DNA of 64,000 nucleotides from Nitrospirota bacterium (lineage in GTDB: Bacteria; Nitrospirota; Nitrospiria; JACQBW01), in the NCBI GenBank assembly GCA_016194305.1, contig JACQBW010000007.1:62001-126000 (forward strand), read 5' to 3'. A program made the translations under genes and the position numbers. The notes under the pieces were generated by a model. The model made no database searches, was not told the origin of the DNA, and saw only the letters and a program-made list of their open reading frames with translations. Positions 1 to 64,000 of the stretch are shown in pieces (positions within the stretch are counted from its first letter, which is position 1; the number at the start of each line of letters is the position of its first letter).

Positions 1-801
1 TGAGCCTTTATTGATAATGAAATTGGCATGTTTTTCGGATATTTGAGCGCCTCCGATCTGAATTCCCTTTAAACCCACCTCTTCGATCAGTTGGCCCGCA
101 AATCCTCCCGGGGGATTTTTGAATATCGAGCCGACATTTGGATAAGATAGCGGCTGAGTCTCTCTTCTTCTTTTTAAAAACTGTGCCAGTCTTTCCTGAA
201 TTTCATGTTTCGACGCAGGCTCCAATCGAAAGCCGCCTCCAAGAATGATACCGTTCGGAAAGCGGGACGACCGGTAGCCGAAATGAGCTTCCTTTCGTCG
301 CATGGTTATCATTTTTCCCTTCAAATTCAAGATCTGAATAAATTCGACCAGGCCAGATATCTCGCATCCCGGAACACCGGCATTCATTTTTAGTGCGCCT
401 CCGACACTTCCGGGAATCGAGCTGAGAAATTCGAATCCAGACAATGATTCATCCAAGGCGTATTTAATGAGGCGTGGCAGGAGGACCCCGGATTCGGCAA
501 ATACGAGGTCCTGTTCCTGTCGTTCAATACCATTGAGATGACTGAGTTTGATCACAATTCCCCTGATACCCCCGTCGCGAACGATCAGGTTGGACCCGGC
601 GCCCAATATGAAGAAGGGGATCTTTTCGGTTCCAATTTTCTTAAAGAGCAATATGAGATCGTTCCGATCAGCCGGAAATACCACCACGTCTGCCAATCCT
701 CCCGTTTTAAGAGAGGTATATTTCTTCAAAGGTTCCTGATACGTCACCTTACCTTTGAAATCTTTCAAAATTCCTTCCAGTTTCTTCAGGAGTTCAGACA
801 T
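1..801 (-). CDS. murB: UDP-N-acetylenolpyruvoylglucosamine reductase MurB (3' end cut by window edge)
   Basis: FAD- and NADPH-dependent cytoplasmic reductase that completes UDP-MurNAc synthesis in peptidoglycan assembly. Reading the minus strand from ATG at 801 gives 267 residues with no stop before base 1. They include the FAD-binding GAGSN motif (about residues 67-71), the SIPGSVGG segment (128-135), a YRSSRF motif (about 176-181) and GSIFKNP with the expected catalytic Ser. Only the last 30-40 residues should lie outside the window. The start overlaps the murC stop by about 15 bp, so it is probably translationally coupled as the last visible gene of the dcw cluster. The family assignment is firm. 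Confidence 0.93.
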   Translation of the reverse strand, partial: MSELLKKLEGILKDFKGKVTYQEPLKKYTSLKTGGLADVVVFPADRNDLILLFKKIGTEKIPFFILGAGSNLIVRDGGIRGIVIKLSHLNGIERQEQDLVFAESGVLLPRLIKYALDESLSGFEFLSSIPGSVGGALKMNAGVPGCEISGLVEFIQILNLKGKMITMRRKEAHFGYRSSRFPNGIILGGGFRLEPASKHEIQERLAQFLKRRRETQPLSYPNVGSIFKNPPGGFAGQLIEEVGLKGIQIGGAQISEKHANFIINKGS

Positions 802-2156
802 TGGAATATCTCCTCTCCCGCTTTCCAGATATCACCCGCTCCGAGCGTCAGCAAAAGATCATTCTCTTCCAAGAGGGGGACGACCACCTTTCCCCATTCG
901 ATTTTCCTTGGGAAATACATCACCTGTCGATGACCGGATTTCTTGATTTTATTAAAGAAGGTCTCCCCCGAAATGCCCGGAATGGGAGGTTCCCCGGCGC
1001 CATAAATGTCGGTGACTAATAGAAGATCAGCCAGATCAAAAGAAGAGACAAATTCTTCCATCAAGTCCCGGCTTCGGGTATAGCGGTGTGGTTGAAAGAT
1101 GACCACCAGACGCCGCTTCCACCCTCTTTTGGCGGCCGCGAGGGTCGCCATAATCTCAGTCGGATGATGTCCGTAGTCGTCCACCACCATGACCTTTTTT
1201 CTTTCGCCAATGAGATGAAACCGGCGATCCGCGCCTCCAAACTCTGACAGGCCTTTTTGAATCATTGGAATTTCGACATCGAGCTCCAATCCCACGGCAA
1301 TCGAAGCTAAAGCATTTTTAATATTATGTATTCCAGGCACTTTTATTTTAAAAGTCCCGAGACTTTCACCGAATGCGGTCACATCAAATGAAGAACGCCA
1401 TTCGATCGATTCGATATTCGAAGCCTGTATATCGGACTGAGCGTGGAGTCCGCAGGTGACGACTCTTTTCTGGAGAAACGGGAACAGCGTTTGGTTAATG
1501 GGATCATCCAGACAAATCACAGAACAGCCATAAAAGGGGACTTTGTTCGCAAATTCCAGAAAGGCCTTTTTGATGCTCTCCAGATCTTGATAAAAATCAA
1601 GGTGTTCCCGATCGATGTTCGTGACCACGGCTATCGTAGGTGAAAGTTTGAGGAAAGAACCGTCGCTTTCATCGGCTTCTGCAACCAGGATATTACCCTG
1701 ACCTAATTTTGAATGGCCTCCGAACAAATTAAGTTTTCCTCCTATCACGGCTGTCGGGTCAAGTCCGCCCATTGCCAGGACCATGGCAATCATCGACGTG
1801 GTCGTGGTTTTACCATGCGAGCCGGCCACAGCGACACCATATTTCAAACGCATGAGTTCGGCCAGCATTTCTGCTCTCGGAATGACCGGAATCTTGAGTC
1901 GTCGAGCCTCCTCGATTTCCGGGTTCCCGCGATCGACTGCAGAAGAAACCACTACGACATGCGCTCCTTTGACCTGGGAAGGATGATGTCCTACATAGAT
2001 CGTTCCGCCACCCGATTCAAGGCGCCGGGTCGTTTCGGATTCCAGGAGATCTGACCCCGTTACCCGATAACCCAGATTAAGCAGGACTTCTGCAATGCCG
2101 CTCATTCCTGAACCGCCGATTCCGATAAAATGGACCTGCTGGATCTTTTTAAACAT
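786..2156 (-). CDS. murC: UDP-N-acetylmuramate--L-alanine ligase MurC
   Basis: Cytoplasmic Mur ligase that adds L-Ala to UDP-MurNAc, the first amino acid of the stem peptide, using ATP. The 456-residue length is normal. An N-terminal nucleotide-binding GIGGSGMSG loop (12-20) and the ATPase P-loop GSHGKTT (112-118) are visible, followed by the Mur ligase central domain and a C-terminal domain with a DDYGHHPTE segment typical of MurC. It overlaps murG by 8 bp upstream and murB by about 15 bp downstream, so it sits in the tightly packed dcw operon. Confidence 0.97.
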   Translation of the reverse strand: MFKKIQQVHFIGIGGSGMSGIAEVLLNLGYRVTGSDLLESETTRRLESGGGTIYVGHHPSQVKGAHVVVVSSAVDRGNPEIEEARRLKIPVIPRAEMLAELMRLKYGVAVAGSHGKTTTTSMIAMVLAMGGLDPTAVIGGKLNLFGGHSKLGQGNILVAEADESDGSFLKLSPTIAVVTNIDREHLDFYQDLESIKKAFLEFANKVPFYGCSVICLDDPINQTLFPFLQKRVVTCGLHAQSDIQASNIESIEWRSSFDVTAFGESLGTFKIKVPGIHNIKNALASIAVGLELDVEIPMIQKGLSEFGGADRRFHLIGERKKVMVVDDYGHHPTEIMATLAAAKRGWKRRLVVIFQPHRYTRSRDLMEEFVSSFDLADLLLVTDIYGAGEPPIPGISGETFFNKIKKSGHRQVMYFPRKIEWGKVVVPLLEENDLLLTLGAGDIWKAGEEIFQCLNS

Positions 2157-3231
2157 GAATCAGTCCTAATTGAAGACATCGTTCTATGATCTTTTCGGAG
2201 GCATCGTTTTTCCCCAGCGCAAGCATCGCATCAGACATCTCCTTCATTTTTTCTCCGGAAATGAGTATCTCTCTGATCTTTTCAGCCAGGAATTTTCCGC
2301 TTAGGCCAGCCGGTTCGATGAGTTCTGCAGCGCCCATTTTCTTTAAATAAGAGGCATTGATTTCCTGATGATGATGGGCAGCCAAAGGAAAGGGAATCAA
2401 AATTGCGGGCTTGCCGGATGCGGCCAGCTCAGCCAGAGTGGTAGCCCCTGCCCTGCAAATGACGAGATCCGAAGCTGCATAGGCTTTTGCCATATTGTAA
2501 ATGAAGGGTTCGACTTCAGCCGAAAAACTTTTTTCATGATAGGCTTTTCTCACCCAGTCCAGATCCTGAGCGCCGGTCTGGTGGATCCAGCGAATCAAGA
2601 GTTTTTCACTTTGATCAAGATAATCCAGAGATTCGACCACCGCCCGGTTGATAGAATGGGCTCCCTGGCTTCCCCCGAAAACGAGAATCGTCGCCTGATC
2701 TTCTCTTTTCTTTTCGACAATGGCCAATATCTCTCTCCGGACCGGATTGCCCGAGTAACAAAAATTCTTTTGAGGAAAAAAAGAACGGGATCCTTCAAAG
2801 GAGGCAAAAACCTGGTTCACCCATCTTCCAAGGACTTTATTCGTCAATCCCGGAATGACGTTCTGTTCAAGGATAACTGTTTTAAATCCCAAAAAAGATG
2901 CGACCAGCAGAATCGGGCCTGACGCATACCCTCCCACACCAATGACAAGACCGGGCGCAAACTCTTTCAAAAGCCTGAAACTTTCCACCAGACTGAATGG
3001 AAATCGGAAAAGAGCCCTGAACAATGTCCAAAACTTTTTGCCAATCCAGCCTTCAACATGAATTGTCTTCAACGCAAAGCCTTCCCGGGGGAGAATTCTG
3101 GATTCAATTCCTTTTTCCGTGCCCACAAATAAGATTTCGCACTTTGAAAACTGGTTTTGAAATGCTTTCGCCAGCGCGATTCCGGGATAAAGGTGCCCAC
3201 CCGTCCCTCCGCCGGCAATTAATAGTCTCAA
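2149..3231 (-). CDS. murG: Lipid II synthase MurG (GlcNAc transferase)
   Basis: Membrane-associated GT-B glycosyltransferase that transfers GlcNAc from UDP-GlcNAc to lipid I on the inner face of the cytoplasmic membrane, making lipid II. The 360 residues begin with the family glycine loop GGGTGGHLYPG (7-17). The C-terminal half carries the UDP-binding region with GGSQGA and the later CRAGATTLAEL segment. It overlaps ftsW by 4 bp and murC by 8 bp, in the standard dcw order ftsW-murG-murC. Nothing unusual was seen. Confidence 0.97.
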   Translation of the reverse strand: MRLLIAGGGTGGHLYPGIALAKAFQNQFSKCEILFVGTEKGIESRILPREGFALKTIHVEGWIGKKFWTLFRALFRFPFSLVESFRLLKEFAPGLVIGVGGYASGPILLVASFLGFKTVILEQNVIPGLTNKVLGRWVNQVFASFEGSRSFFPQKNFCYSGNPVRREILAIVEKKREDQATILVFGGSQGAHSINRAVVESLDYLDQSEKLLIRWIHQTGAQDLDWVRKAYHEKSFSAEVEPFIYNMAKAYAASDLVICRAGATTLAELAASGKPAILIPFPLAAHHHQEINASYLKKMGAAELIEPAGLSGKFLAEKIREILISGEKMKEMSDAMLALGKNDASEKIIERCLQLGLIHV

Positions 3232-4388
3232 CCCGAATGACCGGACGTCATAGACCGTCTCCCCACGCTCTTCGGACCGAACCGGTTACGATGAGATATG
3301 TTCAACAGGATTCCAACAGAAATCAGATTAAGCCATAAAGAAGAACCCCCATAACTTATGAACGGTAGAGGAAGCCCCTTGGTCGGAAACAATCCCGTGA
3401 CCACACAAATATTGACGAAAACTTGAATAAAAAAGAGATAAGTAATTCCGGCAGCCAGGTAAAAATCAAAAAGACTCTCCGTTTTCAAGGCAATCTTGAT
3501 TCCTCTGAAGATCAATATCGCGAAAAGGAATAGAACGCCAAGCGTTCCGACAAGACCCAGTTCTTCCCCAATGACCGAATAGATGAAATCGGTATAGGGC
3601 TCCGGAAGATAGAAAAGTTTCTGTTTGCTTCCCCCCAGTCCGGTACCAAATGGACCTCCCCCCGCAAAAGCAAGATAGGATTGTACGACCTGAAAACCGT
3701 CTCCGCCCTGCTCTTTCCAGGGATCGAGAAAAGCCATGATCCTGTGCCGTCTAAACCCAACCGAGAGGTAGTGATACAGGAAAGGAAGAGAAAGGAGAGC
3801 CAGGAAGGCCAGATGCTTGATCCGAACCCCTCCCTGGTAAAACAGAAGCGCAAATACTCCTCCGATGATCACAGCCGAACCCAGGTCAGGTTCCGAAATG
3901 ATCAGCTTCAGAAAAACCGCCAGGATGAACAAGGCGGGAAGCACACCCTTACCAAACTCTTTCATGGTCTCTTTTTTCTTTGAAAGATAGTAAGCCATAA
4001 AGATAATGAGCGACAGCTTGGCAAACTCTGAAGGTTGAATGGAAATCACCCCGAATTTTAACCATCGCCTGGCACCGTTTATCTGGCTCCCCACCGAAGG
4101 TATTAAAACGGCCAGCAGACTTAATGCTGAAAGAATCAATAGAGGCCAAACAGATCTTTCTAGAAACTTTATCTCTATCCTGGAAAAAAACCAGGCCAGA
4201 AGGAGCCCTGGCACCAGATAGACGATCTGTCTTTTTACGAAATAGGCAGAATCTCCAAACTTGGCTTCCGAAATGACAGCGCTGGCGCTGTAAATCATCA
4301 TCAGGCCGATTCCCACCAGCAAAAGAGAAGTCCCCCAGAGATAGAAATCAAACGAACGGTCCCAATTGGACGTCACTGTTTTTTTCAT
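3228..4388 (-). CDS. ftsW: Peptidoglycan glycosyltransferase FtsW (SEDS family)
   Basis: Polytopic inner-membrane SEDS protein that polymerises lipid II at the division septum in partnership with FtsI. The 386 residues form about ten hydrophobic segments. Family signatures include the GARRWLKFG segment, the FAKLSLIIF region and the late PFISYGGSS motif. A position between murD and murG, and ftsI in the same operon, favour FtsW over its paralogue RodA. The start lies 2 bp after the murD stop, and the gene overlaps murG by 4 bp. Confidence 0.95.
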   Translation of the reverse strand: MKKTVTSNWDRSFDFYLWGTSLLLVGIGLMMIYSASAVISEAKFGDSAYFVKRQIVYLVPGLLLAWFFSRIEIKFLERSVWPLLILSALSLLAVLIPSVGSQINGARRWLKFGVISIQPSEFAKLSLIIFMAYYLSKKKETMKEFGKGVLPALFILAVFLKLIISEPDLGSAVIIGGVFALLFYQGGVRIKHLAFLALLSLPFLYHYLSVGFRRHRIMAFLDPWKEQGGDGFQVVQSYLAFAGGGPFGTGLGGSKQKLFYLPEPYTDFIYSVIGEELGLVGTLGVLFLFAILIFRGIKIALKTESLFDFYLAAGITYLFFIQVFVNICVVTGLFPTKGLPLPFISYGGSSLWLNLISVGILLNISHRNRFGPKSVGRRSMTSGHSG

Positions 4389-4390
4389 GC

Positions 4391-5746
4391 TTACGGAATG
4401 GCCTCCACCGCTTTTTTAAACCGGGCTCCCCGCTCCGAGTAGTCTTTAAACATATCGTAACTGGCGCAGGCCGGTGAAAGAAGCACGGTATCTCCGTCTC
4501 CGCTCATGACCGAAGCCTTTTGGACCGCCGCTTCGAGTGTGGGCGCCTCCTCGATCCGGGTCAACCCTTCAAGATCCCGTTTCATCCGTTCTTTTGCTTC
4601 TCCAATGAGCAGGAGCAGTTTTACTTTTTCTCTGACCAGAGCTCCGAGAGAAGCAAACCCATCCCCCTTCTCTTTTCCTCCGGCGATGAGAACAATAGGC
4701 GGGTCGGTACTTTCGAGCGACCGGATAACGGCCCCGACATTGGTTGCCTTGGAATCATTGATATAGGTAACCCCTCGAATAATGCGGACCCTTTCCATTC
4801 GGTGCTCAAGGCCACCGAACCGACCCAATACGGATTGGATGGTCGCGGGAGGAATTCCGTTAAGAAGCGCGATTGCGGACGCCACCATGATATTTTCAAT
4901 ATTATGTTTCCCCTTGAGTAGAAAAAGTTCGACAGGTCCCAATTTAAACTCGCTCAACCCATACTTAAAACGGAGATAACGCCCGTCCAGGCAGATCCCT
5001 TCTTGCAGGGACTCCCTTTGACTAAACCAGATGGTTTTCGATCTTATTCGAAAAGGAGATTGTCGAATCAAAGGATCATCCCAGTTAAGCAGGGCGTAGT
5101 CGTCCGAAGTCTGATTTCGGAACAGTTCGAATTTTGCCGCGATATAGTCTTGCAGACTGGCATACCGCTCGCCATGATCCGGAGTAATATTCAGGAGAGC
5201 TGCTATTTTAGGACGAAAAGTCACCAGGGTCTCCAGCTGGAAACTGGATACTTCCAGTACAAAGATATCCCATCCTCCGGAAGGTGCATTTAAAACCGCT
5301 TCGCTTACGGGGGTCCCTAGATTTCCTCCCACAAAGGTTTTTTTTCCGCTTTCCCTCATGATTGCTCCCAGAAGCTCGGTCGTGGTACTTTTCCCGTTGG
5401 TTCCGGTTATCGCAAGGATCTTTTCGTTATCAAGAAATGCAGCTGCCAGTTCAAGTTCTCCCATCACCGACACACCCGCATGCCTGGACCGTTTCAAAAT
5501 CGGATGGGTGGTAGGGATACCGGGACTCACGACGATCAGATCGGCCGTTAGAAAATCAGGATCACGATGCTCACCCAGAGCCAAAGTCACCTGATCGCTT
5601 CGAAAGGAAGCTGCGTCCATCTTTAGAAATGGATCGGAATCTGTTCCAATCACCTTGGCTCCCTTTTGTAAGAGGAGGCGGACTGCAGAGGTTCCGCTCC
5701 GCTTTAATCCCATCACCACCACTTTCTTGTTTTTCAAAGGAATCAC
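4391..5746 (-). CDS. murD: UDP-N-acetylmuramoyl-L-alanine--D-glutamate ligase MurD
   Basis: Cytoplasmic Mur ligase adding D-Glu to UDP-MurNAc-L-Ala with ATP. The 451 residues show an N-terminal Rossmann-like domain (GLKRSGTSA near 13-21), the P-loop GTNGKSTT (115-122), a central LNITPDH motif, and a C-terminal domain with YINDSKATN and the late [12 protein letters not shown] segment characteristic of MurD. It overlaps mraY by 4 bp and is followed within 2 bp by ftsW. Confidence 0.97.
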
Positions 5747-6819
5747 CTCAATTTTAATGTGCTAAGACTGAGTAGTGCGAGAATGATTGCGATAATCCAG
5801 AAACGAACGACCACTTTGGACTCATGCCATCCTTTCAATTCAAAATGATGATGTATGGGAGACATGAGGAACACCCGCTTTCCCCGGGTTTTGTAAGAAA
5901 TGACTTGCGTGATGACAGAAAGCGCTTCGATCACAAAAATTCCCCCAACCAGAAGCAGAAGAAGCTCATGTTTGGAAATAATGGCTACAGTCCCGAGGGC
6001 TCCCCCGATTGGAAGTGAACCGACATCTCCCATAAAGACCGTCGCGGGGTAGGCGTTGTACCAAAGAAAACCAAGGCTGGCGCCGACGATTGCTCCGCAA
6101 AAGACAGAGAGCTCTCCGGATCCCTCGATATAGGGAATCAAAAGATATTCTGCAAATTTATGATGGCCCGACACATAGGCCACAATCAGATAGGCAATGG
6201 AAGTCACGATAATCGGTCCAATTGCCAGTCCGTCCAATCCATCCGTCAAATTAACGGCATTTGAAGCTCCGACGATAATAAAGACAATGAAGGGAAGGTA
6301 AAACCAACCTAGATTGGGCGAAAAATGCTTAAAAAAAGGAAAATATAGTTTTGAAGAGTACGCCGGCGAATAAAAAAGGGCCAGGGCAATTAAAATACCT
6401 ACCCCAAGTTGCAGTGTGAATTTGTATCGGGCCAGAAGCCCTTCCGATTTCTTTCGAATCACCTTCAGATAATCATCCCAAAACCCGATCAGGCCGAAAC
6501 CCAGGGTCGCAAAAAGAACGATCCAGATGTACCTGTTCTTTAATTCAGCCCACATGAGCGTAGAAAAAACGATTGCGATCAGAATCAGGATTCCTCCCAT
6601 GGTCGGAGTGCCGGATTTGATCTGATGAGACTGGGGACCGGATTCCCGAATCTGCTGTCCTACCCTCCAGCTTTGTAAGGCTCTGATCAAATAAGGCCCC
6701 ATCATGAAACTGACGATTAAAGCCGTTAACGTCGCATAGATTGCCCGGAAAGTAATATAACGGAAAACATTCAGAAAAGGATAGTGAGAATGAAGAGAAT
6801 AGAGGAGCGCGTAAAGCAT
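5743..6819 (-). CDS. mraY: Phospho-N-acetylmuramoyl-pentapeptide transferase MraY
   Basis: Integral membrane enzyme that transfers phospho-MurNAc-pentapeptide to undecaprenyl phosphate, forming lipid I. The 358 residues contain about ten transmembrane helices. Diagnostic motifs are the early KSGTPTMGG, the WDDYLKV aspartate pair, [13 protein letters not shown], and the C-terminal HHHFELKGW signature. It overlaps murD by 4 bp and follows murF after 1 bp. Length and motif order match the family. Confidence 0.97.
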
Positions 6820-6820
6820 G

Positions 6821-8197
6821 TTATTCCTTTTTTAATCTTTCGAGAACCTTCTCCATTTTCATCCCGCGGGATCCTTTGACGAGAATGAGGGGACACTGGG
6901 ACAGGTACAGGGAGAGTTCTTCCGAAATGGCCTCGTGGGAAGAAAAGATCCGCACAAATTCTTTTGGAATTCCTTGTTCAAGGGCACCCCGGCTGACGGA
7001 TTCAGATTCTACACCGTACAAGAAGACTCTGTCTATTTTAAGTTTTCCCGCAGTCTCGCCCAAACGATAGTGAGCGTTTTGGGATCCCGATCCCAATTCC
7101 AGCATGTCTCCGAGTACGGCGATCGTCATTCTTTTCTCCCTTTTTCCCATGTCCGCCAGCATCTGAAGTGACGCAGTCATCGAAGTCGGATTGGCATTGT
7201 AGGCATCCACAATGACCCTTCCCCCTTCGGGCAACTCGATGATCTCGGACCTCAGTGGTACCGAACGAAACCGGAATAATCCCTGAACGATTTCTTCGGG
7301 AGTCGCACCAAGCAGGAATGCGACGGCAGCCGCCCCTAACGCATTCAAGACATTGTGAGTTCCGGGAACCGAAAGATGAACAGGATATTTTTTTTCCTGG
7401 AACACCAGGGAAAAAGACATGCCACTCGCCTGAATGCTGAGATCTGTTCCCCGGACGTCCGCATCGTCTGAGAGACCGAATCCAATCCACTTTCCTTTTT
7501 GTCTCGATTTGAGCTTTTGAAAAAAGGGAGAATCCCGATTCAGTACGGCGGTCCCGTGATCGAGAAAGTCCAGCAATTCTCCCTTGGCTTCCGCCACGCC
7601 TTCGATATTTTCAAGTCCCTCGAGGTGCGTTTCACCAATACTGGTAATCAATCCAATGGTCGGCCTTGCAATCTCGCAAAGGCCTCGGAGCTCCCCGGGA
7701 TGATTAATTCCGATTTCAAGCAATATCAGGCGATGCTCATTCCTTAAATTCAATAGTGTCAAGGGCAGTCCGATATGGTTGTTCAAGTTACCCTCTGTCT
7801 TGAGCAGAGGAGACTTGTCTTTTAGAATTGTTCCAATCATCTCCTTCGTAGTCGTTTTGCCGTTGCTCCCGGTAATCACAACGACCGGACCCTTAAACCG
7901 GCGACGGGTTTCTCCGGCTAATTTCTGCAGGGCAACCAGCGGATCTGCCACTTCGATACAGATACCGTCGACAGGGACTTTCCTGCCGGAGGCCTTAAAA
8001 TATCCTATTGCACCGCACAACCTGGCATCTTTAATAAAATCGTGCCCTTCAAACCGGGGCCCCTTTAGGGGAACAAAAAAAGACCCTTCTCCCGCAGTCC
8101 GGCTATCGGTTGTAAATTTACTGATTCGCGCTGCGGACAAGCCTTGTACCAGTCTCCCTCCCGTCACTTCAACCACCTGATCAACCGTCCATTCCAT
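6821..8197 (-). CDS. murF: UDP-N-acetylmuramoyl-tripeptide--D-alanyl-D-alanine ligase MurF
   Basis: Cytoplasmic Mur ligase joining D-Ala-D-Ala to UDP-MurNAc-tripeptide with ATP. The 458 residues include the DSRT motif near residue 31, the P-loop GSNGKTTTK (110-118), the EIGINHPGE segment, and a C-terminal domain with VDAYNANP and LGDMLELG, which are typical of MurF. It sits between murE and mraY with gaps of 1-2 bp. Confidence 0.97.
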
Positions 8198-8199
8198 TC

Positions 8200-9693
8200 C
8201 TAGTACCCAAACCGGGCGCTCAACATTTCCTTCGCAACAGTCAAGTCATTAAATTCGAACCGGTTTGAACCGATAATTTGATAGGTCTCATGTCCTTTTC
8301 CCGCAATTAAAACAAGGTCTCCCTGTTTGGCTTCTTCAATTGCAGATTTGATCGCGTCCCGGCGGTTGACGAGAACCCGATATTTTTTCGCTCCTGACGC
8401 GATGACCCCTTCTTCAATTTCCCTTAAAATGGTCTCGGGATTTTCACTCCTCGGATTATCCGAAGTCAATATCACCACATCGGCAAATCGTCCCGCGGTA
8501 GATCCCATTTTCGGGCGTTTACCCTTATCCCGGTCACCTCCGCATCCAAAGACAATAATGATCCTTTTCTTTTTAAATTCGTGGATTGTTCTTAACACAT
8601 TCACCAGCGCGTCCTCGGTATGGGCATAATCGACCAGTACCGTAAAGGGATACTCTCCCTGGATTTTTTCAAGCCTTCCGGGCACTTCAATTTTCTGGCC
8701 AAAGGTTTCTTCAATTACATCTGCCGTTATACCCTGATGTAGAGCGGCTCCAGCCGCGGCGAGCATATTATAGACATTGAAAGTCCCCAGGAGAGGAGAA
8801 TGGATCTGAAGCATTCCTTCCGGATAAATCATTTGGAACGACGTCCCGGTATCGGTCAGTTTGACAGCTCTCCCCTGCAAATCCGCCTTTGGACTCATCC
8901 CATAGGTCCAGACCTCCCGCGCAGAAATTCCTGTCAGGCGCTCCCCATAAGCGTCATCCAAGTTAATAATCGCCCGCGGTTTCATTTTTTTGGACCCCAT
9001 AGGAACCTGTTCCGTAAACAATCTCGATTTGGCGTGAAAATAATCTTCCATAGACCGGTGAAAATCGAGATGGTCCCGGGTCAAATTGGTAAATATAACG
9101 GTATCAAATGACGTTCCAACAACACGTTCAAGCGCCAGCGCATGAGAAGAAACCTCCATCACAACATTTTGGACTCCTGCCCCTTTCATTTCGAAAAAGA
9201 GCCGCTGGAGATCCGATGACTCTGGCGTCGTATGGGTTGCCTCTCTTCTCCCGGCTCCCGTCCAATTTCCAACGGTTCCCGTCAAGCCCGTCTTCCCTTT
9301 TGATTCCAGGAGCTTCTTAATGAGAAACGATGTGGTCGTCTTGCCGTTTGTGCCAGTCACACCTATAATGCCCATTGAAAAAGAGGGATCCCCGTAAAAC
9401 CGGCTGGCAATTTGGGCAAACGCGCGCCGGGAATTTTCAACTAAAATGGAAACCACACGGCTCTTCTTTTCTTCGTCGAGTTCAGGGAGCTTTTCACAAA
9501 GTATCGCGGAGGCCCCTCTGTCAATTGCTTCCTGAACAAAAAGATGTCCGTCCGTTCTGACACCAGACATCGCAGCAAACAGAAACCCCTCTTGAACGTC
9601 ACGCGAGGAATAGGCAAGTCCCTCGACGGAAAGCGCTCCGTTTCCTTCCAGCTTCAGGATTTTCATTTTCGATATAAGTTGATTCACCTCCAT
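8200..9693 (-). CDS. murE: UDP-N-acetylmuramoyl-tripeptide synthetase MurE (meso-DAP type)
   Basis: Cytoplasmic Mur ligase adding the third residue of the stem peptide. The 497 residues carry the P-loop GTNGKTTT (114-121), HTTPES (154-159), a DYAHTEDAL segment, and the DNPR motif at 412-415. In this family DNPR marks meso-diaminopimelate rather than L-lysine specificity, so the wall is predicted to be DAP-type. The start is the ATG at 9693, about 45 bp after the ftsI stop, one of the wider gaps in this otherwise compact operon. Confidence 0.96.
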   Translation of the reverse strand: MEVNQLISKMKILKLEGNGALSVEGLAYSSRDVQEGFLFAAMSGVRTDGHLFVQEAIDRGASAILCEKLPELDEEKKSRVVSILVENSRRAFAQIASRFYGDPSFSMGIIGVTGTNGKTTTSFLIKKLLESKGKTGLTGTVGNWTGAGRREATHTTPESSDLQRLFFEMKGAGVQNVVMEVSSHALALERVVGTSFDTVIFTNLTRDHLDFHRSMEDYFHAKSRLFTEQVPMGSKKMKPRAIINLDDAYGERLTGISAREVWTYGMSPKADLQGRAVKLTDTGTSFQMIYPEGMLQIHSPLLGTFNVYNMLAAAGAALHQGITADVIEETFGQKIEVPGRLEKIQGEYPFTVLVDYAHTEDALVNVLRTIHEFKKKRIIIVFGCGGDRDKGKRPKMGSTAGRFADVVILTSDNPRSENPETILREIEEGVIASGAKKYRVLVNRRDAIKSAIEEAKQGDLVLIAGKGHETYQIIGSNRFEFNDLTVAKEMLSARFGY

Positions 9694-9738
9694 GTCAAAA
9701 TATTATCATTTCCTGAAAGAGTGAAACAGCGCAAAGTG

Positions 9739-11469
9739 CTATTTCTGAACCACCAAAATCCTCTTGGTGTCGTAAGGAGGCACATCCAGGTAATTGAGTG
9801 TCTGTATTGCAATGTTTCTGAAAACAGGCGCCGCGACACTCCCTCCCCAGGTAACACCCTTGGGATTCTGAATCACGACAAGAATCACGAGTTGGGGATC
9901 ATGGGCCGGAACAAACCCGCCAAAGGAGGCAATAAATCGATCCGTCGAATACGCGTGAGTTGCCGAATTCACCATTTGGGCGGTCCCGGTCTTACCCGCA
10001 ACGACAAATCCCGGCGTCGCGGCTTTTTCTCCCGTTCCTCCGGCCTGAACCACGGTTTGAAGTATTCGGTTCATTTCCGCCGCCGTCTGTTCAGAGATGA
10101 CCCGTTTAGGGATTTCAACCTGATCCGGAACCTCTTTAAATCCGTCCACTTTTTTAACCAGATGCGGTTTGAGCAAAACCCCTCCATTCGCAATAACGCT
10201 GAATGCCGTTGCCATCTGAAGGGGGGTCACCGAAATTCCCTGTCCAATCGAAACAGAGGCCACTGTTCGCCGAGGAAGGTGAGAGGAATGATTGACAATT
10301 CCAGAAACCTCTCCCTTCAAATCAATCCCTGTCTTGGATCCGAATCCAAACGCCTGCACATACTGCATCAACTTGCTTTCACCTAGCCTCAGCGCAATTT
10401 TAGCTGTACCGATATTGCTTGATTTCTGGATCACCTGAGAAAAAGAAAGCATCCCTTCCCGGGTATGATCATGAATCGGCTTGCCATCAATATCGTAAAG
10501 TCCGTTCTCGCAGAATATCATCTCGTCGGGAGTCACCACTTTTTCTTCCAGGGCAGCTGAAGCGGTTACAATCTTAAAGGTCGATCCCGGTTCATACGAA
10601 TCGGTAATTCCCCTGTTTCGCCATTCGGACGGTGAATAAGATCGAACGGAATTCGGATTAAAATCGGGCCTGACTACCCAGGCCAGGATCTCGCCCGTTT
10701 TCGGTTGGATGACAATCACCGTACCGCTGTCTGCGCCGGATTCATTCATCATGGCATCCAGCTCTTTTTCGCTGATATACTGAATCACCTCATCGATTGT
10801 CAGAAAAAGGTCCACTCCCTTCTTCGGAAAATGGTAATCCAGGCCTCGGGGAAATATTTCTTCACCGCGGGCATCTCTTTCCAGAGTCAGGGAAACTGTT
10901 TTACCCTGAAGAATCGAATCATACTGTTTTTCGATCCCCTCCAACCCTTGATTTTCTAACCCGACAAACCCGAGTATGTGTCCCATGAGATGCCTCTTGG
11001 GATAAAATCGCGCCGGTTCCATCATCACACCCACTGATTCGAGACCGAGATTTTCAATGGCCGTTGAAACGTCCGGGGTCACCTTGCGTTTTATCCAGGT
11101 AAAGGCTCTTTCTTCCGTGAGTTTTACAATCAGGGATGACTTGGGTTCATTGACAATGAGAGCCATCTCTTCTGCGACCATTGCGGGATTCGTCATCATG
11201 GATGGAATGGCATAGAGAGAAGGAACTTCCAGGTTGGCGGCCAAAATTCTTCCCTGTCGATCAAGGATTTTACCCCGCTCTCCCTCGATAACGACCGTTT
11301 TTTGATGCTGTTTCTGCGCCTTTTTGGAAAGATTCTGCGTAATAAAAATCTGCAGAAAGATTAATCGGGAGGTGAGAAGTCCCAATCCGAGAAAGAAAAG
11401 GAGAATGATGACTTTCGTGCGAAAAAATTTTCCTCGAACAGCATGACCTTCATTCAGATGTCTTCGCAT
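9739..11469 (-). CDS. ftsI: Septal peptidoglycan transpeptidase FtsI (PBP3-type)
   Basis: Single-pass membrane class B penicillin-binding protein that cross-links septal peptidoglycan with FtsW. One N-terminal transmembrane helix (about 19-43) precedes the PBP dimerisation domain. The transpeptidase domain has all three catalytic motifs in order: STFK (nucleophile Ser296), SSN (350-352) and KTG (493-495). No PASTA domains are present. The 576-residue length is normal. The start touches the ftsL stop (1 bp shared) and murE follows. A start some residues downstream is possible. Confidence 0.95.
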   Translation of the reverse strand: MRRHLNEGHAVRGKFFRTKVIILLFFLGLGLLTSRLIFLQIFITQNLSKKAQKQHQKTVVIEGERGKILDRQGRILAANLEVPSLYAIPSMMTNPAMVAEEMALIVNEPKSSLIVKLTEERAFTWIKRKVTPDVSTAIENLGLESVGVMMEPARFYPKRHLMGHILGFVGLENQGLEGIEKQYDSILQGKTVSLTLERDARGEEIFPRGLDYHFPKKGVDLFLTIDEVIQYISEKELDAMMNESGADSGTVIVIQPKTGEILAWVVRPDFNPNSVRSYSPSEWRNRGITDSYEPGSTFKIVTASAALEEKVVTPDEMIFCENGLYDIDGKPIHDHTREGMLSFSQVIQKSSNIGTAKIALRLGESKLMQYVQAFGFGSKTGIDLKGEVSGIVNHSSHLPRRTVASVSIGQGISVTPLQMATAFSVIANGGVLLKPHLVKKVDGFKEVPDQVEIPKRVISEQTAAEMNRILQTVVQAGGTGEKAATPGFVVAGKTGTAQMVNSATHAYSTDRFIASFGGFVPAHDPQLVILVVIQNPKGVTWGGSVAAPVFRNIAIQTLNYLDVPPYDTKRILVVQK

Positions 11470-11816
11470 TATTTAAAGATGTTTCTTGAGGTCTCCCTTT
11501 CAGCCACCTCAACCGATGGCGTTTTGTTATTGGGATTGAGTTCTGTCACTCTGATTTTTCCCGTCGACGATCCCGGCACCATTCCAAGCTGGGTCACCGC
11601 AATATGTTCGATTCGATCAAGTGAAGAAAGGCTGGATATTTCGATTTGTAATTCGGTATGAGTGCGTTCGAGGATCTTTTTCTCTTTCTGCATTTGACTC
11701 ATCTCATATCCCATCTTGACGACGTGAATGTGATAGGCGAGATAAACCACGATACCTGAAAATATCAGAATGCCGCATTTGAGATAGGTCCAGTCGGACG
11801 ATTTCTTATTTCTCAT
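11469..11816 (-). CDS. ftsL: Cell division protein FtsL (probable)
   Basis: Small bitopic divisome protein expected to pair with FtsB and FtsQ in activating FtsWI. The 115 residues have a short basic cytoplasmic tail, one transmembrane helix (about 13-30) and a periplasmic coiled-coil-like helix rich in Lys, Glu and Leu. Sequence conservation in FtsL is weak, so the call rests mainly on architecture and on its position between rsmH (4-bp overlap) and ftsI (1-bp overlap), where ftsL is normally found. Confidence 0.82.
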   Translation of the reverse strand: MRNKKSSDWTYLKCGILIFSGIVVYLAYHIHVVKMGYEMSQMQKEKKILERTHTELQIEISSLSSLDRIEHIAVTQLGMVPGSSTGKIRVTELNPNNKTPSVEVAERETSRNIFK

Positions 11817-12715
11817 GCTCTCCTCTCGATGACTCTCATTTTCGCGCTGCGGGATGCAGGGTTAACTTTTACTTCCGATTCGCCCGGAGATACCGGCTTT
11901 TTAGTCCACTGGAACAGGGGATCCTTTTTCCGTTTTTGCACAAGATCCAGAAACGTTCGTTTCACGATCCGGTCTTCAAGCGAATGGAACGATATAATCG
12001 CCAGCCTTCCGCCAATCGCAAGATATTGAAATATCTCCCGAATAAATTCTGACAACAGGTCCAGTTCCCGATTGACGGCGATTCGAAGTGCCTGAAATGT
12101 TCGAGTTGCGGGGTGAATTCGTCCATATCGATATTGTGAGGGGACCGATTTTTTTATCAGTTCGGAAAGTTGTCCTGTGGTCATGATCGGGCTTTTCTCG
12201 CGTTCCCGGACAATCGACCTGGCAATGCGTCCCGCATACCTTTCTTCTCCATACCGTTCAATGAGTCCGGAGAGTTCCTCTTGACTAAGGGATTCCACCA
12301 GATCCCTTGCCTGAAGAGGTTGGGATGGATCCATTCTCATATCAAGCGGTCCGGATTTCTGAAAGCTAAATCCCCGGTCGGGATTTTCCAATTGAAGGGT
12401 TGAAACACCCAAATCGGCCAATATCCCGTGAAAGGTCCCTTTTCTTTCTGAATGAATCACCTGGCTCACATGCCTGAAATCGGAGTGATAAAAAAAATAT
12501 CTTCCTTGATATTTTTCCCGAAGCCTTTCGTCCGCCTGGGTTAATGCGGTCTGATCTCTATCCAGGCCGAAAAGTCTCCCATCGGGCGAAGATTTTTCCA
12601 AAATGGCTTCGCTATGTCCGCCTCCACCTACGGTACAATCAAGATAGGATTTCCCGGGCCCGACCCTCAGATAGGAAATCACTTCGTCACACATCACCGG
12701 AAAATGCTGAATCAA
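11813..12715 (-). CDS. rsmH: 16S rRNA (cytosine(1402)-N4)-methyltransferase RsmH
   Basis: SAM-dependent methyltransferase that modifies C1402 of 16S rRNA in the decoding centre (formerly MraW). The 300 residues open with HFPVMCDEV and the SAM-binding GGGGHSEAIL loop (about 30-39). Further in are LADLGVS, FSFQKSGPLDMRMD and the late ISFHSLEDRIVK motif, all diagnostic of the family. It follows mraZ by 1 bp and overlaps ftsL by 4 bp. Confidence 0.97.
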   Translation of the reverse strand: MIQHFPVMCDEVISYLRVGPGKSYLDCTVGGGGHSEAILEKSSPDGRLFGLDRDQTALTQADERLREKYQGRYFFYHSDFRHVSQVIHSERKGTFHGILADLGVSTLQLENPDRGFSFQKSGPLDMRMDPSQPLQARDLVESLSQEELSGLIERYGEERYAGRIARSIVREREKSPIMTTGQLSELIKKSVPSQYRYGRIHPATRTFQALRIAVNRELDLLSEFIREIFQYLAIGGRLAIISFHSLEDRIVKRTFLDLVQKRKKDPLFQWTKKPVSPGESEVKVNPASRSAKMRVIERRA

Positions 12716-12716
12716 T

Positions 12717-13169
12717 TCAGAACCCCAGCTTAATGAGCAACTGCTTCATTCGATTCTGCGTGTCAGGGTGCGCGTTAATGGATTCCTGCGCTTTCCAGCT
12801 TTCAAGATCCCAAATTTCAAATTTGTGGTAATGACCGAGGAAGATAATTTCCCGCCCCAGGCGGGCATGCCGGCGAAGGTCATTTGAAAGGAGTATTCTC
12901 CCCTGTTTGTCAATCAAACACTCTTCTGCCGTTGCAAAAAAGAATCGGGCAAATCGCTGGATATCTTCCTCAACTCTCGGAAGATTCTGAATTTTTTCCG
13001 CAACCTGACGCCAGGCCTCCTGAGGGTAAACCGAAAGACAATGGTCCAGATCTCTGGCGACCACCAAGGTCGTTTCTTTCTTTTTTGAGGTCAGCTTTTC
13101 CCTGAATTTGCCAGGTATGCTCACCCTCCCTTTTTCGTCGATGTTATATTCAAACTGGCCAAGAAACAT
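12717..13169 (-). CDS. mraZ: Transcriptional regulator MraZ
   Basis: AbrB-like double-domain DNA-binding protein that typically regulates its own dcw operon. From ATG at 13169 the protein is 150 residues and begins MFLGQFEYNIDEKGRVSIPG, the conserved MraZ N-terminus; a second SpoVT/AbrB-like repeat contains EECLIDKQGRILL. An in-frame GTG at 13184 would add five residues (V/M-G-K-S-G) but lies inside the operator, so the ATG is preferred. It is the first gene of the cluster. Three TGGGN boxes directly precede it and the last box ends on the A of the ATG, which implies autoregulation. Confidence 0.95.
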   Translation of the reverse strand: MFLGQFEYNIDEKGRVSIPGKFREKLTSKKKETTLVVARDLDHCLSVYPQEAWRQVAEKIQNLPRVEEDIQRFARFFFATAEECLIDKQGRILLSNDLRRHARLGREIIFLGHYHKFEIWDLESWKAQESINAHPDTQNRMKQLLIKLGF

Positions 13170-13193
13170 CCCACTTTTCCCCACTTTTCCCCA
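13169..13193 (-). promoter_or_regulatory. MraZ operator: three TGGGN boxes with 5-nt spacers
   Basis: On the minus strand TGGGG, TGGGG and TGGGA lie at 13193-13189, 13183-13179 and 13173-13169, each pair separated by AAAAG. TGGGN repeats spaced by 5 nt are the known binding signature of MraZ. The array fills the predicted 5' untranslated region, contains the purine-rich ribosome-binding region, and its last base is the A of the mraZ start codon. Bound MraZ could therefore block both transcription and ribosome access. Confidence 0.85.
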
Positions 13194-13201
13194 TAAAATG
13201 G

Positions 13202-13229
13202 AGTATACACTTTAGAAATATGATGTCAA
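13202..13229 (-). promoter_or_regulatory. Sigma-70 promoter of the dcw operon
   Basis: Minus-strand TTGACA (13229-13224), a 16-nt spacer, then TATACT (13207-13202). The -35 is perfect and the -10 matches 5 of 6. The predicted start near 13195 is at the upstream edge of the MraZ boxes, giving a leader of only about 26 nt. Confidence 0.85.
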
Positions 13230-13319
13230 GAATAAATTCGCTGCTCCATTTGAAAAAAATAAAGGAGTCGCCTGGCGTGAATCAATAAACAGGATTTACA
13301 CTATCGGAGGATGGAGTTT

Positions 13320-15341
13320 CTAGAGTGACTGAACAAGTTGGGAAACGAAGACTTCGACGATTTTTGGATCAAATTGAGTCCCCGAATTGCGTTTCAGCTC
13401 TTCGATGGCCTGATCTCGGGTCAGTTTTGGACGGTAGGGACGGACGGATATCATCGCATGATAAGCTTCCGCAATTCCCAGGATTCGGGCCAGAAAAGGG
13501 ATTTCTTCCCCTTTCAAGCCATTGGGGTACCCATGCCCGTCGAATCGTTCATGATGATAAAGGATCGCGGGAAGAACCAGTTCCATTTGGGACGACTTCT
13601 TAAGAAGCATTTGAGCCAGGCTGGGATGGGCCTGAATAATCTTGACCTCTTCCGGAGAAAGAGGACCCGGTTTGTTCAATACCCTGTCCGGGATACTGAC
13701 TGTTCCAATATTATGGAGGAAACTGGCCAGCTGAAGACTCTTTTTCTGATCGTCGTTGAGTTCTAACGCATCTCCCAAGAGCGTGGCATATTCCACAACA
13801 CCATCTGTATGACCCCGGGTATACGGGCACTTTGCATCAATGGCCATCGCCAGATCCCGAATCGTCGTAATCTTGGGATCTGTGAGAAGATCGTCCAGTT
13901 TTCTCTTGTCTTTCTCGATCGCCGATTTGAGCGTCTCGCTGTAACAGCAAACCCGGTTTCGGCCTTCATTTTTCGCAAAATAGAGCGCCTGATCGGCCAT
14001 GATAATCAACTCTTCCCGGGTTTTCGTATCTTCCGGAAAGGAAGAGATCCCTATGCTCACCGTGACATGGACAAAGTGTCCTGGAACAGCCACAAAGTGA
14101 TTTCCTTCAATGGATTGCCGGATTCTTTCCGCGACAACCTTGGCGTCCTCTTTCGAAGTTTGAGGAAGAATTACGGTAAACTCTTCGCCGCCGTATCGGG
14201 AAGGAATATCCGCATTTCGGATCCCTTTTCTGATAAGCCGGACAATCTCCTTTAGGACCTGATCTCCCGTCACGTGACCATGGGTATCATTTAACGTCTT
14301 AAAATGGTCGATATCCAGTATGAGAACAGAAAAGAGATTGCCGTACCGGTTGCCTCGTTCCACTTCCTCCAGGAGCCGGTTTTGAAATTCCCGGTGGTTA
14401 TAAAGCCCCGTCAGACTATCTGTCACGGCCTGCTTTTCGACCCCCTCCAGAAACCAGGCATTGTCAATGGCGACTGCGGTGTGGACTGCCAGCGTTGAAA
14501 GGGCCACTTTCTCTTCTTCTGAAAAGGGCGTTCCTTCTATCTTATTCATGACATTGAGCACTCCCATCACTTTTTCCTGCTTAAAGAGAGGGACAGAGAG
14601 AATCTGGCGGATAGCAGGCTGATGTTCCGGCGTCGCTTTCCAGCGAGGGTGGATAAGAGGTTCTTCTATCACCACGGGTTCACGTTCGGAATAGCCCATA
14701 CCCAATAAACCTTGCAACGGAACGGGCGTGAGCAAATTTTCCGGGTTCATTTGAAATCCGGACAGGGTGGTATGGACTATTTCTGTCTTCTCCGGATCGA
14801 GCAGGATCAGGACTGCGCACTCCGTATGAATGAGCTCCCGGGCACCGTCCACCAAAATCTGAGTCAGTGTATCGACCCTTCTTTCTTTGGCAACAGACAG
14901 GGATATCTCCTGAAGTTTTCGGGTCCTCGTGGAGGATTCTGCCAGACGTCGCTTGATTTGATTGTTTTCAATTGTCTTTTGTACAACGATCGAGATGGTC
15001 TCAAGGTAATTCTTATTTTTAATAATATATTCGCTGGCCCCTTTTTTCATGGATTCTACCGCGATCTTTTCATCGCCCTGACCCGTGACCATAATGACCG
15101 GTATGGCATGGCCTTCATCCCGAATCTTTCCGAGCACCTCCAAACCATTCATGCGGGGAAGACTATAATCGAGAATTATGGCATCGAAATGGTCTTTTCC
15201 AAGCCACTCCAGCGCAGTGAGTCCATTATCCGCGGCCAGAATTTCAAAACCCGCTTCGTGGGCCTGAAACGCTTCGATCATCATCTCCTGTTGGTCGGGA
15301 TTATCTTCAATCAGGAGCAATTTAAACGGCTTCTTGGGCAT
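13320..15341 (-). CDS. Response regulator with GAF, GGDEF and degenerate HD-GYP domains
   Basis: Cytoplasmic c-di-GMP signalling protein of 673 residues. Domains in order: REC (about 6-120, phosphoacceptor Asp58), GAF (about 150-295), GGDEF (about 305-470) and HD-GYP (about 490-670). The cyclase site GGEEF (384-388) is intact, with an RNAD inhibitory I-site (375-378). In the HD-GYP domain the HD pair reads His-Asn (543-544) and the usual ADAYDAM region reads AEAYHAM, although HHE (596-598) and GYP (604-606) are kept. Diguanylate cyclase activity is therefore likely and phosphodiesterase activity doubtful. It starts 11 bp after the upstream response regulator gene, so it is probably the output of that pathway. 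Confidence 0.9.
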   Translation of the reverse strand: MPKKPFKLLLIEDNPDQQEMMIEAFQAHEAGFEILAADNGLTALEWLGKDHFDAIILDYSLPRMNGLEVLGKIRDEGHAIPVIMVTGQGDEKIAVESMKKGASEYIIKNKNYLETISIVVQKTIENNQIKRRLAESSTRTRKLQEISLSVAKERRVDTLTQILVDGARELIHTECAVLILLDPEKTEIVHTTLSGFQMNPENLLTPVPLQGLLGMGYSEREPVVIEEPLIHPRWKATPEHQPAIRQILSVPLFKQEKVMGVLNVMNKIEGTPFSEEEKVALSTLAVHTAVAIDNAWFLEGVEKQAVTDSLTGLYNHREFQNRLLEEVERGNRYGNLFSVLILDIDHFKTLNDTHGHVTGDQVLKEIVRLIRKGIRNADIPSRYGGEEFTVILPQTSKEDAKVVAERIRQSIEGNHFVAVPGHFVHVTVSIGISSFPEDTKTREELIIMADQALYFAKNEGRNRVCCYSETLKSAIEKDKRKLDDLLTDPKITTIRDLAMAIDAKCPYTRGHTDGVVEYATLLGDALELNDDQKKSLQLASFLHNIGTVSIPDRVLNKPGPLSPEEVKIIQAHPSLAQMLLKKSSQMELVLPAILYHHERFDGHGYPNGLKGEEIPFLARILGIAEAYHAMISVRPYRPKLTRDQAIEELKRNSGTQFDPKIVEVFVSQLVQSL

Positions 15342-15352
15342 AAGTCCTTCTA

Positions 15353-15787
15353 CTATGCGTTATCGTGCTTCGGGCCACTGTTGGTCGTCAGCCAGTAGAG
15401 CTTGAGTGACTTTATTTTTTCAGAAAAATCCTTGAATTGAACCGGCTTGGTGATAAAACTATTGACACCCATGGCATAGCATTTCAAGATCTCCTCGCCC
15501 CGATCTGAAGTCGTCAGCATAATCACCGGAATGACTTTCAGATCGACATCCTCCTTAATCTTTTTTAAAACATCGATTCCACTCAATTTAGGCAGGTTGA
15601 TATCGAGCAAAATCATATCGGGGCGTATTGCCTTTTCGTACACTCCCTTTTTATGAAGGTAATCGATGACCTCCTGACCATCCTTGACCCAATGAACAAG
15701 GATACCGTCATCACCCTCTTCCAGCGACGATTTCGTCATTTCGGCGTGATCGGGATCGTCTTCGACCAGCAACACCACAATCTGCAT
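15353..15787 (-). CDS. Stand-alone response regulator, Rcp1-like
   Basis: Single REC-domain protein of 144 residues with no output domain. The acidic pocket EDD is at 9-11 and the phosphoacceptor Asp62 sits in ILLDINLPKLSG; the switch Thr/Ser and Lys are in MLTTSD and TKPVQF. The spacing and sequence resemble Rcp1/CheY-like partners of kinases with phytochrome-type HisKA domains. It lies 89 bp after the histidine kinase gene and 11 bp before the GGDEF/HD-GYP regulator, so it could relay phosphate between them. The pairing is inferred from order only. Confidence 0.88.
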   Translation of the reverse strand: MQIVVLLVEDDPDHAEMTKSSLEEGDDGILVHWVKDGQEVIDYLHKKGVYEKAIRPDMILLDINLPKLSGIDVLKKIKEDVDLKVIPVIMLTTSDRGEEILKCYAMGVNSFITKPVQFKDFSEKIKSLKLYWLTTNSGPKHDNA

Positions 15788-15876
15788 TGTAAAAAGCTCC
15801 GTTCGAGGTCCCTAAAAAATATTTCCCCTGAATTTAAACATACCATGAATCAAACCAGTGTCAATCTTCTTTGTCC

Positions 15877-17346
15877 TCAATTTCTAGGAAATTTCACGAA
15901 AAAGGTCGTGCCCGCCCCTTTTTGTGATTCCAGCCAAATTTTCCCGCCGCCCATATCGACAATTTTCTTGACAATAGAGAGACCCACTCCGGTTCCTTCG
16001 ACAGTTACCTCTTTTAATCGATGGAAAACGCCGAATATTTTGTCAAAATAATTCGGATCAATTCCGATTCCATTATCTTTGACATAAAATTCTATACTGT
16101 CTTTTTCCTCTCGACCTCCTATTTCAATTCTGGGATGGGGTTGGTCACCCATAAACTTTTCGGCGTTCGTAATCAGATTTTGAAAAAGGTGAGTCAGATG
16201 GCCCCGCTCATATTTGAAATCAGGCAACGAGGGAACGATCACCGCTTCGATTCCTTTTTCACGAAACCGCTCTTTATGGATAGCTAGGATCTCTTTCAGC
16301 GTGTCATGGAGGTCAACTATTTCAGGATTTTCCTGCTTTCGACCGATTCTCGACAGGGAGAGGAGATCATTGATCAGGTCTTCCATATAGTTCGTATTGG
16401 CGACGATCCTGTCCAGGTAATGTCTCCCCTTTTCATCAATCTGATTCCCATATTTGTTTAAAAAGAGGGAAGCCATGCCTTGCATCGACACGACCGGTGA
16501 CTTGAGGTCGTGAGAAATCGTATAAACGAACGATTCCAGCTCATGGGTTCGCTCTTTCACCTGTCTTTCGAGATTTCCGTAAACCTGGGCAAGATCATGA
16601 CTCATATTGTTAAAGCTTTCTGTCAACTGTCCCAGTTCGTCTCGAGACAATACCGGGATAAGAGATCCGTAATCTCCTTTACTGATCCGGAGAGTCCCTT
16701 CCGCCAGGATTTGAATCCGTTTCAATATACTTCCGATAAATAATATGGAAACCAGAAGCATTCCTCCGCCGCTAATGATCATAATCCAGAACATCTGGTT
16801 GGAAATTCGATCGACGGTCTCGAGCACATTCTTAATCGGGTATCCCAGACGCAAGGTTCCTAATCGGGTCTTTTCCTGGATTTTATCTCCCCCGAAAAGG
16901 AGAAATTCTTCCCCCGATCTGGCCTTTTGAACAGACCAGACAGGCAACCATATTTCAAGAACAGATTTTCCTTCGTGGGTGACTTCTTGATAGCCGGGCC
17001 GGTCGGATTTTAAAGATTTAAGCGTCATGACATCGGTATAACGCTTCCCTTTCTCAACAACATTGGTGTGAGCCATGACCAGGCCATTGGGATCAAGCGC
17101 CATGGCGTATAGGGCTCCAGTCCGGTCCATACTTTCCTGCAATAACAACAAGAGCTGGATTTCCTTGCCGTCCGTAAACGCGGAAACGGAAGAGGACTGA
17201 AGTTCACTCGATTTCAGATGTCCTCGTTTTGCAACTTCCTCGATGAGGATCTTACGAACCGCAATATTGGAAAACCAGATAATGACTGTGCCGGTGAGCA
17301 AGATAATTGAAATCAAAAACAAGATCAGCTTGACTTTCAGCTTCAC
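15877..17346 (-). CDS. Membrane sensor histidine kinase (Cache-like/HAMP/HisKA/HATPase)
   Basis: Inner-membrane two-component sensor of 489 residues. Transmembrane helices at about 7-27 and 186-206 bracket a periplasmic Cache-like domain (about 30-185, with the ALDPNGLVMAHT strand pattern). HAMP spans about 207-260. HisKA has the phosphoacceptor His279 in SHDLKSP, and the HATPase domain has the N-box around Asn394, DNGIGI (424-429) and GTGVGL (451-456). It overlaps the periplasmic binding-protein gene by 4 bp, so binding protein and kinase are likely translated together and may form one sensor. The ligand is unknown. Confidence 0.92.
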   Translation of the reverse strand: MKLKVKLILFLISIILLTGTVIIWFSNIAVRKILIEEVAKRGHLKSSELQSSSVSAFTDGKEIQLLLLLQESMDRTGALYAMALDPNGLVMAHTNVVEKGKRYTDVMTLKSLKSDRPGYQEVTHEGKSVLEIWLPVWSVQKARSGEEFLLFGGDKIQEKTRLGTLRLGYPIKNVLETVDRISNQMFWIMIISGGGMLLVSILFIGSILKRIQILAEGTLRISKGDYGSLIPVLSRDELGQLTESFNNMSHDLAQVYGNLERQVKERTHELESFVYTISHDLKSPVVSMQGMASLFLNKYGNQIDEKGRHYLDRIVANTNYMEDLINDLLSLSRIGRKQENPEIVDLHDTLKEILAIHKERFREKGIEAVIVPSLPDFKYERGHLTHLFQNLITNAEKFMGDQPHPRIEIGGREEKDSIEFYVKDNGIGIDPNYFDKIFGVFHRLKEVTVEGTGVGLSIVKKIVDMGGGKIWLESQKGAGTTFFVKFPRN

Positions 17347-18227
17347 GGCGACACCTTTTCGGATTTCTGAAGCACATTTTCGGATATCTTGAGCCCCAGT
17401 GTATTGACCGCCTTTATATTGATGGTTACTTGCATCTTTTCAGGGTAAATTTCGGATAGGTTCAATCCTCCGTTCAACAATTGGTGTGCGGCGACTCCGG
17501 CAATCCGTCCTATTTCATGGAAGGGAGTCGCGATCGACGCGGTCGCACCCTGTTCCACCAATCCCGATGACGGTGTATAGAGCGGAACTTTATTCGACCA
17601 GGAAAACTCCTTCAAAACTTTAAAGCTTTGCGAACTGATCAGAAGAGGGTCAGGCATTAACCAGATGGCATCAATTAATGAGTAAATGGATCGAAGACGA
17701 TCGGGAATCTCTTCCGTTTTGTTTAATTTTTCTGAAATGACTTCAACGCCTGCCGAAAGCGCCGCCTGCCGCATTTTCTCAACCCGGCTTTCCAGGGAAT
17801 TTGAAACCCAGAAGATCGCCAGTTTTTTCATCGAAGGCTGAATTTCTTTCAATTTCAAGACTATCGCATTTTCCGCGGGAAGCATCCTGACCGCAATCGA
17901 AAGACCGATCCTGTCTTTAGAGCTGACCTCTGTTCCCGGTGCCAGACAGAAAATCAGATTCGTATGTTCCGGATAAGGAAAAAGCACAGCCTTCCCTCCG
18001 AAGGCAACGACAAGTTTCGTATCGTTATCGATCTTGAATTTGTCGCCAGACAAATTGTAAGAACGAACCGACTGTCCAAACCCTTCCTGGAATCCTTCGA
18101 AGGCTTCATGGTAAGGTCCCAGATCAGAACTGAGAACCGCGATAATCTCGTGGCCCGAGCATATGACGCCAAAATTCACCCAGAACCCGATTGCCATCGC
18201 AAAGAAAATAGCGCTACGTATTATCAT
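17343..18227 (-). CDS. Periplasmic ABC-type substrate-binding-like protein
   Basis: Exported protein of 294 residues with an N-terminal signal peptide (about 1-25) and the two-lobed pattern of the ABC_sub_bind family (PF04392-like): a first lobe beginning HEIIAVLSSDLGPYHEAF, a hinge, and a C-terminal lobe with GRIAGVAAHQLLNGG. No permease or ATPase gene lies nearby; its neighbours are a TonB receptor upstream (39-bp gap) and a histidine kinase downstream (4-bp overlap). This suggests ligand presentation to the kinase rather than, or besides, import. The ligand cannot be read from sequence. Confidence 0.8.
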   Translation of the reverse strand: MIIRSAIFFAMAIGFWVNFGVICSGHEIIAVLSSDLGPYHEAFEGFQEGFGQSVRSYNLSGDKFKIDNDTKLVVAFGGKAVLFPYPEHTNLIFCLAPGTEVSSKDRIGLSIAVRMLPAENAIVLKLKEIQPSMKKLAIFWVSNSLESRVEKMRQAALSAGVEVISEKLNKTEEIPDRLRSIYSLIDAIWLMPDPLLISSQSFKVLKEFSWSNKVPLYTPSSGLVEQGATASIATPFHEIGRIAGVAAHQLLNGGLNLSEIYPEKMQVTINIKAVNTLGLKISENVLQKSEKVSP

Positions 18228-18266
18228 CTGGCATCTATTACCTGACTGGGAAAATGGATCAAATTA

Positions 18267-20240
18267 TTAATAGGAAACAGACAGTCTGGCAACGATACCA
18301 CTCCCTGGTCCAATCGGCAGAGTATTGACCCAGCCCTTTGAAAATTCGGGATAGCTCATATCATCGTTCAAGATGTTATTCCAGAATAGGTTTAACGCCA
18401 TCGGAATATAATATCGGAAATGATAAGTCCCATTGAGTGTTAGGAGATTGATGGCTTCGGCACCCTCGTTGAGAGGGACTCCGCTGTTTTCATGCGGCTT
18501 CCCGAAGTGGGAAAGAAAGAGACCTGCCGTCAGAGGGTCGAGGTCATAGGCGATCCCGATTTTGGCCATATAGTTGGGGATAAAGAGCGTCTGATCTCTT
18601 TCATTTTGATAGGTTGCCGATCCGTTCAGGGAAAAAGGTTCATTGATCCGCCATTTTCCTTCAAATTCAAGTCCCCAGATATTTTTTTCCCCCGAATTGG
18701 TAAAGGTTTGGGTGCTTCCTGAATAGGGGATCCGGATAATCAGGTCTTCCATTTTGCTGGTGAAAAAGGTGAAGGCAGATTGCGCCCGGGCACCATGGAT
18801 TAAAACCTGAGCGTCTATGGTCGTCACCTTTTCCGGTGTTAACAACGGATTGCCAAGCAAGACATTGGTCAGATTAGAATACCGCTCCTGGGCCGTTGGA
18901 CCTCTGAAAGCTTCTGCATAGAGGAATTTAATGCCGACGGTTTCGCTCAAATCATAAATCGCTCCGGCTCTTTTAACCCAATCATGATCCCCGGTTTCGA
19001 TACTGTTATATTGCACCCCTCCGATAACTTTCAGGTTTTCGAAAATACGGAAATCGGACTGCAAATAACCTGATTCCGTCCGGTTATAAAATCCTCCGGG
19101 GATGGCGGCGCGTTGAACGTTTGGAATGGCCGAAATGACTTCGACACTCTTCCTCTCATCATAAATCAGACCCAAAATAATATTCCATTTTTCCCAGATT
19201 TCTCCCCCCAGAGAAAGCTCTTCAAGTGTGCCCAGGGACTTATCGGGCTCCTGCAATCCCGTTTGAATATAGGTAATTCCTTTATCGTAGTTATTTTGGG
19301 TGACATTGAATTTAAGTTCCCAGGTTTTTGACAAAGGGTGCCGGTAACCAATATCGTAAAACAGCCGCTTTGAATCCATATCGGCTTCATTGGCCCAGTA
19401 GGGCAGTGTTCCCAGAGAGCGATTTTCGACATGAGAATAGAAAATCTGGATCGACAGTCTTTGGTTGTAGTCGAAAAAACCTGAAAGGCTTGAATTTCTC
19501 TCACCGTATTCCGTTTCGTCATATAGATTCGGAGAAGCGGGTCGAGCGGTTCCCGCATTGAAGTCCCACCCGTCATCCTGAAAAACATTGTAGGCAAAAA
19601 TCAAATTCCAGTCCTTGCCCCGAGCGTCTGCGGACAGGGTCTGAAGTTTCGATCCAGCGGTCAGCGACTGAAGTTTAGAACCAAATGATCCCCAACCTCC
19701 GGTATATTTCAACGTCAATGGAAGGTTCGAAGAATCATCCCGATTTTGCGTAATCACATTAATAATTCCTGCTACTGCATTGGACCCGTACAGGACGGAT
19801 CCCGGGCCTCGAATGATCTCGATCCTGTCGATCATTTCAACAGGAAAGCCTTTGTAAAAGGTATTGTCAGCAGTTCCTTCCTGCATCTCCCGAAACGGTC
19901 GCCCATTGATTAAGATGAGGACATGGGAGTCCGAATGCGTCAGAAGGTCCCCCCGAATCACAGACTTGCCCTGTACCCAGAGATGAGAGCTCATCTCTTG
20001 CAGGCTCGGCACCCGATTTAAAATGTCGATGAGATTTACGGCACCGTATTGTTCAATCTCTTTTCGGGTGACCACCGTGATCACACCCGGGGCCTCTCCA
20101 ATTTTTTCAGGTTTTTTGGAAGCGGTAATCACTTCCGCCTCCTCCTGATAGAATTGGAAAATCTCTTCCCCGGCCCGGGACTCTGATTCCATACTTGAAA
20201 AGAGAAATGCGACTGTTAGAAATTTGATTAATTTTTTCAA
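18267..20240 (-). CDS. TonB-dependent outer-membrane receptor
   Basis: Outer-membrane active-transport channel of 657 residues. A signal peptide (about 1-23) is followed by a probable TonB box (EEAEVITAS), a plug domain (about 40-150, with LINGRPF and IEIIRGPGSVLYGSNAVAGIINVIT), and a long beta-barrel ending in Tyr (ARLSVSY). The start is TTG at 20240, preceded by an AGGAG ribosome-binding site about 10 nt upstream; a short GGAG/CTCC inverted repeat could mask it. It is the first gene of the sensory operon and may admit the ligand detected downstream. Substrate is unknown; cobalamin, siderophore and organic chelates are all possible. Confidence 0.92.
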   Translation of the reverse strand: MKKLIKFLTVAFLFSSMESESRAGEEIFQFYQEEAEVITASKKPEKIGEAPGVITVVTRKEIEQYGAVNLIDILNRVPSLQEMSSHLWVQGKSVIRGDLLTHSDSHVLILINGRPFREMQEGTADNTFYKGFPVEMIDRIEIIRGPGSVLYGSNAVAGIINVITQNRDDSSNLPLTLKYTGGWGSFGSKLQSLTAGSKLQTLSADARGKDWNLIFAYNVFQDDGWDFNAGTARPASPNLYDETEYGERNSSLSGFFDYNQRLSIQIFYSHVENRSLGTLPYWANEADMDSKRLFYDIGYRHPLSKTWELKFNVTQNNYDKGITYIQTGLQEPDKSLGTLEELSLGGEIWEKWNIILGLIYDERKSVEVISAIPNVQRAAIPGGFYNRTESGYLQSDFRIFENLKVIGGVQYNSIETGDHDWVKRAGAIYDLSETVGIKFLYAEAFRGPTAQERYSNLTNVLLGNPLLTPEKVTTIDAQVLIHGARAQSAFTFFTSKMEDLIIRIPYSGSTQTFTNSGEKNIWGLEFEGKWRINEPFSLNGSATYQNERDQTLFIPNYMAKIGIAYDLDPLTAGLFLSHFGKPHENSGVPLNEGAEAINLLTLNGTYHFRYYIPMALNLFWNNILNDDMSYPEFSKGWVNTLPIGPGSGIVARLSVSY

Positions 20241-20377
20241 GGAGAAATTGCTCCTCTACAAATAATGTGAGTAAATGTCTAAGACGAGACCTGGGGTTTT
20301 CTCATTTTTGGCCGGTAAGTCGAAATCAAATCGATCCTGGAACCTGAAATGCAAATGTACAGACAAATACACTTTAA

Positions 20378-20405
20378 ATTGTATCAACCGGCTGGATTTT
20401 GTCAA
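20378..20405 (-). promoter_or_regulatory. Sigma-70 promoter upstream of the TonB-receptor operon
   Basis: Minus-strand TTGACA (20405-20400), a 16-nt spacer and TACAAT (20383-20378). The predicted start is near 20371, leaving about 130 nt of leader before the TTG start. No known riboswitch was recognised in that leader. Confidence 0.7.
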
Positions 20406-20422
20406 AAAGGAGAGAGGGAACC

Positions 20423-20935
20423 TTATTCCGGGGAGGAACGGGAAATGCGCCGAACATAGACGACTTTTTCAACCGACGCATGGACCACACCTTCTTTGTC
20501 GACCAATTCGACAGAATAGACGCGGTCAATGGAATGATTTTGGCTGGACAAACGGCGAATTTCCTGTAATTCGTCTTCTTGAAGCAGAAATCGGGCGAAA
20601 AGGACGGATCTGCCCGGTTTTTTGAAATGAATCATCGCCGATTTGTCCCAGACGATGTATTCTTTTCCGAGGATCTTAATCAGCATAATCATATAGATGG
20701 GGTCCACCGATGCGTACAGGCTACCACCGAAAAGGGTCCCCACATAATTTCGAGTTCGCCAGGTAAGAGGAATCTTAATCTGAACCTCTTTGAAGTCATG
20801 CGCGATATAGGTGATTCGGGCCCCCGAAAAGAAATAGGCTGGAAAACAATTGAATCCCCATCGGGTTATTTTTGAACGAAAGGATTCTCTCCTTTGGCGG
20901 CCCTCTCTTTGGGAGGTCGTCGCGTCAAGATTCAA
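20423..20935 (-). CDS. Hot-dog-fold protein, DUF4442-like (putative thioesterase)
   Basis: 170-residue cytoplasmic protein resembling the DUF4442/YiiD C-terminal hot-dog family. The pattern RNYVGTLFGGSLYASVDP (about 75-92) matches the central helix and dimer strand of acyl-CoA thioesterase-like folds, and KSAMIHFKKPGR follows. Members are predicted to act on acyl-thioesters, but no substrate can be assigned. Its start overlaps the stop of the upstream CarD-like gene by 4 bp, so the two are probably co-translated. Confidence 0.72.
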   Translation of the reverse strand: MNLDATTSQREGRQRRESFRSKITRWGFNCFPAYFFSGARITYIAHDFKEVQIKIPLTWRTRNYVGTLFGGSLYASVDPIYMIMLIKILGKEYIVWDKSAMIHFKKPGRSVLFARFLLQEDELQEIRRLSSQNHSIDRVYSVELVDKEGVVHASVEKVVYVRRISRSSPE

Positions 20936-21453
20936 TCTTCTCCTTTTTGGCCGATGAAATGGTCAGCTTTATTCTTGAACAGGATATTGAATGTCGTCAA
21001 TGATCCATATATACGGGTAATATATTGCTGGAGCTGGACCTTTTCGGAGTCCGACAAAACTTTATGGCCGTTAATCTGCTGTTCCATCACCCGAAGGCGG
21101 TCACGGATCATCACGATTTTATGGAAAAAAGTATCCAGAGGAATCTTCTTGGATTCCAGGCCGCTCTGAGAGGGTTTGAGAATGACCTCTCCACCCGTCC
21201 ATCGATCCATCAGTTCCACCTGAGGGAGTTCTTCGCGCCTGATTTCATCGATCGCAAGCTTGACCATCTCATAGGCGGCACTTTCAGTTTCCGAAAGCGT
21301 TTGAATCTGTTCCCGCGCTACGGAAGTCTCTTTATCGCTTTTCGGAAAATAAACCATACATCGCTGGTTTTCTCCATAACCGGAGGCTTCTTCCACCCGC
21401 CCGATTCCGTATCGGACATGCCTGACCAGATCTCCTTTTATCAAATCGCCCAC
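20932..21453 (-). CDS. CarD-like N-terminal domain protein of unknown function
   Basis: 173-residue protein. The first 55 residues (GDLVRHVRYGIGRVEE, then MVYFPKSDKETSVAREQIQTL) resemble the Tudor-like CarD/TRCF RNA-polymerase-interacting domain or the related DUF3553 fold. The rest is mostly helical with no recognised motif. A GTG start at 21453 follows a GGAGAGG ribosome-binding site, and a TATAAT at 21501-21496 could serve as a -10. A regulator that contacts RNA polymerase is possible, but the C-terminal half differs from CdnL, so function is left open. Confidence 0.55.
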   Translation of the reverse strand: MGDLIKGDLVRHVRYGIGRVEEASGYGENQRCMVYFPKSDKETSVAREQIQTLSETESAAYEMVKLAIDEIRREELPQVELMDRWTGGEVILKPSQSGLESKKIPLDTFFHKIVMIRDRLRVMEQQINGHKVLSDSEKVQLQQYITRIYGSLTTFNILFKNKADHFIGQKGED

Positions 21454-21542
21454 TTTTCCTCTCCTTTTTAAAAACGATTAAAAGTTATCTTTATTATTAT
21501 ACTCAAAGCGGGCAATAAATACAGCGTCTGCAACCGGATACA

Positions 21543-21571
21543 TTGAATTATACCGCTTCTCATGTTACACT
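21543..21571 (+). promoter_or_regulatory. Possible sigma-70 promoter of the RNase J gene
   Basis: TTGAAT (21543-21548), a 17-nt spacer and TACACT (21566-21571). Each hexamer matches 4 of 6. The predicted start near 21578 lies only a few bases before the ATG at 21582, which would make the message almost leaderless. Confidence 0.4.
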
Positions 21572-21581
21572 CCAGTTCTAA

Positions 21582-23255
21582 ATGGAGCAGCCGGTATTGC
21601 ATAAAAAAGCTCTTTCCATCATTCCCCTCGGAGGACTCGGGGAAGTGGGAATGAATATGATGGTCTACGAATACGATGAGGATATTATCATCGTCGATGC
21701 GGGCCTCATGTTTCCGGACCAGGAGATGCTTGGAATCGATGTCGTCATTCCTGATTTCACCTACCTTAAAGAAAATGCCTCAAAAATCAGGGGAATCGTC
21801 ATTACCCATGGACATGAAGATCATATTGGCGCTCTCCCTTATCTTCTCTCCGAATTAAATGCACCGGTTTATGCGACCCCCTTAACGATCGGACTGATTC
21901 AAGCCAAACTCAAAGAATGGGATATTCGCCAATCAGAAATGTTTTCCGTCAGACCGCGGGAATCCATATCGCTTGGCGTATTTAAGGTGGAATTTATCCG
22001 CGTGACACATAGCATCGTAGATGGCGCTGCGCTTGGAATCAGCACACCGGTCGGCAGAATCGTACATACGGGAGACTTCAAAATTGATCAAACTCCGGTA
22101 GACGGAGAAAGAACCGATATTCAAAAACTGGGGGAATACGGGGACGCCGGAACACTGGTGCTCCTCTCTGACAGTACCAACGCGGAACGGCCAGGCTATA
22201 CGTTGTCCGAGAAAGTGGTCGGCAGAGCCTTTGACGAAATCTTTTCCCTGAAAAAATCCCGGCTCATCGTCGCCACTTTTTCATCCAATATTCACCGGAT
22301 TCAACAAGCCATACACGCTGCAAAACTGTCGGGCAGAAAAATCTTTCTTTCCGGTAAAAGCATGACAAAAAATACCCAGATCGCTGCTGAACTTGGATAC
22401 CTTGACCTGCCTCCCGATATCCTGGTCAAACTCGAAAACGTCAATAGCTACCCGGATGATCAGGTCGTGATTCTCACGACAGGGAGTCAGGGAGAACCGC
22501 TCTCTGCTCTTTTTAGAATGGCCATAGATGATCACAAACAGGTCAAGATCAAGGCGGGAGACACCGTTCTTCTCTCTTCACGGGTCATTCCTGGCAATGA
22601 AAAGGCTATCAGCAGGATTATCAACCATCTTTTCAGGCGAGGTGCCGAAGTCATTTATGAGCGGGTATCGGACATTCATGTTTCAGGACATGCCAGCCAG
22701 GAAGAATTAAAAATGATGATCAACCTCGTGAGGCCGAAATTTTTTATTCCGATACACGGAGAGTACCGCCAGCTCCTTCATCATGCGCGAATCGCGGAGG
22801 GGCTCGATATCAAAAAAGAGAATATCGAGATCATTGAAGATGGCGATGTCATTGCGCTTTCGGAAGACCGGATGGAAAAAAGGGGGAAAGTTCATGCCGG
22901 AAGAATTTTTATCGATGGAAAAGGTGTGGGAGACGTCGCCGATTTCGTACTCAGAGACAGAAAACATATCGGACAGGACGGAATCATTGTGCTCATCATC
23001 GGACTCGATAAGGTGACAGGAGAAATTGTATCCGGGCCGGAATTTATATCAAAAGGATTTGTTTCCGAAGAAGAGGCTTACAGTCTATTTTCCGAATTGA
23101 AACTCCTGGTTTTGAAGCTACTCGGAGAAATGAATCAGGAAGTTAAATCCGAATGGATCGTGGTCGAGGGGATGGTCAAAAAAACGTTGGGGAAATTTAT
23201 TTACAAACAGATTGAACGAAGACCGATGATTATTCCAATTATCCTGGAGCTATGA
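21582..23255 (+). CDS. rnj: Ribonuclease J
   Basis: Metallo-beta-lactamase/beta-CASP ribonuclease with 5'-3' exo- and endonuclease activity in mRNA decay and rRNA maturation. The 557 residues contain the zinc motif HGHEDH (75-80), further metal-binding segments around HTGDFKID and LLSDSTNAE, beta-CASP motifs, a late HVSGHAS and PIHGEYR, and a C-terminal domain. The conserved start region (LSIIPLGGLGEVGMN) supports this ATG, yet no Shine-Dalgarno sequence precedes it. It is divergent from the CarD-like gene and is followed 10 bp later by ftsK. Confidence 0.95.
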   Translation: MEQPVLHKKALSIIPLGGLGEVGMNMMVYEYDEDIIIVDAGLMFPDQEMLGIDVVIPDFTYLKENASKIRGIVITHGHEDHIGALPYLLSELNAPVYATPLTIGLIQAKLKEWDIRQSEMFSVRPRESISLGVFKVEFIRVTHSIVDGAALGISTPVGRIVHTGDFKIDQTPVDGERTDIQKLGEYGDAGTLVLLSDSTNAERPGYTLSEKVVGRAFDEIFSLKKSRLIVATFSSNIHRIQQAIHAAKLSGRKIFLSGKSMTKNTQIAAELGYLDLPPDILVKLENVNSYPDDQVVILTTGSQGEPLSALFRMAIDDHKQVKIKAGDTVLLSSRVIPGNEKAISRIINHLFRRGAEVIYERVSDIHVSGHASQEELKMMINLVRPKFFIPIHGEYRQLLHHARIAEGLDIKKENIEIIEDGDVIALSEDRMEKRGKVHAGRIFIDGKGVGDVADFVLRDRKHIGQDGIIVLIIGLDKVTGEIVSGPEFISKGFVSEEEAYSLFSELKLLVLKLLGEMNQEVKSEWIVVEGMVKKTLGKFIYKQIERRPMIIPIILEL

Positions 23256-23265
23256 GTGCCCCTTC

Positions 23266-25452
23266 ATGAAAACAAAGAGAAAAAATGAAATAAAGGGGGT
23301 CTTGTTTCTGACCCTCTCCCTTTTTTTGCTGATCAGCCTGATTTCTTACGATCCTCACGATCCGTCTTTTACAACATCTGGGAAATCCATGGTATCAAAT
23401 CTAATCGGCCTGACGGGTTCCTATCTTTCAGACATTTTGTTATCCCTGTTTGGGGTGACTTCGTATTTACTTCCCGTTTATCTTTTCATCATGGGGATCA
23501 AGAAATTGAGGGATCCTTCTGATGAGGCCGGTGCTTTCTTCAATAAATGGAACTCCCTTGGAACGACGGGTCTTTTCTTTTCACTCCCTGCGGCTTTGAA
23601 TATTCTCCTTCCGAAATGGCCCTCTGTTTCAGGAGAATGGATACTTCTGGATGAAACCGGCGGCATGCTTGGCAAAATGGAGACGCATCTGTTTAGCCGC
23701 TATTTCGGAGATGTCGGCAGTTATCTGGCCACGTTTTCACTTCTCCTTCTGTCCATGATGTTTCTGACCCATTTTTCGCCCTGGCGGTTTGGTGAAAACT
23801 TTATAGGAAATCTTTACAGATTTCTGGTTCGATTACGGCAACTTGTGGTCATCTCGATTCTCAAAACCCGCAAGATTAAGGAAAATGCCCGAAAAGCAGG
23901 CAAGACTCTGATTCCCAAACCAAAACCCAAAATCGTCACAGTCCCTCCCCCAATGGCTGAACCTGAGAAGGAAGCGCCGGAAAAAGAACGCGTTCCGATT
24001 TTACCTGTCAAAGGGGACTACCAGTTGCCCCCATTAACTCTTTTAGATCCTCCGCCGCCGGCAGAAGAAAAGATGTCCAAGGAGGAGCTCGAATTTAATG
24101 CCCAGCTTTTAAAGAAAAAACTTTTGGATTTTGGAATCGAAGGCAATGTGTCGGAAGTCCATCCGGGTCCTGTCATTACGCTATATGAATTTGAGCCTGC
24201 GCCCGGCATTAAGGTCAATCAGATTACCAATTTGTCCGACGACCTGGCCTTGGCCATGAAGGCCATGAGAGTCAGAATTGTCGCACCCATTCCGGGAAAG
24301 GCCGCCGTGGGCATTGAAATTCCCAATCGAGCCCGGGAAGTGGTCTCTCTCAAACAACTCATCACCCCTCAAGCGTCTTCCACTTTGAAACTCCCGCTTT
24401 TTCTGGGAAAGGATATCTCCGGACAGCCGGTCACAGCCGATTTTACGGAAATGCCCCATCTTCTGGTGGCCGGCGCCACCGGGTCGGGAAAGAGCGTCGC
24501 CCTGAATTCGATGGTTCTGAGCCTCCTCTTTTCAAAGCGTCCCAGCGAACTCAAAATGATGATGATTGATCCCAAAATGCTTGAGCTCACCACCTACAAT
24601 GATATTCCTCACCTCATCAAGCCGGTCATTACCCAGCCTCGAGAGGCTGCAAAGGGACTCCAGGAAATCGTATTGGAAATGCAGAGAAGATACAAAACAC
24701 TTGCAGAAAGCGGCGTTCGAAATATCGAGGGATATCACAAATTCAAGCCGCATCAAAAAAAGAATCCGTCCGTTGAGGAAGGTGAAGAGCTTCCTCCGAA
24801 AACGATGCCCTATCTTGTCATTATCATCGACGAACTGGCTGATTTAATGATGACGTCCCAAAAGGAGGTCGAGGAATCTATAGGAAGGTTGGCCCAAATG
24901 GGAAGGGCCTCCGGAATTCATCTCCTTCTGGCGACCCAGCGCCCTTCTGTCGATGTCCTCACCGGAGTCATTAAAGCTAATTTTCCAGCCAGGATTTCGT
25001 TTCAGGTCTCATCTAAAACCGATTCCAGAACGATACTCGACGCAAATGGAGCCGAACAACTCCTCGGAAAAGGAGATATGCTTTACCTGGTCCCGGGAAC
25101 CGGAAAGATCACCCGGATCCACGGTCCCTATGTCAGCGAAGACGAAATCAAGAGGATTGTCTCTTTTATTAAGGCCCAGGAAAAGCCGAATTATGATGAA
25201 TATAAGCTTCCGACAGTTCCAGATCGTCATCCGGGCGAGATGACCGATGAGCGGGACGATATGTATGAACAGGCCAGGGAACTGGTCATCTCTACCGGTC
25301 AGGCCTCGGCGTCCCTGATTCAAAGGCGGTTGAGGGTCGGCTATCCCCGGGCCGCAAGAATGATCGAAATGATGCAAGAAGATGGGGTGGTCGGGCCCGC
25401 TAACGGAGCAAAACAGAGACAAGTCCTGATCAAGAGATCCCCTGAGGAATAG
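23266..25452 (+). CDS. ftsK: DNA translocase FtsK/SpoIIIE
   Basis: Septum-anchored DNA motor that clears chromosome ends and directs XerCD dimer resolution. The 728 residues have an N-terminal membrane domain with about four helices (within 1-180), a short linker rich in Pro, Lys and Glu, then the motor domain with Walker A GATGSGKS (about 403-411) and Walker B VIIIDELADLM. The C-terminal winged-helix gamma domain (TGQASASLIQRRLRVGYPRA) recognises KOPS-type sites. The linker is much shorter than in E. coli FtsK. The lolA start follows immediately after the stop. Confidence 0.95.
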   Translation: MKTKRKNEIKGVLFLTLSLFLLISLISYDPHDPSFTTSGKSMVSNLIGLTGSYLSDILLSLFGVTSYLLPVYLFIMGIKKLRDPSDEAGAFFNKWNSLGTTGLFFSLPAALNILLPKWPSVSGEWILLDETGGMLGKMETHLFSRYFGDVGSYLATFSLLLLSMMFLTHFSPWRFGENFIGNLYRFLVRLRQLVVISILKTRKIKENARKAGKTLIPKPKPKIVTVPPPMAEPEKEAPEKERVPILPVKGDYQLPPLTLLDPPPPAEEKMSKEELEFNAQLLKKKLLDFGIEGNVSEVHPGPVITLYEFEPAPGIKVNQITNLSDDLALAMKAMRVRIVAPIPGKAAVGIEIPNRAREVVSLKQLITPQASSTLKLPLFLGKDISGQPVTADFTEMPHLLVAGATGSGKSVALNSMVLSLLFSKRPSELKMMMIDPKMLELTTYNDIPHLIKPVITQPREAAKGLQEIVLEMQRRYKTLAESGVRNIEGYHKFKPHQKKNPSVEEGEELPPKTMPYLVIIIDELADLMMTSQKEVEESIGRLAQMGRASGIHLLLATQRPSVDVLTGVIKANFPARISFQVSSKTDSRTILDANGAEQLLGKGDMLYLVPGTGKITRIHGPYVSEDEIKRIVSFIKAQEKPNYDEYKLPTVPDRHPGEMTDERDDMYEQARELVISTGQASASLIQRRLRVGYPRAARMIEMMQEDGVVGPANGAKQRQVLIKRSPEE

Positions 25453-26124
25453 ATGGCAAAAATTTTTCAGGTTCTGAGTTTATCGGTATTGATGACGTTT
25501 CTCTTCTTAAAGACCGGGCTCGCCAATGATTCTGCTCTGGAAGCGCTTCTTTCTCATATTCAGGATACCTACAACGTGGTCACCGATATAACGGCATCTT
25601 TCGAGCAGGAAACAACCCTGCAGGAATTCAAGACTTCGATTAAATCCAGCGGGAATCTCTACCTGAAAAAGAAAGATAAAATGAAACTGGCTTATAATCA
25701 TCCCAGAAAAGAGATGATTCTGATTAACGGCAGGGAGATCATGACCTTCCTTCCCGACGAACATCAGGCGGTAAAGGGAATCTTTTCAAAAGAACAGGAA
25801 TCCAGACTCCCGATGCGCCTGCTTTCAGGAGAAGCCATCCTGAAAGACGAATTTCAAATTCACTGGGACCCGCGACATTCAAACACCCGGATTCTGCTTC
25901 TTTTAATACCCCTCCAGAAGGACTCTCCCCTGGAAAAAGTCGAACTGGAGATTGACCCCGTCACATTTCTTATCAAGCAAATGAAACTATTTCAAGAAAA
26001 CCAAAATACATCATTGTTCATCTTTTCAAACGTCCGGATCAACCGCGGGATCAAAGAGAGTTTTTTCCTGTTTACGCCTCCCGAAGGAACGGAAATTCTC
26101 AACTCGACCGGTTCTACGAAATAG
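25453..26124 (+). CDS. lolA: Outer-membrane lipoprotein carrier protein LolA
   Basis: Periplasmic chaperone that ferries lipoproteins from the LolCDE complex to the outer membrane. The 223 residues have a signal peptide (about 1-24, ending GLAND) and the LolA fold pattern: ITASFEQETTLQE, then a SGNLYLKKKDKMKLAY strand and later DPVTFLIKQMKLF. The start directly abuts the ftsK stop codon, an ftsK-lolA arrangement common in Gram-negatives. It supports the presence of an outer membrane and lipoprotein sorting. Confidence 0.88.
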   Translation: MAKIFQVLSLSVLMTFLFLKTGLANDSALEALLSHIQDTYNVVTDITASFEQETTLQEFKTSIKSSGNLYLKKKDKMKLAYNHPRKEMILINGREIMTFLPDEHQAVKGIFSKEQESRLPMRLLSGEAILKDEFQIHWDPRHSNTRILLLLIPLQKDSPLEKVELEIDPVTFLIKQMKLFQENQNTSLFIFSNVRINRGIKESFFLFTPPEGTEILNSTGSTK

Positions 26125-26177
26125 AATCAGAAACTCTTTCTGGAGATAAAGCCGCCGGATAATTCGGCATAAATTTG

Positions 26178-26205
26178 CTAGCATTTTTTGGAGCGCTTAT
26201 GCTAG
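26178..26205. repeat. 7-bp inverted repeat between lolA and yajQ
   Basis: CTAGCAT (26178-26184) and ATGCTAG (26199-26205) are exact inverted copies separated by 14 nt. No T-tract follows on either strand, so a rho-independent terminator is unlikely; an operator is possible. The remainder of this 167-bp gap shows nothing recognisable. Confidence 0.35.
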
Positions 26206-26291
26206 ATTTGCAATTAAAGGATTTGTAAAAACAGCGTAAACGAGCCTGGAGGGCATCGAGGGTGCTGAGCATTTTGATTGGAGCAGACTAA

Positions 26292-26783
26292 ATGCCTGAA
26301 CAAAATTCATTTGACATTGTCTCAAAAGTAGATATGCAGGAATTAAAGAATGCGATGGATCAGGCCACGAAAGAAATTAAACAGCGATTTGATTTTAAAG
26401 ACAGCATCAGTTCCATCGTTCTTGAAAAAGATGAAGTCATTCTCACTTCGGATGATTCCTACCGACTGAAAAGCGTCATTGACATTCTGCAGTCCAAATT
26501 GATTAAACGCAACATCTCTCTCAAATCGCTCGAATACGAAAAAATAGAAGAAGCGCTCGGGAAAACCGTCCGGCAGAAAATAAAAATCAAACAGGGCATT
26601 GCTTCTGAAACCGCAAAAGAGATTACCAAAGAAATCAAAAACGCGAAATTGAAAGTTCAGGCCCAGATCCAGGGAGACCAGGTTCGAGTGGTTGGAAAAA
26701 GCAGAGACGAACTGCAATCTGCCATCGCCCTCCTGAAAAAAAAGGATTTCGGCGCCGATCTTCAATTCACCAACTTTAGATAG
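26292..26783 (+). CDS. yajQ: YajQ family nucleotide-binding protein
   Basis: 163-residue cytoplasmic protein of the YajQ/UPF0234 family, with two ferredoxin-like subdomains. The N-terminus [20 protein letters not shown] and the C-terminus DLQFTNFR are family signatures. Members bind nucleic acids or nucleotides, and some in Xanthomonas bind c-di-GMP and act as transcription co-regulators. The c-di-GMP role is known only for certain members and cannot be assumed here. A weak ribosome-binding site (TTGGAG) lies upstream. Confidence 0.93.
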
Positions 26784-26835
26784 ATTAAAGGAATACCAGA
26801 TTATCGCAACCCAAACAAATAAGAAAGGCCTTTAG

Positions 26836-27534
26836 ATGTCGAGACAAATATTGATTATTGAAGACGATTCATTGGTATCGGATATTATCATTGCCGTGTT
26901 GGTCAAGGAAGGATTTATTCCGGCCCTTGCCAGAACCGGTGCGGAAGCACTCAAGAAGATCTCTCAAACTCCTCCTGATCTCATCTTGCTCGATCTCGGC
27001 CTTCCCGATATAGAAGGGTCTGAAATTGCCAAGTCGATCCGGAAATCAAAAAAAACAACCGATATTCCGATTATTATGCTGACCGGCAAAAATACCCTTG
27101 CTGACAAATTGTCCGGATTTGAACAAGGGGCGGATGATTACCTGTCAAAACCATTTGATCCGAAAGAATTGATGGCGAGGATTTACGCGTTGCTTAAGAG
27201 ATTCCCTGCAAAGATCAGGCAGGCCCATGCGCAGACCACATACGGAAACAATCTGGTTTTGGATTCAGAGCGTCATGAAGTGATGCATGAGGGGAAAGAG
27301 GTCTGGCTCACACCCAAAGAGTTCTCTCTCCTTGAGTTTTTTATCAAAAACCAGGGAAAGGTACAATCCCGTCAAGTCCTTTTAAAGGAAATCTGGGGAA
27401 AAGTCTCCCAGGAAACCACACGGACCGTTGACGTTCATATCCGAAGACTCCGTTCAAAAATTCCTTCTCTTGAGACAGACTTGATTACGATAAAACCGAT
27501 GGGGTATAAACTAAAAGATCTCTCCACTTCTTGA
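26836..27534 (+). CDS. OmpR/PhoB-type response regulator
   Basis: DNA-binding two-component regulator of 232 residues. REC (about 4-118) has acidic residues at 10-11, phosphoacceptor Asp53 in LLDLGLP, and the Lys in SKPFDP. A winged-helix DNA-binding domain (about 135-230) contains WLTPKEFSLLEFF and RTVDVHIRRLRSKI. No histidine kinase lies next to it, so its partner is elsewhere. It is followed 25 bp later by lepB on the same strand. Confidence 0.92.
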   Translation: MSRQILIIEDDSLVSDIIIAVLVKEGFIPALARTGAEALKKISQTPPDLILLDLGLPDIEGSEIAKSIRKSKKTTDIPIIMLTGKNTLADKLSGFEQGADDYLSKPFDPKELMARIYALLKRFPAKIRQAHAQTTYGNNLVLDSERHEVMHEGKEVWLTPKEFSLLEFFIKNQGKVQSRQVLLKEIWGKVSQETTRTVDVHIRRLRSKIPSLETDLITIKPMGYKLKDLSTS

Positions 27535-27559
27535 CACGCTGTCTTCCGGTCTTCAGAAT

Positions 27560-28090
27560 ATGAAAAACCATCTCCTAAAGAAAGCATGGGAATATTCCCA
27601 AAGTCTTGTTATTGCTTTTGTCCTGTCCATGATCATCAAGGTGACCGTCGTCGAAGCCTTCGTCGTTCCGACCGGTTCCATGGAACCCACCATCGCCGTG
27701 GGAGACAGGTTCTTCAGTAACAAATTGGTTTATCATTTCCGGACTCCCCACGAAGGGGAAATCGTCATTTTTACTCCTCCCAGTCAGGCAACGCCCAATG
27801 GATCGATCCCGTTTGTCAAAAGAGTCATCGGCGTGGAAGGCGATTGGGTTGAAGTCCGGGATGGCATGGTCTTCGTCAACCACCAGCCCATACATGAAAA
27901 ATATGTCAAAGAACATCCCAGATATCAACTGATGCCCCTGCAGGTCCCGCACGATACACTTTTCGTGCTTGGAGACAACCGAAATAATAGCTATGACAGC
28001 CACGTCTGGGGGTTCGTTCCGCTTGGAAACATCAAAGCCAAAGCCACGTTCAGATTTTGGCCGCTCACCCGGATTGGATTTGTCTCTTAA
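27560..28090 (+). CDS. lepB: Signal peptidase I
   Basis: Inner-membrane serine protease that cleaves signal peptides from exported preproteins. The 176 residues have one N-terminal transmembrane helix (about 14-32), the catalytic Ser40 in PTGSMEPT, the general-base Lys87 in FVKRVIG, and the box E motif GDNRNNSYDS. The small size with one membrane segment is typical outside enterobacteria. No clear ribosome-binding site precedes the ATG. The stop is about 20 nt before the RNase P RNA. Confidence 0.95.
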   Translation: MKNHLLKKAWEYSQSLVIAFVLSMIIKVTVVEAFVVPTGSMEPTIAVGDRFFSNKLVYHFRTPHEGEIVIFTPPSQATPNGSIPFVKRVIGVEGDWVEVRDGMVFVNHQPIHEKYVKEHPRYQLMPLQVPHDTLFVLGDNRNNSYDSHVWGFVPLGNIKAKATFRFWPLTRIGFVS

Positions 28091-28102
28091 TCGTGATAAG
28101 AT
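28074..28102 (+). promoter_or_regulatory. Possible promoter of rnpB
   Basis: TTGGAT (28074-28079), a 17-nt spacer and TAAGAT (28097-28102), overlapping the lepB 3' end. The predicted start near 28109-28110 fits the 5' end of the RNase P RNA deduced from its P1 helix at 28113. Confidence 0.5.
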
Positions 28103-28112
28103 ACGGACGGTT

Positions 28113-28551
28113 AAGATAGCCCAGGTGATCGCTCTTTCTTAGGTCAAAGATCAAATTGAGCTTGGCTTGATTTGATCGCGAGGCGTGGGGGCATTGGAAG
28201 CATTGCTGACAGGCCCCCCCTCACATAAGAAAGGGAGGAAAGTCCGAACTCCACAGGGCAAGGCGCTGGATAACGTCCAGTCCTGGCAACAGGAAGGAAA
28301 GTGCAACAGAAAAAAGACCGCCTCATGAAGTCAAGTGAGGTAAGGGTGAAAAGGCGAGTTAAGAGCTCACCAGCGGCCGGGAGACCGGCCGGCTTTGTAA
28401 ACCCCGCCTGGAGCAAGACCAAATAGGGAAGCAGGCGGCCCGCCTGACGCTTCCGGGTAAGGTCGCACGAGGAAACAGGCAACTGTTTTCCCAGAGAAAT
28501 GATCATCGCCCGTTACCATTCGGGAACAGAATTCGGCTTATGGGCTGTCTT
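28113..28551 (+). ncRNA. rnpB: RNase P RNA, bacterial class A
   Basis: Catalytic RNA that removes tRNA 5' leaders, working with the RnpA protein. The conserved core GAGGAAAGTCCGAACTCC is present near 28230, and the 3' core ACAGAATTCGGCTTA lies at 28526-28540. The ends were set from an 11-bp P1 helix: bases 28113-28123 pair with 28541-28551 with one G-U pair. The length of about 439 nt and the layout fit type A. Open reading frames across this span on either strand are artefacts. Confidence 0.95.
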
Positions 28552-28591
28552 AACTATTTCCCACTTATCGCTCTCCATCTTTAATTCCCAC

Positions 28592-29239
28592 ATGATGAAT
28601 AAACCTAAAACCTGGATCGGTACCGACGAATCGGGAAAAGGAGACTATTTTGGGCCGCTTGTCATTGCCGGGGTCTGCCTGAACGCGAAAATCGGCGAGA
28701 TATTGACTGCCTTAGGCGTCAAGGATAGTAAAAAAATGACAGATAAGAAAATTCTGGATCTCTTTCCTCTCATACAGAAAGAGGCTCTGGCTTCCGAAAT
28801 TGTGGCGATCAGTCCTGAAAAATACAATGATTTATACAAAAAAATGAAGAACTTGAATTTCCTTCTGGCTTGGGGACACGCAAGGGTAATCGAAAATATC
28901 CTTATTCAGATTGAGTGCCAGTCCGCTCTGACGGACCAGTTTGGAGACAAATCCTTGGTTGAAAAGGCATTAATGGCACGAGGGAAAAAGATCGTTCTTG
29001 AACAACGTCCCGGAGCCGAGGAAGATATTGCGGTTGCGGCAGCCTCCGTATTGGCCAGAGGGGAGTTCCTGCAGAAAATGGAAAATCTATCTAAAAAAGA
29101 GGGAGTTCTTCTCCCAAGAGGTGCTTCCGAAAAAGTGGTGCAGACCGCCACTGCGTTGTTTCATCGAAAGGGAATGGAAGGATTGAACCGGGTGGCAAAA
29201 ATTCATTTCAAAACAACTCAAGCCGTCTTGGGCGCATAA
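28592..29239 (+). CDS. rnhC: Ribonuclease HIII
   Basis: Endonuclease that degrades the RNA strand of RNA-DNA hybrids. From ATG at 28592 it is 215 residues. The catalytic signature GTDESGKGDYFGP (about 10-22) is of the HIII rather than HII type, followed by GVKDSKKM and a later VAAASVLARGEFL. The N-terminal TBP-like domain of Bacillus RNase HIII (about 90 residues) is absent. An upstream in-frame start at 28499 lies inside the RNase P RNA and is rejected. It converges with the zinc-ribbon gene, sharing 22 bp. Confidence 0.85.
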   Translation: MMNKPKTWIGTDESGKGDYFGPLVIAGVCLNAKIGEILTALGVKDSKKMTDKKILDLFPLIQKEALASEIVAISPEKYNDLYKKMKNLNFLLAWGHARVIENILIQIECQSALTDQFGDKSLVEKALMARGKKIVLEQRPGAEEDIAVAAASVLARGEFLQKMENLSKKEGVLLPRGASEKVVQTATALFHRKGMEGLNRVAKIHFKTTQAVLGA

Positions 29240-29961
29240 ATTTCCTGCCAATATAGAATTCTGTAGCATTGGGAACAAACCAGAAACTTCTCATTTCTCT
29301 TGACCTCCGCAACGAGCTGGGGCGGAAGGTTCATGTAACACCCGAGGCAGGTGTTCCCGTTCACGCCTGCCAGGGCGTTCCCCTTGCGAGTCGCCAGGAG
29401 ATGCTCATATTGGGCAAGGAGCTTTTTGTTTACCTGATTCGACAGGCCGACTCGTTCATCTTCCAGCTTGATTTTCTCTTCGCGAAGTTTCGCAATTTCC
29501 GTTTCTATTGACCGGACGGTATCAGAGAATTTGTTCTCCTTTTCCGAAAAATCATTCTTCTCTGTCGTGACCTCATTGGTCAAAAATTCCATTTTATCCA
29601 TCAAAACAAGGACCGCTTCTTCGAGTGCTCCCCTCCCTCTTTTCAAAGCGTCTATTTCATGCAAGTGGGCCTGGTACTCCTTATTATTCTTGATCTCTTT
29701 CAGCCTTCCCTGTGTCTTCTGAATCTGAAGTTCCTGAGTTTCTATATCCTTTTCTTTGTCCCTCCGCTCCTTCGATATCTGGTCTAACTGTTTTTGTGCT
29801 TCTGAAAGTTTTGCCTTCATTTCTTCCAAAGTGTTTCTTTCTACTTCGATCCTATTTTGATGAGTTTGCTCACGCTCCCGAAATTTAGACAAGAGAGTAT
29901 CCACTCTCTGGAGTTGAATCAGTAGGCCCATTTCTTCATTCACCGATAGCTCCTTATTCAA
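29218..29961 (-). CDS. Coiled-coil C4 zinc-ribbon protein (CT398/DUF164-like)
   Basis: 247-residue protein with a long Glu/Lys-rich coiled coil (about 10-190) followed by a C-terminal zinc ribbon: CLGC (about residues 205-208) paired with CSQC about 20 residues later. It matches the widespread family annotated as zf-RING_7/DUF164. Related proteins have been linked to flagellar or RNA-polymerase-associated roles in a few species, but the function here is unknown. It lies downstream of the CAT-anticodon tRNA on the same strand. Confidence 0.8.
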   Translation of the reverse strand: MNKELSVNEEMGLLIQLQRVDTLLSKFREREQTHQNRIEVERNTLEEMKAKLSEAQKQLDQISKERRDKEKDIETQELQIQKTQGRLKEIKNNKEYQAHLHEIDALKRGRGALEEAVLVLMDKMEFLTNEVTTEKNDFSEKENKFSDTVRSIETEIAKLREEKIKLEDERVGLSNQVNKKLLAQYEHLLATRKGNALAGVNGNTCLGCYMNLPPQLVAEVKRNEKFLVCSQCYRILYWQEIYAPKTA

Positions 29962-30000
29962 TTATAAAAGTAATCCGATTCTCGACTCTTTCAAAATAAA

Positions 30001-30074
30001 TGGGCCCACCTGGACTCGAACCAGGGACCAACCGGTTATGAGCCGGTAGCTCTAACCAGCTGAGCTATGGGCCC
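30001..30074 (-). tRNA. tRNA with CAT anticodon (tRNA-Met, or tRNA-Ile2)
   Basis: A 74-nt cloverleaf on the minus strand: acceptor GGGCCCA pairs with TGGGCCC, the D-arm contains AGCTCAGCTGGTTAGAGC, the anticodon loop reads CTCATAA, and the T-arm GGTTCGAGTCC is canonical. CCA is not encoded. CAT can be elongator Met or lysidine-modified Ile(AUA). The acceptor pairs throughout (unlike initiator tRNA), but Met versus Ile2 cannot be settled by eye. Confidence 0.93.
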
Positions 30075-30127
30075 GTTCATTCAACATGGATCATATTTTA
30101 CACTGTTCTATATGGGGACCCGTCACA

Positions 30128-30195
30128 CTTCACTTCGTGAAATCCTCCGATGCCCCCATACCCCACATGATCCCAGGCAAAGCCTGTTGATCATG
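30128..30195. repeat. Intergenic repeat copy 1, 5' of the CAT-anticodon tRNA
   Basis: A 21-nt block starting at 30132 (ACTTCGTGAAATCCTCCGAT, then G) and a block CCCAGGCAAAGCCTG around 30172-30186 recur at 62167-62226. Here CAGGC-AAA-GCCTG is enclosed by ACATGAT/ATCATGT arms, making a long hairpin, and TTCAC-TTC-GTGAA forms a second. It lies between the rpoD stop and the tRNA. Confidence 0.75.
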
Positions 30196-30202
30196 TTATT
30201 CG

Positions 30203-32032
30203 TTACAAGTTTTCAACGAAACTTTTCAACCTCTTGCTTCTGCTGGGATGACGAAGTTTTCTCAAGGCTTTGGCTTCGATTTGACGAATTCTTTCCCGCG
30301 TCACTTCGAAATCCTGACCTACCTCTTCCAAGGTATGATCCGTACTCTCTCCGATTCCAAAACGCTTTCTCAAGACTTTCTCTTCACGGGGCGTCAGGGT
30401 CTGCAAAACATTGTTGATTTGTCTCTGAAGATCATACCGAATGGCCGCTTCAATCGGAGATACCACTTTTTTATCTTCGATGAAATCCCCCAGGTGGCTA
30501 TCCTCCTCTTCCCCTATCGGCGTTTCTAGCGAGATCGGCTCTTTGGCAATTTTTAGAATTTTTCTCACTTTATCAAGAGGAAGTTCCATCTTTTCAGCAA
30601 TTTCTTCCGCGGCAGGTTCCCGGCCCAGTTCCTGAACAAGGTGACGTGAAGTACGAATAAGTTTATTAATCGTCTCAATCATATGTACCGGAATACGGAT
30701 CGTTCGAGCCTGATCTGCAATGGCACGGGTAATCGCCTGCCGGATCCACCAGGTCGCATAGGTGCTGAATTTGTATCCTCTCTGGTACTCAAATTTATCT
30801 ACGGCTTTCATCAGACCGATATTTCCTTCCTGTATCAGATCCAGGAACTGAAGCCCTCGATTGGTATATTTCTTGGCAATGCTGACAACCAATCTCAGGT
30901 TGGCTTCGACCAGTTCACTTTTAGCCAGCTTGACGCGATGTTCTCCAAGGTCAAGCGTGTGAACACTCTCTTTCAGTTCTTCGGAAGAAACGGAAGACTG
31001 TTCTTCTACCTTTTTGATGTTCTTATAGGCATTTTTATAGTTCTTTTCAATCTCTTCCAGAGAGGCCTGAGAGAGTCCGGTCTTTCTCTCAACTGCTTTT
31101 AAATTTCTCTTGTCCTTGTTCATCTTTCTGAAAAGTTCGGAAATGTTTTCTTTATGATGGGAGGTCCCCGTTCGCCTCTTGCAGGAAGATATTTCCCGTT
31201 CATACTGATGGATTGACCTGGCGAGACCTCTCATTTGACCGACAATGCTTTCCAGAAGCTTGACATGAAAATTAATGGTTGCGACTTTGTCTACAATCCT
31301 GAACCGGAGTTCCTTGATCTGCGCCTTTACCTTCTTCTTCTGGGGCGACGCATCTCCCAATCTCCTTAATTTCACATAGAACTCCAGAAGAGACCGGTAA
31401 TAAGGCTTCAATTGACCTATTTGGGATATCGTCTTGGCCTTTAAGTCCTCATAATCCTGATCGGAAACTTCTTCACTCTCATCGGCATCTTCCTCTGTCG
31501 CGATTGAAATCACTTCCAGAATACTGATTTCATTCATTTTGAGTTTCTCTGATAGTGAGAGAATCTGTTTCAATACAAAGGGCATTCCGAAAACGATCGA
31601 AGCCACTTCCTTTTTTCCTTCTTCGATTCTCTTGGCGATTTCAATCTCTTTTTCGCGGGTCAGAAGGGGAACGCTTCCAATCTCTCTCAGGTACAATCTC
31701 ACCGGATCATCGGTTCTGCTTAGAACACCCGGAGTGAGATCAATCTCCTTTTCCTTTTCTTCTTCGACCTCGACAAATTCTTCCTCAAATTCATCAAGTT
31801 CTTCCACTTCATCATCCGATTCTGAACTGGCTCTCTGGAATCTCCCTTCATCCGCGGAATCGATCACTTCGATATCCATTTCGCCAAACATGACCATGAT
31901 ATTGTCAAGCTGTTCTGACGACAGGATGTCGGCGGGCAGGGCATTATTTAACTCTTCATAAGTTAAAAAACCTTTTTCTTTGCCCAGCGAAATAAGGTGT
32001 TTAACTTCTTCTAACTTTTCTTCTTTAGACAT
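30203..32032 (-). CDS. rpoD: Primary sigma factor RpoD (sigma-70)
   Basis: Housekeeping sigma subunit of RNA polymerase, 609 residues. An acidic N-terminal region 1.1 is followed by region 1.2 ([21 protein letters not shown]), a non-conserved helical insert, region 2 with [18 protein letters not shown] (-10 recognition), region 3, and region 4 with [20 protein letters not shown] (-35 recognition helix). It is the last gene of the rpsU-yqeY-dnaG-rpoD operon, starting 8 bp after the dnaG stop. Clear TTGACA/TATAAT-like promoters in this window agree with its expected specificity. Confidence 0.97.
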
Positions 32033-32040
32033 GCGTTCTC

Positions 32041-33831
32041 CTAAAGTTTCACTCGCTCATTAAACTCAGACTTGATCTTGATTATCTCTTTTAAAAATTC
32101 TGAAACCTTTTCATGATCTTTCTGTTGTTCCGCCTGCGGAATCCTCTTCTCGATTTCGAATTGAAGCCGACGTTTTCTCTTCAGCCTCAACTTTCCCAAA
32201 GACTCTTCCAATGCCTGAATTGGAAAATCATATTCCGGCTCTTTCACCAACAGTGAGGTCAACCAGACATAGAGAGCGGAATCTTCCATAAAGAGATCGA
32301 CTATTTTCTGGTAGCCGAGTCGCTCTTCCCCGCCTGAATATTCCTTTAATACTTTTGCAAACCGGGCCGCCCTCTGATCACTAAAATCAGTAGATTCGAC
32401 ATATTGAAATATGACTTCCGGGCTAGCCTTTTCAGCAAGAAGAAATCGGACAACATATTCTTCTTCCTGGGGAACGGCAGCCGGTGAAGATTTCAGCGCC
32501 ACGTTTTGCTTTTCGTTTGAACCCGTCGGCGATTTGAGTCTTCTTTGAATTTTTTGATATTCCTCCAAGAGATCTTTCTCTGAAATAAAAAGATCGTTAG
32601 CTACTCGCGTTAAGTAAAAGGACTTTTCCACCCGGTTTTGAATTCGGTCAATAAGGGGCAATATTTCTCTCATCACGCTCAATTTCCCCTCAATTTCTAA
32701 CGGGGAATTTTTTTGAATAATTTGTTGCAAAACAAAATCAAACAGTGGAACGGCTTTTTCAATAGATCGCTCAAATTCCTCTTTACCCTTGAGTCCGACA
32801 AACTGATCAGGATCAAGTCCCTCTCGAAGGACAACGACAAAGGCTTTCAAACCCGATTCCAGAAACAAATCAATTGTCCTGAAAGCCGCCCGAAGTCCCG
32901 CTTCATCCGGATCAAAAATCAGATAGACAGAGGGAACAATTCTCCGGATCGATTGCAGATGGGCCGTTGTCAGCGCGGTTCCGCAAGTGGCTACAACGTT
33001 TCGGATCCCTTCCTGATAGGGACGTATCGCGTCAAAATATCCCTCGACTATGACAATTGAATCCGGTTTTTTTGCCTCCTCTTTCAGCTTATCGAGCGCA
33101 TATAAAATTCGTCCCTTTTGATAAATCGGAGATTCAGGAGAATTTAAATATTTAGGCTGGGATTGGTCGAGCACCCGGCCTCCAAACGCAACACAATTTC
33201 CACGGGCATTGAGAATTGGAAACATCAGTCGCCCTCTGAACCGGTCATGATAACCCTCTCCAGAGGTCCTCCGGACAATGAGACCGGCTTTTTCAATTTG
33301 AGTCAAAGAAAACCCTTTTTTCTCCAGAAATTTCAGACACGGATCCCATCCTGAAGAAGAATATCCCATGAAAAACTTTTCGATGGACTGATGGGAAATT
33401 CCTCTTTTTTTGAGATATTCCCGGGCCGGTTCCGCGGCCGCGTCATGAAGGAGAAATTGGTGGAAATAAATTTTCGCCGATTCATTGATCTGAATTAAGG
33501 TGGCGTCTTCGCCTGTGTTTTTTTCCTCAGCCTCAGAAACCGGAATTCCGGCCATCTTTGCAAGTTCCCGCGCCGCTTCACGAAATTCCAAACCTTCCTT
33601 CAACATTAAGAATTTGAAGATATCCCCGCCAGCCTGGCAACCAAAACAATGAAAAACCTGCCTCAAAGGACTGACCGTAAACGAAGGTGTTTTTTCTGAA
33701 TGAAAGGGGCAAAGGCCCTTAAAATCCTTTCCGCTTTTCTTCAGACTCAGATACCCCGAAATCAGATTCACGATGTCGCTTGATTCCCGGATACGTTCAA
33801 TGATTTCTGGAGGAATGGTGTTTGGGTTCAA
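32041..33831 (-). CDS. dnaG: DNA primase DnaG
   Basis: Synthesises RNA primers at the replication fork. The 596 residues start with a CHCC zinc finger (Cys41, His44, Cys62, Cys65) that recognises template. The catalytic core holds the TOPRIM motif [10 protein letters not shown] and the acidic DPDEAG site. A C-terminal helical domain (about 440-596) should bind the DnaB helicase. It lies between yqeY and rpoD in the macromolecular synthesis operon. Confidence 0.96.
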
Positions 33832-33855
33832 AAGTCCTCACTTAGAAACTGATCG

Positions 33856-34311
33856 TCATGCCGACAGGGATTCCTTAACAATTTTGCTGACCAGCGCATT
33901 ATCGGTTCTCCCCAAAATCCGCGGCATCAGCGCTTTCATCACCTTCCCCATATCTTTCATTCCAACGGCGCCGGTTTCTAGAATGGCCTGATGGATCAAA
34001 TTCTTCACTTCCCCTTCGCTCAAGGGAAGAGGCAGAAACGCTTTAAGTATTTCTACTTCCTTCTTCTCCTGGGCCACGAGATCTTCGCGGTTTCCTTTCG
34101 CAAACTGTTCGATTGAATCATGTCGCTGCTTTAGACCGGAAACAATCACTTCCATGACCTCTTGGTCGTTTAAACTCGAACCTTTTCCTCTTTCAATCTC
34201 CTTGTTCTTGATCGACGAACGGAGCATGCGGATGACTGATAGTTTCAAGGCATCTCCATTTTTCATCGCCAATTTCATTTCTTCAGTCAATCTCGTTTTC
34301 AAATCTGACAT
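33856..34311 (-). CDS. yqeY: GatB/YqeY domain protein
   Basis: 151-residue protein homologous to the tRNA-binding tail domain of the GatB amidotransferase subunit. The pattern MKNGDALKLSVIRMLRSSIKN and the C-terminal GAVGMKDMGKVMKALMPRI are characteristic. The stand-alone role is not established; related proteins may bind tRNA. It is inserted between rpsU and dnaG, as in many bacteria, with gaps of 9 bp and 24 bp. Confidence 0.92.
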   Translation of the reverse strand: MSDLKTRLTEEMKLAMKNGDALKLSVIRMLRSSIKNKEIERGKGSSLNDQEVMEVIVSGLKQRHDSIEQFAKGNREDLVAQEKKEVEILKAFLPLPLSEGEVKNLIHQAILETGAVGMKDMGKVMKALMPRILGRTDNALVSKIVKESLSA

Positions 34312-34320
34312 CAGGATATC

Positions 34321-34518
34321 CTACTGGCTCACAACAAAGGTTTTTTTAACCGTTTTTTTCCGCGCGGCCAAAGCTTTCTTTTTTCGTTTGATACTCGGTT
34401 TCTCGTAATGTTCTCTTTTTCGGACCTCTGACAGAATCCCCGATTTTTCACATTGTTTCTTAAATCTTCTCAGGGCATTTTCAAATGATTCATTTTCCTT
34501 CACCTTCACAACGGACAT
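34321..34518 (-). CDS. rpsU: Small ribosomal subunit protein bS21
   Basis: 65-residue basic protein of the 30S subunit, needed for efficient initiation on natural mRNAs. The N-terminal [25 protein letters not shown] is the bS21 signature, and the C-terminal tail is Lys/Arg-rich. It is the first gene of the macromolecular synthesis operon, directly behind a strong promoter. Confidence 0.96.
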
Positions 34519-34568
34519 TCAACGTCACCTTCCTTTCCCATTGATTTTACAGACAAAAGTAAACTTTG

Positions 34569-34598
34569 AGTATAACAGTGTTTAAATGGCTGTGTCAA
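34569..34598 (-). promoter_or_regulatory. Sigma-70 promoter of rpsU-yqeY-dnaG-rpoD
   Basis: Minus-strand TTGACA (34598-34593), an 18-nt spacer and TATACT (34574-34569). It sits immediately after the HIT gene stop, so the operon is insulated from the his cluster only by this promoter; no terminator hairpin was seen between them. Confidence 0.75.
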
Positions 34599-34599
34599 C

Positions 34600-34947
34600 C
34601 TATCCGGGAGGCCAGGTCATGGACCTCCCTCCAAGTAGATGAAAATGAAGATGGGATACGGTCTGCCCGCCGTCAGGCCCTGTATTGGCAACCAGACGGA
34701 ACCCTTTCACATCGATATTTCTGTCGCGGACGATCTGTTTTACGGCGGTCACCATTTCGTCAAGAAAGAGATGGTCTTCGTTTTTCTGAAGTGCAAGCAG
34801 ATTTTCGCGATGGCGTTTCGGAATCAGAAGGATATGGACCGGAGCCTGTGGATTCACATCATAAAAGGCAAGTATGTCGTCACTTTCAAAAACCACCTTC
34901 GCCGGTATTTCCTTTTTGACAATTTTACAAAATAAACAGGCATTCAT
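34600..34947 (-). CDS. HIT-family nucleotide hydrolase (HinT-like)
   Basis: 115-residue cytoplasmic protein of the histidine-triad superfamily, acting on nucleoside phosphoramidates or dinucleotides. The catalytic triad HLHFH (His99, His101, His103) and VHILLIPKRH (about 37-46) are present, together with an N-terminal CLFC pair also seen in Hint proteins. It is the last gene of the his operon, 17 bp after hisIE, a common position for this family. Confidence 0.93.
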   Translation of the reverse strand: MNACLFCKIVKKEIPAKVVFESDDILAFYDVNPQAPVHILLIPKRHRENLLALQKNEDHLFLDEMVTAVKQIVRDRNIDVKGFRLVANTGPDGGQTVSHLHFHLLGGRSMTWPPG

Positions 34948-34964
34948 GACGTTTCTCCCAAAGT

Positions 34965-35639
34965 CTAACCCTTGAGTCCCGGTTTTCCTTCCCTTTTTTC
35001 AAGTTCGCGGAATACTTCCTGCAACGGCAATCCATGGAATCCTAATAAGACCAGAGTATGAAACCAAAGGTCTGCCACTTCCCAAACGATCTCCTCCCGC
35101 ACTTTCCCCTTGGAACTCAAAAGGACCTCGGCAGCCTCTTCCGCGACCTTTTTGAGTATGGCATCTTCTCCCTTAACCAGCAGAGCAGAAACGTATGATC
35201 CGGAGGAAGGATTCTCCCTCCTTTTGGAAATCGTCTCTGAAATGCGCTCCAGAATCTGTTTTGGAACCAATCCGGACGAAGACGAACGATCGTCCATTTC
35301 TACTAACTGAAGACGATCCCATTTTCGGTAAAAACAGGAGAGACGCCCGGTATGACAGGCTCCCTTGATCTGCTCTACCTTGAACAGAAGAGTGTCCTCG
35401 TCGCAATCGATCAAGATCTCCCTGACCTTCTGGATACTTCCGGAGCTTTCCCCTTTTTTCCACAATGATTTTCGAGAACGGCTATAGAAAACCGTTTCTC
35501 CCGTTTCCAGTGTCTGTTTGAGAGATTCTCGATTCATATGGGCAACCATGAGAACTTCTCCGCTCCCGACTTTCTGAATCACGGCCGGGATAAGTCCTTC
35601 GGCGTTAAATTTTACCAAACTGAGAAAAGTTTCATTCAT
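34965..35639 (-). CDS. hisIE: Bifunctional phosphoribosyl-AMP cyclohydrolase / phosphoribosyl-ATP pyrophosphatase HisIE
   Basis: Catalyses steps 2 and 3 of histidine synthesis. The 224 residues combine an N-terminal HisI domain (about 1-115; [28 protein letters not shown] and a CHTG motif for zinc) with a C-terminal HisE MazG-like domain (about 125-215; [15 protein letters not shown]). The gene overlaps hisF by 4 bp. The fused order matches that of enteric HisIE. Confidence 0.95.
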
Positions 35640-36400
35640 ATCGGCCTGATAGGCACCCCTTTTCTTATAAGAAATTCTTTCGCGTCCTTGATTCGATATT
35701 CCCGATAATGAAAAATGGAAGCAGCCAGTACCGCATCCGCCTTTCCCAGGATCAACCCTTCATAGAGATGTTCCAGCGTGCCTACTCCTCCAGAAGCAAT
35801 GACCGGTATCTGGACCGCTTCAGATACAGATCGTGTCAGATCGAGGTCATACCCTTCTTTGGTTCCATCCCGATCCATACTGGTGACTAATAGTTCCCCC
35901 GCTCCGTAGGACGCCATCATTTCGGCCCACTCCAGTACACTGCGCCCGGTCGGTCTCCTGCCCCCGTGAGTGAAAACCTCCCATCCTCCGCCGAGGGTCC
36001 TTCTTTTGGCGTCAATGGCCACGACGATACATTGGGTTCCAAACCGGTTTGCTGCCTCCCGAACCAATTCCGGATTTTCAACTGCCGAGGTATTGATAGA
36101 GACCTTATCGGCTCCGGCTAGAAGTAAATTTCTGATATCTTCGGTCGAGCGAATTCCACCGCCAACCGTTAATGGCATAAAAACTTCGGCCGCACACTTC
36201 TCCACAACGGCCAAAATGGTCCCGCGACCCTCGTGAGACGCGGTGATATCGAGAAAGCAGATCGCGTCAGCGCCCTCCTCATTGTAATATCGGGCGGCCT
36301 CCAGTGGATTTCCGGCATCGTTCAGGTTTTCAAATCCTATTCCTTTTACGACGCGGCCATTCTTCACGTCAAGACAGGGGATGATTCTCCGCGTCAGCAC
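35636..36400 (-). CDS. hisF: Imidazole glycerol phosphate synthase cyclase subunit HisF
   Basis: (beta/alpha)8 barrel that uses ammonia from HisH to form imidazole glycerol phosphate and AICAR. The 254 residues show the catalytic Asp11 in [14 protein letters not shown], the second Asp in VVAIDAKR (about 130), and phosphate-binding loops VGGGIRS and ASGGVGT. It overlaps hisIE by 4 bp and hisA by 7 bp. Confidence 0.97.
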
Positions 36401-37122
36401 GAGACGTCCTTGACTAGAGCCAAAGCGTCCTCAAGTATGATCGCTCCTGAATAAAGGGCTTTACCAATAATTGCGCCTTCAATATTATCCAGTTCCATGA
36501 TTTGGCGAATATCGTTAAGAGTGGAAACACCTCCTGAAACAACCAGCGGAACGTGAATGGCCTGCGCCATTTCTTCAATCCGGGCCAGATTGGGTCCCCC
36601 CATCATTCCGTCTTTTTCAATATCCGTATAGATCAGTGCGGCAATTCCCAGATCACTCATCTTTTTTCCAAAATCCAAAGCCGATTCGGACGTCACGTCC
36701 GTCCACCCTTTAATGGCGATGAGTCCATTTCTTGCGTCGATGCCTGCTACGATCTTTCCAGGATAAGTCCTGGCGCTCTTCTTCAAAAGCTCGATATTTT
36801 GAATCAGAGAAGTACCTAATACCACTCTTGTAACGCCCATTGATAAATAATCTTCGATGGCCGCAAAATCCCGAATACCCCCTCCCACCTGGATCGGAAC
36901 CTGGACCGATTTTAAAATGTCTTCAATGGAGTCCCGATTGACGGGATGGCCCTTCAGCGCTCCGTCCAGATCGACGACATGAATGATTTCCGCCCCGGCT
37001 TCAGCCCATTTCCGGGCGACCGCTTCCGGTTCGTTTGAAAAAACTTCCTTTTGATCAAATCGACCTTGCTTCAAACGGACGCACTGTCCATTTTGAATGT
37101 CGATTGCAGGAAAAATTTTCAT
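36394..37122 (-). CDS. hisA: ProFAR isomerase HisA
   Basis: (beta/alpha)8 barrel isomerase converting ProFAR to PRFAR in histidine synthesis. The 242 residues have the catalytic Asp8 in FPAIDI, the second Asp in VAGIDARNG (about 130), and the phosphate loops QVGGGIRD and VVSGGVST. It is paralogous to HisF next door. It overlaps hisH by 4 bp and hisF by 7 bp. No sign of a PriA-type dual enzyme was noticed. Confidence 0.96.
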
Positions 37123-37724
37123 TTCATGTTCCCGAAATTCTCGAGAAGTTTTAGTCCGAGTGCCTGACTTTTCTCCGGGTGAAACTGACAGGCAAAGAGT
37201 TTATCCTGCCAAACCGAGGAAACAAAAGAAATACCATAGTCGCTCCTGGAAGCCACGACCGATTCCTTCTCGGGTAGAACGTAATAAGAATGGTCAAAAT
37301 AAAAATAGGAATCTTGCGGAATCCCCTTGAAGAAAGGAGAATCGCTGTTAATCCGGACCTGGTTCCACCCGATATGAGGCACTTTGAGTCCAGAAACCGG
37401 GAATCGCTTTACCTCTCCCGGAATAAAATTGAGCCCCTCATGCATTCCAAACTCTTCACTCCTGGAAAAAAGGAGCTGAAGACCCAGACAGATTCCAAGA
37501 AATGGTTTTCCTTCGCGAATGCATTTCGTGATTGTCGGAATAAGCCCCGTTGCCCGAAGATGGTCCATACATTCAGAAAAGGCGCCAACACCGGGTAAAA
37601 CAAGGTGCGTCGCTTCGAGCAATTCTTTCTGATCTGAAGTAATCAACGATCGATGTCCCACCTTCAACAAGGCATTCTGGACGCTCCTGAGATTGCCCAT
37701 TCCATAGTCGATCACGGCAATCAT
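37119..37724 (-). CDS. hisH: Imidazole glycerol phosphate synthase glutaminase subunit HisH
   Basis: Class I glutamine amidotransferase that supplies ammonia to HisF. The 201 residues have the nucleophile Cys79 in [11 protein letters not shown] and the His/Glu pair in CQFHPEKS near the C-terminus. The N-terminus [14 protein letters not shown] is family-typical. It overlaps hisB and hisA by 4 bp each. Confidence 0.96.
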
Positions 37725-38320
37725 AAAATCCCTTTAGTCGAAAGAACCCCCCGGATCCGGGAATCAATCTGAAGGGCCTGGTCCAAAGCTCTTCCAAATG
37801 CTTTAAAAATCGCCTCGATGACATGGTGAGGATTTTTCCCGTAGGGAACGTGAATGTGGAGCGTCAGACCTGACTTCTGAGCCAGCGCTTCGAAAAAATG
37901 TTCGATCAGATCAATATCGAAAGTTTTTATTTTCTTCTTCATCAGACTGATCTGATAGACCAGATACGGTCTCCCGCTCACATCCACGATCACCTGGGCC
38001 AGGGCTTCATCCATCGGAACATAGGCAAGGCCATATCGTCTGATCCCTTCTTTGTCACCGATGGCTTTCTGAATAGCCAGACCAAGTGAAATGCCGATAT
38101 CCTCGACGAGATGATGGTCGTCTATTTCAAGATCTCCCTTGCTCTTGAGCTCGAGGTCAAAATTGCCATGTTTTGACCAGAGCGTAAGCATATGATCCAG
38201 GAACGGGATACTTGAGTGAACCTTGCTTTTACCGGTACCCTCTATTTTTAGGCTGAGCCGGATACTCGTTTCGGCTGTTTTTCTTTCAATCAACGCCTTC
38301 CTCACCTTATTCTTCATCAC
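37721..38320 (-). CDS. hisB: Imidazoleglycerol-phosphate dehydratase HisB (monofunctional)
   Basis: Manganese-dependent dehydratase of histidine synthesis. The 199 residues contain the paired metal motifs in [14 protein letters not shown] and [11 protein letters not shown] and in the second half [10 protein letters not shown] with NPHHVIEA. It lacks the histidinol-phosphatase domain fused in enteric HisB, so that phosphatase must be encoded elsewhere. It overlaps hisD and hisH by 4 bp each. Confidence 0.96.
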
Positions 38321-39597
38321 TTTCTGATCTCCAGAGAATGGGCATGACCGGTCAATCCTTCGGCATGGGCTAAACGAATAACATGTTCCGAAACACTTGC
38401 CAATGCACCTTTCGAATAGGAAATCAGGCTCGTCTTCTTGACAAAATCGTCTACGGAAAGGGGCGAAAAAAAACGCGCTGTTCCCCCGGTCGGCAGGACG
38501 TGATTCGGCCCGGCCAGATAATCCCCCACTGCTTCAGGTGTGTAATGACCTAGAAACAGTGCGCCTGCATGTTTGATTTTCTTTACCCAGTTCTCCGGAT
38601 TCTTGACCTCCAATTCCAGGTGTTCCGGGGCAAGCTGGTTACCCAGGTCAATGGCCTGATTGAGCGATTTCGTTACAAAAATAACACCGTTATTTTTAAT
38701 CGACACAGAGGCAATTTCCTTCCGCGACATATTTTTCAATTTTAAGTCGATTTGCAGGCTTATTTGCTTCGCCAGCTTCATAGAGGGGGTAATACAGACC
38801 GGATAGGCCTTTTGGTCATGCTCCGCCTGGGCCAGAAGATCCGCCGCCACATAACCGGGATCCGCCGACCGGTCTGCGATGACGAGGACTTCACTTGGAC
38901 CGGCAATCATATCGATGTCAACCCAGCCGTAGACCAGCCTTTTGGCCGTCGCCACATAAATATTTCCGGGACCCACAATTTTATCCACTTTTTGAATCGA
39001 GGAAGTACCATAGGCCAGTGCGCCGATTGCCTGAGCACCTCCGACCGGGAATATCTCGGAAATTCCGAGAAGGTCGGCGGCAACAAGGACATAGGGATTG
39101 ATTTCTCCTCTCAGCGAAGGAAAGCAGACCGCTATTTCACGGACACCGGCGACGATCGCGGGAATAGCGTTCATCAAGAGGGATGAAGGATAAGCGGCCT
39201 TTCCACCCGGCACATAAAGACCCGCTCTTTCGATCGGACGAACCAACTGTCCGAGAGTCACTTCGCCCTTCTTATAACTCCAACTCTCTGTTTTTTGACG
39301 CTGGTGAAAGGCAATGATTCTGCCGGCGGCAAATTCGAGACTCTTGACCACTTTGGGGTCTACCAGTCGATAGGCTTTTTTGATCTGGGCAGGCGAAATT
39401 CGAAGCGTCCCTTTTTTAAGGGTGAGGTGGTCCAACTGCCGCGTATACCGGATCAGGGCGGAATCTCCATTCTTTTTCACATCCGCCAGAATGGATCTCA
39501 CTTTCATCTCAATCGGCTCTTCGCTCAATTCAAACCGTTTCATCAGCCGGTTAAATGCCTTCTGAAACCGGGGCTCTTGATGCGAGAAAATTTTCAT
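38317..39597 (-). CDS. hisD: Histidinol dehydrogenase HisD
   Basis: Zinc- and NAD-dependent enzyme making the last two oxidations of histidine synthesis. The 426 residues show the family segments [44 protein letters not shown] and [11 protein letters not shown]. It overlaps hisG and hisB by 4 bp each. A conserved aminotransferase HisC is not found in the local cluster. Confidence 0.97.
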
Positions 39598-40232
39598 GAC
39601 AGGATTCCCCTGATCTGGTCAATAAATTGATAAACGCGTTTGTATTTCAGTTTCAGGCTGGCTCGGTTGACGATCAATCGAGCCGTGGAGGAAGCAATTT
39701 CATCGACAATTCTCAGATGATGTGCCTTCAAGGTCGCCCCGGTGGAGACCAGGTCCACAATCTGGTCCGCGAGACCCATCATCGGTGCCAATTCTATCGA
39801 TCCGCCCAGCTTAATCAATTCGACCGGAATTCCCTTTTGACTGAAATATTTTTCCGTAATCCGGGGATATTTTGTGGCAATCTTGAGTTTTGCCGGATTT
39901 TTCCTCCGGGTCAATTCGGATCCCATCGGCTCAGCAAGCATAATACGGCAATGGCCGAATTTCAGATCAAGGGGCTCAAAAAGCTCCCGGTCATCTTCCA
40001 AAAGAATATTCTTGCCCGAAATTCCCATATCGGCGGCACCATATTCAACGTAGGTAGGAACATCCCCGGCCCGAACCATGAGCAATCTGATTTTCTGGCC
40101 GGGAATATCAAAGACGAGCCGTCTGTTCGACGAGAGAAGCTCGGAGTGAGAAATACCCGCCTTATTCAACAGATCAATCGATTCGGGCAAAAGCCTCCCT
40201 TTAGAAAGAGCAATCGTCAACCAGGTATTCAC
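39594..40232 (-). CDS. hisG: ATP phosphoribosyltransferase HisG, short form
   Basis: First enzyme of histidine synthesis, joining ATP and PRPP. The 212 residues (ALSKGRLLPESIDLLNKAG at the start; EVGAADMGISGK-like and DLVSTGATLKAH motifs further on) lack the C-terminal regulatory domain of long HisG. Short HisG normally needs the HisZ subunit for activity and feedback control; no hisZ is present in this window. It overlaps murA and hisD by 4 bp each. Confidence 0.95.
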   Translation of the reverse strand: MNTWLTIALSKGRLLPESIDLLNKAGISHSELLSSNRRLVFDIPGQKIRLLMVRAGDVPTYVEYGAADMGISGKNILLEDDRELFEPLDLKFGHCRIMLAEPMGSELTRRKNPAKLKIATKYPRITEKYFSQKGIPVELIKLGGSIELAPMMGLADQIVDLVSTGATLKAHHLRIVDEIASSTARLIVNRASLKLKYKRVYQFIDQIRGILS

Positions 40233-41488
40233 AAGCTGCCCTTCACCCGCTTCACCTGAGCTCCAAGCGGGAGGAGTTTTTCCTCCATTTTTTCATAACC
40301 CCTGTCCAAATGATAAATTCTCGAGATTTCCGTTTCACCTTCTGCAGCAAGTCCGGCCAGGACAAGGGACGCGCTTGCACGAAGGTCTGACGCCATCACC
40401 TGAGCACCGTTCAATCTTGGAATGCCTCGTATGACCACCTGATTTCCACTAATCTTGATATCCGCCCCCATTCGCTTAAGTTCGGCGACATGATTGAAAC
40501 GGTTTTCAAATATATTCTCTGTGACGATTGAAAAACCTCCGGCCACGCTCATTAAAGCTACCATTTGAGCCTGAAGATCGGTAGGGAATCCGGGATAGGG
40601 TGCTGTTTTTACATCTACCGGACGGATTTCTTTTTTGCTTTTTACTCTCAGACCGCCCGTTTCCTCTTCAATTTCAACACCTGCTTCCTGTAATTTAAAC
40701 TGGACTGCTTTCAGATGTTCAGAGACGCCGTTTTGAATAAAAAGCTCGCCTCCGGTCATGGCACCCGCAATCATGAAAGTCCCCGTTTCAATCCGGTCCG
40801 GCATAATCGTATAGTTTCCTCCGTGAAGGGACTGAACACCGTGAATGGTGATGGTTTCAGTTCCTGCGCCATGGATAGCCGCTCCCCGAAGCGACAGAGA
40901 GGCCGCCAGATCCGTGATTTCCGGTTCACAGGCCGCATTTTCAAGTATCGTTGTTCCATCGGCCAACGTCGCCGCCATCATGATATTTTCTGTCCCGGTC
41001 ACTGTCGGCGTATCAAACACTATCTTGGCTCCTTTGAGTCGGGAGACTTTAGCTTTGATATACCCCTGTTCAATCTTCACTTCGGTCCCCATTTTTTCAA
41101 GTGCTGCCAGCGTCAGATTTACCGGTCTTGCTCCAATCGCGCAACCTCCCGGTAGAGAAACCGAGGCCTCCCCGCATCTCGCCAGAAGAGGTCCCAGGAC
41201 CAAAATCGACGCCCGCATGGTTTTGACCATTTCATAGGGGGCATCCTGCCGCTCAATCTTCTCGAAGGAAATGACAGTCTTATCGACCGCTTCGTCCACG
41301 CTTCCTCCCAGCCAAACCAGGAGTTTTTTGATCGTGGAGATATCCCCCATTTTAGGTACATTTGAAAAGGCGTTTTCCCCGCCGCTCAACAGGGAAGACG
41401 CCAAAATTGGAAGGGCCGCGTTTTTGGCACCGCTGATCCTGACCGTTCCCCGCAAGGGGAATCCTCCCAAAATGATCATTTTATCCAC
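40229..41488 (-). CDS. murA: UDP-N-acetylglucosamine 1-carboxyvinyltransferase MurA
   Basis: Cytoplasmic enolpyruvyl transferase that commits UDP-GlcNAc to peptidoglycan synthesis; the target of fosfomycin. The 419 residues carry KNAALPILAS near the start and the active-site Cys116 in PGGCAIGARPV, so it should be fosfomycin-sensitive in principle, unlike forms with Asp. It lies between prmC (8-bp overlap) and hisG (4-bp overlap), placing cell-wall and histidine genes in one operon. Confidence 0.97.
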   Translation of the reverse strand: MDKMIILGGFPLRGTVRISGAKNAALPILASSLLSGGENAFSNVPKMGDISTIKKLLVWLGGSVDEAVDKTVISFEKIERQDAPYEMVKTMRASILVLGPLLARCGEASVSLPGGCAIGARPVNLTLAALEKMGTEVKIEQGYIKAKVSRLKGAKIVFDTPTVTGTENIMMAATLADGTTILENAACEPEITDLAASLSLRGAAIHGAGTETITIHGVQSLHGGNYTIMPDRIETGTFMIAGAMTGGELFIQNGVSEHLKAVQFKLQEAGVEIEEETGGLRVKSKKEIRPVDVKTAPYPGFPTDLQAQMVALMSVAGGFSIVTENIFENRFNHVAELKRMGADIKISGNQVVIRGIPRLNGAQVMASDLRASASLVLAGLAAEGETEISRIYHLDRGYEKMEEKLLPLGAQVKRVKGSL

Positions 41489-42365
41489 AGGAGTCCCCTT
41501 TATAAAGCAGCGTGAGGATCCGTTCTATTCCCTGTTCGTCACGGGATACCTCCACCCATTCCCAGCAAGGCTGTTCTTGAACAAGAAAAGCAAGTGACCC
41601 GCTCTGATTCAGGCCTATTTCCATCACAAGAAATCCCCCCTGCTTTATCCAGGCGGATCCTTCCATTAGAATTCTGCTATAAATATCGAGTCCCCCGGCT
41701 CCGCCGTCTAACGCAAGTTTCGGTTCAAACTTTTTCACAGAGGTCTCAATCTGTTGGTCTTGTTCGAGGTCAAGATAGGGGGGATTGGAAACCACAACTT
41801 CAAAGCTCCCCTTAAATCTAGTCGGCACCGTCGAAAAGAGGTCCCCTTCGATAAAATGAAGACTTGACGCAACCCCATGCGTCACGGCATTCGCCCTGGC
41901 ATAAAGAAGCGCGTCGGGAGAAAGATCCACAGCATAACCCGTCTTACAGGTATTTTGTTCCAGCAAGAGAGAAATTGAAACGCACCCGCTCCCGGCTCCC
42001 AATTCAAGAAAGGGGCCCTCCTTTAACCGGGAAAGCGCCGATCGCACCAGTCCCTCTGTTTCCGGGCGGGGTATAAAAACACCTGGACCGACCGAGAAAT
42101 TCCGATTCAAAAAACTTTCATAGCCCGTTATATACTGAATGGGTTCCAGACTGCCCCTGCGGGAAAGAAAATCTTCGAACCGCTCTGCAACTCCGGAATC
42201 CACCGGATCTTCCTGGCGGAGATAGAGGTCAAGCCGCCTCACTTTGACCAGCGCACTCAGGAGTATTTCTGATTCCAGGCGAGGGTCTTCAATACCGTGC
42301 GCTTCCAGAACGCTTTCGCCCTTTTTCACGAGTTCAAGCCAGGTTTTTTTCAATCGTGTTTTCAC
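41481..42365 (-). CDS. prmC: Peptide chain release factor N5-glutamine methyltransferase PrmC
   Basis: SAM-dependent enzyme that methylates the Gln of the GGQ motif in release factors. The 294 residues have a helical N-terminal domain, the SAM loop ELGAGSGC (121-128) and the catalytic NPPY (194-197). It directly follows its substrate gene prfA (4-bp overlap) and overlaps murA by 8 bp. Confidence 0.96.
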
Positions 42366-43450
42366 GCGCTCTTTAATTTTTCTGCGCTATCCCAGGCCGA
42401 AAGCGCATCGATTAAATCTTCGAGGTCCCCTTCCAAGACAGCCTCCAGCTTGTGAAGCGTCAGTCCGACTCGATGATCGGTCACCCGGTTCTGGGGGAAA
42501 TTATAGGTTCTGATCTTTTCGCTCCGCTCGCCCGTACCGACCTGAGTCTTCCTGCTCTGAGCAATTTCACTTTCCCGTTTTTCATTTTCGATCTCCAGCA
42601 ACCGGGATCGCAATACCTTCATTCCCTTGATCCGGTTTTTGAGCTGAGATCTTTCGTCCTGGCAACTGACCACCAGACCGGTTGGAATATGGGTAATTCG
42701 AATGGCTGATTTTGTCGTGTTCACACTCTGCCCGCCCGCTCCGGACGAACAGAACGTGTCAATCCTCAAATCGTTTTCATTGATCTGAATATCAACATCT
42801 TCCGCTTCGGGAAGCACGGCAACGGTCACGGTCGAAGTATGGATTCTCCCTCCCGCTTCAGTCGCCGGAACTCTTTGTACCCGATGGACTCCGCTTTCAA
42901 ACTTCAACCGGCTATATACCCTTTTCCCTTCGATGGAAGCAACGATCTCCTTGATCCCTCCGATTCCCGTCAAATTGGAATTGAGAATTTCAATTTTCCA
43001 TTTGTGAAGCTCGGCATATTTCGAATACATTCTGAAAAGATTGCTGGCAAAGAGCGCCGCCTCCTCTCCACCCGTCCCGGCTCTTATTTCCAGGAAAATA
43101 TTTTTTTCATCATAGGGGTCCTGCGGGATCAGAAGAACCTTGATCTCCTTCTCCAGTTTAATCCTTTCTTCTTCAAGTTTTCGAACTTCGGCAGCCGCCA
43201 TCTCTTTAAGTTCTTCGTCATTCCCGGCCGCCGACAAAAGAGTTTCTGCCTCGCTTTTTTGCTTCTGAACCTCTTTATAGCGGTGAAAATGGGCAACGAG
43301 AGGAGAAATTTCTTTCTGCTCTTTGCCATATTTTTGAGATTCCTGGGGGTTTGACAAGACCTTCGGATCACCCAAGAGTTCGCTGAGCTCGTCATACCGA
43401 TGGGAGAGGCTTTCAAGCTTTTGAAAGATAAATGATTCTGTGGTGGCCAT
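42362..43450 (-). CDS. prfA: Peptide chain release factor 1
   Basis: Terminates translation at UAA and UAG. The 362 residues contain the peptidyl-tRNA hydrolysis motif GGQ (239-241) and the PAT codon-recognition tripeptide (195-197), the PxT form of RF1 rather than the SPF of RF2. It starts the prfA-prmC-murA-his operon, about 20 bp after the rpmE terminator hairpin; no separate promoter was clear. Confidence 0.97.
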
Positions 43451-43471
43451 TTTCGCTTCCCGCTATTTCAT

Positions 43472-43513
43472 AAAAAAAAACCCGAACCTCATCTGTTTTG
43501 AAAGGGTCGGGTT
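43472..43513 (-). terminator. Rho-independent terminator after rpmE
   Basis: On the minus strand AACCCGA (43513-43507) pairs with TTCGGGTT closely before a run of T residues (43480-43472). It lies between the rpmE stop and the prfA start, so it should end or attenuate rpmE transcription before the downstream operon. Confidence 0.8.
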
Positions 43514-43537
43514 AGATAACAATTAAAGATCCGTAAA

Positions 43538-43738
43538 TTATTTTTTTGCGTATTTCTTTCTAAATCGTTCGACTCGACCCTCTGCGTCAACAATTTTCTG
43601 TAGCCCTGTGAAGAATGGATGGCATGTCGAACAGATGTCAAGACGGATCTCCTTTGCAGTCGACTTGGTCATCACCGATGCCCCGCAGGCACAGACCATC
43701 TGAATTTCTTTGTATTGAGGATGAATATCCGCTTTCAT
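43538..43738 (-). CDS. rpmE: Large ribosomal subunit protein bL31 (zinc-binding form)
   Basis: 66-residue 50S protein. It keeps the four zinc ligands Cys16, Cys18, Cys36 and Cys39 (CAC and CSTC), so it is the C+ form rather than the zinc-free paralogue induced under zinc starvation. The N-terminus [12 protein letters not shown] is family-typical. It follows rho by about 93 bp on the same strand. Confidence 0.96.
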
Positions 43739-43831
43739 TTCATGCCTTTCTTTAATTTAAAGATCCCAACGACCTGTAATTCAATTTTGAGAAAAAATGA
43801 TTTTAACAAATTCATTTCCACTTTTCAACGG

Positions 43832-45079
43832 CTATTTATGCATCGAATCGAGAAATTCCTTGTTGTTTTTGGTTCCTTTGATCTTATCCAGCAGAAATTC
43901 CATGCTTTCGATGGAACCCAGCGGATTGAGTACTTTTCTCAGGATCCACATTTTGTTAAGTTCTTCCTTGTCGACCAGGAGCTCTTCCTTTCGGGTTCCT
44001 GACAGATTAATATCAATTGCGGGGAACACTCTCTTGTCCGCCAATTTCCTTTCAAGATGAAGTTCCATGTTTCCGGTTCCCTTAAACTCTTCAAATATCA
44101 CATCATCCATCCGGCTTCCGGTATCAATCAGGGCCGTAGCGATAATCGTCAGACTTCCGCCATTTTCAATATTTCTGGCCGCCCCGAAAAACCGTTTCGG
44201 CTTCTGGAGAGCATTCGCATCCAACCCTCCCGATAACACCTTTCCGCTGGGAGGAACTACCGTATTGAATGCACGGGCCAATCGCGTAATGCTGTCGAGC
44301 AGAATGACCACATTTCGCTTATGCTCCACCAACCGTTTTGCTTTTTCCAGGACCATTTCGGCAACCTGCACGTGGCGTTGAGCCGGTTCATCAAAGGTGG
44401 AACTGACCACTTCTCCCTTAACCTGTCGTTGCATATCTGTCACCTCTTCAGGGCGCTCGTCGATAAGCAGAACGATCAGGGAAATATCCGGATGATTCTT
44501 GGTGATCGATTTGGCGATCGCCTGTAGAAGCATGGTTTTTCCTGTTCTCGGAGGTGCCACGATCAACCCTCTCTGCCCCATTCCAATTGGCGTAATCAGA
44601 TCCATAATTCGAGTCGAAAAATCGTCCGGTGTCGATTCCAGCCTGATCTTTTCCATCGGATAGATAGGCGTGAGATTGTCAAAAAGAATTTTGTCCCGAG
44701 CCACTTCAGGATCTTCATGATTGATCGTTTCTACTTTCAGAAGAGCAAAGTAACGTTCTCCTTCCTTGGGTGGTCGCACATGACCGGAGACAATATCTCC
44801 TGTCCTTAAATTAAATCGTCTGATCTGGGAAGGTGAAACATAGATATCATCCGGTCCGGGGAGGTAATTGTAGTCCGGGGATCTTAGAAAACCAAATCCG
44901 TCTGGCAATGTTTCCAGAACGCCTTCGCCGAATATCGAACCATTTTTTTCGGACTGGGCCTGAAGAATGGCAAAGATGAGCTCCTGCTTCCTTAAATTTG
45001 AGGCGCCATCTATTTTCAGCTCCTTTGCCAACTCATTGAGCTCAGATATCGGTTTCTCTTTCAGTTCTAACAGATTCAT
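43832..45079 (-). CDS. rho: Transcription termination factor Rho
   Basis: Hexameric RNA-dependent ATPase that terminates transcription. From ATG at 45079 it is 415 residues, starting [20 protein letters not shown], the usual Rho N-terminus. The RNA-binding cold-shock-like domain ([25 protein letters not shown], cut here to its known region near 60-85) is followed by Walker A PPRTGKTM, Walker [11 protein letters not shown] and the secondary-site loops. A GGGAG ribosome-binding site precedes this ATG. An in-frame ATG at 45121 adds 14 non-conserved residues and is not preferred. Confidence 0.95.
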
Positions 45080-45456
45080 AAATTCTCCCTTACAATTTGC
45101 GATACACGCCTGATAGTTCAATCTTCATGTTCTTTTATTTTGTCGATTCAGAAAAGTCTCTATCCGAGGACAAGTCAAGAATCAAAATAAATAAGTCTTA
45201 ATTTTGGCTGTTGATAATGATGGCTTTGGGCCAGTCTGGTTTGTAATTGTTGGATGTTAGACTTTCATTCGATCAAAGGAAATGGGGTCCGGAATAGAGT
45301 CAATCTTGCTTTGCATGATTTCTGATATATAGAAATAGGCGTTGGGGGGAATTATCCGGTGACTCACATTAAACTTTTTCTTGAAACTTATATTGTTAGA
45401 AATTAAGAAGAAATTTGAACAACGAGGTTGTGGGCAAATTGCTATACAATCAAGAC
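45080..45456 (-). promoter_or_regulatory. Long 5' leader of rho (possible autoregulatory region)
   Basis: About 377 nt separate the predicted transcription start near 45456 from the rho ATG. The transcript has several C-rich, G-poor patches, for example around 45340-45350 and 45280-45295, as expected for Rho-loading sites. A 12-codon open frame from ATG at 45128 ends at the TAA directly before the rho ribosome-binding site. E. coli rho is known to be attenuated by Rho in its leader; the same is inferred here. Confidence 0.5.
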
Positions 45457-45462
45457 ATACGT

Positions 45463-45491
45463 ATTATAGACAAGAGGGGCTCGTTTGTCAA
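45463..45491 (-). promoter_or_regulatory. Consensus sigma-70 promoter of rho
   Basis: Minus-strand TTGACA (45491-45486), a 17-nt spacer and TATAAT (45468-45463). Both hexamers and the spacing are perfect consensus, the strongest promoter seen in the window. Confidence 0.85.
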
Positions 45492-45608
45492 ATTGTTTGA
45501 ATATTTGATTTTCGGGTCATTTTGGATTAGGCTTGACCGGATGAGGTTGCTGTACTTTCGCTCAAGAACCGGACAGCGACACTTTAGAAATTAAAGGAGG
45601 ATTCTACC

Positions 45609-46175
45609 ATGTTATTTTCATTCAGGACTTTTGCTTGCGCTCTTATTTTAGGTTTATCATTCACCGTTTTTGCTTTCGCACAGCCACCGGATACCTATTC
45701 GGAAGAACATGAGATGATGGGTCATCCGATGATGCACCCTGGAATGGATCCCTCGGGCGAAATGGAGCACCCCGGAATGGGGCAGATGTGGGGACATGGT
45801 TACGGAGGCGGCAAATCAAACTGGATGAAACCCCATAACGCCGCGGTTCATTTCCTTCAGATGAAAGAGATTCTGGGTTTAAATGAAAAACAGGTCAGTG
45901 ATCTCAAAAGTTTAAGGGATACCTATCGTACGGAAAACATGGTCAATGAGGCCAAATTAAAAGGGGCCGAACAAGAACTCAGGGAAATTTTGGAAGAAGA
46001 GAGCATCAATCTGGAAAAAGCGGATGCGAAATTGAAGGAGATCGGCGCTCTGGAAGGTCCCGTCTGGTCGAGTTTTGTTAAACATTTGGCTAAAATTAAA
46101 ACCATTATTACCAAAGATCAGATGAAAAAAATGCGTGGCATGCAAGGTTCTCATCCGATGAGGGAGAGAGAATAA
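45609..46175 (+). CDS. Spy/CpxP-like periplasmic protein, Met/His-rich
   Basis: 188-residue exported protein with a signal peptide (about 1-24, cleavage near AFAQ). Residues 30-75 are rich in Met, His and Gly (MGHPMMHPGMDPSG and similar), a composition known from copper- or silver-binding proteins. The C-terminal half (about 80-180) is helical and resembles the Spy/CpxP/heavy-metal-sensor family, with LGLNEKQVSDLKSL near the start. A strong AAAGGAGG ribosome-binding site precedes the ATG. Its 3' end overlaps the convergent aminotransferase gene by 25 bp. A role as a metal-responsive periplasmic chaperone is inferred. Confidence 0.75.
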   Translation: MLFSFRTFACALILGLSFTVFAFAQPPDTYSEEHEMMGHPMMHPGMDPSGEMEHPGMGQMWGHGYGGGKSNWMKPHNAAVHFLQMKEILGLNEKQVSDLKSLRDTYRTENMVNEAKLKGAEQELREILEEESINLEKADAKLKEIGALEGPVWSSFVKHLAKIKTIITKDQMKKMRGMQGSHPMRERE

Positions 46176-47347
46176 GCGATCCGCTTAATTACCTTCCTGA
46201 CACCCCTTTGAAATCGGGATTCCGGGGGTAGCAGACTCAGGATCAGGCAAGATTCTATCGTAAAATCAAATAAATGCCCGGGATAGATGAGTACCTCCTC
46301 CTCTTTGAGGAGGAGAATCGCCCATTCTTCATCCGTCATCACCCGGGGAAGTCGTATCGTAGCATACCACCCCCCTTCCGAATTGAGTAGATTCCCCTCC
46401 GGCAGATATCGTTTCATGACTTCGGAAAGATAAACCCGGTTATTCCAGATTCGATCCTGAATCTGGGATTGTATTTTCAACCTTTTCCGGAGGTAGAGAC
46501 CTACGCCGTTTTGCGCCGGACCGTTAACAGAGAGATAGGAATCCGCGATCTGCTCCAATCTCCGAACGGCTTCCTGAGCTATCTTTCTGGGACCTGTTAC
46601 CACAATCCATGAGAGTTTCATTTGAGGCAGAGCGGCCAATTTGGACAAGCCATTCAAAGTAAAGACCAGTGTCCGGTTCTGAGAAGTAAAACTCCGGGGA
46701 AGGGGATTCTGGTCCGGATATCGATAGTCAAAAAATACCTCGTCGGCAATTATCGGACAGGCCCTGCTTTTCGCAAGCTCGATTAAACGCGCCTGGTCTT
46801 GACGATCAATATAAGATCCGGTCGGATTGTGAGGATGAACCAACGCGATGGCTCCTCTTCCTGCTTCCATGGCCTTTTCCAAAAATGAGATATCCACCTT
46901 CCATTGAATCCCGTCGTAGCGGAGGGGAAAATGGTTAATCGAAATGCCCATGAGCTTCGCAAGTGGTTCAATGAGCGGATATCCGGGAGCCGGAACATAT
47001 AATCGATCTCCAGGATTCAAAAGAAGAAGAAACAGGAATTGATAGGCTTCGCTGGTACTGGCAGTCAAAATAATCTGTTCGGGATTCACGCCGACGCCAT
47101 GGGACTCGTAATACTCAACGACCCCATTCCGGGCTTCCAGACTCCCTTTGGGATCGGGGTTGTAACAAAGATTTTCCTTTTTGGTTAGAGTGATTAACCA
47201 CTCCGGAGGATAGGTGAATCCGCATCGAGTCGGATTCGATTCAGTCAGATCAATCCACTTTTTACCCTTCTTTTGATATCTCGCGAGGAGACTCCATAAA
47301 GGGCTGAATCGTCTTTCAAAATGAGATCGGTCAGAGAAAATGGCCAT
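46151..47347 (-). CDS. PLP-dependent class I/II aminotransferase
   Basis: 398-residue cytoplasmic enzyme of the AspC/MalY fold family. Key segments are ESNPTRCGF near the N-terminus, VHPHNPTGSY for substrate and cofactor binding, ADEVFFDY with the pyridine-nitrogen Asp, and the Schiff-base Lys in NGLSKLAALP. Substrate specificity cannot be read. Because the local his cluster lacks HisC, histidinol-phosphate transamination is conceivable but unsupported. It converges with the Spy-like gene. Confidence 0.85.
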   Translation of the reverse strand: MAIFSDRSHFERRFSPLWSLLARYQKKGKKWIDLTESNPTRCGFTYPPEWLITLTKKENLCYNPDPKGSLEARNGVVEYYESHGVGVNPEQIILTASTSEAYQFLFLLLLNPGDRLYVPAPGYPLIEPLAKLMGISINHFPLRYDGIQWKVDISFLEKAMEAGRGAIALVHPHNPTGSYIDRQDQARLIELAKSRACPIIADEVFFDYRYPDQNPLPRSFTSQNRTLVFTLNGLSKLAALPQMKLSWIVVTGPRKIAQEAVRRLEQIADSYLSVNGPAQNGVGLYLRKRLKIQSQIQDRIWNNRVYLSEVMKRYLPEGNLLNSEGGWYATIRLPRVMTDEEWAILLLKEEEVLIYPGHLFDFTIESCLILSLLPPESRFQRGVRKVIKRIAYSLSLIG

Positions 47348-47361
47348 ATTGGACAGGTGAA

Positions 47362-47390
47362 TTGGCTTAGAACAGGTTAAGAATTATGAT
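47362..47390 (+). promoter_or_regulatory. Possible promoter of the small lipoprotein gene
   Basis: TTGGCT (47362-47367), a 17-nt spacer and TATGAT (47385-47390). The predicted start lies only a few bases before the ATG at 47402 and no Shine-Dalgarno sequence is seen. Confidence 0.4.
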
Positions 47391-47401
47391 AAAATGGATT
47401 T

Positions 47402-47803
47402 ATGAAATACCTGCATATTCCTCTCATCATATGGATACTGCCTCTCGTCCTGGTATTGAGCTGTGGCAGCAAAAATGACTCGGCCAGTTGTCTTTCCGGA
47501 GCAACGATCGTATCCGTGACCGTCTCCCCTTCAAATTATACCTTTTCACCTCCCCCTTATTCCAAGGCATTTACGGCAGAGGCACGGGATTTGAACGGGA
47601 ATACGGTGTGCGGCGTCACTTTTGCCTGGACCAATACGACGGGGACAATGAGCTGTGTGGATCAGAACGGCTTGGTCACATTAAGCTATAACCGATTCTC
47701 ACCTACCGATACGATCACTGCCTCAGTCGGGAGTTTTTCCGGTCCGGCTACAGTCACCTATCCCATGGGCCTCCCGCCTCCCCCACCCGGACAAGGCTGT
47801 TAA
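47402..47803 (+). CDS. Small lipoprotein with bacterial Ig-like domain
   Basis: 133-residue exported protein. A signal peptide ends in the lipobox LVLSC (about 17-21), so it should be lipid-anchored. The mature part resembles one Big_2-like Ig domain: VSVTVSPSNYTF, then FTAEARDLNGNTVCGVTFAWT and GLVTLSYNRF, followed by a Pro-rich tail. Two Cys pairs could form disulfides. It converges with the large propeller lipoprotein gene, with only 5 bp between the stops. Function is unknown. Confidence 0.7.
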   Translation: MKYLHIPLIIWILPLVLVLSCGSKNDSASCLSGATIVSVTVSPSNYTFSPPPYSKAFTAEARDLNGNTVCGVTFAWTNTTGTMSCVDQNGLVTLSYNRFSPTDTITASVGSFSGPATVTYPMGLPPPPPGQGC

Positions 47804-47808
47804 TCTTC

Positions 47809-50800
47809 TCACCTCGTTATATCGAGCGCCAACGATTCAGGAAATCTTAAAGGGAAGGTTGTCACATTGTTATTATTCTCGGAGAGATAGTCCGAGATAA
47901 ACGCCTGACCGTTCACAGTGGAAGCCTGCTTGATTGTAAGGAGTGAAGAAATGTTGTTGTATAAACCAAGATTTGCAACATAAATTTGATCCGCCGAAAA
48001 ATCTATAACCAGAGAAGAGGGACCATCGAGCGAATGAACGACATCAACCGTATTATAAATCGTCCGGTCCGGGGGGCTATTGCAAACGTTTGAACCTTGA
48101 GATACCGGGACGCAGTTTTGAGGATGATTGAAAACCAGAATATTGTTAAATCCCTGATTGGCCACATAAAGCTGATCTTTAACGGGATCCATATAAAGTC
48201 CCGTCGGAATAAAGATGTTGGTTTGGTTCCCATTGATGGTCGTTGTCGCGGGGACGGAGCCGGTTAAAGTGGAGCCATTTTTAAATATGGCGATAAATCC
48301 CGGACTATCAGCCTTCGATTGGCTCCGGTTCGAGACCAAAATAAGATCTCTCGGCTGATTAATCGTTATCCCTCCTTCATCGACCCAGATGCCGGATGGT
48401 GAATCCAGGTCTGAACTTCGAATCACCCTCACGCCTGGGGCCCCTTCATCCATACTGCAGGTGATGCTTCCGGAAGGAGGCGAGCATTGTGCGAGATCAA
48501 ATACGACGACGGCAAATTGATTTGTCGAATCCTTTCGGGAATTGACGACGTAAATCCATTCCCGGGACTGACTGGTATCAACAAAGATTCCAAATGGCCC
48601 CTTGAGGGCAGAACTGGCAATAATCTTTTGAACCGAACTGTAGGCGTTTCCGCTTATCCCGCTCGCATTATCAAATATCATAATCGAATCATTTGAGAAA
48701 TTGGTGACATAGAGACGATCTCTCGGCACGCCGTAGGGATCCGGCGTGTTATTCAGAAAAATGCCGGCCGGGCCCATCATAGCGGGACTGATCCTGCGTG
48801 CGGATGAAAATACGCACTGATAAGGAGGCGCGGTTCCGATACATTGACCATAATTCTGACTGACCTGATCAAACAAGAGAATCTGATCCCATCCTTGATT
48901 GACCAGATAAAGGTTATCCTGACCGGACACGTCTCCTACGGCCAATCCCGCGGCTTTCCTAATTTCGTAGTTCAATCCGTAAATTTCCTGATTGGGAAGC
49001 GTGTCGACATGCACGGTCGTCGTCTGAAACAGGGGATTGGGTGTAAAAACCTCCACTTTATTGCCCGAATAATCAGAAACGTAGAGAGAGGGAGTACTGC
49101 TACTGCCTGCAATCGTGGTGACCATCTGAATCGGCCAGACAAACCCTGTTTTGGTTCCGGCAAGATATTGGGTTCCCGAACTGCTTGAAGTACAATTGGC
49201 CGCTGACGGGAGAGACTGAACGCCATTACCCAGAAGGCTGACTTTACAAATCGCCACAATTCCCGAATAGATCGTCGAACCGGGCGATCCCAGGCTGGAG
49301 CAATAGGAAAGCCCTGATGCCGGACACCCTGCATTGGCCACATAAAGGATATCCGTCGAGGGTTCAAACCAAAGCCCGGAGGGTGAATTGAAACCCGAGA
49401 TGGTTTTAAGAGCGGTGTAGTTCTGGGTCGTAAACGGGGTTGACCCGTCAAAGACGACGACCGTCGTCCCGGGTATGATGTCAGGATTGTACGCTTGTGC
49501 AAAGGTATCCCAGTAACGAAAACCGTGAATATAATTCGAAACATATAAAAGTTTATTGTTGGAATCATAGACGATTCCAAAGGGAGCCGTCAATTCGGCG
49601 CTCACTATTTTAGCCGTTGGGCTGACCGAACAGGTTCCATTGGTACTCATTGCAAGAATATAGGCGTTGCAGGAGGAGGTCACCTGATTATAAATGGTAA
49701 TATTATTGCCTGCAAAATTGGCGACGAAGAGGGTGTCTTGACCTGAGGAAGCATCAATAAAAATTCCAATCGGACCATCCAATTTACTGTCCGATCCCAG
49801 GAGGCCGTCATTGAAGAGTATCCGATCCGGCTTCTGGTCTCGTCCCGGAAGTTGACTGGGTGAAGTCACATTGTCATAAACAGAAATCTTGCTGGATCCG
49901 TTTTGACAGTTCGACTGATCCAGCGACTCGATCAAGGTGGGTACCTGGACAGTTCTGCAAGATGAAATATAGAGCCTGGTGTGAGTCTGATCGTAAAATA
50001 GGCCATAGGGATTTTCCAGTTTATTCTGGGAGGCTTTAATTGAACGGACCGGCGTTGACACCACGCCTAATTTTGAAGGACTATCAAATCCAAGAATTTC
50101 ATTGTTATTAAAATTGGCCACGTAGAGCTTCCCCTTCTTGGTCGTCGCACTGACTTGAACCAGATTGGAGTCTTCATTTCCCGCCATATCCAGTACTCTG
50201 ACTAAAATGTAATACCGCGTATCGGGTTTAAGCGGCTTTAAAACAAAGTTATAATTTCCATTCGAGTCAATCGTCGCGGAAGGATTGACGATAATGGGGA
50301 CAAACCGTGTCGAACAGGTATTCAAATTGATCGAATAACAGATTCCGTAAATGAGTTGATTGGCCGGCGTACCTCCCGGACTATCCACGGCAGGACCCCA
50401 GGTCAATTTTAGAGATCCCATATCGACCCCCTCTGCCGAAAGGGCCCCTCCAAACGTGGGAGGAATGATATCGATCGAGTTATTGGTGGAAAATGACCAG
50501 CTTCGATACTGCGTCACGCCTCCTCCCCCCTGAGCCTTGATTCCTCCTCCTAAAACCACCGTATAAAAAACATTGGTATTAAGATAAACGGGAGGCGTGT
50601 TTAGAAAACTTTGAGGGGTCAATGTCAGGATTGAAATACCGCTTTCCGGATAAGGGGCATAGTCAATTTTCAAAGGGACCGGGTTCCCGACGCCGTCCAA
50701 TAAGCTAACCAGGTCTGGGCGGATTGAACTCGGGTCAAGCTGGGAACCAAAGAAAAGCTGAATTTTGGTGTTGACAGGCACGTTCGTCTGGCCTGGGCCT

Positions 50801-50928
50801 GGAGTTCTATTGTAGGTCAGTTCCAGGACATTCTCCTTTCCAGTCCTGGAATAACATCCCGAAAGCAGGACGATTAGAATGATGACAATATACCGGTACC
50901 TGTTTCTGGAATGACAAATAGTAATCAA
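47809..50928 (-). CDS. Large lipoprotein with Ig-like, Fn3-like and NHL-type propeller repeats
   Basis: 1039-residue exported protein. The signal peptide ends in lipobox VLLSGC (about 19-24). Next come an SbsA-type Ig-like domain (about 35-150, TNVPVNTKIQLFF) and an Fn3-like domain (about 155-265). About eleven repeats with the pattern LYVANxxxNxIxxF follow (about 268-1020), such as LYVANFNNNEILGF, LYVSDYSGNKVEVF, LYVTNFSNDSIMIF and LYVANQGFNNILVF. These resemble NHL or YVTN propeller blades, enough for one or two propellers. It is Cys-rich for its type, suggesting disulfides. A surface binding or adhesion role is possible; no catalytic motif was found. Confidence 0.75.
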   Translation of the reverse strand: MITICHSRNRYRYIVIILIVLLSGCYSRTGKENVLELTYNRTPGPGQTNVPVNTKIQLFFGSQLDPSSIRPDLVSLLDGVGNPVPLKIDYAPYPESGISILTLTPQSFLNTPPVYLNTNVFYTVVLGGGIKAQGGGGVTQYRSWSFSTNNSIDIIPPTFGGALSAEGVDMGSLKLTWGPAVDSPGGTPANQLIYGICYSINLNTCSTRFVPIIVNPSATIDSNGNYNFVLKPLKPDTRYYILVRVLDMAGNEDSNLVQVSATTKKGKLYVANFNNNEILGFDSPSKLGVVSTPVRSIKASQNKLENPYGLFYDQTHTRLYISSCRTVQVPTLIESLDQSNCQNGSSKISVYDNVTSPSQLPGRDQKPDRILFNDGLLGSDSKLDGPIGIFIDASSGQDTLFVANFAGNNITIYNQVTSSCNAYILAMSTNGTCSVSPTAKIVSAELTAPFGIVYDSNNKLLYVSNYIHGFRYWDTFAQAYNPDIIPGTTVVVFDGSTPFTTQNYTALKTISGFNSPSGLWFEPSTDILYVANAGCPASGLSYCSSLGSPGSTIYSGIVAICKVSLLGNGVQSLPSAANCTSSSSGTQYLAGTKTGFVWPIQMVTTIAGSSSTPSLYVSDYSGNKVEVFTPNPLFQTTTVHVDTLPNQEIYGLNYEIRKAAGLAVGDVSGQDNLYLVNQGWDQILLFDQVSQNYGQCIGTAPPYQCVFSSARRISPAMMGPAGIFLNNTPDPYGVPRDRLYVTNFSNDSIMIFDNASGISGNAYSSVQKIIASSALKGPFGIFVDTSQSREWIYVVNSRKDSTNQFAVVVFDLAQCSPPSGSITCSMDEGAPGVRVIRSSDLDSPSGIWVDEGGITINQPRDLILVSNRSQSKADSPGFIAIFKNGSTLTGSVPATTTINGNQTNIFIPTGLYMDPVKDQLYVANQGFNNILVFNHPQNCVPVSQGSNVCNSPPDRTIYNTVDVVHSLDGPSSLVIDFSADQIYVANLGLYNNISSLLTIKQASTVNGQAFISDYLSENNNNVTTFPLRFPESLALDITR

Positions 50929-51110
50929 TCAAGCCTCTGCAAGAATTTCGTCATGAATATAAGCAAAATACATACCTTCTCATTTTATCATTTTTTAATA
51001 ATATTCACAGATATTTCAATGAGTTGGATAAAAAATAGTTTCGTCTGGCATACATACAGAGGAGAAAGGATAACTTTTTTTCTCTTTTCGGGACGATCGA
51101 TGCTATGGAA

Positions 51111-52289
51111 TCACTCGTGTGGCACTTTAGGACCAAAAAGAGCGTCCCCTGGGTCTCTCTCGTTAATCGTTTTTCCATCAACGAAGCTCTTCTTTTCAAG
51201 CGGAATTTCAATCTCATTCAATTTATCCTGAAACCGGTCCGATTTCCTCAAGGATTCTTCGTATTTTGACTTTGCCGAGTTGAGATGTTTTCCGAGTACT
51301 TCAAAATCCTCCCTGAATTTTATAAAATCAATTCTCAGCCGGGAAAGGTAGTCCGACATTTCACGCGAAGACTTTTCCAAATGGATTCCTTTCAGGCCAA
51401 GCAAAATGGCCTGAAGATAGGTATACAGGCTGTTCGGAGAGACCGGAATCACTTTTTTTGACAGGGAGTAGGCCGATAAAGATTTCTCGAAATCGCTCCC
51501 CTCTTCTCTGATAATCGTCTCATAATAGACGTTTTCGGCAGGTATATACATCAATGCAAATTCAAAAGTTTTCTCGTCCGGCAGGATATATTTTGAAGAA
51601 ATCTGGTCGACATGCCTTTTGATATCCTGATTAAATTTTTTCCGATACCCTTTCTTTTCTTCCTCAGCCGACGAAGCGTCGGTCATTCTCCTGAAATTTT
51701 CAAGCGGAAATTTTGCATCAACGGGCACGCCCCCCTGTCCGAGGTGAATAAGCGCGTCTACGATCTCTCCGTTCTTAAACATATATTGAAGCGTATACGA
51801 AGTCGCAGGGAGAATCTGACCCAATAACTCCCCCAGCAGGAATTCCCCCAAAGACCCCCTTAATTTGGGCGCTTTCAACAACTCTTGAAGCGTGGCGATG
51901 TTTCTTCCCACTTCATAAACCTTTTGCGTCGCCGTCGACAGGGCGCCCAAATTGTGCTGAACTTCATTGACCATCTGGGAGGCATGGTCAAAACGCATCC
52001 CGATCTGACCGGAGGCGCTCTGAACCTGTTCTCCCAGCCGGCTGATCTCCTGGGTGAATTGCAGTGAATGACGGGTGAGCTGTTCATGAATATGGGTCAA
52101 TGTCTGGGAAAGCTGGACGGACATCTCATTTCGGGCTGCATGGATCTGCTCTTGAAGACCCTGGGAGGATTTTGGCCGTGACCGGTATTGAAAATAGAGG
52201 AGGGCGAACAGGCTAAAGGCAACTGCTGAAAAAAGGAGGCCGGAAATGAATTCAATCAAATGGGATGTCTCGCTGAATAAGTCACGCAA
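51111..52289 (-). CDS. rmuC: DNA recombination protein RmuC homologue
   Basis: 392-residue protein with one N-terminal transmembrane helix (about 12-34), a coiled coil (about 38-130), and the RmuC nuclease-like domain (about 135-330) with LGEFLLGELLGQ, VPVDAKFPLENF and the later EFALMYIPAENVYYE. RmuC limits inversion at short repeats in E. coli, and a PD-(D/E)XK-like fold has been proposed. It uses TTG as its start at 52289. The 182-bp gap downstream to the propeller gene shows nothing recognisable. Confidence 0.92.
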   Translation of the reverse strand: MRDLFSETSHLIEFISGLLFSAVAFSLFALLYFQYRSRPKSSQGLQEQIHAARNEMSVQLSQTLTHIHEQLTRHSLQFTQEISRLGEQVQSASGQIGMRFDHASQMVNEVQHNLGALSTATQKVYEVGRNIATLQELLKAPKLRGSLGEFLLGELLGQILPATSYTLQYMFKNGEIVDALIHLGQGGVPVDAKFPLENFRRMTDASSAEEEKKGYRKKFNQDIKRHVDQISSKYILPDEKTFEFALMYIPAENVYYETIIREEGSDFEKSLSAYSLSKKVIPVSPNSLYTYLQAILLGLKGIHLEKSSREMSDYLSRLRIDFIKFREDFEVLGKHLNSAKSKYEESLRKSDRFQDKLNEIEIPLEKKSFVDGKTINERDPGDALFGPKVPHE

Positions 52290-52306
52290 TGCGTTCTTCT
52301 TTAAAG

Positions 52307-52335
52307 GAATTAGTCGAAATGATACTGTTTGTCAA
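52307..52335 (-). promoter_or_regulatory. Possible promoter of rmuC
   Basis: Minus-strand TTGACA (52335-52330), a 17-nt spacer and TAATTC (52312-52307). The -35 is perfect and the -10 matches 4 of 6. Confidence 0.5.
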
Positions 52336-52394
52336 TTCATTTCTACTTGAAAGATGGATAATCCCGTTTTTTTCTAGTAAAATCCGATCACGAA

Positions 52395-53150
52395 ATGACA
52401 CTCATCCCATTTAAACGACTGGCTCAGTCCAATTTGATCATCGGACACCGCGGTGCATCCGGTTATGCTCCTGAAAATACGTTAGCCTCTTTTAACGAAG
52501 CGGTTAAAAGACAGGCCGATATGATTGAACTCGACATTCAATTGACTGCCGATCATCACTGGGTCGTCATTCACGATCTCAATCTCAAGCGCACTTGCGG
52601 CGTATCAAAAAAAGTTCGTATTACGCCTCTGTCTTTAATCAAGACCCTGGATGCGGGATCATGGTTCTCCGCAGTATTTTCGGGAGAAAGGGTCTTAACG
52701 CTCGAAGAGCTGCTTGCATGGGCCAAGAATAAAATCAATCTCAATATCGAGATAAAAGGAAAACTCCCTAAAAGAATCGGTAGCATTCCGACGCTTTTGG
52801 CAAAAATCTCCAAAAATCAGATGACGAAAAATGTGATTCTCTCCTCTTTTAACTGGAAAGTCTTGAGGGAAATCCGCCATTTTCATCGAACGATTCCGAT
52901 TGGAATCCTGGTCAATCGGGAGCCGCATTTCCTTTATCTAAGGGAAGCCCTTGATTTAAAAGCTTTTTCGATTCACCTCCCGAAACATAGAATGAAGAAA
53001 GGCCTGAGCAGTAAGATTCACGATCACAAATTAAAGATCTTTCTTTACACGGTAAACCGGGCGGATGAAATAAAGGCCTATTCTGCACTTGGAGCGGACG
53101 GTTTTTTTTCCGACTACCCCGGTTTAATCCGATACGAAAGACCCATATAA
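52395..53150 (+). CDS. Glycerophosphodiester phosphodiesterase
   Basis: 251-residue cytoplasmic enzyme (no signal peptide) hydrolysing glycerophosphodiesters to glycerol-3-phosphate and an alcohol. The GDPD barrel signature is complete: HRGASGYAPENT (His18, Arg19), the metal ligands Glu45 and Asp47 in IELDIQLTAD, and catalytic His60 in VVIHD. A late GADGFFSDYPG closes the family pattern. It is the first gene of a plus-strand run with the ATP-grasp-like, glutaredoxin, KamA and FGE-like genes. Confidence 0.94.
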   Translation: MTLIPFKRLAQSNLIIGHRGASGYAPENTLASFNEAVKRQADMIELDIQLTADHHWVVIHDLNLKRTCGVSKKVRITPLSLIKTLDAGSWFSAVFSGERVLTLEELLAWAKNKINLNIEIKGKLPKRIGSIPTLLAKISKNQMTKNVILSSFNWKVLREIRHFHRTIPIGILVNREPHFLYLREALDLKAFSIHLPKHRMKKGLSSKIHDHKLKIFLYTVNRADEIKAYSALGADGFFSDYPGLIRYERPI

Positions 53151-53189
53151 ATAGTTGAAGAGTAGTCAGACCCATGTTATTATTTTTTT

Positions 53190-54653
53190 ATGATACCCAA
53201 GATTGCGGTGCCATCTCTTGAAGAACCTCCATCAATTGCCAGTCTCCCCGACGAACCTCAATTAATAAACCGGTGCCATGAACTTGTCGCCGGCATGGGA
53301 CAACTTCAATTTCCTCTCACTTTCAGGGTTTCTCCGGAACCCTTCCCACTATCGTCCATAGAAATTGCCCTCCTCGAAAAATTGGGGCCTTCCTTACTCA
53401 ATTTTTATAAAGTCCAGAACCGATGTTATTATGAAAGTGTAAAGGGAATCCTTCCTCAATGGGTCTCGCAATATCTCGATCTCGGCAAACCGCAGCATAT
53501 TGTCGAATTCGGCAGAATGAACCGGATGAAGAGCGCACTCCCGGGCGTCATCCGTCCGGACCTCATCCTCACAGCGGATGGCATGTTTATCTCAGAACTC
53601 GATTCCGTGCCGGGTGGAATTGGCTTGACCCATTTGCTCAATATTTTATATGGCAAACTCGGCTATTCGACAGTCGGTGGTCATCGTGGAATGACCGAGG
53701 GATTTATAAAGATGGTCCGATCCCTGATTCCAGAAACGGCTGACCGGGAAGAGGTGCGTCTTGGGTTGGTCGTTTCTCAAGAATCGGAAGACTATCTTGC
53801 GGAGATGGACTTTTTTGTAAAAGAACTGAATCGTCCCGGTTTCTCGGCTCATCTCTGCCGGCCTGAGGAGCTTTTTTATACTGAAGAGGGTCCTTTTTTT
53901 AAAAAAGGGGAAACGCTACTTCCCTTTTCGGCGATTTACCGTTTTCTTGAACTTTTCGATTTCAAAAATATTCCAAAAATGGACCTTCTTTTTTACGCTT
54001 CCAAAAAGGGAAAAACGACGGTAACCCCTCCATTCAAGGCCTTTTTGGAAGAGAAACTCTGGTTCGCTCTATTCCACCACCCTGTTTTGAGATTTTTCTG
54101 GGAAAAAGAGCTCGGAGAAGAAAGTTACTATTTTCTAAAACCTCTAATACCCCAGACCTGGGTACTTGATCCCAGAGAACTTCCTCCTTACGGCCTCATA
54201 CCTGATTTATATTTCCGGAATAAACCGGTCACCCGGTGGGAGGAACTCTTTGAAGCGGGTCAAAAGGAGCGGCGTTTCGTTCTTAAACCTTCCGGATTTT
54301 CAGAATTGGCTTGGGGTGCGCGCGGCGTGAGAATCGGACATGACCTTTCCGGCCAGGAATGGCGATCGGCCCTGGAGCAGGCACTTGCGTCCTATCCCAA
54401 CGGTCCGTACCTCCTTCAGGAATTTCATTCCGGCAAAAGAGTGGATGTGAACTATTATGACCGGTCGGCCGAATCGGTCGTGAACATGTCCGGACGGACC
54501 CGGCTTTCGCCTTATTATTTTACCTCCAAAGAAGGTGTACACTTGGGGGGAATACTTGCCACAACCTGCCCTGCGAATAAGAAAATTATCCATGGAATGT
54601 CGGATGCTGTGATGGCGCCCTGTCGAGTCGATCAAAATAACTCTGTAGGGTAA
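53190..54653 (+). CDS. Predicted ATP-grasp-like protein of unknown function
   Basis: 487-residue soluble protein, not confidently recognised. The segment RPDLILTADGMFISELDSVP (about 121-140) and the C-terminal FVLKPSGFSELAWGARGV with YLLQEF resemble nucleotide-binding and lid segments of ATP-grasp enzymes, possibly of the glutathionylspermidine-synthase-like, circularly permuted kind. If so it would ligate a carboxylate to an amine or thiol using ATP. The protein ends LGGILATTCPANKK and then a short tail. It lies 39 bp after the GDPD gene and 35 bp before a glutaredoxin. Glutathionylspermidine-type chemistry with a redox or lysine-derived partner is only a guess. Confidence 0.5.
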   Translation: MIPKIAVPSLEEPPSIASLPDEPQLINRCHELVAGMGQLQFPLTFRVSPEPFPLSSIEIALLEKLGPSLLNFYKVQNRCYYESVKGILPQWVSQYLDLGKPQHIVEFGRMNRMKSALPGVIRPDLILTADGMFISELDSVPGGIGLTHLLNILYGKLGYSTVGGHRGMTEGFIKMVRSLIPETADREEVRLGLVVSQESEDYLAEMDFFVKELNRPGFSAHLCRPEELFYTEEGPFFKKGETLLPFSAIYRFLELFDFKNIPKMDLLFYASKKGKTTVTPPFKAFLEEKLWFALFHHPVLRFFWEKELGEESYYFLKPLIPQTWVLDPRELPPYGLIPDLYFRNKPVTRWEELFEAGQKERRFVLKPSGFSELAWGARGVRIGHDLSGQEWRSALEQALASYPNGPYLLQEFHSGKRVDVNYYDRSAESVVNMSGRTRLSPYYFTSKEGVHLGGILATTCPANKKIIHGMSDAVMAPCRVDQNNSVG

Positions 54654-54688
54654 GAAAACAATCAAGATTCCTGTTTGGGGAGGAAATC

Positions 54689-54922
54689 ATGAAACTTTAT
54701 GATTTGGATTCATGTCCATTCTGCGAACTGGTCAGGGATAAATTGGAAGAGTTAAATCTTTCTTACGAAAAGATTCCGGTTCCCTCAACCCGGAATCTCC
54801 GGACGGAAGTTTATGAAGTTTCAGGACAGTACCTGGTTCCCGTTCTCGTCGATGGCGAGACGGTTCTAGATGATGAAGAAAAGATCATTCAGTATCTTGA
54901 AAAACAATATGGGAAGAAATAG
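54689..54922 (+). CDS. Glutaredoxin-like protein
   Basis: 77-residue thioredoxin-fold protein with a dithiol active site CPFC (9-12) and the cis-Pro region YLVPVLVDG. The tail (DDEEKIIQYLEKQYG) also resembles the N-terminal domain of glutathione S-transferases. A good GGAGG ribosome-binding site precedes the ATG. It lies 9 bp before the KamA gene, so it may supply reducing power or handle a thiol intermediate for its neighbours; this is inference. Confidence 0.88.
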   Translation: MKLYDLDSCPFCELVRDKLEELNLSYEKIPVPSTRNLRTEVYEVSGQYLVPVLVDGETVLDDEEKIIQYLEKQYGKK

Positions 54923-54931
54923 AAAGAATTG

Positions 54932-56032
54932 ATGACTATGAATCCAAACGACCAGTGGAAAAAAGATCTGAAAGAAAGTGTCGAAACCATCGACGATCTC
55001 CTGGAGCACCTCCCATTCCTCGAAAACAAAGAGGAACTTAAGGAACTGATTGAACGCTATCCGATGCGGATTACCCCCTATTTCCTGAAGCTTATGAAAG
55101 AAAAAGGGGATCCGATCATCAGGCAGGTTCTTCCCTCCCTGGAAGAATCGCAATTTTCCCCTTCCTGCGTCGATGATCCCCTGGGAGAAGGTCATGACTC
55201 TCCTGTTCCCAATCTGGTTCATCGGTATCCCGATCGGGTTCTTCTTTATTTAACAAGCCAGTGTCCCGTTTACTGCCGTTTCTGCACAAGAAAAAGGTTT
55301 GTCGGCGAATCTGGATTTATTCCAAAAGGGGTGCTGGATGGTTGGGTGAGCTATCTCAAAGAACATATCGAGGTTCGTGACATTATCATGTCGGGAGGAG
55401 ATCCTCTCCTGCTTACGGATGAATATCTTGAAAATGTTTTAAGCCGTCTCAGGGACATTTCCCATATTGAAATTATCCGGATCGGCACCCGGGTACCCGG
55501 GACCCTCCCCTCCCGGATTACTGAAAAACTCTGCCAGATGTTAAAGAAATATCATCCTTTTTACATGAACCTTCACTTTAATCATCCCGACGAGATTACC
55601 GCTGAAGTCAAAGAAGCCTGCGGAAAACTGGCCGATGCAGGAATTCCTCTCGGCGGACACACGGTCCTTTTAAAAGGCATCAATGACAATCCGGAAGTCA
55701 TGAAATCTTTAATGAAGAAATTATTGGCTATTCGCGTCAAACCGTACTACCTCTACCAGGCGGATCTCGTCTCGGGGACGGACCATTTTAGAACGACCGT
55801 CGATGCCGGTTTGGAAATTATGACATCGCTCCGCGGACATATTTCCGGAATGGCCGTTCCCCACTATGTCATTGACGCGCCGGGCGGTGGTGGAAAAATA
55901 GCCGTTCTCCCTGAAGATGTTCTGATTCGAAAAGATGCCAAACAGGTGATCGTCAAAAACTATGAAAACAAGATATTCATTTATCCGCAGCCCGAAGAGC
56001 AAACGCTCACCTCTCCTGTCGTGAAACCTTGA
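54932..56032 (+). CDS. kamA: KamA-family radical SAM aminomutase (lysine 2,3-aminomutase-like)
   Basis: 366-residue cytoplasmic iron-sulfur enzyme. The radical SAM motif CPVYCRFC (Cys111, Cys115, Cys118) binds the [4Fe-4S] cluster and SAM, and the PLP Lys lies in GGGGKIAV (about 322). The aspartates in VSGTDHF and VIDAPGGGG match lysine-binding residues of lysine 2,3-aminomutase. The length is between EpmB (about 340) and clostridial LAM (about 416). No beta-lysine acetyltransferase or efp gene is adjacent. A TTG at 54929 could be the start, but the ATG at 54932 is preferred. It overlaps the FGE-like gene by 4 bp. Confidence 0.88.
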   Translation: MTMNPNDQWKKDLKESVETIDDLLEHLPFLENKEELKELIERYPMRITPYFLKLMKEKGDPIIRQVLPSLEESQFSPSCVDDPLGEGHDSPVPNLVHRYPDRVLLYLTSQCPVYCRFCTRKRFVGESGFIPKGVLDGWVSYLKEHIEVRDIIMSGGDPLLLTDEYLENVLSRLRDISHIEIIRIGTRVPGTLPSRITEKLCQMLKKYHPFYMNLHFNHPDEITAEVKEACGKLADAGIPLGGHTVLLKGINDNPEVMKSLMKKLLAIRVKPYYLYQADLVSGTDHFRTTVDAGLEIMTSLRGHISGMAVPHYVIDAPGGGGKIAVLPEDVLIRKDAKQVIVKNYENKIFIYPQPEEQTLTSPVVKP

Positions 56033-56829
56033 TTTTTTTCAAGATTGCACCGCTGATTCTTTTTTATTTTCTGCTGGGTTGTCCCGCCCAAAAACTAAAT
56101 CCTCCGGAGGGAATGGTTTTAGTGCCCGAAGGGGAATTTATAATGGGAAGTGACAAAATTGATACCGAAGGGACTTCCACGGAATTTGGTATGCGGAGGC
56201 CTCTGTTCGTCGATGAGCATCCCCAGAGAAGCGTTTATCTTCCCTCCTTTTTTATCGATCAAATTGAAGTGACTCATGCTCAGTACAAGCTGTTTGTCGA
56301 TGCGACGCAATCGCTGCCGCCTCGATCCTGGCCCAATGGTCTCTTTCCTTCCGGACGTGCCAATTATCCGGTCACCACCGTGAGCTGGTACGATGCTGAA
56401 CGGTATTGTCACTGGATAAAAAAAAGACTGCCCACAGAAGCGGAGTGGGAAAAGGCAGCAAGGGGAACAGATGGCCGTGAATACGCATGGGGAAACGAGT
56501 ACCTAAAAGAAAATGCAAATATGGGTGACTCCGGAATAGGTGGATTGACTCCCGTCGGAAGCTACGAAAAAGGGAAAAGTCCTTACGGAGCCTATGATAT
56601 GACCGGGAATGCATGGGAATGGACTTCAGACTGGTACCAGCCCTACCCCGGCTCAGTATACAAAAGTGAAGATTTTGGAGAAAAGAATAAAGTCCTCAGG
56701 GGCGGGAGTTTCGGGGGGGTGGGGCATTACACCCTGAAGTATTTCTACCGGACATCCTATCGCTTTTTTTCAGAACCCCAGAGCTCTTATCAGGATGTAG
56801 GTTTTCGTTGTGCAAGATCACCGGGTTAG
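56029..56829 (+). CDS. Lipoprotein with formylglycine-generating-enzyme-like (SUMF1) domain
   Basis: 266-residue exported protein. The signal peptide ends in the lipobox FLLGC (about 14-18). The FGE-sulfatase domain covers most of the rest: MVLVPEGEFIMGS, then DQIEVTHAQYKLFV, LPTEAEWEKAARG, NAWEWTSDWY, VLRGGSF and a late VGFRCAR. Many members of this family are not catalytic and serve in ligand binding or modification. The TTG start overlaps the kamA stop. It may act in the periplasm on a product of the upstream enzymes, but no evidence fixes this. Confidence 0.85.
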   Translation: MIFFKIAPLILFYFLLGCPAQKLNPPEGMVLVPEGEFIMGSDKIDTEGTSTEFGMRRPLFVDEHPQRSVYLPSFFIDQIEVTHAQYKLFVDATQSLPPRSWPNGLFPSGRANYPVTTVSWYDAERYCHWIKKRLPTEAEWEKAARGTDGREYAWGNEYLKENANMGDSGIGGLTPVGSYEKGKSPYGAYDMTGNAWEWTSDWYQPYPGSVYKSEDFGEKNKVLRGGSFGGVGHYTLKYFYRTSYRFFSEPQSSYQDVGFRCARSPG

Positions 56830-56864
56830 TCGGGCAGATATTTTCCGACGCACTTAATTTGGAA

Positions 56865-57227
56865 TTAATTGGTCGTCAGATATTGACTTAATTTTTTCTC
56901 CTGAATCTGCAAAAAATCATAAAGATGCGGTTGCTCTTCAGAGCTGATCTGTTTGTCAAATTCAATTCCCACGACACCGAATTCGTTATGCCGATCATGG
57001 TTTCGGACGACACCACTGATTGTATAATTTAAGGTGCTTGCTCCTGAAAAACTGATAATCTGCAAGATAACCGCTGTTTTCGCCTGGACCTTTTCTTTGG
57101 TATAAATGCCGACTCCTCCAAGTGAAATGAGCTCAATCATCCCTGAGAATTGCGATTCCTTGCCTGGAATCTTAACAACCACCAGTCCGGACATGGGGAA
57201 GCGTGGATTCTTTCTGATGTTAGGCAT
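56865..57227 (-). CDS. PilZ-domain protein (possible c-di-GMP effector)
   Basis: 120-residue protein with a single PilZ-like barrel. The N-terminal RKNPR (5-9) matches the RxxxR half of the c-di-GMP motif, but the second half reads ELISLGGVG, in which the Asp/Asn of the (D/N)xSxxG consensus is replaced. Ligand binding may therefore be weaker or absent. The late HNEFGVVGIEF is family-typical. It has its own promoter. It could respond to the GGDEF protein in this window; that link is speculative. Confidence 0.75.
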   Translation of the reverse strand: MPNIRKNPRFPMSGLVVVKIPGKESQFSGMIELISLGGVGIYTKEKVQAKTAVILQIISFSGASTLNYTISGVVRNHDRHNEFGVVGIEFDKQISSEEQPHLYDFLQIQEKKLSQYLTTN

Positions 57228-57289
57228 CTTTCGCTCTCCTTCAACAGTCGTTCATGCTTGACTCGTACTTACCGCCACAATCAGGCTAG

Positions 57290-57318
57290 AATTTAGCGAT
57301 TATTGAATCAATTGTCAA
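57290..57318 (-). promoter_or_regulatory. Promoter of the PilZ gene
   Basis: Minus-strand TTGACA (57318-57313), a 17-nt spacer and TAAATT (57295-57290). The predicted start leaves about 55 nt of leader before the ATG at 57227. Confidence 0.6.
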
Positions 57319-57392
57319 TCATCAAAACCGGGCGAGGAATGCAAACAGACTCATCCTCTGGCCCGCGATGACCGGTTGAGGCGTTCAAGCCG

Positions 57393-57920
57393 TCATTGTC
57401 CGGTATAGCTTTCCGAATGTCTTCTATGTTGTTTCCAGTTTTCCAGGTACTTTCTTGCAATAAATTTATGATGGAGGATCAACAGATTTCCTCCATTGTT
57501 CTCCAGAGAAATTTTCGAAAAATTGATGGATCCGGTCATAATTGTTTCCTCATCAATTAATATGACTTTATCGTCAGCCATAGAATGTGCAGAGTCGATA
57601 TAGACCGGTATTCCCTTATTGGCTAGAAGATCTCCCGAAGAGTATTTTGCAGATCGGGCACTCTTATCTAAAATAATTTCGATATGAACTCCTCTTTTCG
57701 ACGCTCTTAGCAGGGCATTTGCAATCTGTGAAGAGGTAAAGGAATAAGCCTGTAAAAAAATAGAATGTTTTGCCGTTTCAATCAGTATGACGATTTGATC
57801 TGCGCAATTTTCATCAGGAGTGAAACAGACCTGCCAAAGTGTTTCATCGGCAGAGGACCGGTGCATCGTCGCACAGGATAAAAGGAGGAAGAAACTCAAT
57901 AGACCGAGAAACAATCTCAT
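57393..57920 (-). CDS. Phospholipase D-like lipoprotein lacking the HKD histidine
   Basis: 175-residue exported protein of the single-HKD Nuc/PLD family. The signal peptide ends in the lipobox LLLSC (12-16). The fold pattern is clear: IFLQAYSFTSSQIANAL, GVHIEIILD, then the active-site region KVILIDEETIMTGSINFS. In the HxKxxxxD motif the catalytic His is Asp116 (codon GAC), while Lys118 and Asp123 are kept. Related Nuc proteins are nucleases, so this one may be inactive or altered. It follows the tRNA-Asn on the minus strand. Confidence 0.82.
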   Translation of the reverse strand: MRLFLGLLSFFLLLSCATMHRSSADETLWQVCFTPDENCADQIVILIETAKHSIFLQAYSFTSSQIANALLRASKRGVHIEIILDKSARSAKYSSGDLLANKGIPVYIDSAHSMADDKVILIDEETIMTGSINFSKISLENNGGNLLILHHKFIARKYLENWKQHRRHSESYTGQ

Positions 57921-57957
57921 AGGGTGAATCTTGCTGACTAAAACATCGCTAAATAGA

Positions 57958-58652
<695 letters not shown>

Positions 58653-58675
58653 AGAAAAAAGTCCTTATATAAAAA

Positions 58676-59170
58676 TTATCCAAATAATTTTTCAATATCA
58701 TCTTCGGTTATTTCGGCAAAGGGAGACTTCGATGTCTGTTTGGAATTCTTGTCCTTTTCCGATTTCTTAAATATATCTTCAAAAATGGGCCCAAGCGAAT
58801 CGACCGCCTTTTTAACCCTGAGACGAACGATTCCAAGAGCAGACCGACTGTCGAATATGGTGACCAGAATGATACGCGTCCCGACCAGGGCAATATGAAT
58901 ATTGTCCTTTTCACCTTCATGAAACAAAATTGAAAACTCTTTCTCTCCCAGGAGCTGGGCCATTCCGGCTGTTGCAGCGATATTGCCGGCCGTTAGTGAC
59001 GCAAGCGCAGTCGTATCAATTCCTTTGGTCTGACCGGCCGACGCAATCATCTGCCCATTCTTGTCAACCAGGAAGATAACTTTTCCATTTACTTGTTCAA
59101 TCAACTTCTGTAACTCGGCCTCGACAAGCTTAAAAGCTTCGTCGTTCATGACCATATTTAGACCTGCCAC
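58676..59170 (-). CDS. mglB: Roadblock/LC7 protein MglB
   Basis: GTPase-activating partner of MglA, 164 residues with a single Roadblock/LC7 domain (about 10-125; VIFLVDKNGQMIASAG and LTAGNIAATAGMAQLLG). The C-terminal helix ending FAEITEDDIEKLFG matches the MglA-contacting tail of MglB proteins. The GTG start at 59170 is preferred, with GGAG just upstream. It precedes mglA on the same strand with a 23-bp gap, the usual mglBA order. Confidence 0.9.
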   Translation of the reverse strand: MAGLNMVMNDEAFKLVEAELQKLIEQVNGKVIFLVDKNGQMIASAGQTKGIDTTALASLTAGNIAATAGMAQLLGEKEFSILFHEGEKDNIHIALVGTRIILVTIFDSRSALGIVRLRVKKAVDSLGPIFEDIFKKSEKDKNSKQTSKSPFAEITEDDIEKLFG

Positions 59171-59246
59171 GGCGCTCCTTAGTAAAAGAAAGTTGTCATC
59201 ATAAAATATACAAGATTTTCACCTATTTGGCAAACAAGGGGAATTA

Positions 59247-59843
59247 TCAGAGCTCCCGTCTTCCTTCAATAGATTTGATCAAGCTCACTTCATCCGCAAA
59301 TTCCAGGTCAATTCCAACCGGAATCCCCATGGCAATTCGCGACACTTTGATCCCGAGCGGCCTTATTTTTTTTGAGAGATACAGCGCGGTAGCTTCCCCA
59401 TCGAGGTTCGGGCTGGTTGCGACAATGACCTCCTTGATTTCCTGGTTGGCAAGCCTGTCCATGAGCTCCTTCAGATAAAGATCATCTGGCGTAATTCCAT
59501 CCAGCGGCGATATCAGGCCGAGCAGAACATGATAAAGACCTCGGTATTCACCACTTTTTTCAATGGCAAAAACCGTACTGGGTTCTTCAACAACGACCAC
59601 TTTACTCCTGTCTCTCTGGGGATTGGAACAGATCGTACAAAGTTCATTCTCCGAGATGTTCCGGCATCTCGAGCAGAAAATAAGTTTTTCCTTGATATCA
59701 AAAATCGCCTGACCTATTTCGCGAGCCTCCTTATGGGACATTTTCAGTAACGCAAAAGCATGTCGCTGGGCGGTTTTTTGTCCAACACTCGGAAGCTTCA
59801 TGAGCTGCTTGATGAGATGGGCAAAAATTCCTTTTTGATCCAT
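59247..59843 (-). CDS. recR: Recombination mediator RecR
   Basis: Zinc-finger and TOPRIM protein that acts with RecO to load RecA on gapped DNA. The 198 residues have a helix-hairpin-helix (LPSVGQKTAQRHA), a C4 zinc finger (CSRC then CTIC, about 57-73), the TOPRIM start VVVEEPSTVFAIE, and the C-terminal Walker B-like ALGIKVSRIAMGIPVG region. Its start abuts the ybaB stop, in the conserved dnaX-ybaB-recR order. Confidence 0.96.
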   Translation of the reverse strand: MDQKGIFAHLIKQLMKLPSVGQKTAQRHAFALLKMSHKEAREIGQAIFDIKEKLIFCSRCRNISENELCTICSNPQRDRSKVVVVEEPSTVFAIEKSGEYRGLYHVLLGLISPLDGITPDDLYLKELMDRLANQEIKEVIVATSPNLDGEATALYLSKKIRPLGIKVSRIAMGIPVGIDLEFADEVSLIKSIEGRREL

Positions 59844-60163
59844 TAAAACATTCCGGGAATATTGAGTCCCCCTGTCAGTCCTTTCATTTCGTCTGCCATC
59901 ATTTCCCGGCTCTTTTTTAACGCTTCATTGACGGCGGCCAGAACAAGATCCTGCAACATTTCGATATCTTCCGGATTGACAACTTGTCGATCAAATTTGA
60001 TCGAAAGGAGTTCCTGACGACCATTGGCCACGACCGTAACCATGCCTCCGCCCGCAGTCGCTTCTATTGTCTTTTTTCCCGCTTCTTCCTGAGCTTTGCC
60101 CATTTTTTCCTGAAGGGCCTGGGCCTGACGCATCATGTCTCCCAGCATTTTTTTATTGAACAT
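59843..60163 (-). CDS. ybaB: YbaB/EbfC nucleoid-associated protein
   Basis: 106-residue dimeric DNA-binding protein of the YbaB/EbfC family. The N-terminal helix [21 protein letters not shown]-like segment (cut to its start near residue 5) and the strand [16 protein letters not shown] are typical. It lies between dnaX (15-bp gap) and recR (1-bp overlap), where it is found in most bacteria. Confidence 0.95.
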
Positions 60164-60178
60164 GAATCAACTCCTTGT

Positions 60179-61837
60179 TTATGCGAGGTCCCTGACTTCG
60201 ACGATTTTTCCACCCAGCGAATCCTGGATTTTCTGCACGAGAGAAGAACCTTCTCCTCTCTTCGTAATAACGGCCTGTCCCAGATTGAAATTTCTGTCGG
60301 ATTCCTTGACTCCCACAATCTGAACGGAAACCGGTTTTTTTAAAATACCTTCACAGAACTCGGCCAGCGTTTTCAGACATTCTTCCTTTTTTAAAAAAGA
60401 AATAAAGGGTGAATTCTCGGGGTAACCGATTCTAATGATGTTTTTCTCCTCGGCAATCCATAAACCCTGTTTCAAATAGGATTCGAAGTTGGGCTTTTTT
60501 TCTTTAAGCTCCTGCAATAAACGTGTCCAGAGATCCTGAGACTCGTCATCCCGAGGTTTTACAACGGACGTTTCAATATTCGAAGGGTTCACAGGGGCAT
60601 TCGCCTGGCTTGGCATCTGCTCCGGTCTCTCTGCACGTGAAACCGGAGTTTGGGACAATCCCGGTCGGGTGTCGGTTTCCACCGGAAAGCTTTTCAACTG
60701 ATCCGAGATTTTATGCACCCGTTCAATCAATTTTTGTATCGGTTCCAGCGGGACCAGCGACGCTGCCTGAATGAAGGCCACTTCAATAATCAAGTAAGGC
60801 TGTGAGGAAAAACGGATATCTTCCTCCACCTGGGTGAAAATTCTGAAAAATCTCTGGATCTGGTCTTCCGAGAAAAGAGGGGTCAACCGAGCAAGATCTG
60901 AGATCTCCTCTTCGGGAAGGTCTAGAAAATCTTTAGGATCAGGCATGATCTTCATCATGAGCAGACTTCTCAGATGATGGATCCATTCTTGACAGAAGTA
61001 TTTCAAGTCGTATCCTCCGTCGAATATCCTGCGGAGCAGAGCCATTGTGTCGGAAACTCTCTTGTCTGAAAGCGCCTCTGTTAAGTCGAACAGAATTTTC
61101 GTATCGACCACACCCAGGATTGCACGGATGTCGTCGTCATTCACCATTGTTCCGCTGAAAGAGACAATCTGATCCAGAATGCTTAAAGAATCCCTCATGC
61201 TCCCGTTTGCAGATTTGGCCACAATCAATAGGCCTTTTTCGGATATCTTAATATTTTCATCATGCGCAATGCGATTAAGCTGGTTCATCATCTCAAGCCG
61301 GGTGATCTTTTTGAAATGAAATTGTTGGCAGCGGGAAAGGATCGTGGAAGGTATTTTGTGAAGCTCGGTTGTTGCCATGACAAAAATGGTGTTGGGAGGA
61401 GGCTCTTCAAGCGTCTTTAAAAGCGCATTAAAAGCCTCGGTCGTCAACATATGGACTTCGTCAATAATGTAGATCTTATACTTCCCTTTTAACGGGGCAT
61501 ATTTGATCTGATCTTTGAGCTCCCGAATATTGTCGATGCCCCTATTGGATGCTCCGTCGATTTCAAGGACGTCAACCGATATTCCAGCGGCAATCTCCTT
61601 GCAGAGAAAGCATTCACCGCAGGGATGGATGGTAGGCCCTTTCTCACAATTGACCGCTTTCGCCAACAACCTCGCCATAGAGGTCTTTCCGACCCCTCTC
61701 GCTCCGGCAAAGAGATACGCATGTGCCAGACGGTTATTTTGAATGGCATTCAACAATGTCCGGGCTACCGGCGTCTGTCCGACCAACTCCTCAAATGTCT
61801 TGGGACGCCATTTTCTGGCAAATACCTGATAACTCAT
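60179..61837 (-). CDS. dnaX: DNA polymerase III subunits gamma/tau, DnaX
   Basis: AAA+ clamp-loader subunit, 552 residues. The P-loop GARGVGKTS (45-53), zinc ligands Cys64, Cys73, Cys76 and Cys79, Walker B IIDEVHML and the sensor region are intact. A Pro/Ser-rich linker (about 385-445) leads to a short C-terminal domain. The heptamer A AAA AAG, the E. coli dnaX slippery sequence, occurs in frame at codons 482-484 (60392-60386). A -1 shift there would end 11 codons later, giving about 495 residues. Confidence 0.95.
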   Translation of the reverse strand: MSYQVFARKWRPKTFEELVGQTPVARTLLNAIQNNRLAHAYLFAGARGVGKTSMARLLAKAVNCEKGPTIHPCGECFLCKEIAAGISVDVLEIDGASNRGIDNIRELKDQIKYAPLKGKYKIYIIDEVHMLTTEAFNALLKTLEEPPPNTIFVMATTELHKIPSTILSRCQQFHFKKITRLEMMNQLNRIAHDENIKISEKGLLIVAKSANGSMRDSLSILDQIVSFSGTMVNDDDIRAILGVVDTKILFDLTEALSDKRVSDTMALLRRIFDGGYDLKYFCQEWIHHLRSLLMMKIMPDPKDFLDLPEEEISDLARLTPLFSEDQIQRFFRIFTQVEEDIRFSSQPYLIIEVAFIQAASLVPLEPIQKLIERVHKISDQLKSFPVETDTRPGLSQTPVSRAERPEQMPSQANAPVNPSNIETSVVKPRDDESQDLWTRLLQELKEKKPNFESYLKQGLWIAEEKNIIRIGYPENSPFISFLKKEECLKTLAEFCEGILKKPVSVQIVGVKESDRNFNLGQAVITKRGEGSSLVQKIQDSLGGKIVEVRDLA

Positions 61838-61879
61838 GGTCTGGGCGCTCTGTCAGCTTTTGGAAAGGATTATAAATTT

Positions 61880-61993
61880 AAATGGAGAGGTCAGGCGATC
61901 TGCGGCGCACAGAAGTTGTTATTTACCGCTGCTTCCTTCCGGACCTGACGGGGTTCATAATTTCCTGTCGCACAGAACCCGGCCTCCCCATTT
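61880..61993 (-). ncRNA. ffs: 4.5S signal recognition particle RNA
   Basis: RNA core of the bacterial SRP that binds Ffh for membrane targeting. The minus strand contains the conserved apical region GTCAGGTCCGGAAGGAAGCA with its GGAA tetraloop and symmetric loop. The ends AAATGGGGAGGCC and GACCTCTCCATTT pair to close a single hairpin of about 114 nt. It lies between tRNA-Ser and dnaX, as in Bacillus. Confidence 0.93.
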
Positions 61994-62047
61994 AAAAATA
62001 CATGCCTGATGGCTTCAAATTCCCCGCACCTATCCCGTTTCCCCTAA

Positions 62048-62139
62048 CGGAGAGAGGGGGATTTGAACCCCCGAAACAGCTTTTGGCCGTTTACACGATT
62101 TCCAGTCGTGCTCCTTCAGCCGGACTCGGACATCTCTCC
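62048..62139 (-). tRNA. tRNA-Ser (GGA)
   Basis: A 92-nt type II tRNA on the minus strand: acceptor GGAGAGA pairs with TCTCTCC, the anticodon loop CTGGAAA has anticodon GGA, and a long variable arm (CGGCCAAAAGCTG region) precedes the T-arm GGTTCAAATCC. The discriminator base is G. CCA is not encoded. Confidence 0.95.
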
Positions 62140-62166
62140 TATTTGAATTGGGGCCCGTCCGGGTAT

Positions 62167-62226
62167 ACTTCGTGAAATCCTCCGATGTCCAAAACCCGCA
62201 CTCGCCCAGGCAAAGCCTGCTGCTCG
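62167..62226. repeat. Intergenic repeat copy 2, in the tRNA-Ser leader
   Basis: Shares with 30132-30186 a 21-nt block (starting ACTTCGTGAAATCC) and the block CCCAGGCAAAGCCTG, which forms a CAGGC-AAA-GCCTG hairpin. The spacer between blocks differs by 2 nt in length and in sequence. It lies between the tRNA-Ser promoter and the tRNA, so it should be transcribed. Confidence 0.75.
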
Positions 62227-62265
62227 TTTAATCTAATCAAGCTAAACCATGTTGCCCGACAGGTG

Positions 62266-62294
62266 AATATAACAAAGTGAATTTACCGCGTCAA
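62266..62294 (-). promoter_or_regulatory. Promoter of tRNA-Ser/ffs/dnaX operon
   Basis: Minus-strand TTGACG (62294-62289), a 17-nt spacer and TATATT (62271-62266). Each hexamer matches 5 of 6. The start near 62259 leaves about 120 nt, including repeat copy 2, before tRNA-Ser. Confidence 0.7.
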
Positions 62295-62321
62295 CCTCAA
62301 TCGGGCCACGGCAGGGTGTCT

Positions 62322-62341
62322 TTGTTAATCAGCCTTAACAA
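62322..62341. repeat. Palindrome between copZ and the tRNA-Ser promoter
   Basis: TTGTTAA and TTAACAA flank a 6-nt TCAGCC centre, a perfect 7-bp inverted repeat. No T-tract follows on either strand, so an operator or weak terminator are the options. No known regulator site was recognised. Confidence 0.4.
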
Positions 62342-62356
62342 GCAAAAATATTCGCG

Positions 62357-62563
62357 TCACGAGACTTCATAGCCCGCTTCAACAACGGCACCTCTGAGTT
62401 GCTGAAGATTGACCAAAGCACTGTCGAATTCGATTTTGACGTTTCCCTGATCAAGAACCACCGATACGCTATTTACGCCATGAAGCTTTTCTAGCGCCCC
62501 TTTAACCGACTGAACACAATGCTGGCAGGTCATTCCCGTAACATTGAGGTTTATCGTTTCCAT
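62357..62563 (-). CDS. copZ: Copper chaperone CopZ-like heavy-metal-associated protein
   Basis: 68-residue ferredoxin-like HMA domain with the metal motif MTCQHC (Cys13, Cys16), which delivers Cu(I) to copper ATPases. The full HMA pattern is present through AVVEAGYEV at the end. It follows copA by 13 bp on the same strand, so chaperone and pump are probably co-expressed. Confidence 0.92.
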   Translation of the reverse strand: METINLNVTGMTCQHCVQSVKGALEKLHGVNSVSVVLDQGNVKIEFDSALVNLQQLRGAVVEAGYEVS

Positions 62564-62576
62564 ATCTTTATTCCTT

Positions 62577-64000
62577 TCAACCTAATTTAACCCGTTTTAA
62601 CAGGAGAGAATTCGACACAACCGAGACGGAGCTCATCGCCATGGCCGCTCCGGCTACCACCGGATTAAGCATTCCGGCAGCAGCCAACGGAATGCCCAGA
62701 ATATTGTAAAAGAAAGCGAAAAAGAGATTCTGCCTTATTTTCCCCAGTGTATGACGTGAAAGGTGAATGGCCTGCACCAAACTCGTCAGATCGCTTCGCA
62801 TTAATGTAATATCCGCAATTTCAAGGGCCATATCTGCTCCGCTTCCCATTGAAAAGCTAATATCTGCTACCGCAAGGGCTGGCGCGTCATTCATCCCATC
62901 TCCAGCCATACCGGTCAGACTACCCTCTTTTTTGAATTTCATGACCTCTTTTTCTTTGTCGTCTGGAGCCATTTCCGATCGAAATTCCTCAATGCCCACC
63001 CGACGGGCCACCGCTGCCGCCGTGGCCTTGTTGTCCCCCGTTAACATAATCACCCGGATGCCCATCTTTTTGAGATCTGAAACAGCCCGTCCGGAAGTGG
63101 GTTTAATCGGATCGGCCACGCCAATAATTCCAGCTAATTTTCCATTCCTTGCGACCCCGATCACGGTTTTCCCTTCCCCCTGAAATCTTGCGACGTCAAT
63201 ACGACTCTTTTCGTCAATGGATATTGCCTCCTCTTCCAGATACCTGGGCGAACCGAGAACAACACGCTGCCCTTCCATCATGCCCGATACCCCTTTGCCG
63301 GGAACCTCCCTAAATTGAGTCAAATTCAAAGGAGAAATGCCCTTTTCCTTCCCTCTTGCTAAAATTGACAGAGCCACGGGATGGTCAGATCCCTGTTCCA
63401 AGGTCACAGCCGTTTCTATCAAAGATTCATCAGTGTAACCATTTAACGCGATTTCGTTGGTGACCACCGGATTTCCGACCGTGAGCGTGCCGGTTTTGTC
63501 CAGAATAAGGACGTTCATCTTCTCGGCTCGTTCAAGTGCCGCGGCATTTCTGACGAGAATGCCCAACTGGGCACCGCGACCGCTCCCCACCATAATCGCC
63601 GTCGGAGTCGCCAGTCCTAAAGCACAGGGACAGGCAATCACCATCACAGCTACCGCATTGATCAATGCGACTGCCAGATTACCTTGCGCCCAATACCAGC
63701 CGATAAAAGTGACCATACTGGTCGCTATGACCACGGGAACAAAAATTCCGGAAATGGTATCGGCCAGCTTTTGAATGGGTGCTTTAGAACCCTGTGCCTG
63801 CTCAACAAGCCTGATAATCCCGGCAAGAGCAGTTTGTGAACCGACGCCGGTCACCTCGGCTTTGAGCATGCCATTGAGATTGGATGTGCCGGCAAAAATC
63901 TTGCTCCCTTTTTCTTTCATAACCGGCATGCTTTCTCCCGTCAACATCGATTCATTAAGATGTGAGTTTCCTTCGACCACCACGCCATCTACCGGGATCG
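62577..64000 (-). CDS. copA: Copper-exporting P1B-type ATPase CopA (5' end cut by window edge)
   Basis: Inner-membrane heavy-metal pump. The frame is open to base 64000 and the first visible residues read IPVDGVVVEGNSHLNESMLT, within the actuator domain (TGES follows). Further on are the metal-transport motif CPCALGLATP, the phosphorylation site DKTGTLT, HPVALS, and the hinge GDGMNDAPAL, then the last two helices (NPVVAGAAMAMSSVSVVSNS). CPC with the paired copZ supports Cu(I) specificity. The N-terminal metal-binding domains and first helices lie beyond the window. Confidence 0.93.
   Translation of the reverse strand, partial: IPVDGVVVEGNSHLNESMLTGESMPVMKEKGSKIFAGTSNLNGMLKAEVTGVGSQTALAGIIRLVEQAQGSKAPIQKLADTISGIFVPVVIATSMVTFIGWYWAQGNLAVALINAVAVMVIACPCALGLATPTAIMVGSGRGAQLGILVRNAAALERAEKMNVLILDKTGTLTVGNPVVTNEIALNGYTDESLIETAVTLEQGSDHPVALSILARGKEKGISPLNLTQFREVPGKGVSGMMEGQRVVLGSPRYLEEEAISIDEKSRIDVARFQGEGKTVIGVARNGKLAGIIGVADPIKPTSGRAVSDLKKMGIRVIMLTGDNKATAAAVARRVGIEEFRSEMAPDDKEKEVMKFKKEGSLTGMAGDGMNDAPALAVADISFSMGSGADMALEIADITLMRSDLTSLVQAIHLSRHTLGKIRQNLFFAFFYNILGIPLAAAGMLNPVVAGAAMAMSSVSVVSNSLLLKRVKLG

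Follow-up and report, generated by a model that had tools for sequence, protein, structure and literature searches.

Organization of the locus

Analysis of open reading frames together with Pfam searches places five genes on the minus strand of the window (the whole 64,000-nt stretch of DNA analysed here), from position 20240 to 13320. In the direction of transcription, they encode a TonB-dependent outer-membrane receptor, a periplasmic binding protein, a membrane histidine kinase, an Rcp1-like receiver (REC) protein and a REC-GAF-GGDEF-HD-GYP protein (Table 1). The first-pass annotation, which gave no strand, had listed the same genes, order and domains, and the 4-bp overlap that it reported between the kinase and binding-protein genes is exact. 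The successive junctions measure 39 nt, a 4-nt overlap, 89 nt and 11 nt. The unit is flanked by a gene for a DUF4442 protein 182 nt upstream and by mraZ 135 nt downstream. An Rfam scan of positions 12700-21600 returned no riboswitch or other RNA family, and hence no clue to the ligand.

Table 1. Genes and promoter-like sites of the five-gene unit, in window coordinates.
Feature	Position	Strand	Evidence
TonB-dependent outer-membrane receptor, 657 aa	18267..20240	-	Pfam PF07715 Plug 2.9e-21, PF00593 7.6e-31
PF04392 ABC_sub_bind periplasmic binding protein, 294 aa	17343..18227	-	Pfam 3.3e-20
Membrane histidine kinase TM-sCache_3_2-TM-HAMP-HisKA-HATPase, 489 aa	15877..17346	-	Pfam; two hydrophobic segments
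Rcp1-like single-domain response regulator, 144 aa	15353..15787	-	PF00072 2.5e-23; sister-locus orthologs 63-75% identical
REC-GAF-GGDEF-HD-GYP (HD_5) protein, 673 aa	13320..15341	-	Pfam; motif comparison; alignment to PmGH 4MCW
Putative main promoter TTGACA-N16-TACAAT, TG before -10	20378..20405	-	consensus match only, 11/12
Putative internal promoter TTGACA-N16-TATGTT, TG before -10, 5′ of Rcp1-like gene	15837..15864	-	consensus match; ortholog match

Conservation and distribution in Nitrospirota

The source genome (2.27 Mb in 37 contigs, 95% complete) belongs to the same class as Ca. Manganitrophus and encodes 5 TonB plug domains, 3 PF04392 proteins and 25 HAMP matches. Because such genes are few and the exact five-gene order recurs in a second genome (G011), the arrangement is not a product of chance. 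Three of the G011 products are 59-63% identical to those described here and the binding protein is 51% identical, while the TonB receptor, at 24%, is the least conserved member. A near-exact order is found in G022, in which a REC-HD-GYP protein replaces the GGDEF protein. In Ca. Manganitrophus G036, the order becomes soluble kinase, Rcp1, GGDEF, TonB, binding protein and membrane kinase; G050:C1 and CP114561.1 represent the same Ca. Manganitrophus locus. A paralogous module elsewhere in the source genome (G000:C19:104000-120500, L041) reads NtrC, binding protein, HAMP-PAS kinase, TonB and REC. The neighbourhood is thus strongly conserved, as these genomes and the phylum-wide tally below indicate, but the earlier idea that gene order retraces a signal path does not hold in relatives: the output genes precede TonB in Ca. 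Manganitrophus, and in the C19 paralog NtrC comes first and TonB after the kinase.

PF04392 proteins are present in 213 of 296 sampled Nitrospirota genomes. About 95 loci were picked by a PF04392 or binding-protein match only, with one or a few per genus, and their neighbours were annotated with our own profiles; 89 loci from 50 genera were usable, and the source locus was excluded from the count. The sample is non-random, some of its loci fed the profiles, HAMP is part of the transducer profile, and several contigs stop close to the genes of interest. Within these limits, a Cache/HAMP transducer is encoded on the same strand at most two genes away at 79 of the 89 loci (44 genera), a TonB receptor at 48 (26 genera), any outer-membrane barrel at 59, an MtrB/PioB-like barrel at 11 and an ABC permease/ATPase at 1. 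We estimate the chance that a TonB gene lies within two places of a random gene at ~1%, on the basis of roughly one gene per kilobase and the counts of the source genome. As a control, genes of these loci at a distance from the binding-protein gene gave 0/49, a number too small on its own, to which genome-wide counts were added. The outputs vary from locus to locus and include a kinase with NtrC, a kinase with GGDEF or HD-GYP regulators, fused GGDEF-EAL, fused HD-GYP and a chemoreceptor.

Promoter-like sites and the linkage of the two halves

The best promoter-like site in a consensus scan lies upstream of the TonB gene (20405-20378), a good match that fits the initial proposal of one promoter for the whole unit. 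However, the unit itself contains another promoter-like site, between the kinase and Rcp1-like genes, which is matched in the ortholog from G011 (L034), whose corresponding junction spans only 48 nt and still has TTGACA-16-TACGTT. No promoter-like site was found at this junction in three loci in which the output cassette directly follows its kinase (L035, L172 and L173). Because the internal site recurs in G011, without counterpart in these three loci, a single promoter for all five genes is doubtful, and there are probably two. An internal promoter suggests that the two halves can be transcribed separately.

Carried further, the same observations could mean that the two halves are chance neighbours on two transcripts (TonB, binding protein and kinase on one, Rcp1 and diguanylate cyclase on the other) and functionally unlinked. 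This idea is compatible with the 89-nt gap, whose promoter-like site has a counterpart in an ortholog, and with the occurrence of the REC-GAF-GGDEF-HD-GYP gene away from such loci, with other kinases. We nevertheless consider it highly improbable, since a sequence scan found no terminator-like site in the gap and the halves are adjacent in the f1, f5 and f9 genomes, in different orders. Furthermore, G020 encodes, immediately after TonB and the binding protein, a fusion of an orthologous sensor with PAS-GGDEF-EAL, which links the TonB/binding-protein input to c-di-GMP. Read-through combined with an internal start appears to be the more economical reading of the gap.

The receptor and the binding protein

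The receptor carries a TonB-box-like motif (EAEVITAS) near residue 34, its plug begins at residue 49, and the source genome has 4 ExbD matches. In the FecA-FecR-FecI and PfeA-PfeRS systems, signalling across the envelope or a two-component system is connected with an outer-membrane receptor. Here, unlike in those systems, Pfam finds only the plug and the barrel, with no extra N-terminal signalling domain, the locus neighbours include no FecR/FecI-type partner, sigma factor or anti-sigma factor, and receptor and kinase are separated by a binding protein. FecA-type signalling was rejected because the receptor lacks the N-terminal signalling domain.

The binding protein starts with a hydrophobic signal segment, and a lipobox scan that included its relatives found no lipobox. 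Its AlphaFold2 model (pLDDT 84) best matches the PDB structures 3LFT (L-Trp bound), 3LKV and CD0873 (6HNI/6HNJ). Since the motifs of its N-terminal lobe differ from those of other members, prediction of a ligand from the fold is limited to noting that 3LFT is bound to Trp. The protein shares its family and fold with TrpX and CD0873 (3LFT, 6HNI); unlike them, it is encoded in a signalling neighbourhood with neither permease nor ATPase, and it scores 65.6 bits against the TrpX equivalog model, below the cutoff of 390 bits. A TrpXYZ-type importer was rejected on the same grounds, PF04392 being present without the cognate permease/ATPase and with a score under the TrpX cutoff.

PF04392 proteins are elsewhere encoded with an ABC permease and ATPase, in one case within Nitrospirota (L113), and the TonB receptor and binding protein could accordingly serve nutrient uptake by feeding an inner-membrane importer encoded at a distance, with the two-component part tuning only expression or lifestyle. 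We regard this as distinctly unlikely. Open reading frames and Pfam reveal no ABC permease/ATPase at the locus, and adjacency to such genes is limited to 1 of the 89 phylum loci. PF04392 proteins are served by permeases of PF02653 (BPD_transp_2), and the genome encodes just two of these, LivHM, which have their own Peripla_BP_6; no spare permease of this family is left for the binding protein in the 95% complete genome. Contig C10 also encodes a separate, conventional TonB-Peripla_BP_2-FecCD-ATPase set. The description of a binding protein without a transporter therefore holds at the locus and, as far as the family can be searched, in the genome, where the search for an ABC pair that might use this protein returned only LivHM. 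It is possible that an importer belongs to another family or lies in the missing 5% of the genome.

The kinase sensor and its tie to the binding protein

The periplasmic domain of the kinase spans roughly residues 26-183. The AlphaFold2 model of the kinase sensor (pLDDT 82) matches DcuS, CitA and WalK, and also LuxQ, one of the matched chains being chain B of the LuxP-LuxQ complex 1ZHH. With these modelled folds, the sensor could bind a ligand directly or receive a docked binding protein, and neither option is favoured. We therefore weighed docking against the possibility that the kinase senses a small ligand of its own through its sCache domain, which could itself bind one, and that the TonB and binding-protein genes share its transcript but not its function, for example supplying a distant importer. 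The CitA/DcuS-like fold of the sensor commonly binds small molecules directly. In Ca. Manganitrophus, the kinase survives deletion of the two upstream genes: the TonB gene is broken by deletions in G042 (L036:8574-9445), almost the whole TonB gene and an internal segment of the binding-protein gene are missing from G050 (L039:8486-9181), and only short remnants of both persist in G046 (L206:1273-1577), while the kinase and GGDEF genes are kept in all three. Either these lineages are in the process of losing the input, or a different input acts on the kinase. A sensor paralog on C10 of the source genome (L205:947-3391, sCache-HAMP-PAS-GGDEF-EAL, sensor 38% identical to that of the kinase) likewise has no binding protein beside it.

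Direct sensing of this kind is nonetheless unlikely. The binding-protein gene not only overlaps the kinase gene here, but adjoins a transducer gene across the phylum, in 44 genera. A search of 197 genomes of the class with the sensor only yielded eight other close homologs (48-54% identity), all eight encoded directly downstream of a binding-protein gene or, in G050 and G046, of its remnant. The distances among binding proteins correlate strongly with the sensor distances (r=0.89, n=67) and more weakly with those of the TonB receptors (r=0.80, n=20), with 0/999 permutations as high in either case, both correlations being confounded by common descent of whole loci. The lack of a spare permease of the matching family also speaks against a distant importer. 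Docking of the binding protein on the kinase is the reading that we consider likelier.

The output module

The kinase, Rcp1 and GGDEF genes also occur without TonB and the binding protein (L171-L173), and for this reason we describe the operon as two modules sharing the kinase. The first-pass annotation proposed a relay through the Rcp1-like regulator toward the GGDEF protein, a claim that found no support: REC-to-REC relay was rejected because it requires an HPt step and the operon encodes no HPt protein. For the same reason, parallel phosphorylation of the two REC domains is simpler than a chain, and a branch is the likelier route from the kinase.

The GGDEF half of the last protein has an intact GGEEF motif and I-site (RNAD), both preserved in every ortholog that covers them, and the REC domain and GGEEF active site expected of a phosphorylation-controlled diguanylate cyclase are both present. 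On the other hand, the HD-GYP half does not carry the HD dyad and conserved metal ligands of an HD-GYP phosphodiesterase. Where PmGH (4MCW) has HDIGK and DxxDA, it has HNIGT and EAYHAM, that is N for D, T for K and E for D. All close orthologs keep HN and replace the lysine, a few wider homologs retain HD or K, and HD-GYP-only regulators at neighbouring loci retain HDIGK. The HHE...GYP motif and the upstream GH are kept, which could suggest an active HD-GYP half and an output consisting of c-di-GMP breakdown or of a bifunctional activity; in view of the substitutions, we judge this to be very unlikely. The HD-GYP half looks catalytically dead and is probably regulatory. The proposed c-di-GMP output would therefore come from the GGDEF half of the protein, and is probably c-di-GMP synthesis, since HD-GYP is degenerate while GGEEF and the I-site are intact. 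The protein resembles PleD-type and REC-GAF-GGDEF regulators in its predicted control by phosphorylation, and degenerate HD-GYP proteins in its lost metal ligands, but differs from both in uniting GGDEF and a degenerate HD-GYP in one protein, of a family conserved in the class. The source genome has 19 PilZ matches, and PilZ proteins could read the c-di-GMP.

Proposed mechanism and relation to known systems

We propose that the locus is a trans-envelope sensory operon, in which an input module (TonB receptor, binding protein and transducer) and an output module (kinase, Rcp1-like REC and REC-GAF-GGDEF-HD-GYP protein) are joined at the kinase, an explanation to which we assign a probability of roughly 0.6 as a whole. 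The TonB receptor would bring a scarce or large ligand into the periplasm, where the soluble PF04392 protein would capture it. By analogy with LuxP and LuxQ, the loaded binding protein would dock on the periplasmic sCache domain of the kinase, which would in turn act in parallel on the phosphorylation state of two REC domains, that of the Rcp1-like protein and that of the GGDEF protein, by a presumed phosphotransfer and with a presumed sign of the response. The GGDEF protein would then make c-di-GMP, available to PilZ-type proteins, under the probable regulatory influence of its HD-GYP half.

It is established that binding proteins can activate kinases and that they are often encoded next to them (PMC11113362, PMC9602780); NspS-MbaA of Vibrio cholerae connects a binding protein to c-di-GMP (PMC8967002). 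The locus shares with LuxP-LuxQ and other kinases activated by solute-binding proteins (PMC11113362) a binding-protein gene beside that of a Cache-type membrane kinase, but it differs in its PF04392 family, in the outer-membrane receptor in the operon, in its direct GGDEF output and in having no hybrid REC/HPt relay. As in NspS-MbaA (PMC8967002), a periplasmic binding protein is predicted to control c-di-GMP through a membrane protein; NspS, however, binds polyamines and acts directly on a GGDEF-EAL protein, with neither kinase nor TonB receptor, an arrangement to which the G020 fusion is closer. The assertion that this is not a standard described system consequently needs narrowing. Binding-protein-activated kinases are known, but the open-access literature that we searched describes no TonB-binding protein-kinase module, and none that couples a binding-protein-activated kinase to an outer-membrane receptor gene or to PF04392. 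The unusual part is only the outer-membrane-coupled, output-swapping module, which appears undescribed.

A possible wider module and its variants

In Elusimicrobiota, PF04392 genes are found in fewer genomes (12/80), and TonB, binding protein and HAMP transducer occur together at 9 of the 13 loci examined. On annotated plasmids of other phyla, a standard ABC permease and ATPase accompany 5 of 8 PF04392 loci. The PF04392 family has both transport and signalling uses, and signalling dominates in Nitrospirota. A broader proposal, for which we see about even odds, is that Nitrospirota and Elusimicrobiota share a general module in which an outer-membrane barrel, a PF04392 protein and an sCache-HAMP transducer would read ligands through a dedicated channel, either a TonB receptor or an MtrB/PioB-like porin with a multihaem cytochrome. 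This module could be plugged into kinases with NtrC or c-di-GMP regulators, GGDEF-EAL, HD-GYP or a chemoreceptor, the present locus being its c-di-GMP version. If this is true, one phylum uses a binding-protein family known for transport almost wholly for signalling and couples it with channels of the outer membrane, and there would be a described mechanism by which lithotrophic lineages (nitrite and manganese oxidisers and their relatives) detect external compounds that are large or scarce. The proposal also makes testable the idea that TonB import, in the absence of sigma/anti-sigma factors, drives a second-messenger output, and offers a reason, at the level of the whole family, to re-annotate genes of "ABC transporter substrate-binding proteins" that have no transporter.

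Several loci depart from the common plan. Eleven loci from other classes of Nitrospirota (L126, L137, L144, L146, L147, L149, L150, L163, L165, L167 and L168) combine an MtrB/PioB-like porin, PF04392 and an sCache-HAMP chemoreceptor, and in most of them a nine-haem cytochrome precedes the cluster, which looks like a porin-cytochrome conduit wired to chemotaxis. In L137 (4846-7749) and its L126 equivalent, the sCache-HAMP-MCP protein bears a C-terminal PhnD-like binding-protein domain; that of L137 has no preceding transmembrane segment and would be cytoplasmic. Four loci of the NtrC version (L061, L067, L068 and L069) have a gene for a protein of ~700 aa between the TonB and PF04392 genes, and its product in L067 matches Peptidase_M1. 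The sole real ABC importer in the phylum sample (L113:7084-10899) is a 1271-aa BPD_transp_2 permease fused to three PF04392 domains, with an adjoining ATPase. In two Elusimicrobiota loci (L197 and L201), two tandem copies of the TonB-binding protein pair precede just one HAMP kinase, as though a pair of receptors fed the same kinase. Finally, on plasmid pRL31b4 of Rhizobium leguminosarum (L212:2749-5548), PF04392 adjoins a dCache-HAMP-adenylate/guanylate cyclase, that is, another second messenger.
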